Shown here: positions 1-64,000 of the stretch, piece by piece
Layout of the letters: every line of letters begins with the position of its first letter
Position numbering within the stretch: position 1 is the first letter of the stretch
Source of the DNA: Mariprofundus aestuarium
GTDB taxonomy: Bacteria; Pseudomonadota; Zetaproteobacteria; Mariprofundales; Mariprofundaceae
Length of the DNA stretch: 64,000 nucleotides
Assembly: GCF_002795805.1 (NCBI RefSeq)
Contig: NZ_CP018799.1
Location: 1,233,001-1,297,000 of the forward strand
Reading direction: 5' to 3'
Program-made: the position numbers and the translations under genes
The notes under the pieces: model-generated
Seen by the model: the letters and a program-made list of their open reading frames with translations, nothing else
Database searches by the model: none
What the model was told of the DNA's origin: nothing

Positions 1-1
1 G

Positions 2-805
2 GAGCTTCAGGCCTTCGTGCGTCGCTTCTCTGCCAATGCATCCAAAGCCACCCAGGCACAATCGCGCGCCAAAAAACTTGATAAAATCAAGCTTGATGAA
101 GTAAAGCCATCAAGCCGTGTGAGCCCATTCATGCGCTTTACGCAGGATAAAAAGCTCTTCCGCATCGCGCTTAATCTTAAAAAGCTGAGTAAGGGTTTTG
201 ATGAAAGCCTGTTGTTTGAAAACTTCGATTTGACCGTGCCTGTGGGTGAACGTGTTGCCGTCATTGGCCCCAACGGAATTGGTAAAACCACACTGCTGCG
301 GTGTCTGGCAGGTGATCTTGAGCCAACCTCCGGCGAGATCAAATGGTCGGAGAATGTGAAGATCGGTTATTATGCACAGGATCATTCAGCAGATTTCGCT
401 GAGGATATAAGTGTTTTTGACTGGATGGCGCAGTGGAAAATCAAGGAGCACGGAGAGCAGGAGGTTCGCGGTAATTTAGGACGCATGCTCTTCTCCCAGA
501 ACGAGATCAAGAAGTCTGTCAAAGCGCTCTCCGGTGGTGAGAAGGGGCGCATGCTCTTTGGTAAGTTCATGTTCCTCAATCCCAATGTGATGCTGCTTGA
601 TGAGCCTACCAACCATATGGATATGGAGTTCATTGAGTCGCTGAATACGGCTCTGGAAAACTATCCGGGCACCCTGATCTTTGTCAGCCATGATCGCGAA
701 CTGATCTCCTCAGTAGCCACACGCATTATTGAGCTTACGCCGGAAGGTATCGTGGATTACCACGGCACGTATGAAGAGTACCTGAAGTCTCAGGGCGTCG
801 CTTAA
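2..805 (+). CDS. ybiT: ABC-F family ATPase, YbiT type (C-terminal part, 5' end outside window)
   Basis: The reading frame is already open at base 2, so this is the last 267 codons of a longer gene; the GTG at 17 is an internal valine. ABC-F proteins are soluble ribosome-associated ATPases with two nucleotide-binding domains and no membrane part. Here we see the inter-domain linker ([20 protein letters not shown]) and the whole second ATPase domain: Walker [10 protein letters not shown], signature LSGGEKGR, Walker B with [13 protein letters not shown], and the switch histidine in FVSHDRE. Linker and domain wording match the YbiT subgroup best rather than EttA or Uup (recalled family knowledge). 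It ends 66 bases before an unrelated ankyrin gene. Confidence 0.9.
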
Positions 806-871
806 CCTGGCAGTGATACCTCAGGCTCTTCAAACCTTGATTCCGATGCCAGATGGCTCAATAATTCAAGG

Positions 872-1300
872 ATGGATAGTAATAAACCGCTTACGGATGA
901 AGAGATGGCACATGAAAAAGCGTGGTTTAATGCCGCTGCTCGTGGTGATGAAAAAGCTTTAAGAGAGCTGTTGAAGCTTGGGTTTGATGTCAACGCAACC
1001 GATGCAACAAAATCCACTGCTTTGCATTATGCGGCAAAACATGCCCATCTCACTGTGATGCATTTTCTCATTGAGAATGGTGCGGATTTGAATGCAGCCA
1101 ATGAAAAGCTCTCAACCCCGCTGCACCTGACTGAAAAAAATATTGATGCCATCCGTATTCTACTAGAAGCAGGAGCCGATCCCAATCTGAAGGATTCTGA
1201 CTGGGATTATCCTTATTATTTTGCTTTTTACGGCTCGATGACACGCGAGCTTACCGAGCTGTACATTAAACATGGCGCCCATCTGATGTTATATAAGTAA
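872..1300 (+). CDS. small ankyrin-repeat protein
   Basis: A 142-residue protein with no signal peptide. Residues from about 45 to 125 contain two clear ankyrin repeats (STALHYAAKHAHL...FLIENGADLNA and STPLHLTEKN...LLEAGADPNLK) and a partial third. Ankyrin repeats are protein-binding scaffolds; the partner cannot be read from the sequence. The ATG is preceded closely by AAGG, a weak ribosome site. It stands alone between ybiT and a shared bidirectional terminator. Confidence 0.85.
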   Translation: MDSNKPLTDEEMAHEKAWFNAAARGDEKALRELLKLGFDVNATDATKSTALHYAAKHAHLTVMHFLIENGADLNAANEKLSTPLHLTEKNIDAIRILLEAGADPNLKDSDWDYPYYFAFYGSMTRELTELYIKHGAHLMLYK

Positions 1301-1332
1301 GTAAGGGTAAGCCCGTATTTATTTAACGCCTG

Positions 1333-1374
1333 AAACAATAAAGGGCGAGGTATTTACCTCGCCCTTTATTGTTT
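1333..1374. terminator. bidirectional intrinsic terminator
   Basis: A perfect 20-bp inverted repeat (arm AACAATAAAGGGCGAGGTA plus one further A/T pair) around a two-base centre. A T-rich run lies on each side, between the convergent ankyrin and secB genes. It can serve both transcripts. Confidence 0.9.
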
Positions 1375-1387
1375 TCTCTCTGAGTCT

Positions 1388-1870
1388 TTAGTTGATTACT
1401 GGCTGTTCTTCGGCCTGCTGTTGCTGGCTATTTTGAAACGCTGCCGCAAAATTTACAGGCTCAAGCAGGAGCGGCATGAAACCGCCATCTACCGTCAACT
1501 GGCTGATTAACTGGCGGGTATATGGGAAGATGATAGTAGGGCAATCAACACCAATAAGTGTAGCCATATGCTCTTCAGGAATATTCTTCAAATAAAATAG
1601 TCCAGCATGTTCCACTTCAACCTCAAAAAGCACCTTATCGCTTTCACTATCGCGTGCTACAGATGAGATTTTTATGGATACTTCCCAATGATCAGCATTG
1701 ACCTGCCTGTTTAGAGTACTCAGGTTCATCTCGATCTTTGGCTGATCGGTAGGTGCGGCAAACACTCCCGGCGCATTTGGATTCTCAAATGAGATATCCT
1801 TCACGTATATTTTTTGTACGCTGAATGCTGGCATGTTTTTTTCAGTGGCTGAATTTTCAAGGTCTGACAT
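1388..1870 (-). CDS. secB: SecB protein-export chaperone
   Basis: At 160 residues the length and sequence fit SecB, the cytosolic tetrameric chaperone that keeps pre-proteins unfolded and hands them to SecA. Family hallmarks visible are the N-terminal strand PAFSVQKIYVKDISFENPNAP, the ...HWEVSIKISS... strand, and the block CPTIIFPYTRQLISQLTVDGGFMPLLLEPVNF, followed by a Gln-rich tail. AGGAG lies 7 bases before the ATG. It follows metH by 53 bases on the same strand and may share its transcript; the strong terminator at 1333-1374 closes it. Confidence 0.97.
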   Translation of the reverse strand: MSDLENSATEKNMPAFSVQKIYVKDISFENPNAPGVFAAPTDQPKIEMNLSTLNRQVNADHWEVSIKISSVARDSESDKVLFEVEVEHAGLFYLKNIPEEHMATLIGVDCPTIIFPYTRQLISQLTVDGGFMPLLLEPVNFAAAFQNSQQQQAEEQPVIN

Positions 1871-1923
1871 AAAAGCTCCTCATCTTTCTATTTTAATGTT
1901 GTTCTGTTTATCTGTGACGCTGA

Positions 1924-4900
1924 TTAGTACCCTAAATTTGGTGCCAGCCACTTTTCGGCTTCTTCCAAATTCAAACCTTTACGCCTGGCGTAATCCTCTA
2001 CCTGGTCTTTATTGATTTTGCCTACGGTAAAGTAGTGCGCTTCGGGGTTGGCAAAGTAGAGGCCTGAGACTGCAGCTGTTGGCAGCATGGCATAGGACTC
2101 TGTCAGCCTCATGCCGATGTTGTTTTCAACATCGAGAAGCTGCCACAGTGTGCCTTTCTCGGTATGTTCCGGGCATGCAGGGTAACCGGCAGCAGGGCGG
2201 ATGCCCTGATACTTCTCGCGAATAATCTCTTCGGTGCTGAGCGATTCATCGCTGGCATAGGCCCAGTATTTGGTCCGTACATCTTTATGCAGCATCTCAG
2301 CCAGTGCCTCAGCCAGTCGATCGGCCAGCACCTTGATCATAATGGCGGCGTAATCGTCATGTTTGGCTTCGTAAGCCTTGGCCTGCTCTTCAGCGCCGAA
2401 GATGCCTACGGCAAAGCCGCCGATATGGTCGTTCTCTGTGGCTACGAAGTCAGAGAGGCATAGGTTTGAGCGCGAATCCTTCTTGTCCAGTTGCTGGCGC
2501 ACGAAGTGGAAGCGGGTGACCTCTTTGGACCGAGACTCATCGCTGTAGACTATAACGCTGTCGTCATCGGTGGATGTGGCAGGGAAGAGTCCAAAGACAG
2601 CCTTGGCTGTGAACCAGTTTTCAGCAATGATTTTATCAAGCCACACCTGTGCCTCATCAAAGAGCTTCTTGGCTTCTTTGCCTTTGTGCGGGTCATTGAG
2701 AATACGCGGGTAGGCACCGTTAAGCTCCCAGGCTGAGAAGAACGGTGTCCAGTCGATATAGTTGCGAATATCGGCAATGGAGATGTTCTCCAGAACCTGT
2801 ACACCAATCCTGACCGGAGCTGCTGCGATGGTCTCTGCGTTCAGTACTGTTGGATTGGCGCGGGCATCGGCAAGCTTGAGCCAGTCGGTCTGGCTCTGGC
2901 GGCCCAGGTAGCGCTCACGAACCGCCTCGTACTCTTCGCGGGTTTTACGCACAAACTCAGCGCGATAGGCATCAGAAATCAGGTTCTGAGCCACACCTAC
3001 GGCGCGTGAGGCGTCTTTCACCCAGATCACCGGCTCATCATACTCCGGCATGATCTTTACGGCTGTATGAGCCTTGGAAGTGGTTGCGCCTCCGAGCATT
3101 ACAGGCTTGGTGAAACCAAGGCGCTTCATCTCCTTGGCAAGATGCACCATCTCATCAAGTGACGGGGTGATCAGGCCGGAAAGCCCGATGATATCCACAT
3201 CATGTTTCTTAGCCTCTTCAAGGATTTTGGCGGCAGGCACCATCACTCCAAGGTCGATCACCTCGAAGTTATTGCACTGCAGTACCACACCAACAATATT
3301 TTTGCCGATATCATGAACATCGCCTTTTACGGTTGCCATCAGCACCTTGCCGTTAGAGGAGGAGACGCCATCCGCTTTTTCCGCTTCGATATAGGGCATC
3401 AGCCAGGCCACGGCCTTTTTCATCACACGGGCTGATTTGACCACCTGCGGCAGGAACATCTTGCCTTCGCCAAACAGGTCTCCAACGACGTTCATGCCAT
3501 CCATCAGCGGTCCTTCAATCACCTCGATGGGGCGATCAAACAGCAGGCGAGCCTCTTCGGTATCTTCATCGACATGGGCATCAATACCCTTAACCAGCGC
3601 ATGCTCAAGGCGCTTGGCGACAGGTAGCTTGCGCCACTCTTCATCGGCTTTTTTTGCAATCGTGCCATCACCACGATAGTTGTCGGCAATCGAGAGCAGG
3701 TGGTCGGTGGCATCCGGGTTGCGGTTGAGTACCACATCCTCCACAGCATCACGCAGCTCCTTCGGTAGCTCTTCATATACTTCAAGCATGCCGGCATTCA
3801 CGATGCCCATATCCATGCCCTGTTTGATAGCGTGGTAGAGGAATACCGAATGGATCGCTTCACGAACCGGGTTATTTCCACGGAAGGAGAAGGAGACGTT
3901 GGATACACCGCCGGAGATCATCGCATGTGGCAGGTTCTTCTTGATCCAGCCTGTCGCTTCAATGAAATCAACCGCGTAGTTGTTGTGCTCTTCAATACCG
4001 GTGGCAATGGCAAAGATGTTCGGATCGAAGATAATATCTTCAGGCGGGAATCCACATTCGTCCACCAGGATACGGTAGGAGTTTTCGCAGATCTCAATCT
4101 TGCGCTCGAATGTGTCGGCCTGGCCATCTTCATCAAAGGCCATCACCACAACGGCTGCACCATATTTGGCTAGCAGTTTGGCATGGTGGACGAACGCTTC
4201 TTTACCCTCTTTCATCGAGATGGAATTGACGATGCCCTTGCCCTGAACGCACTTCAGGCCCGCTTCGATAATCTCCCATTTGGAGGAATCAATCATCACC
4301 GGAACGCGTGAGATATCCGGTTCGGAGGCGATCAGGTTAAGGAAGGTGACCATCGCCTGTTTGCCGTCCAGCATTGCCTCATCCATGTTGATATCGATGA
4401 TCTGGGCGCCGTTTTCCACTTGGTCGCGGCAGACATCCAGTGCTTTGTTATAATCGCCTTCAAGAATCAGACGCTTGAACATGGCTGAGCCTGTGACATT
4501 GGCGCGTTCACCGACATTCACAAAGAGCGAATTCTTATCGATATGCAGTGGCTCAAGGCCGGAGAGTCGGCAGAAGATTTCACGCTGTGGGGCAGGGCGT
4601 GGTGCAATACCTGCCACAGCATTGGCCATAGCGCGGATATGCTCAGGGCCGGTGCCGCAACAGCCACCGATAACGTTGAGGAATCCCGATTCAGCCCACT
4701 CTTTGATTTCGGCCGCCATCTCTTCCGGCGTTTCATCATAACCGCCCATGGCATTGGGAAGTCCGGCATTGGGGTGGGCGTTGATGCCGCAAGAAACTGT
4801 GTTGGAAAGTTCTTCAACGTATTGACGTAACTCACCGGCACCTAAGGCACAATTAAGTCCGATGGAGATAGGTTTGGCGTGCGCCAGTGAGTTGTAGAAT

Positions 4901-5580
4901 GCGGTGGCAGTTTGGCCGGAAAGGGTGCGACCGGAGGCGTCGGTAATGGTGCCGGAGATCATGATCGGCAACTCAATATTTGCGTCCTCGAAATACTTCT
5001 TCACGGCAAATACAGCAGCTTTGGCGTTGAGCGTGTCGAACACTGTTTCGATCAGCAGGATGTCAGCGCCGCCATCGATCAGGCCTCGCGTTGCATCGGT
5101 ATAGGTCTCAACCAGTTCGTCAAAGGTGACGTTGCGGTAGCCCGGATCGTTTACATCAGGAGAGATTGAGCAGGTGCGGGAAGTGGGGCCTAAGACACCT
5201 GCGACAAAACGGGGTTTGTCTTCAGTGGCAATAGCATCACAAGCTTCGCGCGCAACCTTAGCGCCGGCAACATTCAGCTCATAAACCAGTGACTCCATGC
5301 CATAATCGGCCATCGATGCGGAGTTAGCATTGAATGTGTTGGTTTCCAGGATGTCAGAGCCTGCTTCCAGATACTTGGTGTGAATTTCCCTGATGATATG
5401 CGGCTGGGTGAGTGAGAGCAGGTCGTTATTGCCTTTAAGTTCGCTTGGCCAGTCGGCAAAACGCTCGCCGCGATAGTCGGCTTCCTGTAGTCCGTAGGAC
5501 TGGATCATGGTGCCCATGGCACCGTCCAGAATCAGAATCTGTTTTTCCATCTGCTTTTTTAAAAGGAGGGCTCTATTCAT
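1924..5580 (-). CDS. metH: cobalamin-dependent methionine synthase MetH
   Basis: A full-length 1218-residue MetH, which transfers the methyl group of methyltetrahydrofolate via methylcobalamin to homocysteine. Domains in order: homocysteine-binding barrel (residues about 1-330; zinc cysteines in GLNCALG and GGCCGTGP), pterin-binding barrel (about 350-620; [23 protein letters not shown]), the B12 cap and B12-binding domain (about 640-880; the lower-axial histidine in GDVHDIGKN), and the C-terminal AdoMet-binding activation domain with [12 protein letters not shown]. Nothing is missing. Only 104 bases separate it from divergent cysC, too little for a cobalamin riboswitch plus promoters. A downstream ATG ([13 protein letters not shown]) is a possible alternative start. 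Confidence 0.98.
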
Positions 5581-5684
5581 GGGGGCGCACGCTATCAGTA
5601 AGAAGAGTTTGGATAAATGTTGAAAAACAGATGTTTTGTGTTTTCGTTGTTTCGATTTTCAAATCCGTTGGTAGGTTTGTGCCC

Positions 5685-6314
5685 ATGAGCTCTCAACCAA
5701 CATCCAAAAGCAGTAACGTCGTCTGGCATCAGGCGGAAATCACCCGGCAAAAACGTGAGCAGGCCAATGGTCATCGCAGCGCCGTGTTATGGTTTACCGG
5801 TCTTTCCGGAGCCGGGAAATCAACACTGGCCCATGCAGTAGAAGAGCGGTTGCATGAGATGGGTGCGAAAACCTTTGTCATTGATGGTGACAATGTCCGC
5901 CACGGCCTCTGTGGCGACCTCAGCTTCTCCGATGTTGATCGGGTAGAAAACATCCGTCGTGTTGGTGAGGTTGCCAAGCTGTTCGTTGAGTCGGGTACAC
6001 TTACCCTGACTGCATTCATCTCTCCATTCCGCTCCGATCGTGAAAAAGTGCGAGCTCTGCTTGCTGAGGGTGACTTTATTGAGGTCTACTGCCGAACATC
6101 GCTGGAGGTTTGTGAGTCGCGCGATGTAAAGGGACTCTATGCCAAAGCTAGGGCAGGGGAGATTCCTGCATTTACCGGCATCTCATCGCCTTATGAGGAG
6201 CCGGAGCATCCTGAAATCATTGCTGATACCGGAAGCCTTGACTTGGAAGTCTGTGTCGATCAGGTGGTCGCCGAACTGGTGAGTAGAAAAATCATCTCAA
6301 TGAGCACGAAGTAA
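5685..6314 (+). CDS. cysC: adenylylsulfate (APS) kinase CysC
   Basis: A 209-residue APS kinase, which phosphorylates adenosine 5'-phosphosulfate to PAPS. Visible are the P-loop GLSGAGKST, the DGDNVRHGL segment that binds [11 protein letters not shown], and the C-terminal lid region with [18 protein letters not shown]. The frame is open further upstream, but the family's N-terminus begins at the ATG at 5685. It is not next to cysD/cysN or reductive sulfate genes. Instead it is two bases upstream of a nucleotide-sugar epimerase and at the head of a polysaccharide locus with four sulfotransferases, so its likely job is to supply PAPS for polysaccharide sulfation (inference). Confidence 0.95.
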
Positions 6315-6316
6315 AC

Positions 6317-7324
6317 GTGGCCAAAATTCTTGTTACAGGTGCTGCCGGGTTCATCGGGTCGCATTTAGCTATTCGCCTGCTTGAGAGAGGCGACAAGGTG
6401 GTCGGACTGGATAACCTCAATGACTATTATGAGGTCAGTCTGAAAGATGCACGGCTGGCGCGTTTTTCTAATCACGTAAATTTCCGTTTAGTGAAGATGG
6501 ATATCTCCGATCGTGAAGGCATGGAAGCTCTGTTTGCGGAAGAGAAGTTCGACAAGGTGGTGAACCTTGCTGCGCAGGCTGGTGTTCGTTATTCGCTTGA
6601 GAATCCACATGCCTATATCGACAGTAATATCGTCGGCTTCACCAATGTTCTCGAAGGCTGCCGCCACAACCAGATAAAACATCTGGTTTATGCGTCATCA
6701 TCATCAGTCTATGGCGCCAACGAAACGATGCCGTTCTCGGTGCATGACAATGTCGATCATCCACTCTCCCTATATGCCGCCAGCAAAAAAGCGAACGAGC
6801 TGATGGCACACACCTATTCACACCTCTACAGGATTCCTACCACCGGGCTGCGTTTCTTTACTGTCTATGGCCCATGGGGCAGGCCTGATATGGCCCCGAT
6901 CCTGTTCACCAGGGCGATACTGGAAGGCAAACCGATCAATGTGTTCAACCATGGGAAGATGAAGAGGGATTTCACATATATTGATGATATTGTTGAAGGT
7001 GTTGTACGTACTCTGGACCATGTTGCTGAAGCCAACCCCGATTGGGACGGAATGAAGCCAGATTCGGCAACGAGCAGGGCTCCATGGCGTGTTTATAATA
7101 TAGGTAACTCTACACCTGTTGCATTGATGGATTTTATCGGGGCCATTGAAAATGCGCTTGGCATAGAAGCAAAGAAAAATTTCCTGCCCATGCAGCCAGG
7201 TGACGTTCCCGCGACAGCTGCAAATGTTGATGCATTGATGCACGATGTGGGTTTCAAGCCCGACACCTCTATTGAGCAAGGGGTAAAAAACTTTGTTGAT
7301 TGGTATCTGGAGTATTATAACTAA
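6317..7324 (+). CDS. NAD-dependent epimerase, probably UDP-glucuronate 4-epimerase
   Basis: A 335-residue extended short-chain dehydrogenase/reductase. The N-terminal Rossmann motif is [11 protein letters not shown], the catalytic set is S-S-S-VYG...YAASK (YxxxK), and [12 protein letters not shown] marks the branch that interconverts UDP-glucuronate and UDP-galacturonate. The specific block [13 protein letters not shown] is typical of that subgroup (family knowledge). Translation starts at GTG two bases after cysC, so the two form an operon. With ugd it would make UDP-glucuronate and UDP-galacturonate for an acidic polysaccharide. Other epimerase specificities cannot be excluded. Confidence 0.85.
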
Positions 7325-7480
7325 CAACGCGGGCGTTAAGGCGACCCCCTATCGAGACCTCAGAGCACCTTTATCACTCGAATGATTCACAGCGTCTTGC
7401 TATTTAAATTTTATTAGAATATCAATAGTTTGTTGCACTGATGTAATCTATTATATCAATGATGCCCGAGGAGGAGATCA

Positions 7481-7993
7481 GTGGCAAAACAGTGGTTTGC
7501 CGTGCGCACCAAGCCAAAGAAAGAGATCGTCGCCAAGGATCAGCTGGAAAATCAGGGGTTCAAGGTATACCTGCCTCTGGTGAATACGCGCATCACCCAT
7601 GCCCGTAAGGTGAGTTGGCAGCCGCGCCCGTTTTTCGCCGGTTACCTCTTCGTGCATCTGAGCAGGGATGAGCAGCGCTGGACCGCGATTCGCAGCACTG
7701 TTGGTGTGCTGGCTCCGGTCTCATTCGGTAGTTTCTATCCGCCATTGCCTGACAAGGCGATTGAGATGCTTCAATCGAGCCATGATGAGGGTGGATATAT
7801 CACAGTTGGAAAAAGTAATGAGTCCCCGTTTACATCTGGCGAAAAGGTGCGCCTGCAAGATAGTTCGTTAAAAGGGCTGGAAGGCGTGTTTATAGAGATG
7901 CGGGGCGAGGATAGGGCGCTGGTGCTGTTAGACTGGATGCAAAAGAAAATGCGTTTGGAAACCAGCCTCGATAATCTTTCCTCGGCTAGTTGA
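7481..7993 (+). CDS. rfaH: RfaH/NusG-family transcription antiterminator
   Basis: A 170-residue NusG paralog. The N-terminal NGN domain (QWFAVRTKPKKEIVAKDQLENQGFKVYLPLV) has the RfaH-type start rather than that of general NusG. A short KOW-like C-terminal part follows (SGEKVRLQDSSLKGLEGVFIEMRGEDRALVLLDW). RfaH proteins load onto RNA polymerase paused at an ops element and suppress early termination in long surface-polysaccharide operons. The start is GTG, with GAGGAGG just upstream. A near-perfect ops element occurs about 340 bases downstream, ahead of ugd and the export genes, which makes this a dedicated local regulator. Confidence 0.9.
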   Translation: MAKQWFAVRTKPKKEIVAKDQLENQGFKVYLPLVNTRITHARKVSWQPRPFFAGYLFVHLSRDEQRWTAIRSTVGVLAPVSFGSFYPPLPDKAIEMLQSSHDEGGYITVGKSNESPFTSGEKVRLQDSSLKGLEGVFIEMRGEDRALVLLDWMQKKMRLETSLDNLSSAS

Positions 7994-8011
7994 ATTATTT
8001 TAGGGATTACC

Positions 8012-8039
8012 TTGCAAGTCCAATTATATGGTCTATAAC
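8012..8039 (+). promoter_or_regulatory. candidate sigma-70 promoter of the polysaccharide operon
   Basis: TTGCAA, 16-base spacer, TATAAC, located just after the rfaH-like gene. It would start a transcript near 8046 with a leader of about 355 bases before ugd. Confidence 0.5.
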
Positions 8040-8153
8040 CTGTACAACTAAATTTTGGGGAGCTTATCTTGTAGATTTCCACGGGGGGAAGGATAGGTTT
8101 CGTTGCCATCAGGCAAGAATCATTTGAACGGTTTCTCTCTGTTTGTTTTGATT

Positions 8154-8189
8154 GACTGCAATGCATTAAGTGCGTTGCAGTCTTTGTTT
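8154..8189 (+). terminator. leader hairpin 1 with T-rich tail
   Basis: GACTGCAATGC, 7-base loop, GCGTTGCAGTC (ten Watson-Crick pairs and one G.U or mismatch position), followed by TTTGTTT. It looks like an attenuator or terminator within the untranslated leader of the ugd operon. Confidence 0.45.
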
Positions 8190-8267
8190 ATGGGGCTGGC
8201 TGGTGCTTTCCCTGTCGGCACTGTTGATGACGGATGTTTTTTGAGTCGTGTCACCTTCATGACATGC

Positions 8268-8294
8268 GCGCTCGATACATTCGAACGCTTTTTT
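8268..8294 (+). terminator. leader hairpin 2 with six T tail
   Basis: GCGCTCGA, loop TACAT, TCGAACGC (one mismatch) followed directly by six T residues. This is a terminator-like structure about 40 bases upstream of the ops element. Confidence 0.5.
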
Positions 8295-8330
8295 ATTCAA
8301 ACCCAATTCAGCTGCGAATGCACCTGAATT

Positions 8331-8344
8331 GCGGTAGCGTGCTT
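8331..8344 (+). promoter_or_regulatory. ops element (RfaH recruitment site)
   Basis: GCGGTAGCGTGCTT matches the Escherichia ops core GGCGGTAGCGTG except for the first G (here T at 8330). It sits 58 bases before the ugd start. An 8-bp inverted repeat (CAATTCAG at 8304-8311 and CTGAATTG at 8324-8331) lies immediately before it. In known systems ops pauses RNA polymerase and recruits RfaH. Confidence 0.8.
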
Positions 8345-8401
8345 GCTTGTAAACCACTATCGCTGAAGTTGCTATGAACCGAGGATGTGTGAATTAAAAC
8401 G

Positions 8402-9568
8402 ATGAAGATTGCTATTGCGGGAACTGGATATGTAGGCCTCTCCAACGCCATGCTGCTCGCTCAGCATAATGAAGTGGTGGCGCTTGATATCGACAGCCAG
8501 AAGGTTGAGCTGCTTAATCGCAAACATTCGCCAATTGAGGATGCCGAGATTGAAGAGTACCTTCAGAGCAGGGATCTGAACTTCCGTGCTACGCTGAACA
8601 AACAGGAAGCCTACGCTGATGCCGATTACGTCATCATTGCAACTCCCACCGATTACGATCCCGAGACCAACTGCTTTAACACCAACTCCGTGGAGTCGGT
8701 AATCCGGGATGTCCTGAGTTTTAATCGCGATGCAGTGATGATTATCAAATCCACGGTTCCAGTAGGTTATACCGCCAAGAGCCGAGCCAAGTTCAATTGC
8801 GACAACCTTATTTTTTCGCCCGAATTCCTGCGTGAAGGCAGGGCGCTTCACGACAACCTCTATCCCTCACGCATTGTTGTAGGTGAGCGCTCCGAGCGTG
8901 CAGAAATATTTGCCAGACTCCTGGAGCAGGGGGCAATCAAGCAGGACGTTGATACGCTGTTCACAGACTCTACTGAGGCCGAGGCGATCAAGCTTTTCGC
9001 CAATACCTATCTGGCGATGCGGGTTGCCTATTTCAATGAATTGGACAGTTATGCAGCTACGCACGGCATGGACTCCAGGCAGATCATTCAGGGAGTCTGC
9101 CTCGATCCCCGCATTGGTGACTTTTACAACAACCCTTCATTTGGTTACGGCGGTTATTGCCTGCCCAAGGATACCAAGCAGCTGCTGGCCAACTACCAGG
9201 ATGTGCCGCAGAACCTGATTAACGCCATCGTTGAGGCAAACACCACGCGAAAGGATTTTATCGCAGACAGCATCCTTAGGCGCAAACCCAAGGTTGTAGG
9301 AATACACCGCCTGATTATGAAGAGTGGGTCTGATAACTTCCGTGCTTCCAGCATTCAGGGCATCATGAAACGGATCAAGGCCAAGGGTGTCGAGGTCATC
9401 ATTTATGAACCCAGTCTGGGTGAGAAAAGCTTTTTTAACTCTCGCGTGATTAGTGGGTTGGAGGAGTTCAAACAGCGCTCCGATCTGATAGTGGCCAACC
9501 GCATGTCCGATGATCTGATGGATGTGGAGAGCAAGGTCTACACACGCGACCTGTTTGGAAGTGATTAG
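8402..9568 (+). CDS. ugd: UDP-glucose 6-dehydrogenase
   Basis: A 388-residue enzyme, the same length as the enterobacterial Ugd. It oxidises UDP-glucose to UDP-glucuronate using two NAD+. Visible are the N-terminal nucleotide-binding motif [35 protein letters not shown], and the catalytic cysteine in [13 protein letters not shown]. It is the first gene after the ops-containing leader, with no strong Shine-Dalgarno sequence. Its product feeds the epimerase encoded at 6317. It is well conserved and appears intact. Confidence 0.96.
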
Positions 9569-10000
9569 GTTTGCTCTGAGTTATTAAGTTGAAGGCTTTA
9601 GAGTTCCTTCACTCGATTTTGCTGAATGTGCGTGGCAAAGTTGCAAAATTGGAAAGCAAAATGATGTGGGTGGCTTGATTCTTATTAAAAAAGGACTCAG
9701 GGCATAGATTTGATAATAAGCAATTATCGAAACTTAGAAAGACCTTTAATATCAGCCAGTTGGCTATGCCATATTGGAACGTTTTACATCTTAAGAGTGC
9801 CATTTGGATAAAAACAGCTTTCAGAAAATGAAAGGAAAACGGCTGATTGAGTTCCATTTTTATAGATCTTCTGGCTTGTGACCCACCAAGCAGTCGTGGT
9901 CGGGTTTGGGGTGTGAGAGAGTGTCCGATCTGGTGCCTGTACATTACAGCAGACAGGAATGTGGGCATTTTAACGCCACAGTTAATCACTATGTAAGTAA
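9569..10000. other. intergenic spacer without recognisable gene
   Basis: AT-rich and lacking a credible coding frame on either strand. The long minus-strand open frame here has no ribosome site and no recognisable motif. No terminator is evident after ugd, so read-through into the export genes is possible. Confidence 0.5.
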
Positions 10001-10029
10001 CTGACAGCTGTTTTATTTGTTGCTACAAC
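10001..10029 (+). promoter_or_regulatory. candidate promoter for export genes
   Basis: CTGACA, 17-base spacer, TACAAC. The predicted start is near 10036, about 67 bases before the Wza-like gene. The -10 hexamer is only moderately close to consensus. Confidence 0.35.
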
Positions 10030-10102
10030 CTATTACCATTCCAAAAATTGTTTTGCGCCTCATGGTTGGCGCGAGTTTACGCTTAAGTATTACGGAGAAA
10101 AT

Positions 10103-12919
10103 ATGCGTTTTTGGTTACAAGTGTTGATGATTTCTTGGGTGCTGCTTCTACCACTTCATGCTGGTGCAATCACCCTTACGCCGGAGCAGATGAAGCAGCT
10201 TCAGCAGTTGTCACCCGAAGAGCGCTCAGCTTTAGCTAAACAGGCTGGTATTTCGGCTGGAGGCTCTTCGAAAGTTCAGGGTATTAATTCACCTCAGGTA
10301 ATGGGCTCGCGAGCCACTGGTAGTGGCCCTATTGAAAATCAAGTTGGAAACAACACCGTCGACATGAAACAGCAGGACGCTGAAGTTTCCAGCTCTGCGA
10401 AAGTTGACCTGCCAGTGGAGAAGGTTTCCGGCACTGCAGGCGCGGACATTGCCGAAACCAAACGTGCGTTTGCCAATTTTGTCAGTGAATCAAAGCCCCT
10501 TACCGTTGATGCCAGCAATCTCAAACAGTTCGGCTACGACCTGTTTGCCGGTTCACCAACCACCTTTGCACCAGCCACTGATATCCCTGTTCCGCCTGAG
10601 TATGTACTAGGCCCAGGTGATGAACTTGAAGTACAGCTTTTTGGTGCAAAAAGCGAGCAGTTCACCCTTGTTGTGGACCGAGAAGGTGTTGTTGCATTTC
10701 CTGAAGTGGGCCCTGTCACCCTGGCAGGCATGAGTTATGCGGACGCCAAGGCGCAGCTGGCGCAACAGATTGGTGAAAAGATGATAGGGGTTACTGCCAG
10801 CATCAACATGGGTAAATTACGATCCATTCGCGTGTTTGCCCTTGGCGAAGTATCTCAGCCAGGCTCATATGTGGTGAGTGGACTTGCGACACTGTCGCAT
10901 GCACTGCTTGTTTCCGGAGGAGTCAAGAAGATCGGTTCCCTTAGAAATATCCAATTAAAACGGAATGGCGAAGTCGTTGCCGCAATCGACCTGTACCGTT
11001 TCCTGCTCAGTGGCGACACCAGCGCTGATGTTCGCCTGCTGCCCGGTGATGTCGTTTTCGTGCCTCCAATTGGAACCACAGTAGGCATTGCTGGTGAAGT
11101 ACTGCGTCCGGCAATTTATGAGGTGGGTAAGAGAAGCGATGTCGGAGATATTCTCAAGCTGGCTGGCGGCTTCCTTCCCAAGGCCTATCGCGAAAAAGCT
11201 CTGGTTGAGCGCATTAATGCATCTGGTGAACGATCAGTTATCAACATTAATCTTAAAGGCCAGGGTGGCAAAACACGCATCAAGAATGGCGATGTAATCA
11301 AAGTTTTCTCTGCACTGGATTATGAAGAGAACCCTGTGCTATTGATTGGCAATGTGAAGCGGCCTGGAAAATATGCATGGTCCAAGGGGTTAACGCTTGC
11401 CAAGTTATTGCCGAATCAAGAGACGCTACTTCCTGAAACCTATATGGAATATGGCGTCATAGAGCGTGAAGCTGCAGGGAACCGCGAGCCTGAGGTCGTT
11501 CGCTTCAAGTTAAGTTCTCTGTTTGCTTCTGCTAAGAAGGATCGGGTGGACGTTCAGTTAAAACCACGCGATAAGGTTTATGTTTTTCATCGAGAACATT
11601 TTCGCGAAGCTCCCAAGGTTAATATTGCAGGAAGTGTAAAATCACCCGGCTCATATGCACTGAAGAAGAGTATGCGCATACTGGATCTGATCCTGGCAGC
11701 GGGTGGAACCAACCGCAGCAGCTCTTTTGATGACGCAGAACTCTACCGTACAGACCCTGAGACCAAAGAGGTATCTATCTCCCGCTTTTCGCTTGCTGCC
11801 GCTCTTGATGGTCAAGCAGATACAAACATCCTGTTGCAAGATCTGGATAAGGTGGTTGTCCACTCTGTGTGGGAAGACAAACAGAGACATACTGTTCGAA
11901 TTCATGGGGCGGTAAACAACCCAGGAGAATTCCAATTTGCAGGTTCGGAAATGCGCGTCTCTGATCTGATCTTTGCTGCAGGAAGCGTGACCGAACAGGC
12001 TTATATGCATAGAGCTGAAATCACCAGATATGAGGTTGTTGACGGAGAAAAACGACAAACATCCCACATTTCCGTTGCCCTTCGCGATGCCCTTCAGGGT
12101 AAGGAGCAGGCAAATCTGCTACTTCAGCCTTATGATGTACTGATGGTCCGCACCATCAGTAACTGGCGTTCAATTGAGCAGGTCACCTTGAAGGGGGAGT
12201 TTAGATTTCCTGGTACCTACACTGTTGAAGAGGGTGAAACGCTTGAGCAGGTCATAGAGCGTGCCGGAGGCCTTACAGAAGATGCCTTTGCCCCAGCAGC
12301 CGTGTTTTCAAGAGAGTCAATTCGGGCACAACAACAAAAGAACCTCAATGATTCAATCGATCGACTGGAAAAGGATATTGCTCAGGCCGAGATCACAAAT
12401 ACTTCAATCAACAACCCTGAGGTATTGGCTGATAAACAGAAGGGTCTAATCGCTGCTTCCAGAGCATTAACGACGTTGCGTGAAATGAAACCGTCTGGAC
12501 GATTGCTTGTTGAGCTTGGAAGCGATGGTAAGCTGAAAGGCGATTCAACCTTGAAACTTACAGATGGAGACACCCTTTATGTGCCTAAGAGGCCTGATCA
12601 GGTGCTTGTAATGGGCGAGGTGTACAACCAGAACGCCATACTTTACCACAAGGGTCTGGATCGGGATGACTTTATCGATATGGCAGGTGGTACAACGAAA
12701 ATGGCTGACAAAGATAGTATCTATATTGTCAGGGCGAACGGCTATGTGGAATCAGGAAGTGGATGGAGCAGCAATTACAAAATCTATCCAGGAGATACGA
12801 TTATCGTTCCTCAAAGGCTAGATGTATTTAACCTGCTCGATACGACACTCGACTGGTCTAAGGTGCTGATGCAGATCGGTATCTTTACCGCATCCATGGT
12901 TACAGTGGGTATTCTCTGA
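10103..12919 (+). CDS. Wza-like outer-membrane polysaccharide export protein with multiple SLBB domains
   Basis: A 938-residue secreted protein with a signal peptide ending near ...LLPLHAGA. There is no lipobox cysteine, so unlike classical Wza (about 380 aa) it is not an obvious lipoprotein. A polysaccharide-export (Poly_export) domain at residues about 165-240 begins PPEYVLGPGDELEVQLFG. It is followed by several SLBB repeats, recognisable from recurring G-x-V-x-x-P-G-x-Y strands (GEVSQPGSYVVSGLATLSHAL, GEVLRPAIYEVG, GNVKRPGKYAW, GSVKSPGSYALKKSM, GAVNNPGEFQFAG, GEFRFPGTYTVEEG). The extreme C-terminus is hydrophobic. ACGGAG precedes the ATG. The large multi-SLBB form is common in marine bacteria with extended secreted polysaccharides. 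It is coupled to the wzz-like gene by a one-base overlap. Confidence 0.93.
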   Translation: MRFWLQVLMISWVLLLPLHAGAITLTPEQMKQLQQLSPEERSALAKQAGISAGGSSKVQGINSPQVMGSRATGSGPIENQVGNNTVDMKQQDAEVSSSAKVDLPVEKVSGTAGADIAETKRAFANFVSESKPLTVDASNLKQFGYDLFAGSPTTFAPATDIPVPPEYVLGPGDELEVQLFGAKSEQFTLVVDREGVVAFPEVGPVTLAGMSYADAKAQLAQQIGEKMIGVTASINMGKLRSIRVFALGEVSQPGSYVVSGLATLSHALLVSGGVKKIGSLRNIQLKRNGEVVAAIDLYRFLLSGDTSADVRLLPGDVVFVPPIGTTVGIAGEVLRPAIYEVGKRSDVGDILKLAGGFLPKAYREKALVERINASGERSVININLKGQGGKTRIKNGDVIKVFSALDYEENPVLLIGNVKRPGKYAWSKGLTLAKLLPNQETLLPETYMEYGVIEREAAGNREPEVVRFKLSSLFASAKKDRVDVQLKPRDKVYVFHREHFREAPKVNIAGSVKSPGSYALKKSMRILDLILAAGGTNRSSSFDDAELYRTDPETKEVSISRFSLAAALDGQADTNILLQDLDKVVVHSVWEDKQRHTVRIHGAVNNPGEFQFAGSEMRVSDLIFAAGSVTEQAYMHRAEITRYEVVDGEKRQTSHISVALRDALQGKEQANLLLQPYDVLMVRTISNWRSIEQVTLKGEFRFPGTYTVEEGETLEQVIERAGGLTEDAFAPAAVFSRESIRAQQQKNLNDSIDRLEKDIAQAEITNTSINNPEVLADKQKGLIAASRALTTLREMKPSGRLLVELGSDGKLKGDSTLKLTDGDTLYVPKRPDQVLVMGEVYNQNAILYHKGLDRDDFIDMAGGTTKMADKDSIYIVRANGYVESGSGWSSNYKIYPGDTIIVPQRLDVFNLLDTTLDWSKVLMQIGIFTASMVTVGIL

Positions 12920-13875
12920 TGTCTGATAAGAAAAAAGAGACTCACCCAGAAAATCAGCCGCAATTACCCCCATATGATCCCCGCATGATGGCCGCCATGT
13001 ATGGTATGCCGCAGGAAGATGAAATTGATTTGCTCGAGTACTGGCGTGTTATATGGGGAAAGAGAAAACAGATAATCTCAGTTGCATTTGCTGCGGCAGT
13101 AATTGCTGCAGGGATTTCACTACTGATGCCCAACTATTATCGAGCTGAAGTATTACTGGCGCCGGTGAAAGCAGAGGAGAGTAAGAGTGGAGGGCTATCA
13201 TCGCTGGCAAATAGCTTTGGCGGACTGGCATCGCTTGCAGGCATTTCTCTGGGAGGCGGTGGCAGCGTAGAGGAAAACCTTGCTGTATTAAAGTCACGTG
13301 AATTTCTTTGGAAGTTTTTCAAAGATGAAAAGCTGATGCCAATTTTGTTCGAAAGTGATTGGGACGCTGATAGTAACAGGTGGGTAGAGAGTGACCCAGA
13401 AAAACAGCCGAGCCTTTGGGATGCCTATCGACTATTTACCGAAAAGGGATTATTACTTGTTTTGTCAGATAAAGACACAGGGTTGGTCAAAGTATCTGTT
13501 GAATGGAAAGATGAAAATCTAGCTGCTGCTTGGGCAAATTTGCTGATAGTCCGATTGAATAACCATCTCCGCCAGCAAGCAATAGAACGAAGCCAGGGAA
13601 CCTTGAAATATCTGAAAGACGAGCTGGAAAGAACCCATATTGAGGATATGCGTCGTACTCTGTTTGAACTCATTGGCCAAGAGCAGAAGAAGGCAATGCT
13701 GGCTAATACGCAAAAACATTTTGCATTTCAGGTTCTGGACGCAGCAGCCCCACCGGATGAGAAAATCAAACCAAAGCGTTCATTAATCGTTGTGCTTGTG
13801 GCAATTGTAGTGGGGCTATTAATGGTGGTAGTTACTTTGGTGCGGGAAGGTCTACATCGCCAACGGAATGAGTAA
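12919..13875 (+). CDS. Wzz-type chain-length determinant
   Basis: A 318-residue inner-membrane protein of the Wzz/PCP family, which sets polysaccharide chain length. The N-terminal Wzz domain begins DEIDLLEYWRVIWGKRKQI, followed by a first membrane span (about 52-70, VAFAAAVIAAGISLLMPNYY). A long periplasmic alpha-helical region holds a coiled-coil stretch (QGTLKYLKDELERTHIEDM), and a second span near 288-310 is preceded by the proline-rich AAPPDEKIKPKR. No cytoplasmic tyrosine-kinase domain is attached, which fits a PCP-1-like protein for Wzy-dependent polymer. Its ATG overlaps the upstream stop by one base. Confidence 0.9.
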   Translation: MSDKKKETHPENQPQLPPYDPRMMAAMYGMPQEDEIDLLEYWRVIWGKRKQIISVAFAAAVIAAGISLLMPNYYRAEVLLAPVKAEESKSGGLSSLANSFGGLASLAGISLGGGGSVEENLAVLKSREFLWKFFKDEKLMPILFESDWDADSNRWVESDPEKQPSLWDAYRLFTEKGLLLVLSDKDTGLVKVSVEWKDENLAAAWANLLIVRLNNHLRQQAIERSQGTLKYLKDELERTHIEDMRRTLFELIGQEQKKAMLANTQKHFAFQVLDAAAPPDEKIKPKRSLIVVLVAIVVGLLMVVVTLVREGLHRQRNE

Positions 13876-14028
13876 TCTCCTTTCTGAGGTCATTGTTTAA
13901 GCGACATTAATCAAAACAGCAATATAGTGTTGGGAGGGCTGTAACGACTAACTTTATTTAGTCGGCATCTGTTTTCTAGACATCCAATATGTTTGATAGA
14001 ATTGGTTTACGGAGTTTTTTTGGGTTCA

Positions 14029-15981
14029 ATGCATTATAGATCTGATATCGACGGGCTTAGGGCTATTGCAATAATCCCGGTCGTACTGTTTCACTTGGGG
14101 GCCTCAGCTTTTAGCGGTGGATTTGTAGGGGTGGACATCTTTTTTGTGATATCGGGTTTTCTTATCACATCAATTATTTTTCAAGAGATGGAACAAGGCC
14201 ACTTTTCATTTGCACAGTTCTACGAGCGCCGAATCCGTAGGCTTTTCCCAGCTTTGTTTTTTGTAGTTATTGTTGTTGTCATTGCAGGTGCATTTCTCTT
14301 TGTGCCGGGAGATTTCCGCTCTTTATCGCAAAGTATAGTGGCTGCAACTGCTTTTTCAGCCAACCTGTTGTTCTGGGATCAATCCGGGTACTTTGATGCC
14401 TCAGCAGCAATGAAACCGCTATTGCATACATGGTCGCTATCTGTCGAAGAGCAGTTCTATATTGGATATCCCGTTATACTTTTATTACTGATTCGCTTCT
14501 TGCCCAAGCACCTCAGCGCAGTACTCATTCTTATTATGCTGGTTTCATTTGTTAGCAGTATCACGATCGTGTATTACAGTCAAGATAGCGCGTTTTATCT
14601 CCCTATATTTCGAGCGTGGGAGTTGTTACTTGGGGCACTGATAGCTCTGAACTTTATTCCTTCACCACAAACAAATTATCAACGACACTTACTCTCATTA
14701 CTTGGTTTCTCTCTGATTCTGTATGCTGTTTTTGTCCTGTCAGAAGAGTCACTTTTTCCCGGAGTAAATGCAGTATACCCATGTCTTGGTGCAGCTCTTA
14801 TCATATATGCAGGTAATGGAGGACATCCGTCTATAGTAGGAAAACTATTAGGTTGGCGACCTTTTGTGATGACTGGCCTGATTTCATATTCACTTTATCT
14901 ATGGCACTGGCCTTTAATTGTTTTCACCAAGTACTACTTGATGAGGGAGTTAATTCCTGTTGAGCAGTTGACCGTTTTAATTATCTCTATTTTATTGGCT
15001 CTATTTTCATGGCGCTACATAGAACGTCCATTTCGTGGAAAGAGTGGCCTTCTGACCACGCCTAGGCTATTCAAAGTTTCAGCTGCATTGATGGTGGTTT
15101 TTATTGCTGCGGGATTGGCTGGTCATTTCACTTATGGTTTTTCTCAAAGGATGCCAGAAGAAGTAGAGAAGCTTGCTGAAACTGTACACAAGCCTTATCC
15201 GCTTCGCAGTTTGGAAGACAAAAAGATTCAAGCTAATGGTGGTAAAATATTTGCTCTTGGTGATTTTGACCATATTTCCCCCTCCTATCTTGTATGGGGA
15301 GACTCACATGCTTGGGCCCTTGGCCCCGCACTAGACGAAGTTGGCAAGAAAGAAAAGAAGGCTGGTTGGCTTATAAGCCATAATGGCTGCCCTTCATTAT
15401 TAGGAGTTAACCTGTTTGAGTCTGGTGCGATTAAAAATGCGTGTGCTGATTCGAATGTTGCTGTAGTCAACTTTATCGAGAATAATCCAGAAATCCGCAC
15501 GGTGTTTCTGGTTGCTCGCTGGGGAGTATATGCTAACGGCACTAGACTTTCAGGCGAGAAAAAGCCCCCTGTAGTTCTCACTGCTGATGGAGTAAAGTAT
15601 AACGAAAAAATATTTCAAAAGGGCTTAGAGGACACACTTTCATTTTTGGAAAGTCGCAATATTAAAACATATTTTGTTTCAGATGTTCCGGCGATAGGTT
15701 GGGATGTTCCATCTATTCTGCTTAGGTCTAAACTGTTTGAGCGAAACCCACCATATACTCCTCCTCTTCTTGAAGAATATCAGGCTCGACAAAGCCCAGT
15801 GAATGATGCTCTAGGTATGTATAGGAATATGCAATTTCAGACGATCGACGTTTCACCTCTCTTTTGTCCTACAGGGCAATGCTTGGTTGAGTCAGAGGGT
15901 GGTTTGCTTTACCGAGATGATAATCATTTGAGTATCTTTGGAGCACATTTCGCCTCCAGATTGTTTGAAGGTTTAATGTGA
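14029..15981 (+). CDS. OafA-like membrane O-acyltransferase with C-terminal SGNH domain
   Basis: About 650 residues. The first 350 or so form the acyltransferase-3 membrane domain (YRSDIDGLRAIAIIPVVLFH, GVDIFFVISGFLI, FYERRIRRLFPALF, HTWSLSVEEQFYI). The remainder is a periplasmic SGNH hydrolase-like domain with GDSHA (nucleophile serine) and DDNH (Asp and His of the triad). Such proteins acetylate surface sugars. Upstream in-frame TTG codons exist (13993, 14002, 14020); the ATG at 14029 gives the family's usual MxYRSDIDGLRA start, though GGAG lies 14 bases away. Confidence 0.92.
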   Translation: MHYRSDIDGLRAIAIIPVVLFHLGASAFSGGFVGVDIFFVISGFLITSIIFQEMEQGHFSFAQFYERRIRRLFPALFFVVIVVVIAGAFLFVPGDFRSLSQSIVAATAFSANLLFWDQSGYFDASAAMKPLLHTWSLSVEEQFYIGYPVILLLLIRFLPKHLSAVLILIMLVSFVSSITIVYYSQDSAFYLPIFRAWELLLGALIALNFIPSPQTNYQRHLLSLLGFSLILYAVFVLSEESLFPGVNAVYPCLGAALIIYAGNGGHPSIVGKLLGWRPFVMTGLISYSLYLWHWPLIVFTKYYLMRELIPVEQLTVLIISILLALFSWRYIERPFRGKSGLLTTPRLFKVSAALMVVFIAAGLAGHFTYGFSQRMPEEVEKLAETVHKPYPLRSLEDKKIQANGGKIFALGDFDHISPSYLVWGDSHAWALGPALDEVGKKEKKAGWLISHNGCPSLLGVNLFESGAIKNACADSNVAVVNFIENNPEIRTVFLVARWGVYANGTRLSGEKKPPVVLTADGVKYNEKIFQKGLEDTLSFLESRNIKTYFVSDVPAIGWDVPSILLRSKLFERNPPYTPPLLEEYQARQSPVNDALGMYRNMQFQTIDVSPLFCPTGQCLVESEGGLLYRDDNHLSIFGAHFASRLFEGLM

Positions 15982-16073
15982 GATGGGGTTGTTTTGTTTT
16001 TCAAAAAAACCACGATAAAGCCACTCGGTCTATTTCGAATATTGCTCTCAAAGGTGCTGCTGACATCTAGAGT

Positions 16074-17429
16074 ATGCATAGGGAAAGTGCTGTGGGATTA
16101 AAGAAGCGATTTGTATCTGGTGCCATTTGGTCTGTTGCTCTCAAAGGTGCAGGCGCTGTGCTTGGTTTATCTGTATACGCCCTGCTTGCGAGGCTCCTTA
16201 CAGTAGAAGATTTTGGAACATACTTGTTGATAATCAGCTTGATCACTTTTATGGCTATAGTTGTACAGGCAGGGATGGGCAAAGTTGCCCTTAAACTGGT
16301 TGCAGAATCACTTGCTCACGCCAACCCTGAACGTGCAGGTCATGTATTCAGAGCTACGTTTAGCAGCATTATTTTAGTTGCTATGTGCACAGCTGTTTTG
16401 TGGGGTTTGGTATTAAACGACTTTGTTTCCTTAAAAGCATTTCATTCCGATCAGATGGCCAGTTTGGGTTGGTGGAGCGCATCTTGGTTTGTATTGCTGG
16501 GCTTTATCCAGTACTTCTCTGATGTATTTAGGGGGGAGCAAAGTTTTTTTAGAGCCAGTCTTTTTCAAGGGACAGCGACCAGTATCATTACTGTCACGAT
16601 ATTTGGGTGTTATTATTTTTTGGGTAAGCAAATAGATTTATATATAGCCGTCCAGACAACACTATTTGCAACCTTGATAATTGCGATAATTGCATCAGGA
16701 CTATTACACCGAAGGTTCTCTCTGATCGGCAGTATTGATTTGGTACCACAAAGTAAGTTATGGCCTGTTGCATGGCCAATTTTTATTGCGAGCGTGAGTG
16801 TTTTCGTTTCAAACCAGGCGGATTTGTGGATCTTGGGCATGCTTGCCTCGAAAGATGAAGTCGCGCTTTATGGTGCGGCATTACGAACAGTGCTGTTAAT
16901 AACGATAGCTCCGCTTATTGTAAACTCGGTAATTCAACCGATGATTGTTGAGCTTTACACAAAGGGTGAAAAACAAAGTCTTCAACGTTTATTAGGTGCC
17001 ACAGCCACAGCGACACTTGTACCATCAATTCTTCTGTTAATTGCTGTTATCTTGGCAGGAGATGAAATGCTAGCGTTTGTTTTTGGTGAACAATATGCTG
17101 GTGGAGCACTGATTTTTACTATCCTTTGTGCTGGCCGTACAATTGCTGTCTTTTCTGGTTCATGCGGTCAGTGCTTGATGTTAGGGGGGCATCAAAAGGC
17201 ATTGATGCTGACTTCAATTTTGTTTGTAACGATGTCGATTGTTGTCGCTCTATTATTAGTGGAAAAATACGGGAGTCTTGGGGTGGCTATAGCATTTTCT
17301 GCAGGAACTGCCCTGCAGAACCTGACACAGGCAATACTGGTTAAACAGAGGATGGGAGTTTCCACTTTTGCGAGCACAGCGTACCTACGAGAAAAATTCC
17401 TGCATAACAAGAAGGCAAGTGACAAGTGA
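16074..17429 (+). CDS. Wzx-type polysaccharide flippase
   Basis: A 451-residue polytopic membrane protein of the MOP/PST superfamily with about 12 to 14 predicted spans, starting KKRFVSGAIWSVALKGAGAVLGLSVYALLARLLTVEDFGTY, the typical N-terminus of O-antigen and capsule flippases. It would move lipid-linked repeat units across the inner membrane for polymerisation. The last four bases overlap the next gene (GTGA), so the two are translationally coupled. A 16-base duplicate of part of its own 5' coding region lies just upstream. Confidence 0.9.
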   Translation: MHRESAVGLKKRFVSGAIWSVALKGAGAVLGLSVYALLARLLTVEDFGTYLLIISLITFMAIVVQAGMGKVALKLVAESLAHANPERAGHVFRATFSSIILVAMCTAVLWGLVLNDFVSLKAFHSDQMASLGWWSASWFVLLGFIQYFSDVFRGEQSFFRASLFQGTATSIITVTIFGCYYFLGKQIDLYIAVQTTLFATLIIAIIASGLLHRRFSLIGSIDLVPQSKLWPVAWPIFIASVSVFVSNQADLWILGMLASKDEVALYGAALRTVLLITIAPLIVNSVIQPMIVELYTKGEKQSLQRLLGATATATLVPSILLLIAVILAGDEMLAFVFGEQYAGGALIFTILCAGRTIAVFSGSCGQCLMLGGHQKALMLTSILFVTMSIVVALLLVEKYGSLGVAIAFSAGTALQNLTQAILVKQRMGVSTFASTAYLREKFLHNKKASDK

Positions 17430-18112
17430 TAATATCCCACAAGTATAAGTTCATTTTCATCAAAACTAAAAAAACAGCAGGTACCAGTATTGAGGTTTAT
17501 CTGTCCAAGCTGTGTGGGCCTGATGCCATAGTGACTCCAATCTACCCTGCCATTGAAGGACATGTGCCAAGAAATTATAAGGGGTATTTCAATCCACTGC
17601 CGGATTTTCTCCATTATGGGTTTGGTAGATGGCTTCGGATAGCAGAAGAGTTGATCCATAGGCAGCGATTCTATCATCATATACCTGCATCACTGGTTCA
17701 AAACAGGATTCCAGATGGGATATGGAATAGTTATTATAAGTTCTGTGTAGAGCGCGATCCTTTTGATAAAACGCTTTCGCATTATTATATGTTGAAGACT
17801 CGGAGTGGCGGGAAGTTAACTCTTGAAGAGTATTTCAAGAGAGGAAGGTTCTGTCTAAATAAACCTCAGTACACCAATAGTAGAGGTGATGTCATAGTCG
17901 ACCATATCCTTCGATACGAGGACTTGAATGCTGAACTTGGCTGTGTGTTTTCCAAGCTTGGCATTCCATATTCTGGGAGGCTTAGAGAGTCCGCTAAAGG
18001 TGAAGCTCGAAAGGATCGGCGTAGCTACGAAGAGATTCTTTCCTCAGAGCAAATAGCCCGCATCAACGAAGTTTTTGCCGATGAAATTCGTATAAAGGAG
18101 AATAGTTGGTGA
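17426..18112 (+). CDS. sulfotransferase family 2-like protein
   Basis: A 228-residue cytosolic protein. The PAPS 5'-phosphosulfate loop is seen at the N-terminus (FIFIKTKKTAGTSIEVYL) and the 3'-phosphate-binding strand at FCVERDPFDKTLSHYY, with RYEDL further on. These motifs mark carbohydrate sulfotransferases of the Sulfotransfer_2 type. Substrate is unknown; position between flippase and further sulfotransferases suggests sulfation of the repeat unit. It starts at GTG overlapping the flippase stop, and ends in GTGA overlapping the next gene. Confidence 0.85.
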   Translation: MIISHKYKFIFIKTKKTAGTSIEVYLSKLCGPDAIVTPIYPAIEGHVPRNYKGYFNPLPDFLHYGFGRWLRIAEELIHRQRFYHHIPASLVQNRIPDGIWNSYYKFCVERDPFDKTLSHYYMLKTRSGGKLTLEEYFKRGRFCLNKPQYTNSRGDVIVDHILRYEDLNAELGCVFSKLGIPYSGRLRESAKGEARKDRRSYEEILSSEQIARINEVFADEIRIKENSW

Positions 18113-18909
18113 AAAAAGTTATTGTCAATGCCTTACCGAAGTCCGGAACTAATCTATTGGCCAAGAGTCTGAGGTTGATGGGGTACCGAGAGCAGGGAGC
18201 AATTGGAAGTTTTCTTGTTTCGAACACAACTTTTAAAGGGAGGGTTAGACGCTTTCTTTGGAGGAATCCTAATGACTCCTATATCGTAGGTATCGACTCT
18301 CCGGTGCTTTTACCCAAAAGTGCTATCCACAGAATTCTCGGGAATGTAGACGAAAATGGCTTTCTCTCATCCCATTTAGGGTATAGCGATGAACTGCTGC
18401 TAAAGATATTAGAAATGGACTACGTGCCCGTACTCGTTATTCGCGACCCACGGGCCGTTCTGGCATCTTTTATTCCATTTGTTGTTAGCTACAAGCCTCA
18501 TGCTTTGAATGAGGCATTTATTAACATGTCACAAGAGGAGCGATATCAGGCAGCTCTTCATGGAGGGCGCTTCGGATCGGTAGAGCTTGCATCCATGCTT
18601 GCTAGATGTAATGCCTTGGACCCATGGTATACGCACAATGCTGTCATGAAAGTTCGCTTTGAGGATATTGTAGGTTCAAGAGGAGGGGGCGATGATACGG
18701 TCCAGATGCAGACGCTGCAGAGGCTCTGTCAGGCCCTTGAACTTCCTCAAGAACGAGCGGAAATCGTTGCCAAACAGCTTTTTGGCCCCGGTAGAGGTAC
18801 TTTCAGAAAAGGGCAGGTCGACTCCTGGAGAGAAGAACTACCAAATGAGATCATTAACCAGACGGAACAAGAACTAACTCCAATATTGCAGCGTTGGGGC
18901 TACATTTGA
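18109..18909 (+). CDS. sulfotransferase-like protein (paralog of the gene at 23063)
   Basis: About 266 residues. The N-terminal loop VNALPKSGTNLLAKSL is the PAPS phosphosulfate-binding motif and VLVIRDPRAVLASF the 3'-phosphate-binding strand; RFEDI follows. The C-terminal FRKGQVDSWREELP region closely resembles FRKGQVGEWRNHF in the protein encoded at 23063, so the two are paralogs. GTG at 18109 is chosen because it lies 8 bases after AAGGAG and overlaps the upstream stop as GTGA; TTG at 18106 is possible. Confidence 0.85.
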   Translation: MKKVIVNALPKSGTNLLAKSLRLMGYREQGAIGSFLVSNTTFKGRVRRFLWRNPNDSYIVGIDSPVLLPKSAIHRILGNVDENGFLSSHLGYSDELLLKILEMDYVPVLVIRDPRAVLASFIPFVVSYKPHALNEAFINMSQEERYQAALHGGRFGSVELASMLARCNALDPWYTHNAVMKVRFEDIVGSRGGGDDTVQMQTLQRLCQALELPQERAEIVAKQLFGPGRGTFRKGQVDSWREELPNEIINQTEQELTPILQRWGYI

Positions 18910-18940
18910 TTCTGCAGCACCTAGATAAAGGGGGAAGAGC

Positions 18941-19924
18941 TTGAAAGTATTGGACAATACAGTCATGCCAGTTTTTATTTTTTCGTTACCGCGTTCAGGT
19001 TCAACGTTACTGCAACGATTGTTGGCATCGCATAATCAGGTTTCAACAGCATCGGAAACCTGGCTGCTACTGCCGCTGCTCTATTCCCTACGCACACAAG
19101 GTATCTATACCGAGTATTGGCAGAAAACATCGGTGCTGGCACTCAATGATTTTATGGAAAGGCTTCCGAACGGTAAAGCAGATTATCAGGAGGCTATGCG
19201 CCAGTTAGCATTGCAACTATACACCAAGGCATCGGACGATGGCGCAAGCTACTTCTTGGATAAGACTCCGCGGTACCACCTTATCTCTGACGAGGTTTGT
19301 GAACTCTTCCCAGACGCCAAACTCATATTTCTCTGGCGTAATCCGTTATCAGTCATTGCATCGATCATGCAAAGCTTTGCTGACGGTAAATGGAATCTTT
19401 ACTACTACAATATTGATCTTTTTACTGGTCTGGAAAATATTATTCATACATATGAAAACTATCGATCCTCTTCGCTTTCGGTTCACTTCGAGGCATTAAT
19501 TAAGTCGCCGGAAGAGGAGTTGAAACGAATTAATGAATATTTAGAACTGGAGGATCATAGTCATATGGACCTTTCTAGTTCGCAGTTATCAGGAAAAATG
19601 GGAGATCCCACCGGGACTAAGCTATACTCACAGGTGAGTGCGGAACCACTGGGAAAATGGAAAGAGGTGATTTGCAATCGGCTTCGAAGACGATGGTGTC
19701 GAAAGTATTTAGAGAGGATAGGACGAGACCGTTGGCTGGCTATTGGATATGATATGGATGATATGATCGCAGAACTAAATGCTGTACCGATGTCATCTCG
19801 CTTTTTGGTATCAGATGTTGTCCGTATTACCTATGGGACTCTATTACCTTTTCTTAGCCCAAGAAGCTTAAAAGAAAAAGCAGCGCTCCTTCCCGATTTC
19901 AACAAGATATACCCTTCCTATTGA
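18941..19924 (+). CDS. sulfotransferase (Sulfotransfer_3-like)
   Basis: A 327-residue protein with PVFIFSLPRSGSTLLQRLL at the N-terminus (PAPS-binding loop PRSGST) and LIFLWRNPLSVIASI as the 3'-phosphate strand. This is a different branch from its two upstream neighbours. The start is taken as TTG at 18941 because GGGGGAAG lies just before it; ATG at 18965 would also keep the whole domain. It ends two bases before the polymerase gene region begins and is part of the same run. Confidence 0.87.
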   Translation: MKVLDNTVMPVFIFSLPRSGSTLLQRLLASHNQVSTASETWLLLPLLYSLRTQGIYTEYWQKTSVLALNDFMERLPNGKADYQEAMRQLALQLYTKASDDGASYFLDKTPRYHLISDEVCELFPDAKLIFLWRNPLSVIASIMQSFADGKWNLYYYNIDLFTGLENIIHTYENYRSSSLSVHFEALIKSPEEELKRINEYLELEDHSHMDLSSSQLSGKMGDPTGTKLYSQVSAEPLGKWKEVICNRLRRRWCRKYLERIGRDRWLAIGYDMDDMIAELNAVPMSSRFLVSDVVRITYGTLLPFLSPRSLKEKAALLPDFNKIYPSY

Positions 19925-19928
19925 GTTG

Positions 19929-21242
19929 ATGACTACTATGGGTGAATACAAACCAGATAAAACCTCAGGAGCGATGTCATTTAAATCGTGTTTGAAGGTG
20001 TCTTCAGCAGGATTAAATGATTTTGCATTGGTCTTTATTTTGGTCTGTCTCTCCGGGAACATGTTCTTTCTGGCCGATGGGCGTGATGCTATTTTATATA
20101 CTGTTTTTGCACTAATGCTTATGCTGGCTATAGCTCTTCGTTCATCAACGATTCATAAAAGATTTCTCTTGGTTGCTATTGTTTTTACAATAATCTTTGT
20201 CGGTCAGGCCATTTCATTATCATTGATACCTGTAATCACAATTGCCGGTTTTTTCATGAAGTTGGTTATCGCTTATGGAGTATTGCGCCTAGTTGCTGAT
20301 TTTCCGAAAACATTTGTTTATGTAATGGCCTTTGTGTCAGTGGTCAGCTTTCTGTTCTATATACCAGAACGTATATTAAGCCTTTTCAATGTAGACCCCA
20401 GACATCTGTTCTTGCCGTTAAGTGAATTCATGAATGTTACAGTATCAGGAGCTAATGAACGAATTCATATTGGTATATACAATTTTCAGACCGGTGAAAA
20501 TGCATCAAGAAATGCTGCGTTTTTCTGGGAGCCGGGAGCATTTGCGGGATACTTGATTCTGGCAGTTGTTTTTCTCTCCATTTGTAAAGAGAGGTTTACA
20601 AGTGTTGTTACCAAGAGCTTTTTGTCTTTATTTACAATCGCATTGCTAACTACGCAATCAACTATGGGAATAGTTGTGTTACCATTTGCGTTGCTTCTAT
20701 TCATAGAATTAAGGTTTTCCACTCCCATTTCTAAAAGAAACTCCATGATTGTCATTTTGACTGCCGGATTTCTCTTAATAGCGTTCGCTATTTCAGCTTC
20801 AAAGCTTGATTTTGTAGGGGAGAAAATTGTCCGCCTTTACTCAATGGGAGTGAATCAAGATGCCGGATGGCAAGCTAGCCGATTTGGGGCGATGATTTTC
20901 GATGCTGCATATATTCAGGTTCACCCTTTAACTGGTTGGGGGCAAAACATGGAGACCCAGTTTCAGTTGAATGAAGATATGGATCGATTTGCTCTTGGCA
21001 ATGGAATGACCGGTTTTGTACGACAAATGGGACTACTTGGAATGGGTGTGTTTTTGTATGCATCCTGGCTGGGGTTTCGATCATGCAGGCAGGCAAAAGG
21101 CAAAACATCGTTAATTGTATTTGTTGTCCTGTTAGCACTAAATGGGGAGTATTTCCTTCTGTATCCATTGTTTATGAGTTTGATGTTCTTGGGTTTAGGA
21201 AAAAGTGGCAGGGAGCCTGTATTGAGGAATGGATATGCTTAG
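19929..21242 (+). CDS. Wzy-like polysaccharide polymerase / O-antigen ligase family protein
   Basis: About 437 residues with some 10 to 12 hydrophobic segments and a larger extracytoplasmic loop containing NAAFFWEPGAFAGYL and later GWGQNMETQFQLN. These resemble the conserved E-x-G/H and GWG..N features of the O-antigen ligase/polymerase (Wzy_C, WaaL) superfamily. Sequence conservation in this family is low, so polymerase versus ligase is inferred from context: a flippase and chain-length regulator are present in the same locus. The ATG at 19929 overlaps a TTG at 19926; a third ATG is at 19938. Confidence 0.8.
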   Translation: MTTMGEYKPDKTSGAMSFKSCLKVSSAGLNDFALVFILVCLSGNMFFLADGRDAILYTVFALMLMLAIALRSSTIHKRFLLVAIVFTIIFVGQAISLSLIPVITIAGFFMKLVIAYGVLRLVADFPKTFVYVMAFVSVVSFLFYIPERILSLFNVDPRHLFLPLSEFMNVTVSGANERIHIGIYNFQTGENASRNAAFFWEPGAFAGYLILAVVFLSICKERFTSVVTKSFLSLFTIALLTTQSTMGIVVLPFALLLFIELRFSTPISKRNSMIVILTAGFLLIAFAISASKLDFVGEKIVRLYSMGVNQDAGWQASRFGAMIFDAAYIQVHPLTGWGQNMETQFQLNEDMDRFALGNGMTGFVRQMGLLGMGVFLYASWLGFRSCRQAKGKTSLIVFVVLLALNGEYFLLYPLFMSLMFLGLGKSGREPVLRNGYA

Positions 21243-21314
21243 TCCGAATGATATATTGTCGATTAACTTCAAGGTCCTATTTCAGAGACAATCAAAATAT
21301 CCTGTGAGTACGGC

Positions 21315-22229
21315 ATGAAAATATCCATTGTTACAGCCAGTTATAATGCTGAGGCCCACGTCGAAGCAGCTTTGGATTCTGTGCTGTCACAGCATTACTC
21401 CGATCTCGAATACATTGTGATTGATGGAGCTTCAAAGGATGCCACATTCCAAGTTGTTGAGAAGTGTTCGGATGGAATTGCCTACTGTGTCAGTGAACCA
21501 GATGAAGGACAATATCATGCTATTCAGAAGGGCTTAGACAGGGCAAGCGGTGAAATCATGGCATGGCTTAATGCGGACGACATTTATATGCCGTGGACTT
21601 TTTCTGTTGTGGCTGAAATTTTCGAGAAATATCCTGAAGTGCAATGGATTACGGGACTTCCTGGCTTCATGAATGAACAGGGGCAATACACTGGCGTTCA
21701 TGCAAGTGCTGCAGCCTATCCACAGCATTATATTTGTAATGGCTGGTATCAGGAGCATCTGGCTGGATACCTTCAGCAGGAGAGCATGTTCTGGCGGCGG
21801 AGCTTGTGGGAAAAGACCTCAGGTCTTGACTTGTCACTAGATCTTGCTGCTGATTTCAAACTCTGGACCGAATTTGCGAAGCATGCAGAATTGGTGCAGA
21901 TCACAACGCCGCTGGCTGCATTTCGTAAACGACCTGGAGTGCAAAAATCCTCGCTCGACTCGGATGGCTATCGCAACGAAGTTGCCACTGTATGTGAAAC
22001 ATTGCCTCGGCCGCCCACACTTTGGAGTAAGATTGCATCCATCGGTGTTGCTGCCCGTAGCTTATGTCGGTTAGTGCAGGTTCGACAGGCAAAGGTAATT
22101 GCTTACGTCGATAGCACGCAATCATGGGAGATGGTTTCACTGCTGCGGCCAATCTCCAGAGTTGGACTTGGGCAAATGTTTCTCGAATACAGAGTCCGCA
22201 ACAAAAATTCAAGGATTTTGAACAAATGA
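21315..22229 (+). CDS. family 2 glycosyltransferase
   Basis: A 304-residue GT-A enzyme that probably acts on the cytosolic face of the inner membrane. It begins MKISIVTASYNAEAHVEAALDSVLSQ, has the nucleotide-sugar-binding IDGASKD, and the metal-binding NADD (DxD equivalent), all in the first 100 residues, typical of GT2. Donor and acceptor are unknown. Its stop overlaps the methyltransferase start as ATGA. Confidence 0.92.
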   Translation: MKISIVTASYNAEAHVEAALDSVLSQHYSDLEYIVIDGASKDATFQVVEKCSDGIAYCVSEPDEGQYHAIQKGLDRASGEIMAWLNADDIYMPWTFSVVAEIFEKYPEVQWITGLPGFMNEQGQYTGVHASAAAYPQHYICNGWYQEHLAGYLQQESMFWRRSLWEKTSGLDLSLDLAADFKLWTEFAKHAELVQITTPLAAFRKRPGVQKSSLDSDGYRNEVATVCETLPRPPTLWSKIASIGVAARSLCRLVQVRQAKVIAYVDSTQSWEMVSLLRPISRVGLGQMFLEYRVRNKNSRILNK

Positions 22230-23059
22230 ATAGTATTAATCAGCATCGTTTCACACCATCTGAACTGCTTGCAATTCAGACACAGGAAGACTTCAGTGAC
22301 TTCCTAATCCACAAGGCACTAGAACAGTATGAGGCTGAGTGTAAAGCTGCGGGTGCTTCATTAGGTAGAGTTCTTGCCATTTGTGCTACGGAACGAGAGG
22401 CCTCTAACTTCGGCCGTTACGCCTTTGATTCGATCACTCTGACAGGTCTTCACGATCAGGATGCTTCGTTATCAAAATTTATCGATGCCGATCCCCGGAT
22501 GCGTTATGAACGTCAAAATGGAGAGGCGCTATCCTACGAAAATCAATCTTATGATCTCGTGTTTTGTAAATCAGGGCTACACCACTTTGCGCGTCCGGTG
22601 CTTGGGCTATACGAGATGCTCCGCGTGTGCAAAAGATGCGTAGCTTTTATCGAACCTTACGAAACACAGGTGAGCCGCCTGTTTGATGGTATGGGCTTAC
22701 GCTCTATTTATGAGCGTGACGAATCCATGAATATCGATTCAAGGGATAACTATGTGTTCCGTTGGGACCGTAGAATGCTGGAGCAAGTTTTGAACAGCTA
22801 CTATTTGGAATCAGGCTACTCCTTGAAGATGGGTATTGGCTGGATGAGCAACAGATTCAATGCTCATTCCAAGTCGATGATCCGCACTGCAGCAGCCTTA
22901 TCTGGGTATTTATTCTCATGGATTCCTGGCTGTGGTGGCAATCAGGTGATTTGTATGATTACTCCGGGCAGCAGTTTGCCTCCTGATGCCATGGCGATTC
23001 CCGACTCACTCCATGTATTGGCGGAAGCTTCAACAAACTGTGATGGCTCGAAAGGATAA
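22226..23059 (+). CDS. class I SAM-dependent methyltransferase-like protein
   Basis: About 277 residues. The middle part (YDLVFCKSGLHHFARPVLGLYEMLRVCKRCVAFIEP) is the post-IV region of methyltransferase-11 type enzymes, and the preceding RVLAICATEREASNFGRYAFDSITLTGLHD takes the place of motifs I and II. The motif I glycines are poorly kept (ICATERE), so cofactor binding should be regarded as likely but not proven. ATG at 22226 overlaps the glycosyltransferase stop; the open frame extends further upstream but only inside that gene. A sugar O-methyltransferase or a formally inactive relative are both possible. Confidence 0.75.
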   Translation: MNSINQHRFTPSELLAIQTQEDFSDFLIHKALEQYEAECKAAGASLGRVLAICATEREASNFGRYAFDSITLTGLHDQDASLSKFIDADPRMRYERQNGEALSYENQSYDLVFCKSGLHHFARPVLGLYEMLRVCKRCVAFIEPYETQVSRLFDGMGLRSIYERDESMNIDSRDNYVFRWDRRMLEQVLNSYYLESGYSLKMGIGWMSNRFNAHSKSMIRTAAALSGYLFSWIPGCGGNQVICMITPGSSLPPDAMAIPDSLHVLAEASTNCDGSKG

Positions 23060-23062
23060 TCC

Positions 23063-23929
23063 ATGTCTATCGTATCCAACATGCTCATGCTGCGCCGTAG
23101 GCTTAGGAAGGAGTTGCAATATGCAGCTATGCGACATGTCTTTCCGATCACAGATACAGAGCGTGTGATTGCATCACACTCGAATAGAATCTTTGCTAAC
23201 AGTATTCCGAAAGCAGGAACAAATTTGTTGAGCCGACTTTTGAAGCTGATGCCGAATGTCGTGCCGTGGTGGACCTATCATATAGATGAAACGATTCCGG
23301 GTTATAGCCACCAATTGTCTTCTGGCAGAAAGGGGCAGGTCATTACAGCACATCTTCCTTGGTCACCATCTCTTTTACAAGAATTGGAACATTTGGAGTT
23401 TCGCAAACTACTCATCGTTCGTGACATGCGGGACGTGGCGGTATCCGGCGCCTATTACGTTACACACATGGATCGCTCCCATCCACTGCACGATTACCTT
23501 AATTCCCTGCCAAATGATGACGAACGCTTGATGGCAATGATTAAAGGTGTTGCGGCAGAACATTATCCAGGCGGCCAAATTCCACCAATGTGGGAGAATG
23601 ATTCATACAAATCCTTCCTTCCCTGGGTGGATGATCCGGACAACTTGTTAGTGAGGTTCGAAGATCTTATTGGCGCCATGGGTGGTGGAGATGACAACCT
23701 TCAGGAGAAAACGATTCGTAAAATCGCCTCGCATATCGGTACGGATCTCGATGCTGAACAGTTTGAACACATACGCTCATCCCTTTTTTCCACCTCATCA
23801 AGAACATTCCGTAAAGGCCAGGTGGGAGAGTGGAGAAATCATTTCAATGAAGCGCATAAACAGGCGTTCAAGGATATGTCCGGCTATATGTTAATTCGTA
23901 TGGGCTATGAAAAAAATAATGACTGGTGA
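23063..23929 (+). CDS. sulfotransferase-like protein
   Basis: A 288-residue protein. FANSIPKAGTNLLSRLLKLMP is the PAPS-binding loop, KLLIVRDMRDVAVSGAYYV the 3'-phosphate strand, and VRFEDLIGAMGGGDD a conserved block also seen in the protein encoded at 18109 (VRFEDIVGSRGGGDD). It begins three bases after the methyltransferase gene and its 3' end lies just before the WecG-like start. It is the fourth sulfotransferase in the locus. Confidence 0.85.
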   Translation: MSIVSNMLMLRRRLRKELQYAAMRHVFPITDTERVIASHSNRIFANSIPKAGTNLLSRLLKLMPNVVPWWTYHIDETIPGYSHQLSSGRKGQVITAHLPWSPSLLQELEHLEFRKLLIVRDMRDVAVSGAYYVTHMDRSHPLHDYLNSLPNDDERLMAMIKGVAAEHYPGGQIPPMWENDSYKSFLPWVDDPDNLLVRFEDLIGAMGGGDDNLQEKTIRKIASHIGTDLDAEQFEHIRSSLFSTSSRTFRKGQVGEWRNHFNEAHKQAFKDMSGYMLIRMGYEKNNDW

Positions 23930-23942
23930 GGTAGGAGGTGAA

Positions 23943-24701
23943 ATGAACACTGAATCGATTCTTGGATATCCGATCATCCAAGACAATTCAGCATCATGCA
24001 TCGGCCTGTTGCGGCAATGGGTTTTGAAAGGGAAAAAAGGAAAGTATCTTGCCTGTGCCAATCCTCATTCACTTGCTGTCGCCGAAAGTGACCTAGACTT
24101 TCATGAGGCACTGATCCATGCAGATATTTTAGTTCCTGATGGGTCAGGAATCATTCTGGCATCACGCATGTTGGGTGGTGGTATAAGGGAACGTATAACC
24201 GGGTCGGATATTTTCTATGGGCTTAGTTCTGAAATGAATAAGCTAGAAGGGCGAAGCTGTTTCTTTCTCGGCTCTACAGAGGAGAGTCTAGGTAAAATCT
24301 CGGATAAATTTCAGAAGCAATATCCACACGTGCGCTTGGAGGGCACCTATTCACCTCCTTATAAATCTGCCTTTGATGATGTGGATAATGAGCAAATGAT
24401 TGCCGCCGTAAACGCAACATCTCCTGATATATTGTGGGTTGGCATGAGTGCTCCTAAGCAGGAAAAATGGATTTTCGAGAACAGGGCGAGGCTGAATGCA
24501 TCAGTTATTGTAGCTATTGGTGCGGTGTTTGACTTCTATATAGGTAATGTAAAGCGTTCACATCCGGTTTTTCAGAAAATTGGACTTGAATGGTTGCCTC
24601 GATTGTTACAGGAACCGAAAAGGCTATGGCGAAGGACGTTCATTTCCGCTCCAAGATTCCTTATTGCTGTGGTGAAGCAATGCATATCACGTAATTATTA
24701 G
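23943..24701 (+). CDS. WecG/TagA/CpsF family glycosyltransferase (GT26)
   Basis: About 252 residues. The family core is intact: VPDGSGIILASRMLGGGIRERITGSD, FFLGSTEESLGK, PDILWVGMSAPKQEKWI, and GAVFDFYIGNVKRSHPVFQKIGLEWLPRLLQEPKRLWRR. Members add the second sugar (for example ManNAcA or ManNAc) to a polyprenyl-diphosphate-HexNAc, which agrees with the WecA-like initiating enzyme at 40396. ATG at 23943 is preferred because AGGAGGTG lies right before it; an ATG at 23907 inside the upstream gene is less likely. Confidence 0.93.
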   Translation: MNTESILGYPIIQDNSASCIGLLRQWVLKGKKGKYLACANPHSLAVAESDLDFHEALIHADILVPDGSGIILASRMLGGGIRERITGSDIFYGLSSEMNKLEGRSCFFLGSTEESLGKISDKFQKQYPHVRLEGTYSPPYKSAFDDVDNEQMIAAVNATSPDILWVGMSAPKQEKWIFENRARLNASVIVAIGAVFDFYIGNVKRSHPVFQKIGLEWLPRLLQEPKRLWRRTFISAPRFLIAVVKQCISRNY

Positions 24702-24870
24702 TCAGAAAATACGCAGGTGGTTTTACTGTCCGCTTCAAAGTATGCCCCTGACGCAGAGATGAGATCAACGTGAAGAATGACATTCAGGTCAATTTATGGG
24801 GGCACCTAATAATTTTTGGCTAGAATACGTAGGCTTTTTCATTCCCATGGTTTTCTATTTTGTCATGCAT

Positions 24871-24878
24871 GGGGGGGG
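24871..24878. repeat. G8 homopolymer tract
   Basis: Eight consecutive G residues in the spacer between the WecG-like and GH20-like genes. Together with G9 at 45851 and C9 at 62701 this is one of several long G/C runs in noncoding DNA here. Confidence 0.6.
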
Positions 24879-24957
24879 CTATGCTGAGCCAAATTGATGA
24901 CCTCGATTTCCACATGAAAATCATGCTATCTTTACCTTTGAAAGAAAGGTGCATCTT

Positions 24958-26385
24958 TCATTCACCTGCCCAGTAAGTATTCCCGGAGGTATAGATTGCC
25001 GCATTTCTAGCTTCTGGGGACATTTTCCAAAACCCCCAAATTCCAGCGATCATACCTCTTCCATTTGCCCCGACATTATTAGACATATATTTTGTGAAAT
25101 TACTAATAGTAGAAGCCTTATTCCATGTTGTTCCTACAACTTGAAATCCTTCGCTGGCAAAAGATTTTGAGGATGGGAATTCAACCTGCTTATCTTTATA
25201 GTGCCAATCTGCTATCACAATATCTTTTGGGATTTCCTGCCTCAAAGGCTTGCCATAATCAGGAATGTTGCCATTCAACCCTATTATGCGCATGTTTGGG
25301 TGCTCTGAGTGAGAAACTAACATATCTCCCCACATCCACGTCTCAATACCTTTGTTTTTCAAGTGACGGTAAATTGTTAAAACATCTTTTAGAAATAAAT
25401 CTGCAGGTAGTATTGCTTGATTTGAGTGTTCCATTTTCTTGGCCTGTTTAGGATAACAGCCAGAGACTTCACTATGACCAATATGAAGTTTGTTTGGCTG
25501 GAATACGTCGATGATTTCCTCAAGAAACGAAAAGACAAACTGGTAGTTTTGTGGATCATTAGGATTGTATGTGTCTTTGTTGTACATCGTATGTGGTATT
25601 CCAAGGCGTTGAGCATGAAGCATGAGTCCACCATGCGACTGACGTGTGAGCAGGTTAACGACTGGAATAACTTCCAAACCACTCTCGTTCGAATAGGTAA
25701 TAATCTCTTTAATTTCAGATATTGAAATTGCATCTGAAGGAGTTACTCCTTTTAATGTTTCAAATGCGATGCGTTTGTTGATATAAAGGAACACAGCATT
25801 CATTCGAGCTTTCCGTGCAGTAGATATTGCTGCCTTTATATCAGATGCTGTGACTCCTGGGCCGGGTGTAATCAAAAAACCACGAAATTTTAGTGCTGGC
25901 CAATCAATAATTTCACTATCAAGTATAACCCCTTCGCTCCTGTTTATAGTTTCTTCCAAAATAGACAGGGCATGCAATGCGCCATACTCATCTGTGACTA
26001 GGATTTGGACATTGTTATGGTCCGTTTTCATCCAGAATCCCTCCCTTTGTCCTTCGAGGGCTTTGCGAACCCTATCTGGAAGAGAGCTTTTGTTATTGAT
26101 GAGCATGACATTGATTGTTGTTGGTTTTGTATTTATTGGCAGTTTGGAAATTGATTGACGAATTTCATTAATGAATGCCCCGTACTTGATCGAGATGCTC
26201 TCAGGCAGGTTGAGTTGCGAATTTCCACTTATTCTTGTGACACCTTCATTAAGATCATATATTTTTACAGGCAATGGGATATCTAGCGAATAAGCAGAGC
26301 TAGAGTGCATGAAACAATAAAATATCGCTGCTAAATATAGAAAAACGAATTTATTTGGTTTGAAGGGGGTGATGCTATAGATCAT
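24958..26385 (-). CDS. secreted GH20-like (beta-hexosaminidase fold) protein
   Basis: About 475 residues with an N-terminal hydrophobic segment (FVFLYLAAIFYCFMHSSSAYS) that looks like a signal peptide or anchor. An N-terminal GH20b-like domain (VQILVTDEYGALHALSILEETI) is followed by a barrel (LKFRGFLITPGPGVTASDIKAAISTARKARMNAVFLYI). At the strand where GH20 enzymes have D-E the sequence is LHIGHSEV: the acid glutamate is kept but the polarising aspartate is serine. It is AT-rich compared with its neighbours and runs against the locus. ATG at 26385 has AGGAAG 7 bases upstream. A polysaccharide-modifying or -trimming role, or a catalytically altered binder, is inferred. Confidence 0.75.
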   Translation of the reverse strand: MIYSITPFKPNKFVFLYLAAIFYCFMHSSSAYSLDIPLPVKIYDLNEGVTRISGNSQLNLPESISIKYGAFINEIRQSISKLPINTKPTTINVMLINNKSSLPDRVRKALEGQREGFWMKTDHNNVQILVTDEYGALHALSILEETINRSEGVILDSEIIDWPALKFRGFLITPGPGVTASDIKAAISTARKARMNAVFLYINKRIAFETLKGVTPSDAISISEIKEIITYSNESGLEVIPVVNLLTRQSHGGLMLHAQRLGIPHTMYNKDTYNPNDPQNYQFVFSFLEEIIDVFQPNKLHIGHSEVSGCYPKQAKKMEHSNQAILPADLFLKDVLTIYRHLKNKGIETWMWGDMLVSHSEHPNMRIIGLNGNIPDYGKPLRQEIPKDIVIADWHYKDKQVEFPSSKSFASEGFQVVGTTWNKASTISNFTKYMSNNVGANGRGMIAGIWGFWKMSPEARNAAIYTSGNTYWAGE

Positions 26386-26440
26386 ACTAGAACTTCCTTT
26401 TACCAATACGCGAAGTTAGCTTTGCATATATTAGTTACAC

Positions 26441-26469
26441 TTGATCATAAACTTGTCCAAGCTTATACG
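26441..26469 (+). promoter_or_regulatory. candidate promoter upstream of gmd
   Basis: TTGATC, 17-base spacer, TATACG, about 57 bases before the gmd ATG, in the short divergent spacer with the GH20-like gene. Match to consensus is moderate. Confidence 0.35.
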
Positions 26470-26525
26470 GTCAAGGGTGTGTAGTAGTCAAATAATATAT
26501 TATCTTTAAAACAGGAAATTAAACT

Positions 26526-27644
26526 ATGAAAAGGGCATTGATCACCGGCGTGACTGGGCAGGATGGGTCTTATCTTGCGGAACTTCTACTGGAAAAAGGA
26601 TATGAAGTGCATGGCATCAAACGTCGTGCTTCTTCATTTAATACACAGCGAGTGGATCAAATTTATCAAGATCCACATGTGGAGAATAAACGCTTTGTTC
26701 TGCATTACGGCGACCTGACTGACACATCAAACCTGACACGTATCCTGCAGGAGGTGCAGCCGGACGAGGTTTACAATCTGGGTGCGCAGTCACATGTGGC
26801 AGTGAGTTTTGAGTCCCCTGAATATACAGCCGATGTAGATGGAATCGGTACCCTTCGACTCCTGGAAGCAATCAGGCTATTGGGCATGGAAAAGAGGGTG
26901 AAATTCTACCAGGCATCGACATCCGAGTTATTTGGAGAAGTGCAGGAGATTCCGCAGAAAGAGACTACCCCCTTTTATCCACGTTCCCCTTATGCAGTAG
27001 CCAAGATGTATGCCTACTGGATCGTGGTGAACTACCGTGAATCCTACGGTATGTATGCCTGCAATGGCATTCTATTTAACCACGAGTCACCGCGCCGTGG
27101 CGAGACCTTTGTGACGCGCAAAATCACGCGCGGACTCTCCAATATCGCTCAGGGGCTCGAGCCCTGCCTCTACATGGGTAACATGGATGCATTGCGTGAC
27201 TGGGGCCATGCCAGGGACTATGTGCGTATGCAGTGGATGATGCTGCAGCAGGATAAGCCAGAGGACTTCGTCATAGCCACAGGGGTGCAATACTCTGTTC
27301 GTCAGTTCATAGAGTGGTCAGCCCTGGAACTTGGGGTCACATTACGCTTTGAAGGTTCAGGCGTTGAAGAGAGAGGGGTGGTAACACATATCGAAGGGGA
27401 TAAAGCACCAGCTCTTAAGGTCGGTGATGTCGTTGTTCAAGTTGACCCTCGTTATTTCCGTCCTGCTGAAGTAGAAACACTGCTGGGCGACCCGAGTAAA
27501 GCAAAAGAGAAGCTAGGCTGGACCCCTGAAATCACCGTGCAGGAGATGTGCGCTGAAATGGTAGCAGAAGACCTTAAATCAGCTCAACGCCATGCACTAT
27601 TGAAAGCGCATGGCCATGATGTTCCTGTCGCTGTTGAAAACTGA
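26526..27644 (+). CDS. gmd: GDP-mannose 4,6-dehydratase
   Basis: A 372-residue extended SDR enzyme, first committed step from GDP-mannose to GDP-L-fucose (and GDP-rhamnose, perosamine). Visible are the NADP-binding [27 protein letters not shown], the catalytic T..E/YxxxK set ([27 protein letters not shown]), and [18 protein letters not shown]. Length is normal. ACAGGAAA precedes the ATG. It is followed after 11 bases by fcl, so the pair makes GDP-fucose. Confidence 0.97.
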
Positions 27645-27655
27645 TAGGTAAGCAA

Positions 27656-28624
27656 ATGAAAATCTATGTAGCAGGCCACCGTGGCATGGTGGGCGCAGCA
27701 ATTATACGCCAAATTGAAGCACGCAAAGACGCAGGTGAAAAACTCGAAATTCTGACGCGCACGCATGCAGAATTGGATCTGACCGAGCAAGCCACCGTGC
27801 GTGAATTTCTAGCGGCAGAACGTCCGGATATGGTAATTGTTGCGGCCGCCAAAGTAGGGGGGATTCATGCCAACAACACCTATCCGGCTGAATTCATCTA
27901 CGACAACCTGATGATCGAGTGCAATCTTATTCATCAGGCTTGGTCAGCAGGTGTACAAAAACTTCTGTTTCTTGGTAGCTCCTGTATCTATCCGCGTATG
28001 GCAGAGCAACCTATGCGCGAAGATGCTCTGCTTACGGGTACGCTGGAATCGACCAATGAACCATATGCTGTTGCCAAGATTGCCGGCATCAAGCTCTGCG
28101 AAAGCTATAACCGCCAGTATGGCGTTGATTATCGCTCCGTCATGCCAACGAACCTTTACGGACCTGGTGACAACTTTCACCCGGAGAACTCACATGTGGT
28201 GCCGGCATTGATCCGGCGCTTCCACGAGGCAGTGCAAACCGATACTTCTGAAGTTGTGATATGGGGTAGCGGCACACCATTCCGTGAATTTCTGCATGTA
28301 GATGACATGGCCGCTGCATCACTGTTTGTACTCGATCTGCCATCCGATATTTATCAGGCGAATACGCAGCCGATGCTCTCCCATATTAATGTGGGTAGTG
28401 GCCAGGAAGTAAGCATTGCAGAGTTAGCCCATTTGGTAGGAGAGGTTACTGGCTTTAAAGGTGAGATTCGTTTCGATTCGACCAAACCTGACGGCACACC
28501 GCGCAAATTGATGGATAGCTCCCGTCTGGCCAATATGGGTTGGTCTTCTGCCATCGGATTGAGAGAGGGGCTGGCGGATGCCTACCAGTGGTTCTTAGCG
28601 ACTCAGGGTACTGCACGACAATAG
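27656..28624 (+). CDS. fcl: GDP-L-fucose synthase
   Basis: A 322-residue 3,5-epimerase/4-reductase that converts GDP-4-keto-6-deoxymannose to GDP-L-fucose with NADPH. It shows [15 protein letters not shown] (cofactor motif), [45 protein letters not shown] and the [10 protein letters not shown] catalytic Tyr/Lys. It is in operon with gmd. Confidence 0.97.
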
Positions 28625-28817
28625 CAGGTGAACTTTCGAAACCTTCGAGTGTAATGCCGACTCAACACAGAATGAGAATCTATCGCCAAGTCAGTATTGT
28701 TTAATGATTTAAATCTTGGTTGCCTCAATAAGACCGAAGCGGCGCTTAGTTTAACCTTATTAGTTTGGTACTAATTGGTGACGTAAAAGAATATTAATAA
28801 AGGGTGAAATTTCAGTT

Positions 28818-30230
28818 ATGAGCATATCCATTAAGGGAATAATTTTGGCAGGTGGGTCAGGAAGCCGCTTGTGGCCTCTCTCCAGACAGCAGTTGCCCAA
28901 ACAGTTTCTGAAGCTAAGTGGTGCAGCCAGTATGCTCAGCGCTACGATAGGACGCCTTTCTCCGTTAGTGGCGAAGGATGATGTCTGGGTGGTGACAGGT
29001 GAGTCCCATGCGACAGGTGAGGCGTTCTCGGAGCTTGAAGGCTTGAATCAGATTATGGAACCCTGTGGCCGTAATACGGCGCCTGCAATTGCTGTGGCTG
29101 CTGCCCTGATGCAGGACCTCAGTGGAGATGATCCGATTATGGTGGTTCTGCCCGCTGATCATATTGTGGCTGACAAGGATGCTTTTCAGGCGTGCCTGAA
29201 CAAGGCCGTAGAGGTTGCCCAGGGCGACAGACTGGTGACGTTTGGAATTGTTCCAACCCAGCCTGAAACAGGTTTCGGGTATATTCAGGCCGAAGCATCC
29301 GGTCAAGGCGATATCCAGAATGTACTGCGTTTTGTTGAGAAACCTGACCTTGAAAATGCCCAACGCATGCTGGATGACGGCAACTACTACTGGAACTCGG
29401 GCATGTTTGTCTGGAAGGCCTCAGTAATTCTTGAAGAGGTGGAAAAGTATATCCCAGAAATGACTGCGCTTTTGAATGGTATGAGAGCGCGCTGGAACGG
29501 CGGAGAGTTGTGGCAGGAGGTAGTGCGCGACTCCTTTGATAAGATGCCGGATGTTTCTATCGATTACGGCATCATGGAGAAATCACAGCGTGTTTCACTG
29601 GTGCCCGCAGATATCGGCTGGTCCGATGTTGGTAGTTGGGATGCCGTCCACGAGATTGCCGAGCATGACGTGAATGGTAACGATATCAGCGGTAATGTGC
29701 TGGCCATTGACTGTCATAACACATTGCTGCGCAGTGAACGCAGCCTGATCGCTGCCATTGGCATTGACGACATCATTGCCGTTGAAACACCCGATGCCAT
29801 CCTTCTCTGCAGAGCGGGTGAGAGCCAGCGGGTCAGGGAGATTGTTGATTCCCTGAAACTTGGAAAGGAACGATATCACCTTGAGCATGTCACCGTACGC
29901 CGGCCATGGGGCAGTTATACGGTGCTTGAAGGCCGTGCTGACGGATACCAGATCAAACGCCTTGAAGTACAGCCTGGAGCACGCCTGAGTATGCAGGCGC
30001 ACCAGCACCGCTCGGAGCACTGGGTGGTCGTAGCGGGTACTGCCACCGTGACCTGTGGTGAGCTGGTCAAAACGGTTGCCAAGAACGAAAGTGCCTATAT
30101 CAGCATTGGTGAGACCCATCGTCTTGAAAATCGAGGCAAGATACCGTTGCACCTGATCGAGGTGCAGGTGGGCGATTATCTTGGAGAAGATGATATCGAA
30201 CGCTTTGAGGACATCTACGGGCGAACCTGA
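28818..30230 (+). CDS. manC: mannose-1-phosphate guanylyltransferase / mannose-6-phosphate isomerase
   Basis: A 470-residue bifunctional type II enzyme. The N-terminal pyrophosphorylase domain has LAGGSGSRLWPLSRQQLPKQF and the metal/nucleotide signatures FVEKPD and NSGMFVWKA. The C-terminal cupin (residues about 355-465) has RPWGSYTVLEGRADGYQIKRLEVQPGARLSMQAHQHRSEHWVVVAGTA, the isomerase part. It provides GDP-mannose for gmd. A 193-base spacer separates it from fcl. The inserted island begins just after its stop codon. Confidence 0.96.
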   Translation: MSISIKGIILAGGSGSRLWPLSRQQLPKQFLKLSGAASMLSATIGRLSPLVAKDDVWVVTGESHATGEAFSELEGLNQIMEPCGRNTAPAIAVAAALMQDLSGDDPIMVVLPADHIVADKDAFQACLNKAVEVAQGDRLVTFGIVPTQPETGFGYIQAEASGQGDIQNVLRFVEKPDLENAQRMLDDGNYYWNSGMFVWKASVILEEVEKYIPEMTALLNGMRARWNGGELWQEVVRDSFDKMPDVSIDYGIMEKSQRVSLVPADIGWSDVGSWDAVHEIAEHDVNGNDISGNVLAIDCHNTLLRSERSLIAAIGIDDIIAVETPDAILLCRAGESQRVREIVDSLKLGKERYHLEHVTVRRPWGSYTVLEGRADGYQIKRLEVQPGARLSMQAHQHRSEHWVVVAGTATVTCGELVKTVAKNESAYISIGETHRLENRGKIPLHLIEVQVGDYLGEDDIERFEDIYGRT

Positions 30231-30302
30231 AATTGAATAGAGAATAGTTGCCCAAGGGTGCTATAGATAGGGTCTTCATCTCTGACCGCTTGTTTGAGCG
30301 CG

Positions 30303-31169
30303 TTAGATTTCTGACCATGTCCTCAAGTACCTCAGTGCAGTTGATTCGGTACGCCAACCGCCTCTCAACATAATCTTCTCTAGACCATATCCATCGTTAA
30401 GCAGGTCGAGCGCAGCTCCCACACGGAATGAGTGGCCGCTCAATTCCCTCTCAATATTTTGAAAGGCATGCTGCTGAATCTCCTTCAACAGTTTGCTGAT
30501 TGATGAGGGGGATAAGTGATCTCCAGCCTGTCCATGCCGGTTGATGCGTCTCAGAATATAGCCACCCGTTGCAGCAATACTTTCTTTCCAGTTTAAGATC
30601 GTATCATAAAGCTCTCTGCTGATTGGGATTACTTTTCCTTCGCCGTACTGGTCTGTTTTGGAGAAGTTGAGCCGAATCGCGGTCTGCTTGTTTGGCAGGG
30701 TAATGGCGTCCTCAAATTTAAAGTCGCAAATCTCTGAGCGCCTTCTCATCGTTTCATAGCCAAGAAGAAGCATGACGCGGTTGCGCTGCCCGATAAGGCT
30801 GCCATCACATGTGGCCAACATCTGTTCAAGAATATCTCGGGTGAGGGGAGCAGCCTGCTCCTGAGCCCTTCCAATCCTTCTGTGCATCCTTTTCAGTGCG
30901 AGAATGACCTCGGGGTCATTAGTTGGATCAGGATTCCTTGAGAGCTTAAATATGGAGCACAAGCTAGCGATTCGCCGACGTATAGTGGCGCTCCTTAAGG
31001 TCAGTGACATTTCATCGACGTATTGGGCAAGTGTTTCAGCATCCGTTGGGATTGGCTCTTTTCCCTTACTCCTGCTCCACAATTCAAACTGAATGAAGTC
31101 TGATCTGTAAGCCCGCATTGTATTTTCCGCAAAGGCTCCATCAAACTTCTTCAAGATTTCATCGATCAT
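30303..31169 (-). CDS. tyrosine recombinase (phage-type integrase)
   Basis: A 288-residue integrase. The N-terminal SAM-like domain (AENTMRAYRSDFIQFELWSRSKG) is followed by the catalytic domain with Arg in TMRRRSEICDF, the beta-hairpin Lys in FSKTDQ, H-x-x-R in SGHSFRVGAA, W in RGGWR and the nucleophile Tyr in ALRYLRTW close to the C-terminus. The set is complete, so it should be active. Its start overlaps the HD-protein gene by 11 bases, so both are one operon. It reads toward manC and stops 72 bases from it, as expected if an attachment site lies between 30231 and 30302. Confidence 0.9.
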   Translation of the reverse strand: MIDEILKKFDGAFAENTMRAYRSDFIQFELWSRSKGKEPIPTDAETLAQYVDEMSLTLRSATIRRRIASLCSIFKLSRNPDPTNDPEVILALKRMHRRIGRAQEQAAPLTRDILEQMLATCDGSLIGQRNRVMLLLGYETMRRRSEICDFKFEDAITLPNKQTAIRLNFSKTDQYGEGKVIPISRELYDTILNWKESIAATGGYILRRINRHGQAGDHLSPSSISKLLKEIQQHAFQNIERELSGHSFRVGAALDLLNDGYGLEKIMLRGGWRTESTALRYLRTWSEI

Positions 31170-32157
31170 TTTGTAACTCCATTAAGCATGCTTGCTCAAT
31201 TTCAGGTTCACTATTTGATGTAGATATTCCTGATTGCCGCCAAAACCGTTGGTCGGTTATGGGGTGCTTCACATTGTTTCGCCAGGGTTCAACTGCCGAA
31301 AAAAGCTGTTTTTGCATATCTAGTTCAGTACTAATCCGGTTTGCCATTTGCACCACAGTTGCTATAGGCATCTTTTCCTTATATCCCCAATGCTTAATAG
31401 GCTTATTCAAACTCCAAATATCACGCAACGCCTTGCCGAAATTTGGACAGTCATGATCTAAGCCTAATAGTGGCCAGTGCAACACTTTAAGCGTATCAAT
31501 CATCTTTATGTGGCAGGCATTTCGCCCCATCTTCCTTGGTAGTATTATTCCAGCGTCATGAAACAGGGCGGCGACCGTGCCAATATCTCGGTCAATAATG
31601 TCCAGATATGGGCAGTCAGCGACTATTTCTGCACATTCAAGACTATGTTTTAATAACCCGCCTTCTATTGAGTGATGGGGATTATGAGTGGCAGCTATCG
31701 TACAAAATGGCAGGGCGAACTCTCTGCTTGAAAATACTTCATATATGAAACCTCTTAATTCGTCTGAACAGATAGACTCTACAAGATCAATTAGTCTATG
31801 AAGGTCTTCGGAGTGGCCAACCAAGGATTCAGGAATCGTTGTAAGGGCATCTTTTCGTGTAGGAGTAACTACATCCGCTGAATAGACATCTACGGTCTCA
31901 TTGGGGGAGTTCAATTTCTTTTCCTTTCCGGTAATCATTACAACTTCATTGGCGTTAAATCTCAAGGGTCCTGAATAATTGTTCATCCAACAATTACAGA
32001 CCACACGTTTGTATGCATTCTCAAGGGATAACCTTATGTAATCCCCTTGATTCATGGATGTCCGAAATTCACTGTCACAGACTGTGAATAGTCCTTCTGT
32101 TATATTTGTCGCATTAGTGTTGCTCTCAGCCAACTGTTTTACATCACTGTCGATCAT
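31159..32157 (-). CDS. OB-fold plus HD-domain protein (YhaM/TraI_2-like)
   Basis: A 332-residue protein. Residues about 35-110 resemble an OB-fold nucleic-acid-binding part (YIRLSLENAYKRVVCNCWMNNYSG...NEVVMITGKE). The C-terminal half is an HD metal-dependent phosphohydrolase core: HHSIEGGLLKHSLECAEIV, then VAALFHDAG. The arrangement resembles YhaM-type 3'-5' exonucleases and the helicase-associated TraI_2 domain found next to integrases in integrative elements (family knowledge). Its start codon lies only three bases from that of the divergent XRE gene, so their promoters overlap the coding regions. The exact biochemical role is unknown. Confidence 0.75.
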   Translation of the reverse strand: MIDSDVKQLAESNTNATNITEGLFTVCDSEFRTSMNQGDYIRLSLENAYKRVVCNCWMNNYSGPLRFNANEVVMITGKEKKLNSPNETVDVYSADVVTPTRKDALTTIPESLVGHSEDLHRLIDLVESICSDELRGFIYEVFSSREFALPFCTIAATHNPHHSIEGGLLKHSLECAEIVADCPYLDIIDRDIGTVAALFHDAGIILPRKMGRNACHIKMIDTLKVLHWPLLGLDHDCPNFGKALRDIWSLNKPIKHWGYKEKMPIATVVQMANRISTELDMQKQLFSAVEPWRNNVKHPITDQRFWRQSGISTSNSEPEIEQACLMELQNDR

Positions 32158-32160
32158 GAT

Positions 32161-32472
32161 ATGTTACCTCTTATGGGAGATCCAATAGATCTTATGATAC
32201 ATAAAAGCTCACAAGAGTCAATAGGTGTTTCTTCATCTCAAATTAGGGCTGCTAGAGCACTGCTAGGGTGGAGTGGAAAAGATCTCGCTGAATTTTGTTC
32301 AGTCGGTTTGGCTACAATTCGCAGATACGAACAGGAAAATGGTTTAAAGAAAGCTAATCCGAGTGTTCTTAAAGCAATAATCAATTTATTTGAAAGTCAT
32401 GGCATAGAATTTCTCGGCGACCCACTAGTTAACCCTGGTGTGATTCTTCACCTCGACCGCCAAGCAAAATAA
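32161..32472 (+). CDS. small XRE-family HTH regulator
   Basis: Up to 103 residues. The core SSQIRAARALLGWSGKDLAEFCSVGLATIRRYE is a classic five-helix XRE DNA-binding domain, followed by a short extension (NPSVLKAIINLFESHGIEFLGD) typical of small element-encoded repressors. The true start is uncertain: ATG at 32161 has no ribosome site and later ATG/GTG codons would leave the domain intact. It is the only plus-strand gene within the recombinase block and is divergent from the HD-integrase operon, suggesting that it controls it. Confidence 0.88.
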   Translation: MLPLMGDPIDLMIHKSSQESIGVSSSQIRAARALLGWSGKDLAEFCSVGLATIRRYEQENGLKKANPSVLKAIINLFESHGIEFLGDPLVNPGVILHLDRQAK

Positions 32473-32489
32473 TTAGGTTATATTTAAAC

Positions 32490-34943
32490 TTATAGGTTTG
32501 TTGACAGCACAATCCCTTTAAAGGCTTTGCCAAGCCACTTGGTTTTACTGATTCTCTGATAAGTATCATGAAGGCAGGCGTTAATAGATTTGTCCTTCAT
32601 GCTCGCACGTGTAGTTGCCGACTTCTTACCTGGAAGTAGGGCATTAATTGTGGCGCCAGTTAATTCTTCTTCTCCAAAAACACTTGAGACCCTTTTCATA
32701 GCATGGGATTGAATAACATGAAATGTATGAATGTAAGTCCTAAAGGTGGTTTGTTGACCTAGATGCCCCATCAGCTTGCTAAGCCTGATGAGCGAAGAAC
32801 CACAGTAGTTTGGAATAAGTTCCTCTAGTTCACCCGAGAACAGGTATGCGGCATTCCTGATGCTCCGTGCGTTGAATAATTCATGATGTTCATCTGTTAA
32901 CGACTCAATCAGATCTGGGTAGCCGGCGCTATACATTCGAAGAAGCAGCCACGAGCATCCACTATGACGAAGTGAGTGAAGGACCATGGATTTTCCGAAA
33001 TATGACTGAAGTAGTTTAATCGCCTCTCCGGATAAAGCGGACCTTGTAAACCTGTTTCTAACTTTATGTGGACCAAAGAGGGCGATCTCTTTCAAGTTGG
33101 CATCATCGGAAAACTGCTTGCGCCTGTAGTCATAATATTCTGAAACAATTTTCAGTGCGTATTCTGGCGCAGTAAGATGGAAAGGGGCTCTTCTGCGAGC
33201 AGATGCCGATTTTCCTTTCAGAATATTGATCCAAAGAAACTGTCTGCTTATCTCTAAATCCTTGAGCGTAAGGCGACTTATCTCACCTGATCTCAGGCAT
33301 CCATAAAATGCCATCAGGTTAACTACTACTAGCATGTGTAAGAAATGGGATGGATCGTCCATTTCCATCACGATCCTAATATATGAGTCGAACTCGCTTA
33401 ATCCGATCAATTCGTTCCTCGGTGTACCTCCGCCCCATTCCTCCTCAATGTATTTCAAATTCACATCGCTGAAATATCCATGCTCAAGGCCGTATCCATA
33501 AGCCTGGGTATAGGGCGTAGCTATCGATCGTCGGGTTTTTTCTGATTTGATGCTGTCCCGTGAAAGGGTATCCTCAAATAGAAGTTCATGGTCTTCAGAC
33601 TCCCATTCGTCAATATTGATGCTATCCGGGTCATTGAGAATGCCATTGTAAAAGACGCGATTGAGGTAGTCGCAAACGGTTGATCCAGCAATTCCTTTTT
33701 CATCCACTTTGGCTCTAATCCAGTTAAGGGCTAGGTGGAGTGCGCTTTTCTGGTTTTCTGTTATAGCGTCAGCCTTCTGTAGGGCATTTTCAATGATTGC
33801 ATGGAACTTGGCTTTGACTCCATACGAATTTATTGCCTGATGCTCCTTTACAACGCTTTTCACCTCGTTGCATACGGTCTTAATGACCAGCTTGCTTCTT
33901 CCTGACCAGTCAATGTCATCAACCTTTTCCACGGGTAGCTCTTTTATTTCCACGGTGGAAAGCGTTTTGCCACTATGAGGAAGCTGCATTACTTGCCTTT
34001 GAAAAAGGCCATGAGAGATCCTTCCTTCATCTCTTGTAAGTGCGTAGGACGATTCCCTAGGGTGCGCTGTGGGTAAGGTGTGTCCTGACTGGACTTTCCA
34101 AATGTATGGCTCCAGGCCAATACGCCTATTCAACACCGCATTTAATGGTGCAACTTTTCCAAAACTCTCCCAGGTTTCCGGAATGATAATGCCGGGCTTG
34201 TTTCTTTTAAAATCATCCTTGAACTTCTTATACATCTCTTTGATCTGTTGAAATGCATGACTGCGCCTCTTTCTTTCCCTGTCTGGAAAAAAAAGAAAGG
34301 GCTGCTTCATCCAGCCGGCCATTTTTAGCAGAAACGAGGCAAACAGGAGCTGGGTTGAACGGGGTAAATACAGGATACTGTAATTATCGGACGTGTCTTT
34401 TGGATGAACCCTGGTTCGGAACGAGAAGTTGGTCATCAAGTCACTTGGTTTTAACTCCGCAAGCATGGAATAAATGATGGGCTTGCCAAATGATGCCTCA
34501 CATGAAGATGAGAAGGCTACGGCAAATGCAAACAGTTGTTCCTGGTCATGGTCTGCAGTTATTGCTGACTTAAGCCAATAGTCCCAGAAATACCTTCGCA
34601 GTTCTGTGACGGATCCGGACATAATGAATTCATTCTCTTTCTTGGTTAGGACTAACTTTCGTGGCTTCTTATTGGGAATGATTGGCAGGGCAGCATCGGA
34701 TATCCCCATTTCATTGAGTCGATTTAAGACATCATGGAGGTAGTTATCTACTTTACGTTTGCTATGCCTGATTTCTTTCATGCTGGAAATTTCATTTTGA
34801 ATGAACGATAGGCGCTCAGCATCAATGTGGGGGTTTTCATTGATATGCCTAAGGCATATACCTAGGTATAAACTCCTGTTCGGTGACCAGAAGCGAGGGT
34901 TACAGTTGATGATTTCGCTAGCTAATAGGTTAAATATGGTAAT
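32490..34943 (-). CDS. large tyrosine-recombinase protein of a three-gene module
   Basis: The first ATG (34781) gives 763 residues, but the same frame is open and protein-like for about 54 codons further upstream, containing no ATG, GTG or TTG. GGAGG (34951-34947) is followed by ATT at 34943; starting there gives 817 residues and a 14-base overlap with the preceding gene, the same overlap size as the previous junction. The C-terminal part carries tyrosine-recombinase residues: Arg in GCLRSGEISRL, Lys near LKGKSASARRR, H-x-x-R in HSLRHSGCSWL, His in LMGHLGQQT and Tyr in RTYIHTF. The large N-terminal region is unfamiliar. It is probably one member of a multi-recombinase mobile module. Confidence 0.82.
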   Translation of the reverse strand: MTIFNLLASEIINCNPRFWSPNRSLYLGICLRHINENPHIDAERLSFIQNEISSMKEIRHSKRKVDNYLHDVLNRLNEMGISDAALPIIPNKKPRKLVLTKKENEFIMSGSVTELRRYFWDYWLKSAITADHDQEQLFAFAVAFSSSCEASFGKPIIYSMLAELKPSDLMTNFSFRTRVHPKDTSDNYSILYLPRSTQLLFASFLLKMAGWMKQPFLFFPDRERKRRSHAFQQIKEMYKKFKDDFKRNKPGIIIPETWESFGKVAPLNAVLNRRIGLEPYIWKVQSGHTLPTAHPRESSYALTRDEGRISHGLFQRQVMQLPHSGKTLSTVEIKELPVEKVDDIDWSGRSKLVIKTVCNEVKSVVKEHQAINSYGVKAKFHAIIENALQKADAITENQKSALHLALNWIRAKVDEKGIAGSTVCDYLNRVFYNGILNDPDSINIDEWESEDHELLFEDTLSRDSIKSEKTRRSIATPYTQAYGYGLEHGYFSDVNLKYIEEEWGGGTPRNELIGLSEFDSYIRIVMEMDDPSHFLHMLVVVNLMAFYGCLRSGEISRLTLKDLEISRQFLWINILKGKSASARRRAPFHLTAPEYALKIVSEYYDYRRKQFSDDANLKEIALFGPHKVRNRFTRSALSGEAIKLLQSYFGKSMVLHSLRHSGCSWLLLRMYSAGYPDLIESLTDEHHELFNARSIRNAAYLFSGELEELIPNYCGSSLIRLSKLMGHLGQQTTFRTYIHTFHVIQSHAMKRVSSVFGEEELTGATINALLPGKKSATTRASMKDKSINACLHDTYQRISKTKWLGKAFKGIVLSTNL

Positions 34944-37263
34944 GAACCTCCAGCGGTTTTTTTGCGATGCCCTCTGCCAGTTTCTCTACTGCTTTCTCGA
35001 GAAGCGGGTAACATGTGAAGGAAGAGGTTGACCACTCGTCAAATATCTCGAGCCCTTCACGGCCATGACCCATGTATTCGTCCAATAGGGGTTCTGGAAC
35101 ATCTTTAAAGAGCATGGTTGCGTTCAGGTGCCGAAACAGGTTATTTGCTTTGAATGGTAGCTGCAGTGACGCATTGAATTCTACGATCAGATCGGAAATC
35201 AGGGATCTTGCCTTGGATGCTGTCAGGCGGTGAGCGACAACCACGCCCGATTTCTTCCGGGTGGTTAAGGAAAGGGGGGTGTAATTCCCATCCTGTTCAT
35301 AGTTTATGAAAGGAACCCCATGTTTCACCATCATTATTGTGAAAAGATCCAAGTCCGTTTCAGTTTGCTGGAGCTGAGCCAGCAAGATTGAGTGTGCTGG
35401 CGCAAGGTTTAACTCAGAATAATCCGCTGAATCCTTTGTTTTGCTGATTGCCAGTTTGTAGTGGTCACTGGCTGCAAAGGATGTTTTGTCTCCGGGAGGT
35501 CTGAGGGCGTCAAGTAACTGGATCAGCAGGTATAGATATAGATGCTGATGCTGAAGAAGAGACAGAGCACAATGTATTTGATCCTGACCGCTTAGCCACC
35601 TGAGGCTCTTGTTCTTTCTGTTAAATGCTATTCTCACATGCTTAAGGAATTCAAGATACTCATTCCTGTCTGCAGTCAGCCTGCTGCCGATATAGCCAGT
35701 GGGTAAATACGCGAGATCGAACTGGCAGCATGCGTGTAGAAATGTCTCCAATTCTTTTGACATCTTCCCAAATTTGATCAGGCGATCAACGAAACTTTCG
35801 ACTCCCTGTTGATATTTTTCATTCAATTCAGCCATATCAAACCGGCAATAATGAGCTTTCGCACCATATTGAGCTGGCATGCTCCCGGTAACAAAGGAGG
35901 CCTCAAACTGATCCTTGAAGCAAGCCGGTGCGCAAAGTGTACGAAAGGAACTCTTTATGCGTCTAGCTGTAGGGGTAAGTCCCGCGTTGTGCACTCCAAA
36001 TTGTTGTGCCTGATTATCAACACAACTGATGATGCCTCTAAATGGCCGTTCATCGTTTGATCTGTTAATAATTAAACCTATTTCCTTAGGTAGCAGAATC
36101 TCCATAAATTGTTGTTCATGATTCCCATCAAAGTCCGGCCACGTGGCATTTCCATTGTTTAAGGATACGAACAGAATTCCAGAATCGCGCCTGAAGTAAA
36201 TGAGTCCTTTTTCAAACGGCAGTTCCTGGTCTGTAGAGATCATTTCTTCCAGGCTCTTTTCAGAAGCCCCACATGTGGCAAGAATGAATTCATAGGCGAT
36301 TTCGAGCTTGTTCCCGTGCTTATGCAAGTGTTCGAAAAATCCTGCAACGCCAATGAGTGTTAACCGGTGAACGTCAGTGATTGCAATATTGTTACGGGCA
36401 CCTACAGCCTGATATCGATAATACAAGGCCCGTTGATCATCCTTTCGAGTGATTCTGGAGCCGTTCTTTCCTGCGACTCTCTGATATGTTGATTTGGGAT
36501 TTCCTTCATCGTATGGATCAGATGTCTCAGTTGTAATGTATGGGGTAGAGGAGGGGGCATCATTCGAATCTACATGGTTTTCAATATCTGTTGTGAAAGA
36601 ACCATACCCCTTATCAACCTTTCGGATATAAGAGCCATAGGGACGACCGCCATCCAGGAGTGATATAGCTAGCTCCATATTATCCGATGTTTCTAATTTG
36701 GATATGAACTGAATGGTTCGCTGGCGATACGAATCAACAGTTTCGTTCTGTGAAGGATCAAGTGCCTCGCAACTCTTCTTAATAAGAACATCTCTAAATA
36801 TATGTGTTTGTTCATATAGCTGACTCTCCTTGATCTCTTCGTCATGTGAGACAGAACAAGTGGCAATGAATAGCTTACAGGCTTCTGTATACGCCTGTTT
36901 TTTTACCTTCGAGCCGGACTTCCTCCATTTCCTGTGGAATTTATTGATTCCATACAGGAGAGGATAGCGCTGACCCATTTGATCGCTATTGCGAATACGT
37001 TTGGCAGAGTTTTGGGTGGACCAGTGCCGTTTAAGTTCTTTCAACTCTTCAACAGAAATCCCTGAAGGAGTGATATCCATTTCTATTAAACGCTTGCATA
37101 GGAACGGTATATACGATGCAGGAACTGGTATCTGAAACACCAAAGCCAGACTTAAGCCTTTTATCTCGTCCGAGGCGCTGTCATCCATGCATTCCATAAG
37201 ATCAGCAACTGCCTGATCAGGTAGGGTGGCGGGTGCCTTTTCCTTTGGCTTATTGTTTGGCAT
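34930..37263 (-). CDS. divergent recombinase-like protein of the three-gene module
   Basis: A 777-residue protein without an obvious named domain by eye. The last 200 residues have the spacing of a degenerate tyrosine-recombinase domain: Arg in LLDALRPPGDK, R-H in NLFRHLNAT, His in DEYMGHGREGLEIF, and a Tyr in FTCYPLL. The expected H-x-x-R is altered (RHLN), so catalysis is doubtful. The middle carries Ser/Asp-rich, probably flexible sequence (about 235-275). It overlaps the upstream 257-residue gene by 14 bases. It resembles companion integrases in trio systems such as Tn554-type, RIT or gamma-mobile-trio elements; I cannot say which. Confidence 0.7.
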   Translation of the reverse strand: MPNNKPKEKAPATLPDQAVADLMECMDDSASDEIKGLSLALVFQIPVPASYIPFLCKRLIEMDITPSGISVEELKELKRHWSTQNSAKRIRNSDQMGQRYPLLYGINKFHRKWRKSGSKVKKQAYTEACKLFIATCSVSHDEEIKESQLYEQTHIFRDVLIKKSCEALDPSQNETVDSYRQRTIQFISKLETSDNMELAISLLDGGRPYGSYIRKVDKGYGSFTTDIENHVDSNDAPSSTPYITTETSDPYDEGNPKSTYQRVAGKNGSRITRKDDQRALYYRYQAVGARNNIAITDVHRLTLIGVAGFFEHLHKHGNKLEIAYEFILATCGASEKSLEEMISTDQELPFEKGLIYFRRDSGILFVSLNNGNATWPDFDGNHEQQFMEILLPKEIGLIINRSNDERPFRGIISCVDNQAQQFGVHNAGLTPTARRIKSSFRTLCAPACFKDQFEASFVTGSMPAQYGAKAHYCRFDMAELNEKYQQGVESFVDRLIKFGKMSKELETFLHACCQFDLAYLPTGYIGSRLTADRNEYLEFLKHVRIAFNRKNKSLRWLSGQDQIHCALSLLQHQHLYLYLLIQLLDALRPPGDKTSFAASDHYKLAISKTKDSADYSELNLAPAHSILLAQLQQTETDLDLFTIMMVKHGVPFINYEQDGNYTPLSLTTRKKSGVVVAHRLTASKARSLISDLIVEFNASLQLPFKANNLFRHLNATMLFKDVPEPLLDEYMGHGREGLEIFDEWSTSSFTCYPLLEKAVEKLAEGIAKKPLEVHYHI

Positions 37264-38023
37264 TTTGATTTAGGCTCGTGTCGTCTAGAGTGAGATTTAG
37301 ACGGTATAATGCCACGTCTAGCTTTCCACTATTTACCACGCAATTGAATTTTTGAATTCTTTCGGGGTCTTGCAGAACACCCATTACCTCATCATATGAT
37401 GGGGCGTTATTATCACTGGCAAATGAATTCCATTTTTCCTCAATAGCTGCAGCCGCTAATTGTATAGCTTGCCCATTCAGAATTTTACTATTTCGGCTCT
37501 GTACTGCTCCATATTTTTTCTTTCGATCCTGGAGTGCTTCAAGGCTACGACCCCATGCAGGAAGAAGTTTATGAAGACAAGCTGTCGTGAATTGCTTTTT
37601 ATCGGGATTTCGAAAGTTCTCTTCAATAATCAACTTGAATGATGGAATGGTGTAATATTTTTCAATCATCACCTCAGCAGCATTCGCATCATAGCGTGCG
37701 GGCAAGTAATACTCACAGATACTCTTGATTTCCTGAATTTCTTTTTCTGAGTGTTTCTCTGGATGAAAGACAAAACATCGTATGTGAGATGCCCTGTAGA
37801 TGTGTATGAAATTCCGCCAATACTCAACACCTCCCATGCATTCGAATTGTCCATCACCACTTGACCATAAAATTGGGGTCAACATATCATCCACTTCCTT
37901 TTTTCCTTCAGAAAAAAGGAATAATCCTGGGTCATATAGCTTGCTAATGGTCCTTACATCAATCCATTTATATTCCCCGGAAATTTTGAGTTTGGGGCTG
38001 ATGTCTTTGAATGCGTTATTCAT
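37250..38023 (-). CDS. unknown protein, first gene of the recombinase module
   Basis: A 257-residue soluble protein with no recognised domain or signal peptide. Charged, mixed alpha/beta composition; a basic stretch at LQDRKKKYGAVQSRNSK might contact nucleic acid. It is the first gene of the minus-strand trio and overlaps the next by 14 bases, so it is expected to be an accessory subunit of the recombination machinery. It is preceded by a long hairpin-rich noncoding region, and no clear ribosome site is seen at its ATG. Confidence 0.7.
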   Translation of the reverse strand: MNNAFKDISPKLKISGEYKWIDVRTISKLYDPGLFLFSEGKKEVDDMLTPILWSSGDGQFECMGGVEYWRNFIHIYRASHIRCFVFHPEKHSEKEIQEIKSICEYYLPARYDANAAEVMIEKYYTIPSFKLIIEENFRNPDKKQFTTACLHKLLPAWGRSLEALQDRKKKYGAVQSRNSKILNGQAIQLAAAAIEEKWNSFASDNNAPSYDEVMGVLQDPERIQKFNCVVNSGKLDVALYRLNLTLDDTSLNQNAKQ

Positions 38024-38192
38024 GTCGACAATGATCTTTTCACATTGTTAAAAGTCAATAAAGACCTTTAAAAACAGATAGTTAAAGATAAACTTTCATG
38101 TTGTCTTCAAGTTTTATTGTTCAAAACGATCAACAAAGATCATAAGTGTTTGTAATTAATGGATAAATAGACATGTATATGATCAAGTATCG

Positions 38193-38391
38193 ATGAAAGT
38201 TAGATGGCCTCTAACTTTCATGGTTCAAGTTTGTAGTGGTGAAACTTGAACATTCCTGTGTCAATTTAACACAGGATTTAATATTTCATGGATGGAAAAT
38301 CCGAAGGCAACTACGAGTGCCGATTCGGACAAGTGGAGAGGACTCTGCCTAAGCAGTAGCAAGCATTGTGTCACGCCGATTAAGTAATCGG
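38193..38391. other. hairpin-rich noncoding region (five dyads)
   Basis: Successive inverted repeats occur with no coding frame. 38193-38221: 12-bp perfect arms (ATGAAAGTTAGA), 5-base loop. 38223-38251: 10-bp perfect arms (GTTCAAGTTT), 9-base loop. 38255-38275: 7-bp perfect arms (CCTGTGT), 7-base loop. 38300-38329: TCCGAA-GGCA stem with a two-base bulge. 38376-38391: CCGATTA-AG-TAATCGG dyad. AACTTTCATG at 38213 and a nearby TTCAAGTTT are also found as a degenerate copy at 38091-38115. It may be a structured RNA, recombinase-binding sites, or operators for the flanking divergent genes. Confidence 0.7.
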
Positions 38392-38534
38392 TTGCCTCTA
38401 GAGCGCGATAATGCACCTTATTTTGATCGATGCGTTTTTCAATGTGAGGGGGGGTAAAATAGATGATGATCAGTGGTTGTCATCTTGCTACTTTTGTCCT
38501 AATGTATAGGCACTTATCTTCAAAGGCCAAGACT

Positions 38535-39155
38535 ATGAGACATTCATATAATAATCAGACAGCTACAGAACGAATTCTATCGCTTCTAAAAGAACGCGGT
38601 GTTATTCGCCCTCGTGACCTTGATGAGTATAATATTCCACGTCGATATCTGAGTCGCCTTTACGAGCGGGGAATCATCCTTCGCTCTTCTCGTGGCATAT
38701 ACATGGCGGCCTATGCCGAGCTTTCAGAGATGCAGACTATCGTAGAGGCCAGCAAGCGAATCCCCAAGGGAACGGTATGCCTGCTTACTGCACTGGCGGT
38801 TCATGAGATGACCACGCAGGCACCCTTTGAAGTCTGGCTGGCGATTGATCGAAAAGATTGGCTACCACAGATAAGCGACCTGCCTGTCCGAATCGTCCGT
38901 TTTTCTGGCGATGCCCTGAAGAGCGGCATTGAACATCGAGTGATCGATGGCGTTACCGTGCCTGTCTATAACCCAGCCAAGACGGTTGTCGACTGCTTTA
39001 AATACAGAAACAAGATTGGACTGGATGTGGCAATTGAAGCCCTGAAAGGTGGTTGGAGGGCCAAGAAGTTTTCTATGGATGACATCCGGAAGTATGCTGG
39101 TGTTTGCAGGGTTCAGAATGTCATGCAGCCATACCTTGAGACTCTCATAGGATGA
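38535..39155 (+). CDS. abiEi: AbiEi antitoxin (type IV toxin-antitoxin)
   Basis: About 206 residues. The N-terminal winged-helix region (ATERILSLLKERGVIRPRDLDEYNIPRRYLSRLYERGIILRSSRGIYM) binds the operator, and the C-terminal domain (GTVCLLTALAVHEMTTQAPFEVWLAI ... YNPAKTVVDCFKYRNKIGLDVAIEALK) is the typical antitoxin core. Known AbiEi proteins repress their own promoter by binding inverted repeats; a perfect dyad lies at 38376-38391. The open frame reaches back to 38463, but MRHSYNNQ at 38535 gives the usual length. It overlaps the toxin gene by ATGA. Confidence 0.93.
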   Translation: MRHSYNNQTATERILSLLKERGVIRPRDLDEYNIPRRYLSRLYERGIILRSSRGIYMAAYAELSEMQTIVEASKRIPKGTVCLLTALAVHEMTTQAPFEVWLAIDRKDWLPQISDLPVRIVRFSGDALKSGIEHRVIDGVTVPVYNPAKTVVDCFKYRNKIGLDVAIEALKGGWRAKKFSMDDIRKYAGVCRVQNVMQPYLETLIG

Positions 39156-40036
39156 CTGGCAAAGGTGTAAATACAGCGGCATCTATTCGCCAGCGTCTGC
39201 TGAATATTGCACGCGAACAGAAGGTCGATTTTAATCGCATCCTGACCGACTATGGATTGCAGCGATTACTTTTCCGGTTGTCGGCTTCGAAGTATCGAGA
39301 TGAGTTCGTCCTAAAGGGTGCGATGCTTTTCTCTTACTGGAGCGGTGATGTTTACCGAGCCACCAAGGATATCGATTTCCTGAAATCCGGAGATGCCTCG
39401 ATTGCTTATCTTAAGCAGGTGTTTATAGACCTAAGTTATCAAGATGTCGTGCCTGATGATGGGTTGATTTTTGATCCAGCATCGGTAAAGGCTGAGGAGA
39501 TCAGAGAAGAAGATTCCTACGGAGGTATTCGGGTCACCTTGAAAGCAACGCTTTCTGGTGCTCGTGTCTCGATGCAGGCAGATATTGGTATCGGTGATGT
39601 AATTACTCCGGCGGCACAGGACATCGAGTATCCAGTCCTGTTGGATTTACCGTCACCTAAACTCAAAGCTTACCCTGTAGAAACAGTCATCGCAGAAAAA
39701 TTCGAGGCCATGGTTTATCTCGGATTTGCCAATAGCCGGATGAAAGATTTCTATGACATCTGGGCCTTGTTGAGATTTATGAAGCCGGATCACGACCTGA
39801 TTGCCAAGGCGATTGCCAACACATTCAGACGGCGTGGAACTGCGCTTCCTTCGGATGTACCAGTGGCTTTGACCAGTGAGTTTTCAAGGGATGATATGAA
39901 GCAGAAGCAGTGGGCTGCATTTGTCAGGCGAGCCGCAGTTGGGAGCAGTGCAAAAGCGACTCTGCATGAAACAGTTGAAGAGATCAGGCCGCTGTTGTTG
40001 GGTCTGGTAGATATTGTGAGGAATAATGATGAATGA
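39152..40036 (+). CDS. abiEii: AbiEii/AbiGii nucleotidyltransferase toxin
   Basis: A 294-residue toxin of the nucleotidyltransferase superfamily. FVLKGAMLFSYWSGDVYRATKDIDFL holds the NTase motif (G-x-x-L...T-K-D-I-D), and KAYPVETVIAEKFEAMVYLGFANSRMKDFYDIWALL is the family block with catalytic Lys/Asp. Together with AbiEi it forms a bacteriostatic phage-exclusion system. It is coupled to the antitoxin through a four-base overlap and is the last gene of the island before the native polysaccharide gene. Confidence 0.93.
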   Translation: MTGKGVNTAASIRQRLLNIAREQKVDFNRILTDYGLQRLLFRLSASKYRDEFVLKGAMLFSYWSGDVYRATKDIDFLKSGDASIAYLKQVFIDLSYQDVVPDDGLIFDPASVKAEEIREEDSYGGIRVTLKATLSGARVSMQADIGIGDVITPAAQDIEYPVLLDLPSPKLKAYPVETVIAEKFEAMVYLGFANSRMKDFYDIWALLRFMKPDHDLIAKAIANTFRRRGTALPSDVPVALTSEFSRDDMKQKQWAAFVRRAAVGSSAKATLHETVEEIRPLLLGLVDIVRNNDE

Positions 40037-40330
40037 TAACTCCAACTGATTAAGTCTCCCCTGTTCCAAGAGGTCACGAGCGATGGCGAGACAGTTGGGG
40101 TAGATATATATTGAGGCATTGAGGCTCTAATCGGCGATCCTGATGGCAATGACTCTGCTCCGCATCCTGAGCCACGATAAGTGAAGTTATTGTGGGCAGA
40201 GATATATCAAGTATTTTACAGAAAAAACAGGGCTTGTGAGGCGCTCAGGTCGGAAAGCAGTAAAAAAGATGAACATTTGATGCTCGCTTGGGGACGTGAA
40301 ATTCTGATAGGGTTGCCAAGCTGGTTGGCT
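40037..40330. other. spacer at the right edge of the island
   Basis: No coding potential or tRNA is seen. By eye it has no direct repeat of convincing length in common with 30231-30302, so the island's attachment sites stay undefined. A small 5-bp palindrome GCCAA-GCTGG-TTGGC is at 40314-40328. Confidence 0.4.
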
Positions 40331-40359
40331 TTGACAAACATCACATTGCCATCTATAAA
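40331..40359 (+). promoter_or_regulatory. strong sigma-70-type promoter for the WecA-like gene
   Basis: A perfect TTGACA, 17-base spacer, TATAAA. The predicted start near 40366 leaves a 30-base leader. This is the best promoter match in the window and lets the gene be expressed independently of the interrupted operon. Confidence 0.8.
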
Positions 40360-40395
40360 GATATAGCACTGATTATGACTAAAAGGATTTATTAA

Positions 40396-42087
40396 ATGTC
40401 ATTGGAAGACTTGGGGCTTCTGTTTTTTACAGTTCTTATACTGTCACTACTGCTTACACCTGTTTCCGCACACTTCGCCGCTTTTGTCGGCGCTGTTGAC
40501 CACCCCGTTGATAGAAGTGTCCACACGACCGTCATGCCGCGCATGGGCGGTCTGGGTATGGCGCTGGCCCTGCTTGTTGCACTACCGCTATTCACCGACG
40601 TTAACCCTGCACTTCTTGGCTTTTTGGCAGGGCTGCTAATTGTCACACTCACAGGTATGGCTGATGATATTTGGGCAGCATCCCACCGGGTCAAATTCGC
40701 AGGCCAGATCATTGCCTCTATTGTCTTCATAGAGTTGTCCGGCCTGCAGATGGACTCTTTCGGTAATCTGTTCGCTTTCGGTGAAATTAGTTTCCCAGGT
40801 ATTTTGGGATATATAGTTACACTGATCTGTCTGCTTGGCGTCATTAACGCAATGAATCTTTCCGATGGCCTGGATGGTCTCTCCGGTGGCATGGCCGCGA
40901 TCTCCTGCTTCTTCTTTGGGGCTTTTGCTTTGGGTACCAATAACTGGGATGTGTTTATTCTGGTGACTGCAATATTTGGCGGTGTTCTCGGGTTCCTGAA
41001 GTTCAACACGCACCCTGCAAAACTGTTTATGGGTGACACTGGAAGTCTCATGCTCGGATTTTCGCTTGCCAGCGTGAGCATCATGCTTTGTGTAACCGGG
41101 GAGAGTGGTGGAGTGGCCCCGATCACCGTTGCAATGGTTTTGGCTATACCGGTTGTTGATACGATCCTTGTTATGTCACACCGGATAATGAAAAGAAAAA
41201 GTCCATTTCATCCGGATAAAACACACCTTCACCATCGCCTGCTGGCCATAGGGCTTTCACATGCTGCAGTGGTTTCCATAATCTACGTTGGCATGATTGC
41301 TTTCGGCCTTCTGGCACTTTTTGTAAAGGATCTGCCGGAATACTGGCAGCTTGCAAACGGGTTGGCATTGGTGGTGGTTTTCTATGTCGTTTTGATGCTT
41401 TGTGAGCATCATCAGATATCGTTTGCAACTATTTCGAGGGCAAATAAAGAAACTGAAGTTTTACGTCACGATTTGGTAGTTTTTCTTGGAAGAAGTGTAG
41501 GTTTTTTTCCATATGTTCTTCTTGCGGGGCTTTCTCTGCCGCTTCTGTTCACCACAGACATACCACCGGAAATGACAATGCCGAGTTTTGCACTGGTCCT
41601 CTTTGTCGCATTGGCATTTCCGTGGAGAAATGAAGCAAAACACCTGCCTGTTATCTGTGGTCTTTTCTATCTCTGCGCATATTTCATCACCTACACCTGG
41701 GGTATCTCCTCATACGGGCATTTCGATTTGACACTGTATGCCGTGGTGTTTCTGACTTTCATTGCGATCTGGTCAGCTTTGAAAATCAAATTCAAACAGC
41801 GCAAGACAGTGTTTTTGACATCCAGCTTTGAGATATTGCTGATTTTCATCTCATGGTTTATTCCTTTCGTGGTACTACCGGCAATTGAAATTCCTGAACA
41901 TGCTTCAATCGCAGCAAAGCTGGCCTGTCTAGGCGCTATCCCTCTGTTCATTACGATTAAATTGGTTGTTAGAAGAGGTGTATCCGAAGGCGCGCCCATG
42001 GAAGATAGAAGGAAGGCAACCCATAATTGGCCCATGGCATCGGGTATGATTGTGATACTCTGCTTTATCATCTTGAAAAGCATTTAA
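40396..42087 (+). CDS. WecA/MraY-family polyprenyl-phosphate sugar-1-phosphate transferase with extra membrane domain
   Basis: A 563-residue polytopic protein. Residues 1-340 are the transferase: VDRSVHTTVMPRMGGLGM, the metal-binding GMADDIW, NAMNLSDGLDGLSGG, MGDTGSLMLGF and the loop DKTHLHHRLL. It would start the polysaccharide repeat on undecaprenyl phosphate, probably with GlcNAc-1-phosphate. Normal WecA proteins are about 340-370 residues; here roughly 220 more residues with about six additional hydrophobic segments follow, of unknown role. It matches the WecG-like enzyme at 23943 as the next step, supporting membership in the polysaccharide locus despite the island between them. Confidence 0.9.
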   Translation: MSLEDLGLLFFTVLILSLLLTPVSAHFAAFVGAVDHPVDRSVHTTVMPRMGGLGMALALLVALPLFTDVNPALLGFLAGLLIVTLTGMADDIWAASHRVKFAGQIIASIVFIELSGLQMDSFGNLFAFGEISFPGILGYIVTLICLLGVINAMNLSDGLDGLSGGMAAISCFFFGAFALGTNNWDVFILVTAIFGGVLGFLKFNTHPAKLFMGDTGSLMLGFSLASVSIMLCVTGESGGVAPITVAMVLAIPVVDTILVMSHRIMKRKSPFHPDKTHLHHRLLAIGLSHAAVVSIIYVGMIAFGLLALFVKDLPEYWQLANGLALVVVFYVVLMLCEHHQISFATISRANKETEVLRHDLVVFLGRSVGFFPYVLLAGLSLPLLFTTDIPPEMTMPSFALVLFVALAFPWRNEAKHLPVICGLFYLCAYFITYTWGISSYGHFDLTLYAVVFLTFIAIWSALKIKFKQRKTVFLTSSFEILLIFISWFIPFVVLPAIEIPEHASIAAKLACLGAIPLFITIKLVVRRGVSEGAPMEDRRKATHNWPMASGMIVILCFIILKSI

Positions 42088-42193
42088 AGCCCGTTGCCTC
42101 CTGATACCATTGGACGCTAATAGTGAATATAGGCAATATCACCGCATGCACCTCCACTCTTTACATGCTACCGATTTTATCGCTCGATTCTTA

Positions 42194-43744
42194 ATGAAAA
42201 ACCTCACAAAAAGCTCCGTTATCTGCATGGCGCTCTGCCTCATTACTCTTCTGTTTCCCATCGTACCCTTTGCAGAAGAAGTGAATGGTCAGAGTATTAA
42301 GCCCACACCTGCAAAATTTCGCCTCACCTACGAAAGTGTAACCCTTCCTGCCAACGAAAAAATGGGCTTCCTCGGAGGCTCATTCCTCTATGATGTGAAT
42401 GACTGGTTTTCCCTCGGAGCCTCATCGTATGGGGCACTAGCAGGGCAACGAGGCGGGTTTATCACCCTTGGGCTGGCAACTGAGCTGAAGAAGGAGCTCA
42501 ACAGGTACAGCGAGATCAATGCAGGCCTCTTCGTAGGCGCTGGTGGCGGGCGCGGTGGCTATCAGCTCTCAGGCGGTGGTCTGATGCTGCGCTATCATGT
42601 TGGTGCCCAATTAAAATCAGATGACTGGGGTAATTTGGGGGCAGGCGTGAGTTATATCGACTTCCCTGATGGGGCTATTCACAGCACCCAGCCCTATATC
42701 TCCTACGAGTATCCATTTTATACGCTGATCGCTTCCGGAAAAACGGAGCTTCCTGAGTGGGAGGGAGCATCCTTCGGAAGAGGTAATCAGGCTGAACAGG
42801 AGTTCATGGCAGTTTACCGCTCCTATTCAATTCCTGCAGGTGTAAAGGCTGATAACGGAGGAACTCAGCATAAGAGCATGCGACTCTTAGGGGCGCAATG
42901 GAATCGTTATTTTGATGATAACCTGTTCCTGAAAATCGAGTCAGAAGGTGCAATGGGTGGAAAAAGCACGGGTTACATGCAGATATTCCTTGGTCTGGGG
43001 TACCGCATGGAGATTTTTGATGGAACATGGCTGAAGGCCTCTTCATCCCTTGGCGTTGCTGGTGGCGGAAACGTGGCAACTGGCGGTGGTTTCCTTGTCA
43101 ATGCGGATCTCTCTCTCCAGCAGAGACTGGGTGATCATCTGTTCGCTGAGGTATCAGGCGGTTATGTAAAGGCACCGGGGGCCTCATTCAGGGCCGTAAG
43201 TGTTGCGGGCAAGTTGGGTTATCACTTCTACACTCCGAATATTCGGGATGAAGAGGAGGTATCACTGAGTGATCTTGCCGGCTTTAATCCGTCTCATTTC
43301 CGGGTTCGGGCAACACATCAGAGTTATAAAAAAGCAGCTGCAAACTGGAGAACACACCACCCCAACCTGAATGTCGATCTTCTCGGCATCCAGATCGACT
43401 ATTTCCCATATCAGTATCTCTTCCTGACAGGGCAGGGGATTGCGGCTTATAAAGGCATGGCAGGAGCCTACATGACAGGTCTTGTCGGTGCTGGAGTACA
43501 CCTGCCTCTATTTGGTAGCCCGTTGTTCGTTGAAGGTGAGGCTTTGATTGGTGCTGCAGGTGGTGGTGGTTTGGCTATGGGTGGCGGCCTAGTATGGCAG
43601 GGCAATGCAGGTCTTGGTTATCAGTTTACCGATGATCTTAGCTTGAGCGCACAATATGGCTATATGGGGGCAGTAAATGGAAACTTTCGTGCCAGGGTAA
43701 TGACCCTATCCTTTGGTTACAGTTTCACACTTTTCTCCAAGTGA
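42194..43744 (+). CDS. outer-membrane beta-barrel-like protein with three internal repeats
   Basis: About 516 residues with a signal peptide (MKNLTKSSVICMALCLITLLFPIVPFA). The mature part alternates short polar and aromatic beta strands typical of barrels and ends in ...LSFGYSFTLFSK. Three copies of a glycine-rich unit are visible: GAGGGRGGYQLSGGGLMLRY, GVAGGGNVATGGGFLVNADL and GAAGGGGLAMGGGLVWQGNA. I do not recognise the family. It follows the WecA-like gene by about 100 bases and could aid polysaccharide export or attachment (inference). An in-frame ATG at 42110 would put the signal peptide inside, so 42194 is chosen. Confidence 0.75.
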   Translation: MKNLTKSSVICMALCLITLLFPIVPFAEEVNGQSIKPTPAKFRLTYESVTLPANEKMGFLGGSFLYDVNDWFSLGASSYGALAGQRGGFITLGLATELKKELNRYSEINAGLFVGAGGGRGGYQLSGGGLMLRYHVGAQLKSDDWGNLGAGVSYIDFPDGAIHSTQPYISYEYPFYTLIASGKTELPEWEGASFGRGNQAEQEFMAVYRSYSIPAGVKADNGGTQHKSMRLLGAQWNRYFDDNLFLKIESEGAMGGKSTGYMQIFLGLGYRMEIFDGTWLKASSSLGVAGGGNVATGGGFLVNADLSLQQRLGDHLFAEVSGGYVKAPGASFRAVSVAGKLGYHFYTPNIRDEEEVSLSDLAGFNPSHFRVRATHQSYKKAAANWRTHHPNLNVDLLGIQIDYFPYQYLFLTGQGIAAYKGMAGAYMTGLVGAGVHLPLFGSPLFVEGEALIGAAGGGGLAMGGGLVWQGNAGLGYQFTDDLSLSAQYGYMGAVNGNFRARVMTLSFGYSFTLFSK

Positions 43745-43799
43745 TATTAAAGGAATAGTCAGGCAGTCACTGATTCCGGTTATCAAGCATGACAGTCGC

Positions 43800-44414
43800 C
43801 TATCGGCCGATGTGACTTCCATAGACCCCGTCGTTGATCTGATACTTTCGACAAATAAACGTAAGCGTTAGGAAAACGCAAACATGAAAAACCGTTAGCA
43901 ACAGAACTGATAATATGGGGACCCCAAAGATCTGATAGCCCCATGAGTAACTCCATGCACCAAAATTAATCGCAACCATCTCTCCCCATGCTGGCAGCAA
44001 TCCTGACAGGGGCGCGACAAGAAGCAGCTTTGATTTTAGGGAGTAGAGATTCAGGTGGTTAAATAAAAAATCTTCAATGCGATAGAGAAAAACAAATGCA
44101 AGTGTCCATGCAAAAGGAAGCCACCTTGCGAAAGTCCGGGAATCAGACAGGTCGTGATATACCCAGTAGCCGTTACTGATCCCCCAGAGTTCCGCCTGCA
44201 CACCAAAAAAACCTGTAAACAGTCCACCAGCAATAAGAATCACTGCCCGATGAGTGGAGGGGTTACTCTGGTATGTTCGCCAGAAAAACAGAGCAAGGAT
44301 TGCGAGAAGAACGGCTGCAACTGCAGAGTCATATTCATGAAGCATGCCTATAGCTGCACCACCGATAAACAGGACGCAAAAAGCTCTCAGGAGTCTCAAA
44401 GATAGGGTGCTCAT
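43800..44414 (-). CDS. unknown integral membrane protein
   Basis: A 204-residue protein with about six hydrophobic segments (for example LLRAFCVLFIGGAAIGMLH, VAAVLLAILALFFW, AVILIAGGLFTGFFG, FAWTLAFVFLYRI, ILSVLLLTVFHVCVFLTLTFI). Polar motifs WGISNGYWVYHDLS and WGEMVAINFGAWSYSW lie in loops; aromatic W-x-W/Y loops of the same kind occur in the two membrane proteins at 45868 and 46633. Function not recognised. It follows the flavoprotein gene in the same direction by 64 bases, so both may be one operon. Confidence 0.65.
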   Translation of the reverse strand: MSTLSLRLLRAFCVLFIGGAAIGMLHEYDSAVAAVLLAILALFFWRTYQSNPSTHRAVILIAGGLFTGFFGVQAELWGISNGYWVYHDLSDSRTFARWLPFAWTLAFVFLYRIEDFLFNHLNLYSLKSKLLLVAPLSGLLPAWGEMVAINFGAWSYSWGYQIFGVPILSVLLLTVFHVCVFLTLTFICRKYQINDGVYGSHIGR

Positions 44415-44478
44415 TTCTCTCTCAAGGTATTCATATGACTAATAGATCCAAATCCAAAACAGTATATTAAGGGGTAAG

Positions 44479-45612
44479 CTACTTCGTGTTTATTATCAAG
44501 CGAGCAATAAAAGCACGTTTGGCTAAAGCCTTATGATAGCTCTGTTTCCCCTCGATCAAATCAGCCATGCCACGACACAAGCGTGCGCCGTATCGTTTAA
44601 ATAGAGTTTTTCTCATTCTTTGCGAAAAATAAAAGGGTTTCGATAACTTAGATACAATGTTTAGCTCCTGTACGATAGCTTCATTAATTCCCTTATGGTA
44701 AAGCTGGTGTACCTCTTCAGGGTTTGCCCCTTTTACAATTGCTTGCCCTGCTTCAATACCGCTTTTAAAAGCATAGGTGAACCCTTCAGCAGTAATTGGA
44801 TCTGCAAATCCGGCAGCATCTCCTACAAGTATCATTCGCTGCTTCATATAAGTTTGCTGGCGAGGCTTAACAGGAATTATAAAACCCTGTCTGTTTCTCT
44901 CTTCATGCTGTCCAGTTAATCCTATTTTTAATTTATAGTCATCGAACAGCTTATTTAAATTAGGTTTTTTGCTTGAAAAGCTACAAATACCAACAGATAT
45001 GTGGTCTTTTTTAGGAAAGACCCACGCATAACCTGAAGTAATGATATCAAAATCAAAACGCGCAACACCTTGAAATTCACTCAGTTTCTCAGGAGGAAGC
45101 ATAATCTCAGACTCTAGGGCCGGCGCCAAGACCCGGTCATCATCCCAAAAGTTATTGGCAATCCGAGAATTAGCTCCTTCAGCAATAATTAGATATGCAG
45201 CAGAATAACGTTTATTTGCAGTTATAATATCAACATGCTCTTCACAAGGGATAACAGACTTCACTTCAACGCCATCTAAAATTTGCGCACCTTTTTTTTC
45301 TGCGTGTTTAATAATGGCATAATCGAAATCGACCCTATTGACCATAGTAACCAAGTCTTTTCGATGCTCTTGAAATGACTTTTCAGGATCATGAAGACGC
45401 AACTCCACCGTGTCGCATATGCTTTCAATTGGATATTCAAGATCCTTCGGCAAAAGTTTAATGGCTCGTTTAACCACGCCGCCAGCACACACCTTTCTTC
45501 GAGGTAGATTTACTTTTTCAAACAAGGCTGTTTTCAAGCCAGCCTCAGCACATTGAATAGCAGCCATGCCACCGGCGGGGCCAGAGCCAATAATCACAAC
45601 ATCAAAATCCAT
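44479..45612 (-). CDS. geranylgeranyl-reductase-family FAD-dependent oxidoreductase
   Basis: A 377-residue flavoprotein of the GGR/ChlP group. FAD-binding DVVIIGSGPAGGMAAIQCAEAG at the N-terminus, PRRKVCAGGV, and the second FAD motif MILVGDAAGFADPITAEGFTYAFKSG are all present. Family members saturate isoprenoid double bonds (chlorophyll, menaquinone, archaeal lipids). Substrate cannot be told here; no terpenoid-synthesis gene is next to it, though it precedes an uncharacterised membrane protein. The ATG at 45612 is the first in frame. Confidence 0.85.
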   Translation of the reverse strand: MDFDVVIIGSGPAGGMAAIQCAEAGLKTALFEKVNLPRRKVCAGGVVKRAIKLLPKDLEYPIESICDTVELRLHDPEKSFQEHRKDLVTMVNRVDFDYAIIKHAEKKGAQILDGVEVKSVIPCEEHVDIITANKRYSAAYLIIAEGANSRIANNFWDDDRVLAPALESEIMLPPEKLSEFQGVARFDFDIITSGYAWVFPKKDHISVGICSFSSKKPNLNKLFDDYKLKIGLTGQHEERNRQGFIIPVKPRQQTYMKQRMILVGDAAGFADPITAEGFTYAFKSGIEAGQAIVKGANPEEVHQLYHKGINEAIVQELNIVSKLSKPFYFSQRMRKTLFKRYGARLCRGMADLIEGKQSYHKALAKRAFIARLIINTK

Positions 45613-45843
45613 AATTACTCCATAATGTTAATGCTGAAATCTCGTTAGTCATTCACTACTGTCCGGTTAAGAATTTTGCGGGGATAAAGCAACCTGAATT
45701 CCTAAGATTAATGGTATATTTGAAGTTGTCGAGACAGCGATCATCTTACTGGTGGGAGGAGCTCCCACATAATTATTTCTGAATCTATCAAAGCAAAATA
45801 TTCGCTGTATGATTGCCGAAAATGATAACGACAAACGAATCAA

Positions 45844-45859
45844 TTTTTTTGGGGGGGGG
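45844..45859. repeat. T7G9 homopolymer tract
   Basis: Seven T residues followed directly by nine G, just before the membrane-protein gene. The run flows into GGAGGGAG, so it also provides the apparent ribosome-binding site of that gene. Length change would alter the spacing or join an upstream short frame starting at the ATG at 45809. Confidence 0.75.
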
Positions 45860-45867
45860 AGGGAGAA

Positions 45868-46599
45868 ATTAATTTAAAGAACTGTCGACTTATCATTCTA
45901 GCATTATTAGGCATACCTACATTCCTGCTAATTGATAGCCAATATGGAGACAACTTTCTTCTAGGTTATGGACAAGAGCTAGCAACCCTGATTGCCTTTT
46001 CTACCTTCATCATTGCATATCACGCGTATCCAGCACGCATAAGACATGTGATGGTAATTACTATGTTCGTTGGTATGGCTATTGAGCTATTTCTCTCTCT
46101 TGGCTTAGGCATGTATCATTACCGCCTCGATAATGTCCCTCTTTGGTTGCTTTTTGGGCATGGGTTTATTTTCGCACTAGTGTTTCGATTATCTCGAAAA
46201 CAATGGGCCATCAAAAGAACAATTGTCATCCAAAAAACGCTGCTGTGTTTTGCGGTACTCTATAGTGTATTCTGGTTGATTTGGGCAAATGATTGGTTTG
46301 GTTTCTTATCTGCGATTGCTTTTATGGCTATCGTATATTTTGCGAAAAAAATGCGACTATTCTTGTTAATTATGTTCACTGTTGTCTGCTATATTGAACT
46401 TATTGGTGCGGCCACAGGCTGCTGGGATTGGCCTGAGACAGCATTTAATGTGTCCTCATGGCTAGCTAGCGGCAATCCTCCCAGTGGTATTGCAGTGTTT
46501 TATTTAATTATTAATATAATTGTTTTTTGGATCTATATGCGCTTACTGCATCCAACAACAAAACGCCGCTATCAAAACATCATCCTGAGAAAGATATGA
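45868..46599 (+). CDS. unknown membrane protein (paralog 1), unusual start
   Basis: The first ATG at 46048 gives 183 residues, but the frame is open upstream to 45868 and that stretch aligns with the N-terminus of the paralog at 46633 (...FLLIDS against ...FFLDS, then Y-x-Q and similar hydrophobic pattern). No ATG, GTG or TTG exists in the extension; GGAGG at 45858-45862 is 5 bases from an ATT at 45868. Full product would be about 243 residues with about six spans. Shared motifs are LGMYHYRLDNVP, FGHG, CWDWPE and SGNPPSGI. Function unknown. Confidence 0.6.
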   Translation: MNLKNCRLIILALLGIPTFLLIDSQYGDNFLLGYGQELATLIAFSTFIIAYHAYPARIRHVMVITMFVGMAIELFLSLGLGMYHYRLDNVPLWLLFGHGFIFALVFRLSRKQWAIKRTIVIQKTLLCFAVLYSVFWLIWANDWFGFLSAIAFMAIVYFAKKMRLFLLIMFTVVCYIELIGAATGCWDWPETAFNVSSWLASGNPPSGIAVFYLIINIIVFWIYMRLLHPTTKRRYQNIILRKI

Positions 46600-46632
46600 A
46601 CACTTGTTGTTTAGATAAAAACCGTAAGAATT

Positions 46633-47415
46633 TTGGATATGTGTGCAATGTACAAAAATATTAAACGGCTCAAATACAAGCACATATATTTACCTGTTTT
46701 TGTTGTCTTATGGCTAAGCTTTTTTCTTGATAGCACCACGCTGGCTAAACAGATTACCTACAACCAATGGCTAACCAACACCCTAGTCTTTATAAGTTAT
46801 ATCTGGATCTATAGTCGTGTATCAAAAGTAATCAAACAACTGATGCTCTTTGGTCTACTTGTTGCCATTTTTGGAGAGGTTCTCTTCTCGCTTGTATTAG
46901 GCATGTACACCTATCGCTTAGACAATGTTCCAATCTATGTACCTTTTGGACATTCTATTGTCTATGCGAGCATCTACTATATCGCTAGAGAGCCCCTCGT
47001 ATTAAAGCATAAACAACGTATTTATAATGTTCTTTTTCCTATAATGATTATCTATTCATCCCTCTGGTTACTCTTGGCCAAAGACCTGTTTGGTTTTATT
47101 TGTATGATAGTAACTATGTGGCTTTTACACCGCCAACCATCGAGCAAGCTATTTTTTTTACTCATGTTCTTTATGGTTATCTATTTAGAGCTCGTTGGCA
47201 CCTATTATCAATGCTGGGTATGGCCCGAAATATGGTTTGATAAACTTTCGTGGATACCCAGTGCCAACCCACCCAGTGGAATTGGTGGGTTCTATTTTGC
47301 CTTCGATGTGGGTTGTTTATGGCTCTATAAACACTACAATATTAAACGCTGGCAGCGGTTTCGTGCGATTCAAAGAGTTCGAAAAACTATGGTTCAACCA
47401 ACCAATATCCAATGA
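46633..47415 (+). CDS. unknown membrane protein (paralog 2)
   Basis: A 260-residue protein with about seven hydrophobic segments. It matches its upstream neighbour in LGMYTYRLDNVPIYVPFGH, CWVWPEIWFDKLSW and SANPPSGIGGFY, so the two arose by tandem duplication. The invariant Arg-Leu-Asp-Asn, His and Trp-Pro-Glu in the loops suggest a shared binding or catalytic site in the membrane. I do not recognise the family. An ATG at 46639 or 46648 may be the true start. Confidence 0.65.
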   Translation: MDMCAMYKNIKRLKYKHIYLPVFVVLWLSFFLDSTTLAKQITYNQWLTNTLVFISYIWIYSRVSKVIKQLMLFGLLVAIFGEVLFSLVLGMYTYRLDNVPIYVPFGHSIVYASIYYIAREPLVLKHKQRIYNVLFPIMIIYSSLWLLLAKDLFGFICMIVTMWLLHRQPSSKLFFLLMFFMVIYLELVGTYYQCWVWPEIWFDKLSWIPSANPPSGIGGFYFAFDVGCLWLYKHYNIKRWQRFRAIQRVRKTMVQPTNIQ

Positions 47416-47496
47416 AACTGAGTCCTGCTTTTTCTACGCCCGTGTACCTTAATCCATTATTCAATAGCGGCGAAATAATGATTTCCTATTTGAATA

Positions 47497-48450
47497 TCAA
47501 AGTGTATTAGCTGTAATATCACCTTTATTATCAACAATTAAAAGCCGCATATTCAAGTTGTTTGGAGTAGGAAATGGTTGATTCCCAAGGATGAACAGTG
47601 CTGTGCTCCAGGCATCTGCCAGCATGGCGCTGTCAGCGACAACGGTTGCACTCTGGCTGCCTGCAGCAGGCCAACCTGTTTTAGGGTCAAGGATATGGTG
47701 ATAGCGCCTTCCCTCAAAAAGATAGTAGCGCTCATAATCACCTGAGGTCACAACAGCCACATCACCCTCCAGCTCCAGTGATTCAATCACCTCGCCCGCA
47801 AGCCGTGGGTGGCGGATGCCGATTCGCCATGGCCGATCCCCGTGGCGTCCGATCAGACGTAAATCGCCACCGGCATTGATGATAGCGTGCTCAATGCCAT
47901 GTGACTTCAGTATTTCGATACCTCGATCGATCGCATACCCCTTGGCAATGGCCCCAAAATCAAGCTGACAGCGTTTATTCAATCGCATCCATGCATCCCC
48001 CTGTTTTTCGACACAAAAGGCTGGAGGCGTTGCCTGTTCAATCTTCTTCTGGGGAGGGGGAGCTGTTGGTTTATCATGTAGAGAAAAGCCCCAGAGCAGG
48101 TTCAGTCCCCCCAGTGATGGATCAAATGCACCATGACTATCTATTTTGATTGTTTCTGCAGCCTCAAGAAGTCGGCTGACCTCATCAGGCAACCTGACGG
48201 GGGTCCCAACTGGTGCACGGTTGAACTGCTTTACACTGTTATCGTGTTCACCATAAACGGTGAAGAGATCCTCAATACGCTGCATCTCATTGGCGGCGGT
48301 CGAAATTGCCGTATTGGCTACCTCGTCATCAACGCCTACAACAGTGAACTCCACCAGCGTCCCCATAATAAAGCGGCTGTCGCGGATATCTGAGGGTGCG
48401 GAGCAGGCGGCGAGCGCTATCACAATCATGGAGGTAAACAGGCGCAACAT
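47497..48450 (-). CDS. apbE: ApbE, FAD:protein FMN transferase (lipoprotein)
   Basis: A 317-residue periplasmic lipoprotein: the signal sequence ends in the lipobox LAAC at Cys16. ApbE covalently attaches FMN to threonines of Rnf/Nqr and related proteins. Visible features are RFIMGTLVEFTVVG, FDPSLGGLNLLWGFS, the metal-binding region DFGAIAKGYAIDRG, NAGGDLRLIG and TSGDYERYYLFEGRRYHHILDPKTGWPA. All are complete. No Rnf or Nqr genes are in the window, so its target is elsewhere. Confidence 0.95.
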   Translation of the reverse strand: MLRLFTSMIVIALAACSAPSDIRDSRFIMGTLVEFTVVGVDDEVANTAISTAANEMQRIEDLFTVYGEHDNSVKQFNRAPVGTPVRLPDEVSRLLEAAETIKIDSHGAFDPSLGGLNLLWGFSLHDKPTAPPPQKKIEQATPPAFCVEKQGDAWMRLNKRCQLDFGAIAKGYAIDRGIEILKSHGIEHAIINAGGDLRLIGRHGDRPWRIGIRHPRLAGEVIESLELEGDVAVVTSGDYERYYLFEGRRYHHILDPKTGWPAAGSQSATVVADSAMLADAWSTALFILGNQPFPTPNNLNMRLLIVDNKGDITANTL

Positions 48451-48524
48451 TGCGCCATTGTTGTCTCAATCAGATCGCTTGCAAGAAAACAATAATTCTT
48501 CTGGGTTTGATATTTTGATTAAAT

Positions 48525-48547
48525 TACCTGAGAATTCCGCTCAGGTA
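48525..48547. promoter_or_regulatory. dyad upstream of erpA
   Basis: A perfect 8-bp inverted repeat TACCTGAG, 7-base centre, CTCAGGTA, 45 bases before the erpA start. A regulator-binding site is plausible; the spacing does not fit IscR type-2 sites. Confidence 0.4.
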
Positions 48548-48591
48548 TTTAGACAGGGGACTTCCTGACCCTTTTTTCGAGGTGATTTTAT

Positions 48592-48957
48592 ATGACAGTA
48601 ACACTGACCGAGGCTGCAGCTGAAAAAGTACAGGGGCTGCTTGAGCGTGAAAATAATGCAGAGCTGAATTTGCGTGTTTTTGTCTCCGGTGGGGGCTGCT
48701 CCGGCTTTCAGTACGGTTTCACATTTGATGACCAGATTAATGATAACGACACGCTGGTTGAGAATCATGGCGTCAAACTGCTGGTGGATCAGTCCAGTTT
48801 TGACCTGCTTAACGGCGCTGAGATCGATTATCAGACCTCAATTCAGGGCGAATCCTTTGTGATCCGCAATCCCAACGCCTCATCTACATGTGGCTGTGGT
48901 AAATCCTTTACGCCATCGGAGTCCGGCACTGGCTGTGCCAATAACTCTGGCTACTGA
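48592..48957 (+). CDS. erpA: iron-sulfur cluster insertion protein ErpA
   Basis: A 121-residue A-type carrier that delivers Fe-S clusters to apo-enzymes. The three ligand cysteines are in [11 protein letters not shown] and the C-terminal [27 protein letters not shown] and [14 protein letters not shown] favour ErpA over IscA or SufA (family knowledge). GAGGTG lies 9 bases before the ATG. A strong terminator follows, so it is probably a single-gene transcript. Confidence 0.95.
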
Positions 48958-48976
48958 TATCATCGCACTACAGATT

Positions 48977-49005
48977 AAAACGGAGCCATTTGGCTCCGTT
49001 TTTTG
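48977..49005 (+). terminator. intrinsic terminator after erpA
   Basis: AAAACGGAGCCA, two-base loop, TGGCTCCGTTTT, continuing into further T residues: a perfect 12-bp stem with a T tail. Confidence 0.95.
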
Positions 49006-49034
49006 TTTGTGCAATTGGGAGTAGGGTTGGCAAC

Positions 49035-49973
49035 ATGAATGCGCTTGAAATCAACGGACTGACCAAAACCTACGGCAACGGCAAAACCGCATTGAACAAT
49101 GTGACGCTGACTGTACCGCAGGGAAGCTTTTTCGCGCTACTGGGCCCGAATGGCGCAGGCAAAAGCACCCTGATCAATATGCTTGCCGATACAGTGAGGC
49201 CATCTTCAGGAGAGGTAACTCTTTTCGGAAGAGAGCTGTTCAGTGATCGTGCATGGTGCAAAAGGCGCATAGGTGTTGTTCCTCAGGAGATCGCCTTTGA
49301 CCCTTTCTTTACACCGCGCGAAGTACTGCGCTTCACCTCAGGGTTGTTCGGCTGCAAACCAGATGAAGCTTGGATTGATGAACTGTTCGATCGACTGGAG
49401 TTAACCCAGCACTGCAATAAAAATACCCGTCAGCTCTCCGGTGGCATGCGGCGAAGACTATTGGTGGCACAGGCGCTCGTGCACCGGCCCGAACTGGTTA
49501 TTCTCGATGAACCAACCGCGGGTGTGGATGTGGAGCTTCGCAGGCGACTCTGGTCTTTCATGCGGGAGCTCAATGCCAAAGGCATTACGATTTTGCTGAC
49601 CACCCATTATCTCGATGAAGCGGAGGAGCTTTGCGATCAAGTTGCAATTATCGATCAGGGCAACCTACTGACTGCACGCCCAATGAAGGAGATGATGTCT
49701 GAAATTGCTTCATCACACCTCTGGCTTAACTATGGCAAGCCAGTCACGCTGACTGCAGAGGATAACAGTGCATTGGCAGCATTTGATCCGAGGGCGAATG
49801 ACGAGGGGGTCTGCCTGAAACTGGGTCACTTTGAAGGCGGCTCGACCTTTCATGAGGCATACGAAGCGGCTGTTTCCCGTTTTGGGCCACCCATTGATGC
49901 CGGTGTGCGCTCTGAAGATCTTGAAGATGTATTCCTGCGCCTGACAGCGAAGGAAGCTGGGGGCAGGGCATGA
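49035..49973 (+). CDS. yadG: ABC-2 type transporter ATP-binding protein (YadG-like)
   Basis: A 312-residue ATPase. Walker A GPNGAGKST, Q-loop in VVPQEIAFD, signature LSGGMRRR, Walker B LVILDEPTAGVD, and switch H in LTTHYLDEAEELC. The C-terminal 80 residues are a typical regulatory extension of the YadG/NodI group. ATG at 49035 is used; the frame is open further back into the terminator. It overlaps the permease gene by four bases. Confidence 0.92.
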   Translation: MNALEINGLTKTYGNGKTALNNVTLTVPQGSFFALLGPNGAGKSTLINMLADTVRPSSGEVTLFGRELFSDRAWCKRRIGVVPQEIAFDPFFTPREVLRFTSGLFGCKPDEAWIDELFDRLELTQHCNKNTRQLSGGMRRRLLVAQALVHRPELVILDEPTAGVDVELRRRLWSFMRELNAKGITILLTTHYLDEAEELCDQVAIIDQGNLLTARPMKEMMSEIASSHLWLNYGKPVTLTAEDNSALAAFDPRANDEGVCLKLGHFEGGSTFHEAYEAAVSRFGPPIDAGVRSEDLEDVFLRLTAKEAGGRA

Positions 49974-50740
49974 GGCCAATCAACCCGCGCGGCACATGGA
50001 CGCTCTTTCTACGCGAAATTCGCCGTTTCCTGAAGGTGAAGATGCAGACCATTTTCACGCCTGCTCTGACGGCGATGCTCTATCTGGTGATATTCCGTTA
50101 TGCAATGGGGGACCGGCATGTGCCGGGACTGGAGGTGGATTATTTCACCTTTCTGGTGCCAGGTTTGGCAATGATGGCGATGATGCAAAATGCCTTTGCC
50201 AACACCTCAAGTTCGATGATTATGGGTAAAGTGATGGGTATGCATATCTACCTGCTGATGGCACCGCTCTCAGCAGTCGAGGTGGTGTTTGCATTTCTGG
50301 CTGCTGCGGTAGTGCGTGCGTTGGTTGTGGCCACTGTATTTCTTGCCGTGCTGTTTCCTTTTGTCGATATCACACTCCTGCATCTAGGCATCATTCTGCT
50401 CTACGGTATCAGTGCCAGCATCATCATGGGCGGGCTGGGATTGATCGCTGGTATGTGGGCCAAGGATTTCGATAATGTGGCGATGGTGACAAATTTCGTA
50501 ATTTTGCCACTGACCTTTCTCTCCGGCGTTTTCTACTCAGTAAAACAGCTGCCGGAGATTTGGCAGCAATTTAATTATGCCAATCCATTTTTCTATCTGA
50601 CCGATGGATTCCGTTACGGTTTCCTCGGCATCGGTGATACAGATCCCTTTGCATCGATTTCTATTGTTATTGGCTCGGTAGTAGTTACGGTTCTGTGCTG
50701 CTGGTATTTATGGTACAGCGGCTGGAGGATGAAGGAATAA
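49970..50740 (+). CDS. yadH: ABC-2 type permease (YadH-like)
   Basis: A 256-residue inner-membrane protein with six spans, beginning NPRGTWTLFLREIRRFLKVKMQTIFTPALTAMLYLVIF, the normal start of YadH/NodJ permeases, and containing FVILPLTFLSGVFYSVKQLPEIWQ, a conserved ABC-2 segment. With the adjacent ATPase it would form a dimeric exporter of unknown substrate. It is coupled at both sides: ATGA overlap upstream, and rlmE starts at the base after its stop. Confidence 0.92.
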   Translation: MRPINPRGTWTLFLREIRRFLKVKMQTIFTPALTAMLYLVIFRYAMGDRHVPGLEVDYFTFLVPGLAMMAMMQNAFANTSSSMIMGKVMGMHIYLLMAPLSAVEVVFAFLAAAVVRALVVATVFLAVLFPFVDITLLHLGIILLYGISASIIMGGLGLIAGMWAKDFDNVAMVTNFVILPLTFLSGVFYSVKQLPEIWQQFNYANPFFYLTDGFRYGFLGIGDTDPFASISIVIGSVVVTVLCCWYLWYSGWRMKE

Positions 50741-51385
50741 ATGAGTTTCAGTTCTAAGAGCAAAGCCGCGCGGAAAACCTCAGCATGGTATCAGCGCCAT
50801 GCCAATGATCCGCATGTAAAACAGGCCCAGAAAGAGGGGAAACGTTCGCGTGCCGCCTTTAAACTGACTGAAATCCTTGATCAGCATAAGCTTGAGATCA
50901 AGAAGAATGCCGTGGTTGTTGACCTCGGTTGTGCACCTGGCTCATGGAGTGTCGAGCTAGCCAAAAAGGTTGGCCCGGATGGGTTGGTGATCGGTATTGA
51001 CCTGCTTGAGCTTAACCAGATTACAGGCGTAACCCTGATAAAAGGCGATTTCGATAGCCCTGAAGGACAGGCTGCCCTGAAAAATGCTTTGAACGGACGT
51101 CAGGTTGATGTTGTTGTTTCCGATATGGCGCCAGAGATGAGCGGCAATAAGCTGGTGGACCAGATGCGCATGATTGGCCTGAATGAGATGACGCTTCACT
51201 TTGCCCGCCAGTATTTGAAGCCCGGTGGCGATATCCTGATGAAAACCTTTATGGGTGAAGGTTATGACACGTTCCGGCGTGAACTGGGTCAATCATTCAA
51301 ACGCATCAAAAACATCAAGCCGGCCGCCAGCCGCAAGACCTCACCGGAATTTTTCCTGCTCGGGCTCGACTTTAAGGGCGAGTGA
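50741..51385 (+). CDS. rlmE: 23S rRNA (uridine-2'-O)-methyltransferase RlmE
   Basis: A 214-residue FtsJ/RrmJ enzyme that methylates U2552 of 23S rRNA. RSRAAFKLTEI, the SAM motif VVVDLGCAPGSWS, VVSDMAPEMSGNK, GGDILMKTFMGEG, and SRKTSPEFFLLG supply the K-D-K-E catalytic tetrad. ATG follows immediately after the yadH stop, with AAGGA in the 3' end of that gene. Confidence 0.96.
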   Translation: MSFSSKSKAARKTSAWYQRHANDPHVKQAQKEGKRSRAAFKLTEILDQHKLEIKKNAVVVDLGCAPGSWSVELAKKVGPDGLVIGIDLLELNQITGVTLIKGDFDSPEGQAALKNALNGRQVDVVVSDMAPEMSGNKLVDQMRMIGLNEMTLHFARQYLKPGGDILMKTFMGEGYDTFRRELGQSFKRIKNIKPAASRKTSPEFFLLGLDFKGE

Positions 51386-51401
51386 TCTGTTTTATTTGGA
51401 T

Positions 51402-51863
51402 TTAACGCTTCTTGCGTCTACTGCGGAAGAAACGTTTAAGCAAATCACCGCACTGCTCTGCCATAACACCGCCTGAGATCTCCGGCTGATGATTCAGCCT
51501 ATCATCTGAAAGTATCTGGTAGAGGGACTCCACAGCGCCCGTTTTGGGGTCACTGGCTCCGTAGACGACACGTTTAATGCGCGCATGCACGATCGCACCG
51601 GCGCACATTGTACAGGGCTCCAGCGTTACATAGAGCGTACTGCCGTTAAGGCGGTAGTTGTTGGTAACAGTGCAGGCTTGGCGGATCACGCGCATCTCTG
51701 CATGCGCCGAAGCATCATGCAGGGATATCGGTGCATTGCTGGAAATTAGTTCCGTGCCATCTTCAAGAAGCAGCAGGGACCCGACTGGAACTTCTCCATT
51801 TTCCGCTGCGATTTCAGCCTGTTGCAGCGCTATATTCATGTAGTATTTGTCGTCTTTCATCAC
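51402..51863 (-). CDS. tadA: tRNA-specific adenosine deaminase TadA
   Basis: A 153-residue zinc deaminase that converts A34 to inosine in tRNA-Arg(ACG). The zinc and proton-shuttle residues are in AHAEMRVI (HAE) and LEPCTMCAGAIVHARIKRVVYG (PCxxC). It is co-directional with and overlaps by four bases the permease genes upstream, so it is the last gene of a three-gene operon. Confidence 0.95.
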   Translation of the reverse strand: MMKDDKYYMNIALQQAEIAAENGEVPVGSLLLLEDGTELISSNAPISLHDASAHAEMRVIRQACTVTNNYRLNGSTLYVTLEPCTMCAGAIVHARIKRVVYGASDPKTGAVESLYQILSDDRLNHQPEISGGVMAEQCGDLLKRFFRSRRKKR

Positions 51864-52681
51864 TGCTTTAGCTTAGGATCGAAGTAATCCCTTAACCCTT
51901 CACCAAGCAGGTTATACCCCAATACCGTGATCAGGATGGCAAGGCCGGGGAACATCGAGAGCCACCAGGCAATCTGAATATTATCTTTGCCCTCAGTCAG
52001 GATATTGCCCCATGAGGCATCGGGTGGTTGCACGCCAAGCCCCAGAAAAGAGAGGCCGGACTCGACCAGTACAGCACCGGCAATACCCAGCACTGCCGAG
52101 ACCAGTACAGGGCCCATAGCGTTGGGCAGTAGATATCGCCACATCATCCGAATTGAGGAGACACCCAGCCCCTGAGCAGCCATGACAAACTCACGATTTC
52201 GCAGTGAGAGAAACTCTGCCCGAACCAAACGAGTGACGCCCATCCAGGAGGTCAGGCCGATTACAATCATAATATTCCAGATCGATGGCTCCAGAAAGGC
52301 AATCACGGCGAGAATAAGAAAGAAAGTAGGGAAGCAGAGCACCATATCGGTCAGGCGCATCATCATCGCATCAACCCTTCCGCCGCTATAGCCAGCAACA
52401 GCACCAAGCACCAGCCCGATGAGCAGAGAGATGCCGACAGCAACAAAGCCGACTGCCAGTGAAACTCGTGCACCATAGAGCATCCGGGAAAAAACATCGC
52501 GTCCAAGCGTGTCAGTGCCGCACCAGTGCTCCCATGAGGGAGGGAGCAGGATCACTTTGACATTGATTTCACTCGGATCGAAAGGGGCGATCCACGGTGC
52601 CAGTAGCGCCAGTACCGTTACGCAGGCAACAATAATGCCGCCGACAAACATAAGCGGAGATGATTTGGCAAATGCAATCAT
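51860..52681 (-). CDS. ABC transporter permease, DppC/OppC type
   Basis: A 273-residue permease with six spans. N-terminal [27 protein letters not shown] and [27 protein letters not shown] are the family's OppC_N and BPD_transp_1 segments; the cytoplasmic EAA loop is near [23 protein letters not shown]. These permeases import oligopeptides or nickel with partner DppB, ATPases and a binding protein; only the two permeases are encoded here. Confidence 0.92.
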
Positions 52682-53661
52682 CCGTTTCTCCCGTGGCGGA
52701 TTCGAGGGTCAGCCCACGCATAGGAGATATCGGCAATCAGGTTGCCGAGAAGCGTGAGTACCGCACCAATAACGGTAATACCCATCACCAGCGGATAATC
52801 GCGCGACATAACCGCTTCAAAGAAGAGTAGTCCCATGCCCGGCAGTGAGAAGAGCTGCTCTACAATGACGGAACCACCAATCAACCCGGGAATAGAGAGG
52901 CCAAGCAGCGTAATAATCGGTAACAGTGCATTTTTAAGTGCCAGTCGGTAGCGAATACTCTGCTCAGGAACACCCATGGCACGGGCTGTGGTGATATAGT
53001 CGGAACTGATGACCTCAAGCATGCCGGAACGCATAAAGCGGCTCATACCGGCAAGGCCACCGATCGCGGATACGAAAATCGGCAGTAGCAGATGGCTCAT
53101 CAGGTCTGCCTGTTGTTGCCAGAAGCCCATCTGCTGCCAGTTGTAATCGTGCAGGCCGGAAATCGGCAGTAGATTCATATTAACGCCAAGACTGATCATC
53201 AGCAGCAAACCAAGCCAGAAAGAGGGGATAGCAAAACCGATAAAAACGAATATTGTCATGCACTTATCAAGCCATGAGTCACGTTTAACTGCACTAATTA
53301 TGCCAATCGGAATAGCGATGATGATAATCAGAAGCATGGCAAGGATGTTGATCCAGAGGGTCACAGGGATCCGCTCGGATATTTTGTCGATCACATCCCG
53401 GCCATCGGCAGAGAATGATTTGCCGAAATCAAGTACAACAAGCCGGTTAAGCCAGTTCAGGTACTGCTCATGCAGCGGCTTATCCAGCCCATAATAGGCG
53501 CGCAGGCGCTCGATATCCTGAGCGGAGACCTTGGGGTTAAATTCCTGGCCAACCACGACTGGCTCGCCGGGGGCAAGATGCATCATGCCGAAGGAGATAA
53601 TCGTGATCCCGAAGAGAAGGGGGATCATGCCGGCAAGTCGTTTAAGAAGGTATTGGGTCAC
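52678..53661 (-). CDS. ABC transporter permease, DppB/OppB type
   Basis: About 327 residues when started at GTG 53661 ([33 protein letters not shown], the usual family N-terminus); the frame is open 26 codons further upstream but those residues are unlike the family. Six spans; the EAA loop is [34 protein letters not shown]. It overlaps the DppC-type gene by four bases. No substrate-binding protein gene is nearby, so the partner genes are elsewhere. Confidence 0.9.
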
Positions 53662-53783
53662 AGCGTGACTATAGCGAAGGCGCACCAAAAAAGAACAGAT
53701 GAACAGACATAAATAGACAGTCAGGGGCAATCTCGGCATTGACGATGGGGATCGATAACATTAGAAACCGGCCTCCGCAAAAG

Positions 53784-53858
53784 GCTCCCATCGTCTAGCG
53801 GTTAGGACGCTGGCCTCTCACGCCGGAAACAGGGGTTCGATTCCCCTTGGGAGTACCA
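53784..53858 (+). tRNA. tRNA-Glu (anticodon CTC)
   Basis: The cloverleaf folds with acceptor GCTCCCA/TGGGAGT, anticodon stem CTGGC/GCCGG, loop CTCTCAC with anticodon CTC at 53817-53819, and T-arm AGGGG TTCGATT CCCCT. The CCA end is encoded at 53856-53858. It is flanked by a T-tailed terminator, not by an integrase. Confidence 0.95.
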
Positions 53859-53866
53859 ATAAAATA

Positions 53867-53898
53867 AAGCACTTACGAGCAATCGTGGGTGCTTTTTT
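53867..53898 (+). terminator. terminator after tRNA-Glu
   Basis: AAGCAC-TT-ACGA, loop, TCGT-GG-GTGCTT stem followed by T residues, nine bases after the tRNA CCA end. Confidence 0.85.
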
Positions 53899-54211
53899 CT
53901 TAGCCCCAGCCAGGGCGCACAGGTTATGCAGGCCAGCGCAGATCAGGTCTTCCCGAAAACACATCATATCAAGCTCGATGCTTATAACTCAGGATGTATT
54001 TGTACTTTGATAGCACAGACATACTAAATTTATGCTACAAAAAACTTTAATGGGATGTAGGGAGCAATGGGGTGGTCGGTCTGGTTGCCAATTTGTTTGT
54101 GTGGATGAGGGAAGAGGCTTGCATGCTTGTTGGCCGACATAACCCATGGCAAGATTGATTGAAACGTTAATCAGAGGATAAACCTATATCGCAGACGTAT
54201 GGGAGGCACAT
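53899..54211. other. spacer upstream of the cytochrome-porin operon
   Basis: No coding frame or RNA recognised. It must hold the promoter of the cytochrome gene; the best guess is TTGATT, 16 bases, GATAAA (54156-54183), which is a weak match. Confidence 0.35.
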
Positions 54212-54256
54212 ATGAAGTTCAAACGCGTGTTTATGGAGGTCAGGTTTTATGCGTAA
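54212..54256 (+). CDS. possible 14-residue leader peptide
   Basis: ATG at 54212 is preceded by GGGAGG and runs 14 codons (MKFKRVFMEVRFYA) to a TAA that overlaps the start of the cytochrome gene. Its 3' part also contains the GGAGG used by that gene. Translational coupling is possible, but the frame may be accidental. Confidence 0.25.
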   Translation: MKFKRVFMEVRFYA

Positions 54257-54737
54257 GCTAAGCGTATTCGCAGGCCTCCTGTTTATTACACTTCTAACTC
54301 AATCATGTGCTTCCGACCCGTCATCAGGCAGAGCAGAACTTAAGAACACCGGCGAAGCCGATATTCATGCCGTTTCAGATGAGCGGATCAAAGTACTCAT
54401 GCAGAACCTGAAAGCGCAGACCTATAACCGATACGATTCAGCGCTTGAGAGCGAAAAAGAGCAGGCCAAATATTTTCGGGAGATTGCCGATATCGCCGAA
54501 GAGGTCGGAAGATCAGCGAAATCGGTTGCTTTTCTTGGGGTGCAACAGCCTCTTAATCAGAGCGAACGAGTAAAATTTCTGGGATTTGCCGACAAACTTA
54601 GTAGTCAGGCAGGTGAGATTAAAGTGCTGGCGGATTCAGGCAAGGACAGAGCGCTTCGAAATAAAATGAATCAGATGATAGGCACATGTAACAGTTGCCA
54701 TGACAACTTCCGGGTCATGCCGGGGGGTGTGAAGTGA
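54249..54737 (+). CDS. lipoprotein monoheme c-type cytochrome (c'-like)
   Basis: A 162-residue protein with a lipoprotein signal ending LTQSC (Cys19). The rest is mainly helical and has one heme-binding motif CNSCH at residues about 147-151 near the C-terminus, as in cytochrome c' and c-556 (four-helix bundle). It would be a membrane-anchored periplasmic or outer-membrane heme protein. Its stop overlaps the porin start (GTGA), so the two are co-translated. Role in electron transfer or gas binding cannot be decided. Confidence 0.85.
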   Translation: MRKLSVFAGLLFITLLTQSCASDPSSGRAELKNTGEADIHAVSDERIKVLMQNLKAQTYNRYDSALESEKEQAKYFREIADIAEEVGRSAKSVAFLGVQQPLNQSERVKFLGFADKLSSQAGEIKVLADSGKDRALRNKMNQMIGTCNSCHDNFRVMPGGVK

Positions 54738-56131
54738 GTCAACTGAGACTAAACCGTAACATCTCCCGATTATCCCTTACCATAATTGCGGTAGGCTGTT
54801 TTGCACTATTGGCTCCAATTACCGCTGCTGCCGAGGAGCTCGACAACCAGATGGTTCGACAAGAGCTCGAGATGCTCAAGCAGCGGATTGCCGATCTGGA
54901 GCGTTTACTTAACCAACAGCAGCAGCCAGAGAAGACAGTCGCTGCCCAGGCTTCCGAGCAGGTCATAGAGGAGGAAGAGGTGAGTGAGGTTGCCGATTTC
55001 ACTGAGGAAGGGCCACCAAAAGAGAAGGGTGAAGTTGAGATAACTACTGCCGGTTCGACCTTGACCGTCGGTGGTCAGATTAGGCTAAATACCGCTTATA
55101 ACAATCCTGCCGGCAGCTCAAACTTCGGCATGAGTGCCTCTGGAATTCCATCTTTAACTGCGGCACGGGGCGAGAGGGGGCACCTCTCCGCGCAAGCCCA
55201 AGATAGCCGCTTCTGGTTTAAAACGCATACACCTATAAATGGAGATGCCCTTCGAACCCTGATCGAGATCGACTTCTGGGGCTCAGCGGGCAACGAGCGG
55301 GTAAGCAATTCACACAATATCAGGCTCAGGCATGCTTATGCCGAGTATGCAGGCTTTACCATCGGCCAGACGAACTCGACCTTCATGCACTCCGGCACCA
55401 CACCAGACCTGATCAACGATTCGACGGCAGATGTCTTTGTTCGTCAGCCGCTTATCCGTTATTCCCATCCATTTGATAGCGGCGACTTCCAAGTGTCATT
55501 TGAACAGCCTGAAACGACACTGCTGGACTCTACGGCTACTCAGGTTGTACCTGATGATGACCGTCTCCCTGACCTAGCGGCCAAACTGACCTGGCGGCCA
55601 AGCTGGGGGCAGGTGTCGGTTTCCGGTCTTCTGCGCCAGCTTCGTATTGATACCGGTGGCGCAGCACTTGGGGCTGTGCCTGCCGGAGTTACGGATCAGG
55701 CGGTCGGCGGTGCACTCTTCGCTTCAGCGCGTATCAACCTGTGGGGGGCGGACAACCTTCGCCTGGGTTATGTTTATGGCAACGCCCTTGGCCGTTATGT
55801 CTCCTATAACAGCTTTAACGATGCGGCGATCGATGCGGCAGGCAACATCCATCTGCAGCGGGCAATGGCCGGCTTTGGCGCCTACCAACACTGGTGGGAT
55901 GACAACTGGCACTCCTCATTTGTCTTTACGCGCTCACAGGTCAATAACGACATCACTGTCGTGCCAGCAACAGCCTTCCGCTATATCCAGTCCTACCATG
56001 CAAACCTGCTCTGGGCACCACTGATGAATACTAGTATGGGTCTTGAGTACATTCATGCGACCTCGAAGATGGAGAACGGCGAGAAAGCAAAATTACAGCG
56101 GGCGAAGTTTTCGGCGGTCTATAAATTCTGA
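54734..56131 (+). CDS. DcaP-like outer-membrane porin
   Basis: A 465-residue protein. Signal peptide near residues 10-33 (SLTIIAVGCFALLAPITAAA), then a coiled coil (MVRQELEMLKQRIADLERLLNQQQ), an acidic linker, and a beta barrel beginning TTAGSTLTVGGQIRLNTAYNN and ending AKFSAVYKF (terminal Phe). RHAYAEYAGFTIGQTNSTFM is typical of DcaP-family trimeric porins. The GTG start overlaps the cytochrome stop. Typical substrates of the family are small anionic or dicarboxylic compounds (family knowledge). Confidence 0.9.
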   Translation: MSQLRLNRNISRLSLTIIAVGCFALLAPITAAAEELDNQMVRQELEMLKQRIADLERLLNQQQQPEKTVAAQASEQVIEEEEVSEVADFTEEGPPKEKGEVEITTAGSTLTVGGQIRLNTAYNNPAGSSNFGMSASGIPSLTAARGERGHLSAQAQDSRFWFKTHTPINGDALRTLIEIDFWGSAGNERVSNSHNIRLRHAYAEYAGFTIGQTNSTFMHSGTTPDLINDSTADVFVRQPLIRYSHPFDSGDFQVSFEQPETTLLDSTATQVVPDDDRLPDLAAKLTWRPSWGQVSVSGLLRQLRIDTGGAALGAVPAGVTDQAVGGALFASARINLWGADNLRLGYVYGNALGRYVSYNSFNDAAIDAAGNIHLQRAMAGFGAYQHWWDDNWHSSFVFTRSQVNNDITVVPATAFRYIQSYHANLLWAPLMNTSMGLEYIHATSKMENGEKAKLQRAKFSAVYKF

Positions 56132-56475
56132 TCTCTGCAGGGGATAGGATATTTGTTGAGTACTCATAGTAGCTGGTGAGAAGAGCGAGGATTGCGCCTT
56201 CAGTTAAGGTAAAGTGCCAGGAGTTCGCAGCAGGATGCAATGACCTGAAAGGGTCGAAAGGCGGTGCGGTTGGTTAGATGCTTTGTGAGCCTGAAAGCTT
56301 CAAGTTAGTTATCCCGATAACCAGGAACCGTAACACTCAAACAGCTACATGATTTTGAAAATATGTGATCAGGGTAGGGGACTCCTACCCTCTCAAAAAT
56401 GATTCGATCGTGCCTTGTGGCAGCCCCCTCAATCAGCTCATTAGAGATGAATGCTGTGTGCCATTAGGCAGACCC
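56132..56475. other. spacer after the porin gene
   Basis: No gene is seen. An 8-bp hairpin AGGGTAGG/CCTACCCT is at 56373-56393; its left arm includes a KOPS-like GGGTAGGG octamer at 56374-56381. Confidence 0.45.
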
Positions 56476-56516
56476 TATAATGTTGGTTCATTTAGAACCC
56501 CGCAAAGAACCAACAT
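56476..56516 (+). promoter_or_regulatory. TATAAT box overlapping inverted GAACCAACA sites
   Basis: A perfect TATAAT at 56476-56481 has no good -35. Beginning at 56480, ATGTTGGTTC faces GAACCAACAT (56507-56516), a perfect 10-bp inverted repeat with a 17-base centre. The position suggests an operator at the transcription start. Confidence 0.6.
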
Positions 56517-56639
56517 ATGGAGCGACTGGGGCAATCCAACACATTCCACTACAAGGGCCACCTATAGACCATTGTTTATTTAACAAAGAAGATTCGCCTT
56601 GCCATCTGGACATATATAAATACCATAGACCAACACGAA

Positions 56640-56711
56640 GAACCAACACCAAGAGGGGTGCCGTCTTGTTGGTTCTTTTGGGTGGTTTTCTCGCACAAAA
56701 AGAACCAACAA
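56640..56711 (+). repeat. three further GAACCAACA sites before the start codon
   Basis: GAACCAACA occurs at 56640-56648. A perfect 14-bp inverted repeat TTGTTGGTTCTTTT (56666-56679) and AAAAGAACCAACAA (56698-56711) then follows. With the two upstream copies this is five identical cores in 230 bp. Confidence 0.8.
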
Positions 56712-56722
56712 TGGAGCTCTAC

Positions 56723-57412
56723 ATGGCTTTATCTGAGTCAGATATCAGCGCTACTAAAGTGCCACATGGCAGAAACCAGTTTAAGGTCAGCGATGGTGGT
56801 GGACTCTATTTGCTGGTGAAGTCATCGGGCAGGTACTGGAAGCTTGCGTATCGTTTTGACGGCAAGCAAAAATCATTGGCATTGGGTGTCTACCCATCGG
56901 TTAGCATAGAGCAAGCTCGCGAGAAACGTGATGCAGCTAAGGCGCTACTGGCGCAAAACATTGATCCGGGCGAGATAAAAAAACAGGAACGGATGGAGCA
57001 GCGGACAGCTACTCAGCCTCCTGATTCCCAAGGCACCCAGGAGCGCCAACCAATTCAGAACAGGGGGCGACGCCCCGAAATATTGACTCATAGAGAGCAG
57101 AGCATCATTGAAGGGCGCCGCCTGTGCATTCTTCAAGTGCTTGCCGATTCAAATGCATATGCAACCAGTGAAGATGTACTGCTGCAGGAGCTCGATTCAC
57201 GGGGACACAGGATCTCTTTTGACAGGTTGCGCACCGATATTGCATGGTTACACGAACAACAGGTCGTGCAGCTAAAAACTGGACCTCTATGGGGCATCTA
57301 TTTAACGCAGACCGGGCTCGATTCAGCTCTTGGCCGCATGTGGACACCAGGCGTTAAGCGGCCCGAAGAAAACTTAACTGGGGAGATGGAGATGGATTCT
57401 CAGTCTGGCTGA
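56723..57412 (+). CDS. chimeric protein: integrase arm-type DNA-binding domain joined to Mu-like phage HTH domain
   Basis: About 229 residues. Residues 1-95 are the DUF4102 arm-type DNA-binding domain of P4-like integrases (MALSESDISATKVPHGRNQFKVSDGGGLYLLV ... LALGVYPSVSIEQAREKRDAAKALLAQNIDPGE), but no catalytic domain follows. After a polar linker, residues about 125-220 resemble a small regulator of Mu-like prophages (EGRRLCILQVLADSNAYATSEDVLLQELDSRGHRISFDRLRTDIAWLHEQQ ... PGVKRP). ATG at 56723 lies 6 bases after GGAG. Upstream GAACCAACA repeats are probable binding sites of the arm domain (inference). It is a domain fusion or fossil of two phages. Confidence 0.8.
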   Translation: MALSESDISATKVPHGRNQFKVSDGGGLYLLVKSSGRYWKLAYRFDGKQKSLALGVYPSVSIEQAREKRDAAKALLAQNIDPGEIKKQERMEQRTATQPPDSQGTQERQPIQNRGRRPEILTHREQSIIEGRRLCILQVLADSNAYATSEDVLLQELDSRGHRISFDRLRTDIAWLHEQQVVQLKTGPLWGIYLTQTGLDSALGRMWTPGVKRPEENLTGEMEMDSQSG

Positions 57413-57567
57413 TTGGCCTGTTCTTCCTGATAGTCACTATCATGTTCACGATGATCGTTTTTCTGAGGATCAGGAACAGGAATATAGATGCTCACACCTG
57501 GAACAGGGCTAATGCTTACACCACATCCAGTTAGAAAAAGCAGCAGTGCAATCAGTAATGGCCTCAT
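57400..57567 (-). CDS. small lipoprotein (55 residues)
   Basis: The frame starts at ATG 57567 after AGAGGA. The product MRPLLIALLLFLTGCGVSI is a complete lipoprotein signal with lipobox LTGC (Cys14), followed by about 40 polar residues rich in Pro, Asp, His and Gln (VPDPQKNDHREHDSDYQEEQ). The last 13 bases overlap the 3' end of the chimeric gene on the other strand. Function unknown. Confidence 0.65.
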   Translation of the reverse strand: MRPLLIALLLFLTGCGVSISPVPGVSIYIPVPDPQKNDHREHDSDYQEEQANQPD

Positions 57568-57816
57568 AGTTCCTCTCAATATGTTTATTAGAACGAACGA
57601 ATCATATCACAAGGGGCTTACTCTGCCATTCACGTGAATTAGTAATGAGAATATTTCAGGGTGCTGCTGCCCAGTTCCAAGTTGTTGTTTCTAGATTTTA
57701 TTCAAGGTTTCTGTTTTCCAGGCATGGCACCTGTTATTGTTTTCACATCCGTCGAGAGGGGGCTTAAGAAGTGCCTAACAAGTTGATACCTTCGGCCTTA
57801 TATAAATAGATTACAC
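57568..57816. other. spacer before the element boundary
   Basis: AT-rich; no coding region, tRNA or strong structure recognised up to the left direct repeat. Confidence 0.4.
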
Positions 57817-57917
57817 AACGTCGCATAATGGATATTCAGAAATCGGAAATAAGCCGGCACAACTCTCCACAGGTCGTGTATAAGTGTAGCGACGATTTCG
57901 CGACAGAAACAAGCGAT

Positions 57918-58121
57918 TCATTTCACAGGCTCCTGACTGTTAAGTAATATTCTGCGGATTTCCTGCCGCAAAACATGTGAAACGGGCACATCATGTGACT
58001 CGCAATAACTCTGCAAGTCTTCCTTCATCCAGAGTGGAACACGAAACCGGATCTCATAAATCTTCGTGTTGTCCAGGCGCATAGCTAGACGGTTCATTGA
58101 TAGGGGGGCTTTAAACATCAT
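57918..58121 (-). CDS. ribbon-helix-helix-like protein
   Basis: Sixty-seven residues, with YEIRFRVPLWMKEDLQSYCESHDVPVSHVLRQEIRRIL matching the strand-helix-helix pattern of Arc/MetJ type DNA-binding proteins. Upstream Met codons at residues 9 and 14 may be the real start. It is the last gene of the element on this strand. Confidence 0.6.
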   Translation of the reverse strand: MMFKAPLSMNRLAMRLDNTKIYEIRFRVPLWMKEDLQSYCESHDVPVSHVLRQEIRRILLNSQEPVK

Positions 58122-58203
58122 AAGAAGCTTTTCCAGTCAATATTAATGGAGGAGGGGCCACCCACCGACCTGCACCCACTCGAGGTCGCCCACCGTCCTG
58201 ACA

Positions 58204-58250
58204 CACAACACTTCGCGCCGCATCTGTAGACACTGCGGCTTCGTGTTGTG
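58204..58250. other. long two-part hairpin within the element
   Basis: CACAACAC (58204) pairs with GTGTTGTG (ending 58250), and an inner CCGCA/TGCGG stem surrounds an 11-base loop, with internal loops of 6 and 4 bases. It lies in a GC-rich, apparently noncoding stretch between the two small DNA-binding genes. Possible single-strand origin, packaging or RNA structure. Confidence 0.5.
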
Positions 58251-58381
58251 GACAGCACCGTGGACGAACGTGGGCACAACTCCGTGGATGGCCAAGCACT
58301 AAACACTCGCTCTTCTGATGGTCATTAAAGGAGGGATTCACCATCAAAAACGATTGATTTCCACTAAGGGATAAAGACAAA

Positions 58382-58843
58382 TTATTCATCATAAAACCCC
58401 GGAAATGGTTCGGTTAAATGATTACCCTGTTTTGTTGTATATAGATCAGGTTTAGCGTTACAGGAAGCGCCTAAATTACCGGAATCATTAGATATATGGC
58501 CATCACTAGAACTGCGGCCACCAATAGATCGAATAGGTAATATTTCTTCATTATTCTGATTATAGACTATATTTTCAGGGTCGCAAATCGGCACTGTGTC
58601 CTGAATTTCATGTTGAATATGATCGAATACAGACTGTAATACCTTACTGCCTTTGTTAGGTAATTGAGACCGAATATCAGCAGATTGTTCAAGAAGGTCA
58701 GAAATTTGATCAATATGGTCTAAATTGGTCTCAAACAGACTTGAAAGAATGGATGACATACATTCACCGGACACCTGAGACAAACGACGAATAGATGCGG
58801 CTGCATCATCACTCAAAGTTACTTTGATGCGCTTATTAACCAT
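58382..58843 (-). CDS. ribbon-helix-helix domain protein of the element
   Basis: A 153-residue protein whose N-terminus KRIKVTLSDDAAASIRRLSQVSGECMSSILSSLFE has the strand-helix-helix pattern of RHH regulators. The rest is polar and likely disordered. AAGGAGG is 8 bases ahead of the ATG, the strongest ribosome site in the element. It overlaps the 74-residue frame upstream by 25 bases. Similar RHH-tail proteins occur in small phages and plasmids; role here is unknown. Confidence 0.65.
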   Translation of the reverse strand: MVNKRIKVTLSDDAAASIRRLSQVSGECMSSILSSLFETNLDHIDQISDLLEQSADIRSQLPNKGSKVLQSVFDHIQHEIQDTVPICDPENIVYNQNNEEILPIRSIGGRSSSDGHISNDSGNLGASCNAKPDLYTTKQGNHLTEPFPGFYDE

Positions 58844-59043
58844 CTGTACTCCTCCTTGTCAGTCCGATTTAGTAGTGACCCAAAAAAGCTAAAAAGGGCC
58901 TGAATAGTGTCACAGGTGTCAGTGTTTACGGGTGTTACTATAGTACCCTTGCTACGCCTTCGGCTGCGCTCCGTCCGTCCATTGGGGCGGGCGGTGCTCG
59001 CGCTACAGGCGTTTAGATTTGGTTTAAATGATGGATGACTCAT
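58819..59043 (-). CDS. possible small basic protein
   Basis: Seventy-four residues, with an ATGA overlap with the upstream gene and an Arg/Ser-rich segment (RTERSRRRSKG). The DNA is unusually GC-rich with CCTTCGGCTGCGCTCC-type repeats, so the frame may be fortuitous. Confidence 0.3.
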   Translation of the reverse strand: MSHPSFKPNLNACSASTARPNGRTERSRRRSKGTIVTPVNTDTCDTIQALFSFFGSLLNRTDKEEYRWLISASK

Positions 59044-59309
59044 GCAGCTATCCGGAAATCGCTTAGCGTCGATTCTGGGAGCATGTAATCGTCACCATGA
59101 CGACGACACAGTTCGTGAAAACATGCTTCACGTAGCTGATGAAGCGGATGCATCGAATCATCTTCATAACGATTTGCTTCCGGATTATGGCTTGCAGCAA
59201 GTTCAGCATAATTTATGATTGTCTTTAATTCCGAATCAGTGGATAGGGCGGCAGCTTCCGTTAAGCCTTCAATATCAACGAATTTAGATTGATTTAGTTT
59301 TATGTTCAT
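59040..59309 (-). CDS. hypothetical protein of the element
   Basis: Eighty-nine residues starting MNIKLNQSKFVDIEGLTEAAAL; AAGGAG lies 7 bases before this ATG, so it is preferred over an upstream Met. Contains a short acidic middle and FHELCRRHGDDYMLPESTL near the C-terminus. No domain recognised. It is the first gene of the element, 17 bases from the right repeat. Confidence 0.55.
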   Translation of the reverse strand: MNIKLNQSKFVDIEGLTEAAALSTDSELKTIINYAELAASHNPEANRYEDDSMHPLHQLREACFHELCRRHGDDYMLPESTLSDFRIAA

Positions 59310-59327
59310 TTGTGGCTCCTTTTTATA

Positions 59328-59355
59328 ACGTCGCATAATGGATATTATGTAAAGT
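59328..59355 (+). other. chromosome dimer resolution site dif
   Basis: XerC half ACGTCGCATAA, centre TGGATA, XerD half TTATGTAAAGT. The core CGCATAATGGATATTATGT differs from that of Escherichia dif at one position of 19. KOPS-like GGGNAGGG octamers seen by eye on the left are all plus-strand (4590, 6151, 43430, 45856, 48051, 49961, 56374), and the one on the right is minus-strand (61691), as FtsK guidance requires. Confidence 0.88.
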
Positions 59356-59366
59356 CATAGGGAGAT

Positions 59367-60161
59367 GTGGTGCCTGATAGGATTAAAGGTAAAGACAATC
59401 ATTACGAGAAGTTATATGCACTCATGAAGGTACTTCGTGAGGAATGTCCGTGGGACAAAGAGCAAACCCTCCTCTCATTACGTCGCTATACACTCGAGGA
59501 AGTTCACGAAGTCTTGGAAGCCATCGACATCGCTGACAGTGACGACAACTGGGAGCCTCTTAAATCTGAACTCGGTGACCTTCTCATTCAGGTGCTGTTC
59601 TATTCAAGGATTGCTGAGGAAGCCGGCAAGTTTGATCTGGCTGATGTGATTGATGCCCTGATCGATAAAATGATCTATCGCCACCCGCACATTTTTGACA
59701 ACGCCAATCCGAAGGATCTCACCGAGCAATGGAACAAGCTCAAGGATGCTGAGCATACCGGTCGTAAAAGCCTCATGGATGAAATACCACCTCTTCCAGC
59801 ACTCAAATACGCCCAGAAACAGCAACAGCGCGCCGCTCGCGTCGGATTCGACTGGACTAGGGCAAGCGATGTCATTGTGAAAATGCGCGAGGAACTTGAT
59901 GAACTTGAGCATGAAGTGACCAATGGTGGCGACCTGAAGCGTATAGAGGATGAATTTGGTGATGTGCTATTTACGTTGACCAATCTCGCCCGCAAGCTGA
60001 GCCTTGATGCCGAGTTATGCCTGATGAGCACAAACCGGAAGTTTGCGAATCGCTTCAGGATGATGGAACGATTGGCTGACGAAAAAGAGATTTCTCTTGG
60101 TGATCTCGATCTGGACCAGCAGGAAGAGCTGTATAAAACAGCAAAAGGCATTACAAATTAG
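59367..60161 (+). CDS. mazG: nucleoside triphosphate pyrophosphohydrolase MazG
   Basis: A 264-residue tandem-domain MazG, which hydrolyses (d)NTPs to NMP and pyrophosphate. First domain: LREECPWDKEQTLLSLRRYTLEEVHEVLEAID ... SELGDLLIQVLFYSRIAEE (E-E-x-x-E...E-x-x-D). The second has KMREELDELEHEV ... IEDEFGDVLFTLTNLARKL. Start is GTG (59367 or 59370) after AGGGAG. It lies only 11 bases from dif, so the inserted element now forms its upstream region and could affect its promoter. Confidence 0.95.
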   Translation: MVPDRIKGKDNHYEKLYALMKVLREECPWDKEQTLLSLRRYTLEEVHEVLEAIDIADSDDNWEPLKSELGDLLIQVLFYSRIAEEAGKFDLADVIDALIDKMIYRHPHIFDNANPKDLTEQWNKLKDAEHTGRKSLMDEIPPLPALKYAQKQQQRAARVGFDWTRASDVIVKMREELDELEHEVTNGGDLKRIEDEFGDVLFTLTNLARKLSLDAELCLMSTNRKFANRFRMMERLADEKEISLGDLDLDQQEELYKTAKGITN

Positions 60162-60321
60162 GAACTTATAATGAATGAAGGTTGCAACAAGGTCCCCGGT
60201 TCCGAACCCGGACTGCAGACACGTGGTGTAATCAACACAAACCCACTTGAAATAAACACTTTTATTTTCAATGATTTAGAACAACCCTTTACGTCAAGGC
60301 AATAACGGTAATACTTAACCT

Positions 60322-60909
60322 ATGCAGTGGACTATCTCCAATCAACTTACCTTCGGCCGGGTTGCCATCATCCCGGTATTCATAGCAGTTTTTTATCTAC
60401 CGGGTGATCTTGGCTACTGGCTCTCCTCACTGCTGTTTGTTCTTGCGTCGTTTACAGACTGGCTTGATGGATACCTGGCACGCAGTCGTGGTGAAGTCAC
60501 CGCATTTGGCCGCTTCCTTGACCCTGTAGCAGACAAGCTTCTTGTGGCTGCTGCCCTTGTTCTGGTTGTTTCGGCGGATATGGCCCCTGCCGTTCTTGCT
60601 GTGATCATCATAGGACGTGAAATCGCCATCGGTGCCCTACGCGAATGGCTGGCAGAGCGTTCAACCGTGGTTCATGTATCCCTGATTGCAAAATGGAAAA
60701 CAGCCCTTCAGATGGTCGCTATCTCCGCCCTTCTACTGCATGTCGAAATTCTTGGCATATCGATGCATGATATTGGCCTGACCCTGTTATGGGTTGCCGC
60801 CGCACTCACTCTCTGGTCCGGTTATGACTATATTAAAAGCGCGTGGCCGGAATTGATGACTCAGGATGATCCGGCAGAGCCTAAAGTCGAGAACGAAGAA
60901 GCTCCGTAA
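60322..60909 (+). CDS. pgsA: CDP-diacylglycerol--glycerol-3-phosphate 3-phosphatidyltransferase
   Basis: A 195-residue CDP-alcohol phosphatidyltransferase making phosphatidylglycerol phosphate. The signature D-x2-D-G-x2-A-R-x8-G-x3-D-x3-D is present in DWLDGYLARSRGEVTAFGRFLDPVADK, with four to five membrane spans. The C-terminus has a short acidic tail (DDPAEPKVENEEAP). Its 3' end overlaps by 29 bases the convergent dehydrogenase gene. A 160-base spacer separates it from mazG. Confidence 0.93.
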   Translation: MQWTISNQLTFGRVAIIPVFIAVFYLPGDLGYWLSSLLFVLASFTDWLDGYLARSRGEVTAFGRFLDPVADKLLVAAALVLVVSADMAPAVLAVIIIGREIAIGALREWLAERSTVVHVSLIAKWKTALQMVAISALLLHVEILGISMHDIGLTLLWVAAALTLWSGYDYIKSAWPELMTQDDPAEPKVENEEAP

Positions 60910-62083
60910 TCTCTGATTGATTCAGTTTAATCGGGTTGGTGGCCATGCTACCACCACTGATATTGGCAATAATGTTCGGAAAATCAGCCTCACTAACACC
61001 AAAAGCGGTGAGTCGCGGCATCTCCAGCTCCTCTGTCCATAATTTTAACAACTTCAGCAAAGCATCCCGCGCGTCTCTGTCGCCAAGCTCATCCTGATTG
61101 CAGAGTAGCCGCCCCGCTTCCGCATACTTAAACAGCCCGGGGTTCTCTGGCTCTCGCTCCCGCATAGCCTCAATATTGATGCGTACAGCCTCAAAAAGCA
61201 GCGTTCCGCACACCACACCATGCGGAATCGGATAGAAAGCGCCCAGCGGTGAAGCGAGCCCATGTACCGATCCAAGCCCTGCATTGGCCAGCGTTAACCC
61301 TGAAATTGATGAGGCATAGAGCATGCCGGAACGCGCATCAAGATTGCTGCCGTCCATGACAGCCACAGCCAGCGAATCCCTGATCCTCTCCAGGCCACTT
61401 AGAGCCAGCGCATCACTCATCGGTGACGCCTTTGTTGAAACGTACGATTCAAGCAGCTGTGTAAACGCATCCATGCCACAGGATGACGTAACAGCCTTAG
61501 GGCAGCTCAGCGTCAGTTCCGGATCAAGAATAATATGTCTGGCAACCAGCTCATCATCACGAAATGACTTTTTATAACCGTCTACACCAATCACCGACAA
61601 CACGGCATTTTTACTAGTTTCACCCCCGGTTCCGGCAGTTGTTGGCAAAGCAACAAATGGGGTCGAAGGCCCCTTGTATACTTTTCCGCGCCCTACCCCC
61701 TCCAGATACTCCATCACCGAGTCACCTGAAGGCAGCAATCCGGCTATGGCCTTGGCAGCATCTACAGCGCTGCCACCGCCAATAGCCACAACCACATCAG
61801 GAGCCCAGTTCCGCTGTTCGGCAACAGTATCATCAACAAGTTGCGGCGAAGGCTCGCCACTGACTGTGATGCGCCGCAACTCAAATTCCGATTGAAGCTC
61901 ATGCCACAGTTCACTGCATAGTGAGGATTCATCAAATGACCTTCCTCCGGTTACAAGCAACAGGCGCGAACCGAACGAGAGTGCGATTTCAGCAAGTTTA
62001 AAGCGCGTTCCAGCGCCAAAATGGATATGCGGGGTGGAAGCAAAAAAGAATGGTGAAAGCATCCCTGCAACATAGCAGGGCAT
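60881..62083 (-). CDS. iron-containing (group III) alcohol dehydrogenase
   Basis: About 400 residues. NAD-binding region VVVAIGGGSAVDAAKAIAGLLPSG, followed by LPTTAGTGGETSKNAVLS, and the metal ligands in MDAFTQLLE (Asp) and HGLASPLGAFYPIPHGVVCGTLL (two His). Substrate among alcohols and aldehydes is unclear. The ATG at 62083 is used; a second ATG at 62062 gives the normal start MLSPFFF. It is convergent with pgsA. Confidence 0.9.
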   Translation of the reverse strand: MPCYVAGMLSPFFFASTPHIHFGAGTRFKLAEIALSFGSRLLLVTGGRSFDESSLCSELWHELQSEFELRRITVSGEPSPQLVDDTVAEQRNWAPDVVVAIGGGSAVDAAKAIAGLLPSGDSVMEYLEGVGRGKVYKGPSTPFVALPTTAGTGGETSKNAVLSVIGVDGYKKSFRDDELVARHIILDPELTLSCPKAVTSSCGMDAFTQLLESYVSTKASPMSDALALSGLERIRDSLAVAVMDGSNLDARSGMLYASSISGLTLANAGLGSVHGLASPLGAFYPIPHGVVCGTLLFEAVRINIEAMREREPENPGLFKYAEAGRLLCNQDELGDRDARDALLKLLKLWTEELEMPRLTAFGVSEADFPNIIANISGGSMATNPIKLNQSEITELLRSRL

Positions 62084-62204
62084 CACAATTTCGGCCAGAT
62101 TTAGACTAGTGCATATACCTAGGAACCCATTGTGGTATTATAATATTGGTTTCGGTCATGAGAAACCATTCGGTCAATAAGAGCTTTCAGCAGATAGCGT
62201 TGAA

Positions 62205-62585
62205 CTACTCAGATTCATCTAAGTACTGAATTGCTTGCCCAACTGTTTTGAAAGCGTGAGTGGAAATTGAACTTTTGTCAGCGGTTAGCAACTCCCACAT
62301 TCTTCCCATTCCGTAATCATCCACATTAACCACCAGAGCAAATCTTCTAACGCCTAAGGGAACAAACTTAGATATCGTTTCTTGTGCGACGTTACTCATT
62401 TCAGGATAACGAAGATCTCCTAGTGTGCTTTCCGAGTGATCAACAAGCACATCCCAACCTTCACGCCCCTCCAAATGAGATACTATCTCCGTACGGATTG
62501 AGTTAATGACCTGCAAATCAAGGATGCATTTTGACTTAACGACTATTCGTTTGTTTTCTTCATCAAGTGTCGCTGTAAAATCCAT
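62205..62585 (-). CDS. small SpoIIAA/STAS-like hypothetical protein
   Basis: About 126 residues from MDFTATLDEENKRIVVKSK. The alternating pattern (GWDVLVDHSESTLGDLRYPEM, VRRFALVVNVDDYGMGRMWELL, THAFKTVGQAIQYLDE) suggests a STAS/SpoIIAA-like fold, often seen in small regulators of bacterial stress responses. I am not sure of the family. Isolated, with its own upstream region. Confidence 0.6.
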   Translation of the reverse strand: MDFTATLDEENKRIVVKSKCILDLQVINSIRTEIVSHLEGREGWDVLVDHSESTLGDLRYPEMSNVAQETISKFVPLGVRRFALVVNVDDYGMGRMWELLTADKSSISTHAFKTVGQAIQYLDESE

Positions 62586-62700
62586 AGAACCCACCGCAAA
62601 GTGAAATATCAAGTGTGGTGAAACTATGGTTTGCCGTAACAAATTATCAAGGGTGGTGCAGACACAAAGAGAAATTCACTAAGATATCTGGATTAGTCCA

Positions 62701-62709
62701 CCCCCCCCC
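62701..62709. repeat. C9 homopolymer tract
   Basis: Nine C residues (preceded by CCA) in the noncoding stretch between 62586 and 62910; potentially variable in length. Confidence 0.6.
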
Positions 62710-62743
62710 TGCCTAGGTGAACCACCTGTACAAATTCGCCATA

Positions 62744-62781
62744 AAAAAGGAGCTGCATTTCTGCAACCCCTTTATTTTATT
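62744..62781. terminator. probable terminator-like hairpin
   Basis: AAAAGGAGCTGCA, short loop, TGCAACCCCTTT (two mismatches) followed by ATTTTAT on the plus strand. Confidence 0.5.
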
Positions 62782-62910
62782 GCGGCCAACAACGGACACT
62801 CAGAGGTATCTGAGTAAATCAGTGGCGATTTAATTTATATCTATCGCCATGCTTAGGTATAGTTTGGATATCTTGGTCAGAATTTCAGCCTGATCTAGAT
62901 GGAGTCACAA

Positions 62911-63093
62911 ATGACCATAAAAATAAAGACCTCAAATCGGAGTGCTAAAAAAAATCCCGAACAGATCAGGGAAAAAATCTCTAATGCTGCTTATTTCCTT
63001 TCTGAAAAACGCGGCTTCGAAGGAGACTGTCAGCTACACGATTGGTTAGAAGCGGAGGCTCAAATCCACCACAGCCATGGAAAGGGCAACTAA
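62911..63093 (+). CDS. DUF2934 family small protein
   Basis: About 60 residues. The motif IREKISNAAYFLSEKRGFEGDCQLHDWLEAEAQI is the DUF2934 core (AYFLxEKRG...DWLxAExxI). Function is not known. ATG at 62911 has GGAG 6 bases before; ATG at 62899 would add four residues. Confidence 0.85.
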   Translation: MTIKIKTSNRSAKKNPEQIREKISNAAYFLSEKRGFEGDCQLHDWLEAEAQIHHSHGKGN

Positions 63094-63407
63094 CAACGTC
63101 ATGAATTGAGCGTATTTTTTTTGCTGCGCATGCAATTTTGCCGCGAATGGCAGGCAATATTAAGTGATAAAGATAGTCTCATTCCAATAGTGCCATGTTT
63201 TGTCCTCCACGGAGTGCAAACCAAGGACAGTATCGGCAGCTTAAGGCTCAATTAACACATATAAGTGCAATCCAGGTATATTCAGCTATAGTGAAAACCA
63301 CGAATAGTTGGTCGACATGTATCTATCCTCCCGTGGTACAAAAAGAGGGAGTGTGATGCTCTTCATTGCACTGGCTGAAGAGGGTATACGGGATGGAGAG
63401 AGTAATC
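63094..63407. other. spacer before the cyclase-like gene
   Basis: No coding frame or RNA recognised; a run of eight to nine T follows the DUF2934 gene (63113-63121) without a clear stem. The promoter for the next gene must be here, but I cannot place it. Confidence 0.35.
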
Positions 63408-64000
63408 ATGGCCGCAATTAACAAACCAATGAACAAGGGTTCGCGCTACTACTATGCCCGAATGACCTTGCCCGTTCTTAATTTCGTATACTATGTTGGC
63501 AAGTTGCTAAGATTTGCACTCTTAATCATTGGCTTCTCCTTGTTACTGTATTTTGGACTGATCCTTGTATCCCACAATAGTGATATGCCCTTCCTCACCA
63601 ACCTTGAGGAGGTGGTCCTGAGTGTTTTTCCCTATCTGAATCAGCTGCACCTGCCGGTGATTGGCGGAATTCAAATTCCAGGCGTTATCTTCATCGGAAC
63701 CATATTTGTTGTATGCATGATTATAAGTTGGGCCCTGCGTCGCATCCGGAAATACGCAAAACACGTTGTTCTCAGGGTAACTATCGATCAACTTGATACA
63801 GCTCCAATCTCAAGCAAGGCACCTGAGGAGCTAAAGCAACTTGAAAGTACGATTGAAGAAGTTGTTAGTGACTCTCCTGCCATTCAAAAAGGCGAGGGAG
63901 GAAGAAAGGAGATGCTTGAGCTTTATCAGGAGGTCCGCAGTAATCTGGAAGAGATGAAAGTCGATCTTACCTTCCTCTCCATTGATGTGGTTGATTCCAC
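63408..64000 (+). CDS. membrane-bound class III nucleotide cyclase-like protein (3' end outside window)
   Basis: The frame opens with ATG 63408, a few bases after a GGAGAGAG, and is still open at the window end (197 codons). Two hydrophobic spans (ALLIIGFSLLLYFGLILVS, GVIFIGTIFVVCMIISWAL) frame a short periplasmic segment. An acidic linker (APEELKQLESTIEEVVSDS, LELYQEVRSNLEEMK) then leads into VDLTFLSIDVVDST, which matches the first metal-binding strand of adenylate/guanylate cyclase domains (xFxDIVxST). The catalytic part is cut off, so activity and specificity are not seen. Confidence 0.7.
   Translation, partial: MAAINKPMNKGSRYYYARMTLPVLNFVYYVGKLLRFALLIIGFSLLLYFGLILVSHNSDMPFLTNLEEVVLSVFPYLNQLHLPVIGGIQIPGVIFIGTIFVVCMIISWALRRIRKYAKHVVLRVTIDQLDTAPISSKAPEELKQLESTIEEVVSDSPAIQKGEGGRKEMLELYQEVRSNLEEMKVDLTFLSIDVVDS

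Follow-up and report, generated by a model that had tools for sequence, protein, structure and literature searches.

Islands that encode several recombinases, such as the SE and GInt elements, the gamma-mobile-trio and the RIT elements, are recent discoveries. The gamma-mobile-trio (GmtX/Y/Z), reportedly presented in Nat Microbiol in 2024, is said to comprise three genes, including one for a recombinase, together with defence cargo. SE are strand-biased circularizing integrative elements with the gene order intA-tfp-intB-srap (PMC10214605); both SE and GInt combine two active recombinases with one recombinase-fold protein that lacks the tyrosine and with one small protein (PMC10214605, PMC5385486), and all four genes are required for recombination in GInt (PMC5385486), as are the core genes in SE (PMC10214605). 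The proteins of RIT elements are 315-410 aa long and all possess the catalytic tyrosine (PMC10214605, PMC3414803), and the actinobacterial relatives of Tn554 have one very long recombinase (PMC3414803). Why some multi-recombinase islands need a catalytically dead recombinase is a question on which the gene trio described here bears.

The trio was found in a stretch of 64,000 nucleotides (the window) from a Mariprofundus-type genome, that of a marine iron-oxidising bacterium, in which a block of 10 kb separates manC from wecA and adjoins polysaccharide (sugar-coat) genes. Its three genes lie on the minus strand with a 14-bp overlap at each junction: the first (37250-38023) encodes a 257-aa accessory protein, the second (34930-37263) a 777-aa protein that appears from its residue motifs to be tyrosine-recombinase-like and lacks the nucleophile tyrosine, and the third (32490-34943) a large tyrosine recombinase of 817 aa (PF00589, E = 4.7e-9). 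Also on the minus strand are Int, a XerC/D-like tyrosine integrase of 288 aa (30303-31169; PF00589, E = 1.9e-17, plus a SAM-like N domain), and, overlapping it, an HD-domain-like protein of 332 aa (31159-32157) with weak, below-cut-off similarity to TraI_2/MobH-type HD proteins. An XRE-type HTH regulator of 103 aa (32161-32472, plus strand; PF01381, E = 2.4e-6) sits between the trio and the HD-Int pair. Two further plus-strand genes, probably cargo, encode an AbiEi antitoxin (38463-39155; PF13338, E = 8e-10; PADLOC AbiEi, E = 6.5e-82) and an adjoining AbiEii nucleotidyltransferase toxin (39152-40036; PF08843, E = 1.1e-48; PADLOC AbiEii, E = 2.6e-109), the arrangement that defines an AbiE toxin-antitoxin system. 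Every gene that the original prediction had named for the block was found where it had been placed.

Comparison with the congener G008, which carries the block at the same place and an XRE homologue in the corresponding position, puts the limits of the block at ~30303 and ~40308. The former is set by the Int stop codon, at which identity with G008 stops and sequence identity among three genomes ends; the latter lies 90 bp upstream of wecA. The hope that relatives would define exact ends and a target duplication was thereby satisfied for approximate limits only: neither termini nor a target duplication nor a circular form was identified for the window element, and no convincing direct or inverted repeats were found at the two block ends in the window or in G008. 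A tentative candidate for a left-end repeat, TGGGCAGAGATATAT (40193-40207, plus strand), has an inverted counterpart, TGGTCAGAAATCTAA, at the Int end of the block (30317-30303); the motif was picked after the fact, 0.55% of shuffled motifs match equally well, and the pair was not found in G008. The GC content of the block (0.42-0.48) shows no sharp contrast with its neighbourhood.

A full recombinase active site is present within the trio only in the 817-aa protein, whose R-K-HxLRH-GH-Y set is kept in its homologues; in a PDB profile search, the active trio member matched XerA (E = 2e-5). The 817-aa reading requires an ATT start, the first ATG at 34781 yielding a protein of 763 aa (32490-34781, minus strand); it is probably the right one because homologues align across the extra N-terminus. 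In the 777-aa protein the Arg, Lys and His of the active site are still in place (R588, K610, R711-H712 and H733), and throughout the family the nucleophile tyrosine is missing in 24/24 Tyr-less members while the activating residues are kept. Its recombinase fold is supported by the match of four of 16 homologues to PF00589 (best E = 4.4e-6), although the 777-aa protein itself, like the 257-aa protein, had no family match in four libraries, and the PDB profile search returned nothing relevant for the Tyr-less member. Hence, the original prediction of two recombinase-like proteins holds in that both large proteins belong with the tyrosine recombinases, but only one of them is catalytically complete. 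The 257-aa protein is no recombinase, and the sole hint at its fold, a ParB_N-like one, comes from the small protein of a distant locus, L149 (PF02195, E = 0.0085; TIGR04285, E = 9e-4). Structure prediction gave unusable models, with a mean pLDDT of 42 for the 777-aa and 44 for the 257-aa protein.

The block is accessory, as had been proposed: the trio is present in four of the 100 genomes of the first relatives search, its own genome counted, and a close trio in only two of the Mariprofundus genomes searched. Close relatives of the trio occur in Mariprofundaceae and in 12 of 151 Halomonadaceae, with the gene order small-Tyr-less-active in all close loci and in six distant ones; 8 of the 24 close loci are orthologues shared by four sister species, in two groups, and these counts are therefore not all independent. 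Nor does the block occupy the same place in all relatives. G008 has it, the congener G018 retains only an integrase relic near fcl-gmd on a contig that lacks the trio, and G036 and G030 have wecA near polysaccharide-type genes without the block. One related island varies between sister species: G750 has an insert of 11.4 kb with Int, the trio and a SNF2-type gene at a site where the flanks lie only 353 bp apart in G796. For the galE-side element, no empty site was found within its genus. Relatives of the trio and its accompanying recombinase recur on islands gained and lost among Halomonas-type bacteria, which points to a mobile DNA element of a new variety. A plasmid or phage origin was rejected, as tblastn searches gave no matches for the 777-aa protein in plasmids and phages or for the 817-aa protein in plasmids, and no viral contig relative was found.

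At 20 of the 24 close loci a second recombinase is encoded nearby, nearly always on the same strand; it is a tyrosine integrase with an HD protein or a helicase, an Arm-type enzyme, or a large serine recombinase. Four Halomonadaceae loci have a compact co-directional Int-small-Tyr-less-active cluster, the type represented in G750 and G818, and the HD-integrase pair adjoins the trio in G793 and, distantly, in the congener G015; the HD homologue at L112 matches PF01966 (E = 1.9e-8). The sequence distances of the integrase track those of the trio (rho 0.90, attained in 0/400 permutations), a value to which the Mariprofundus/Halomonadaceae split contributes. We therefore see about an even chance that the trio and the nearby integrase make up one recombination module, serving an integrative element of the chromosome.

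The original prediction had taken the trio and the separate integrase for two mobility systems or a composite element, and this survives as one reading: a self-sufficient trio would share the island with an Int, serine or Arm-type recombinase belonging to another element or to a docking site, making the block a composite. The trio may indeed work without a second recombinase, because the accompanying enzymes are of three kinds and the five distant trios L147-L151 have none of the tested recombinase types nearby. The G018 relic, on its trio-less contig, fits as well. Furthermore, the window genome (G000) and G008 share 96% identity in Int, and only 39% and 48% in the small and the Tyr-less protein; since their differences at 4-fold sites are 0.23-0.24 for Int-HD and 0.59-0.67 for the trio, the two gene sets may not always have travelled together. 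However, in Halomonadaceae, too, Int is better conserved, so part of this gap may be a matter of rate, and the idea of a recent Int-HD swap beside a trio that stayed in place is weakened accordingly. Because co-occurrence and co-direction are near-constant in the close family, distances correlate, and compact clusters exist at four loci, a single module of several proteins is no less likely, and we consider a sharing of the island by two systems rather unlikely.

Alternatively, the trio might itself be cargo on ordinary islands that their own integrase moves; it could, for example, have turned recombinase folds to defence or regulation. Differing integrases beside the same trio, the rapid divergence of the small protein and its Tyr-less partner, and defence-type neighbours at several loci (AbiE and HipA in L111; a type I restriction R subunit; a TOTE primase-helicase adjoining the distant L149) would all suit such a role. 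We nevertheless find it improbable, given that the active member retains the whole catalytic set, that a protein set of this kind serves recombination in SE and GInt, that Int is built into the compact clusters, and that PADLOC has none of the trio proteins. That the trio is a domesticated, locus-specific system reshuffling polysaccharide genes (surface-antigen switching) appears very improbable: seven loci of two classes do lie at such genes (window, G008, L069, L098, L099, L101, L102) and G000 and G008, conserved on the wecA side, have different genes next to Int, but polysaccharide loci are general hot spots and the seven loci are a raw count, further loci (L103-L110, L112, Ghiorsea) lie away from such genes, and the island is present or absent between sister species.

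If the trio and the integrase do form one recombination module, the element would have integrated at the end of the polysaccharide locus beside wecA. Catalysis would fall to the 817-aa protein and Int; as a catalytically dead partner, the 777-aa protein would bind DNA and build the synapse without cutting, and the 257-aa protein would be an accessory DNA-binding or assembly factor, which would give a likely role to two proteins without a family name. In a mixed complex of cutting and non-cutting members only one strand pair would be exchanged, leading to a one-strand-biased, copy-out-like circle in the fashion of SE and then to site-specific reintegration. The HD and XRE genes may be regulatory or helper genes, with a helicase, its partner protein and a C4-type antisense RNA as their putative counterparts in Halomonadaceae; the AbiE, HipA and SNF2-type genes may be cargo that aids retention of the island. 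The gene set and its order, the catalytic motifs, the missing tyrosine, the recurrent second recombinase and the presence or absence of one related island are observed directly; we infer that the element is mobile, that trio and integrase cooperate, that exchange is biased to one strand, and what the small protein does. The idea of a mixed complex or a shared active site is directly testable because the dead partner has lost only its tyrosine. For Mariprofundaceae and Halomonadaceae, the observations also connect multi-recombinase islands with polysaccharide loci and with cargo for defence.

The trio had been considered not assignable to Tn554, RIT or gamma-mobile-trio modules, and protein sizes, catalytic motifs and, for the gamma-mobile-trio, the GmtY model alone agree. 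With the gamma-mobile-trio it shares three genes, a recombinase among them, and defence cargo; assignment to GmtY was rejected since just 2 of 16 active homologues reached the curated model NF040693 (441 positions), far below its cut-off (best E = 0.0056). In all of NCBIfam, which possibly lacks GmtX and GmtZ models, there was no GmtX, GmtZ or other Gmt match; NF040694 is a family unrelated to GmtZ. RIT elements likewise have three adjacent, overlapping genes, but three catalytic proteins of 315-410 aa differ from a 257/777/817-aa set with one complete active site. Tn554 resembles the trio in joining recombinases (TnpA, TnpB) to a small protein (TnpC); it was rejected because TnpA and TnpB both carry the catalytic motif, whereas here one partner is Tyr-less (24/24) and the small gene comes first.

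With SE the module shares one recombinase-fold member that has lost catalytic residues and stands next to two competent recombinases (here the 777-aa protein next to the 817-aa protein and Int), a small protein, overlapping co-directional genes, a chromosomal island and varied cargo. The order small-Tyr-less-active plus a separate Int differs from intA-tfp-intB-srap, the proteins differ in size from those of the SE of pAQU1 (545, 614, 671 and 161 aa), and the 777-aa protein, unlike SE Tfp, keeps Arg/Lys/His. No ORF of any trio locus was matched in phmmer searches with four SE proteins, and hhalign comparisons, of low sensitivity, were not significant. SE end in imperfect inverted repeats of 13-19 bp, for which the window offers one candidate pair and G008 none. 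GInt (ginABCD; PMC5385486), reported in Halomonas, also form islands with cargo and combine several recombinases, GinC lacking a catalytic residue, with a small protein; they are set apart here by gene order and repeats, not by protein-sequence comparison, as three recombinases precede the small gene in GInt, whereas here it comes first with Int apart from the trio, and the imperfect direct repeats of 10-17 nt at both GInt ends have no convincing equivalent in the window or G008. The trio family is an independent protein set, whose dead partner lost only the tyrosine and kept all activating residues. It is possible, if doubtful, that it defines a separate class of integrative elements, with a small protein that is perhaps ParB-like, a Tyr-less recombinase keeping the other catalytic residues, a very long active recombinase and an exchangeable tyrosine or serine second recombinase, in which a complex of live and dead members imposes one-strand exchange. 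In our view, the best reading of the window module is that it works like SE and GInt elements, with proteins and a gene order of its own.

The window spans positions 1,233,001-1,297,000 of a complete genome of 2,537,610 bp. The block genes fill the interval between the end of manC at 30230 and the start of wecA at 40396, and follow manC in the order Int (a XerC/D-like tyrosine integrase), HD, XRE, the trio and AbiEi/AbiEii. The gene content had been correctly read in the original prediction; the AbiEi/AbiEii assignment is secure by Pfam and PADLOC, and the integrase described there as complete does possess both integrase domains. The 817-residue reading of the third trio gene requires an ATT start, as no ATG, GTG or TTG codon occurs before residue 55; the frame upstream of the ATG is conserved in homologues. 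An apparent ATT start (or a nearby ATA) is found at 34941-34943, with a 14-bp overlap with gene 2. Upstream of the trio, the stretch at 38180-38420 is highly structured (minus strand z -5.6), with perfect stems of 12 bp and 10 bp and a third at 91%. It has no Rfam match, similar sequences are absent from other trio loci, and it is possibly a leader RNA, a set of terminators or recombinase binding sites.

Homologues for motif comparison were gathered by whole-genome searches. In every homologue of the large recombinase that reaches the C-terminus, the GxxR..E, GK[ST] (with few variants), HxLRH, GH and Y motifs are complete, and the protein has a profile match to the solved XerA structure. The 777- and 257-residue proteins lack matches in Pfam, NCBIfam, PHROGs and PADLOC, and their predicted structure models are poor. 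The family of the 777-residue protein retains Arg, Lys, (Arg)His and His at the corresponding sites, but the tyrosine is absent in 24 of 24 members; PF00589 is matched by four of 16 homologues, at 4.4e-6 in the best case. Judged by these sequence features, the best interpretation of this protein is a recombinase whose nucleophile alone has been lost. For the small protein, one distant homologue gives a sub-threshold hint of a ParB_N domain (PF02195, E-value 0.0085), and the strand pattern around a conserved 'PI' in the other homologues is compatible, no more, with ParB_N.

Searches with the 777-residue protein or its profiles located members of the close family in two genomes of Mariprofundus, in Ghiorsea (a relative within the Mariprofundaceae) and in 12 of 151 Halomonadaceae genomes (seven of 24 genera), and in only two of 369 genomes of a class-wide sample around Halomonas. 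A broader profile revealed distant trios of identical order, with active members of 739-1206 residues, in additional Mariprofundaceae and elsewhere in the phylum. Plasmid and phage collections yielded no match.

Another recombinase lies near 20 of the 24 close loci, some of which are not independent of one another. In Mariprofundus it is Int paired with HD; in Ghiorsea, a large serine recombinase; in most Halomonadaceae, Int together with a protein of about 218 residues and a helicase; and in genome G793, an Arm-type integrase plus HD. The four exceptions are L068 (at a contig end), L113 (on a short contig), L111 and L100, a second trio copy whose counterpart, about 14 kb away, does have the second recombinase. 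Sequence distances of Int and of the active trio member are correlated (rho 0.90; 11 loci). Among the distant trios, L146 (in the congener G015) again has HD and an apparent Arm-type integrase, and L147-L151 have none of the tested recombinase types nearby; the association thus holds strongly within the close family without extending to every trio.

A presence/absence difference in the Halomonadaceae genus of G807 speaks for mobility: G750 holds 11.4 kb (Int, trio, SNF2-type gene) between two flanks that are only 353 bp apart in G796. In the congener G008, the block occupies the same position as in the window, with other cargo (HTH-HipA and unassigned genes); its Int side is rmlB/rmlA-like, whereas that of the window is manC, and the wecA side is common to both. 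In G018, a further congener, a relic of the last 51 residues of Int (L057, 60-226) lies on a contig with fcl and gmd; it adjoins an apparent insertion-sequence end at the contig edge. Similarity stops at the Int stop codon in all three genomes; no element termini were found. Four-fold site divergence between the source genome and G008 is 0.24 for Int and 0.23 for HD, and higher, at 0.59-0.67, for the trio. The trio values are comparable to those of genes nearby (gmd, 0.64; ORF at 42110, 0.66; wecA, 0.40; fcl, 0.36). We infer that the island may predate the divergence of the two species and that its Int end may have been exchanged afterwards.

Polysaccharide genes, recognized by Pfam or direct homology, adjoin seven close loci from two classes (a raw count); eight loci, which form two orthologous groups in a single Halomonadaceae genus, and those of G793 and Ghiorsea lie away from such genes. 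The Ghiorsea trio and its large serine recombinase (L006, 2886-5368) follow, as judged by eye, umuD-like and broken umuC-like genes, so that umuC may be the insertion site. C4 antisense RNA is a control RNA known from phages; it (RF01695) occurs just upstream of the ~218-residue gene, ahead of the helicase and integrase genes, in all six Halomonadaceae loci with this gene that were scanned (L069, L098, L099, L101, L102, L106), and this stretch is 84-91% conserved, better than the genes. A HEARO RNA (RF02033) lies directly 3' of the active trio gene in G885 (L099, 8445-8679). Around the trios of L149 (4163-6562) and L111 (11630-19834), the genes include cargo of defence type: a TOTE-type primase-helicase, HipA, AbiEi/AbiEii and the R subunit of a type I restriction system.

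The set of Int and the 817-, 777- and 257-residue proteins comprises the same kinds of parts as SE and GInt, in which catalytic recombinases are accompanied by a small protein and by a recombinase-fold protein devoid of catalytic residues (PMC5385486, PMC10214605). All four genes are required in GInt (PMC5385486). Recombination of SE elements shows a strand bias (PMC10214605). Live and dead members joined in one complex would exchange one strand pair only, and such a mixed complex would explain a strand bias. Alternatively, the dead 777-residue member might accept a tyrosine in trans, as happens in Flp; this is conceivable because its Arg/Lys/His pocket is kept. The trio had originally been left unassigned, and rightly so for Tn554 and RIT, which, like SE, are ruled out by order, size or motif; the GInt gene order does not fit that of the trio element.
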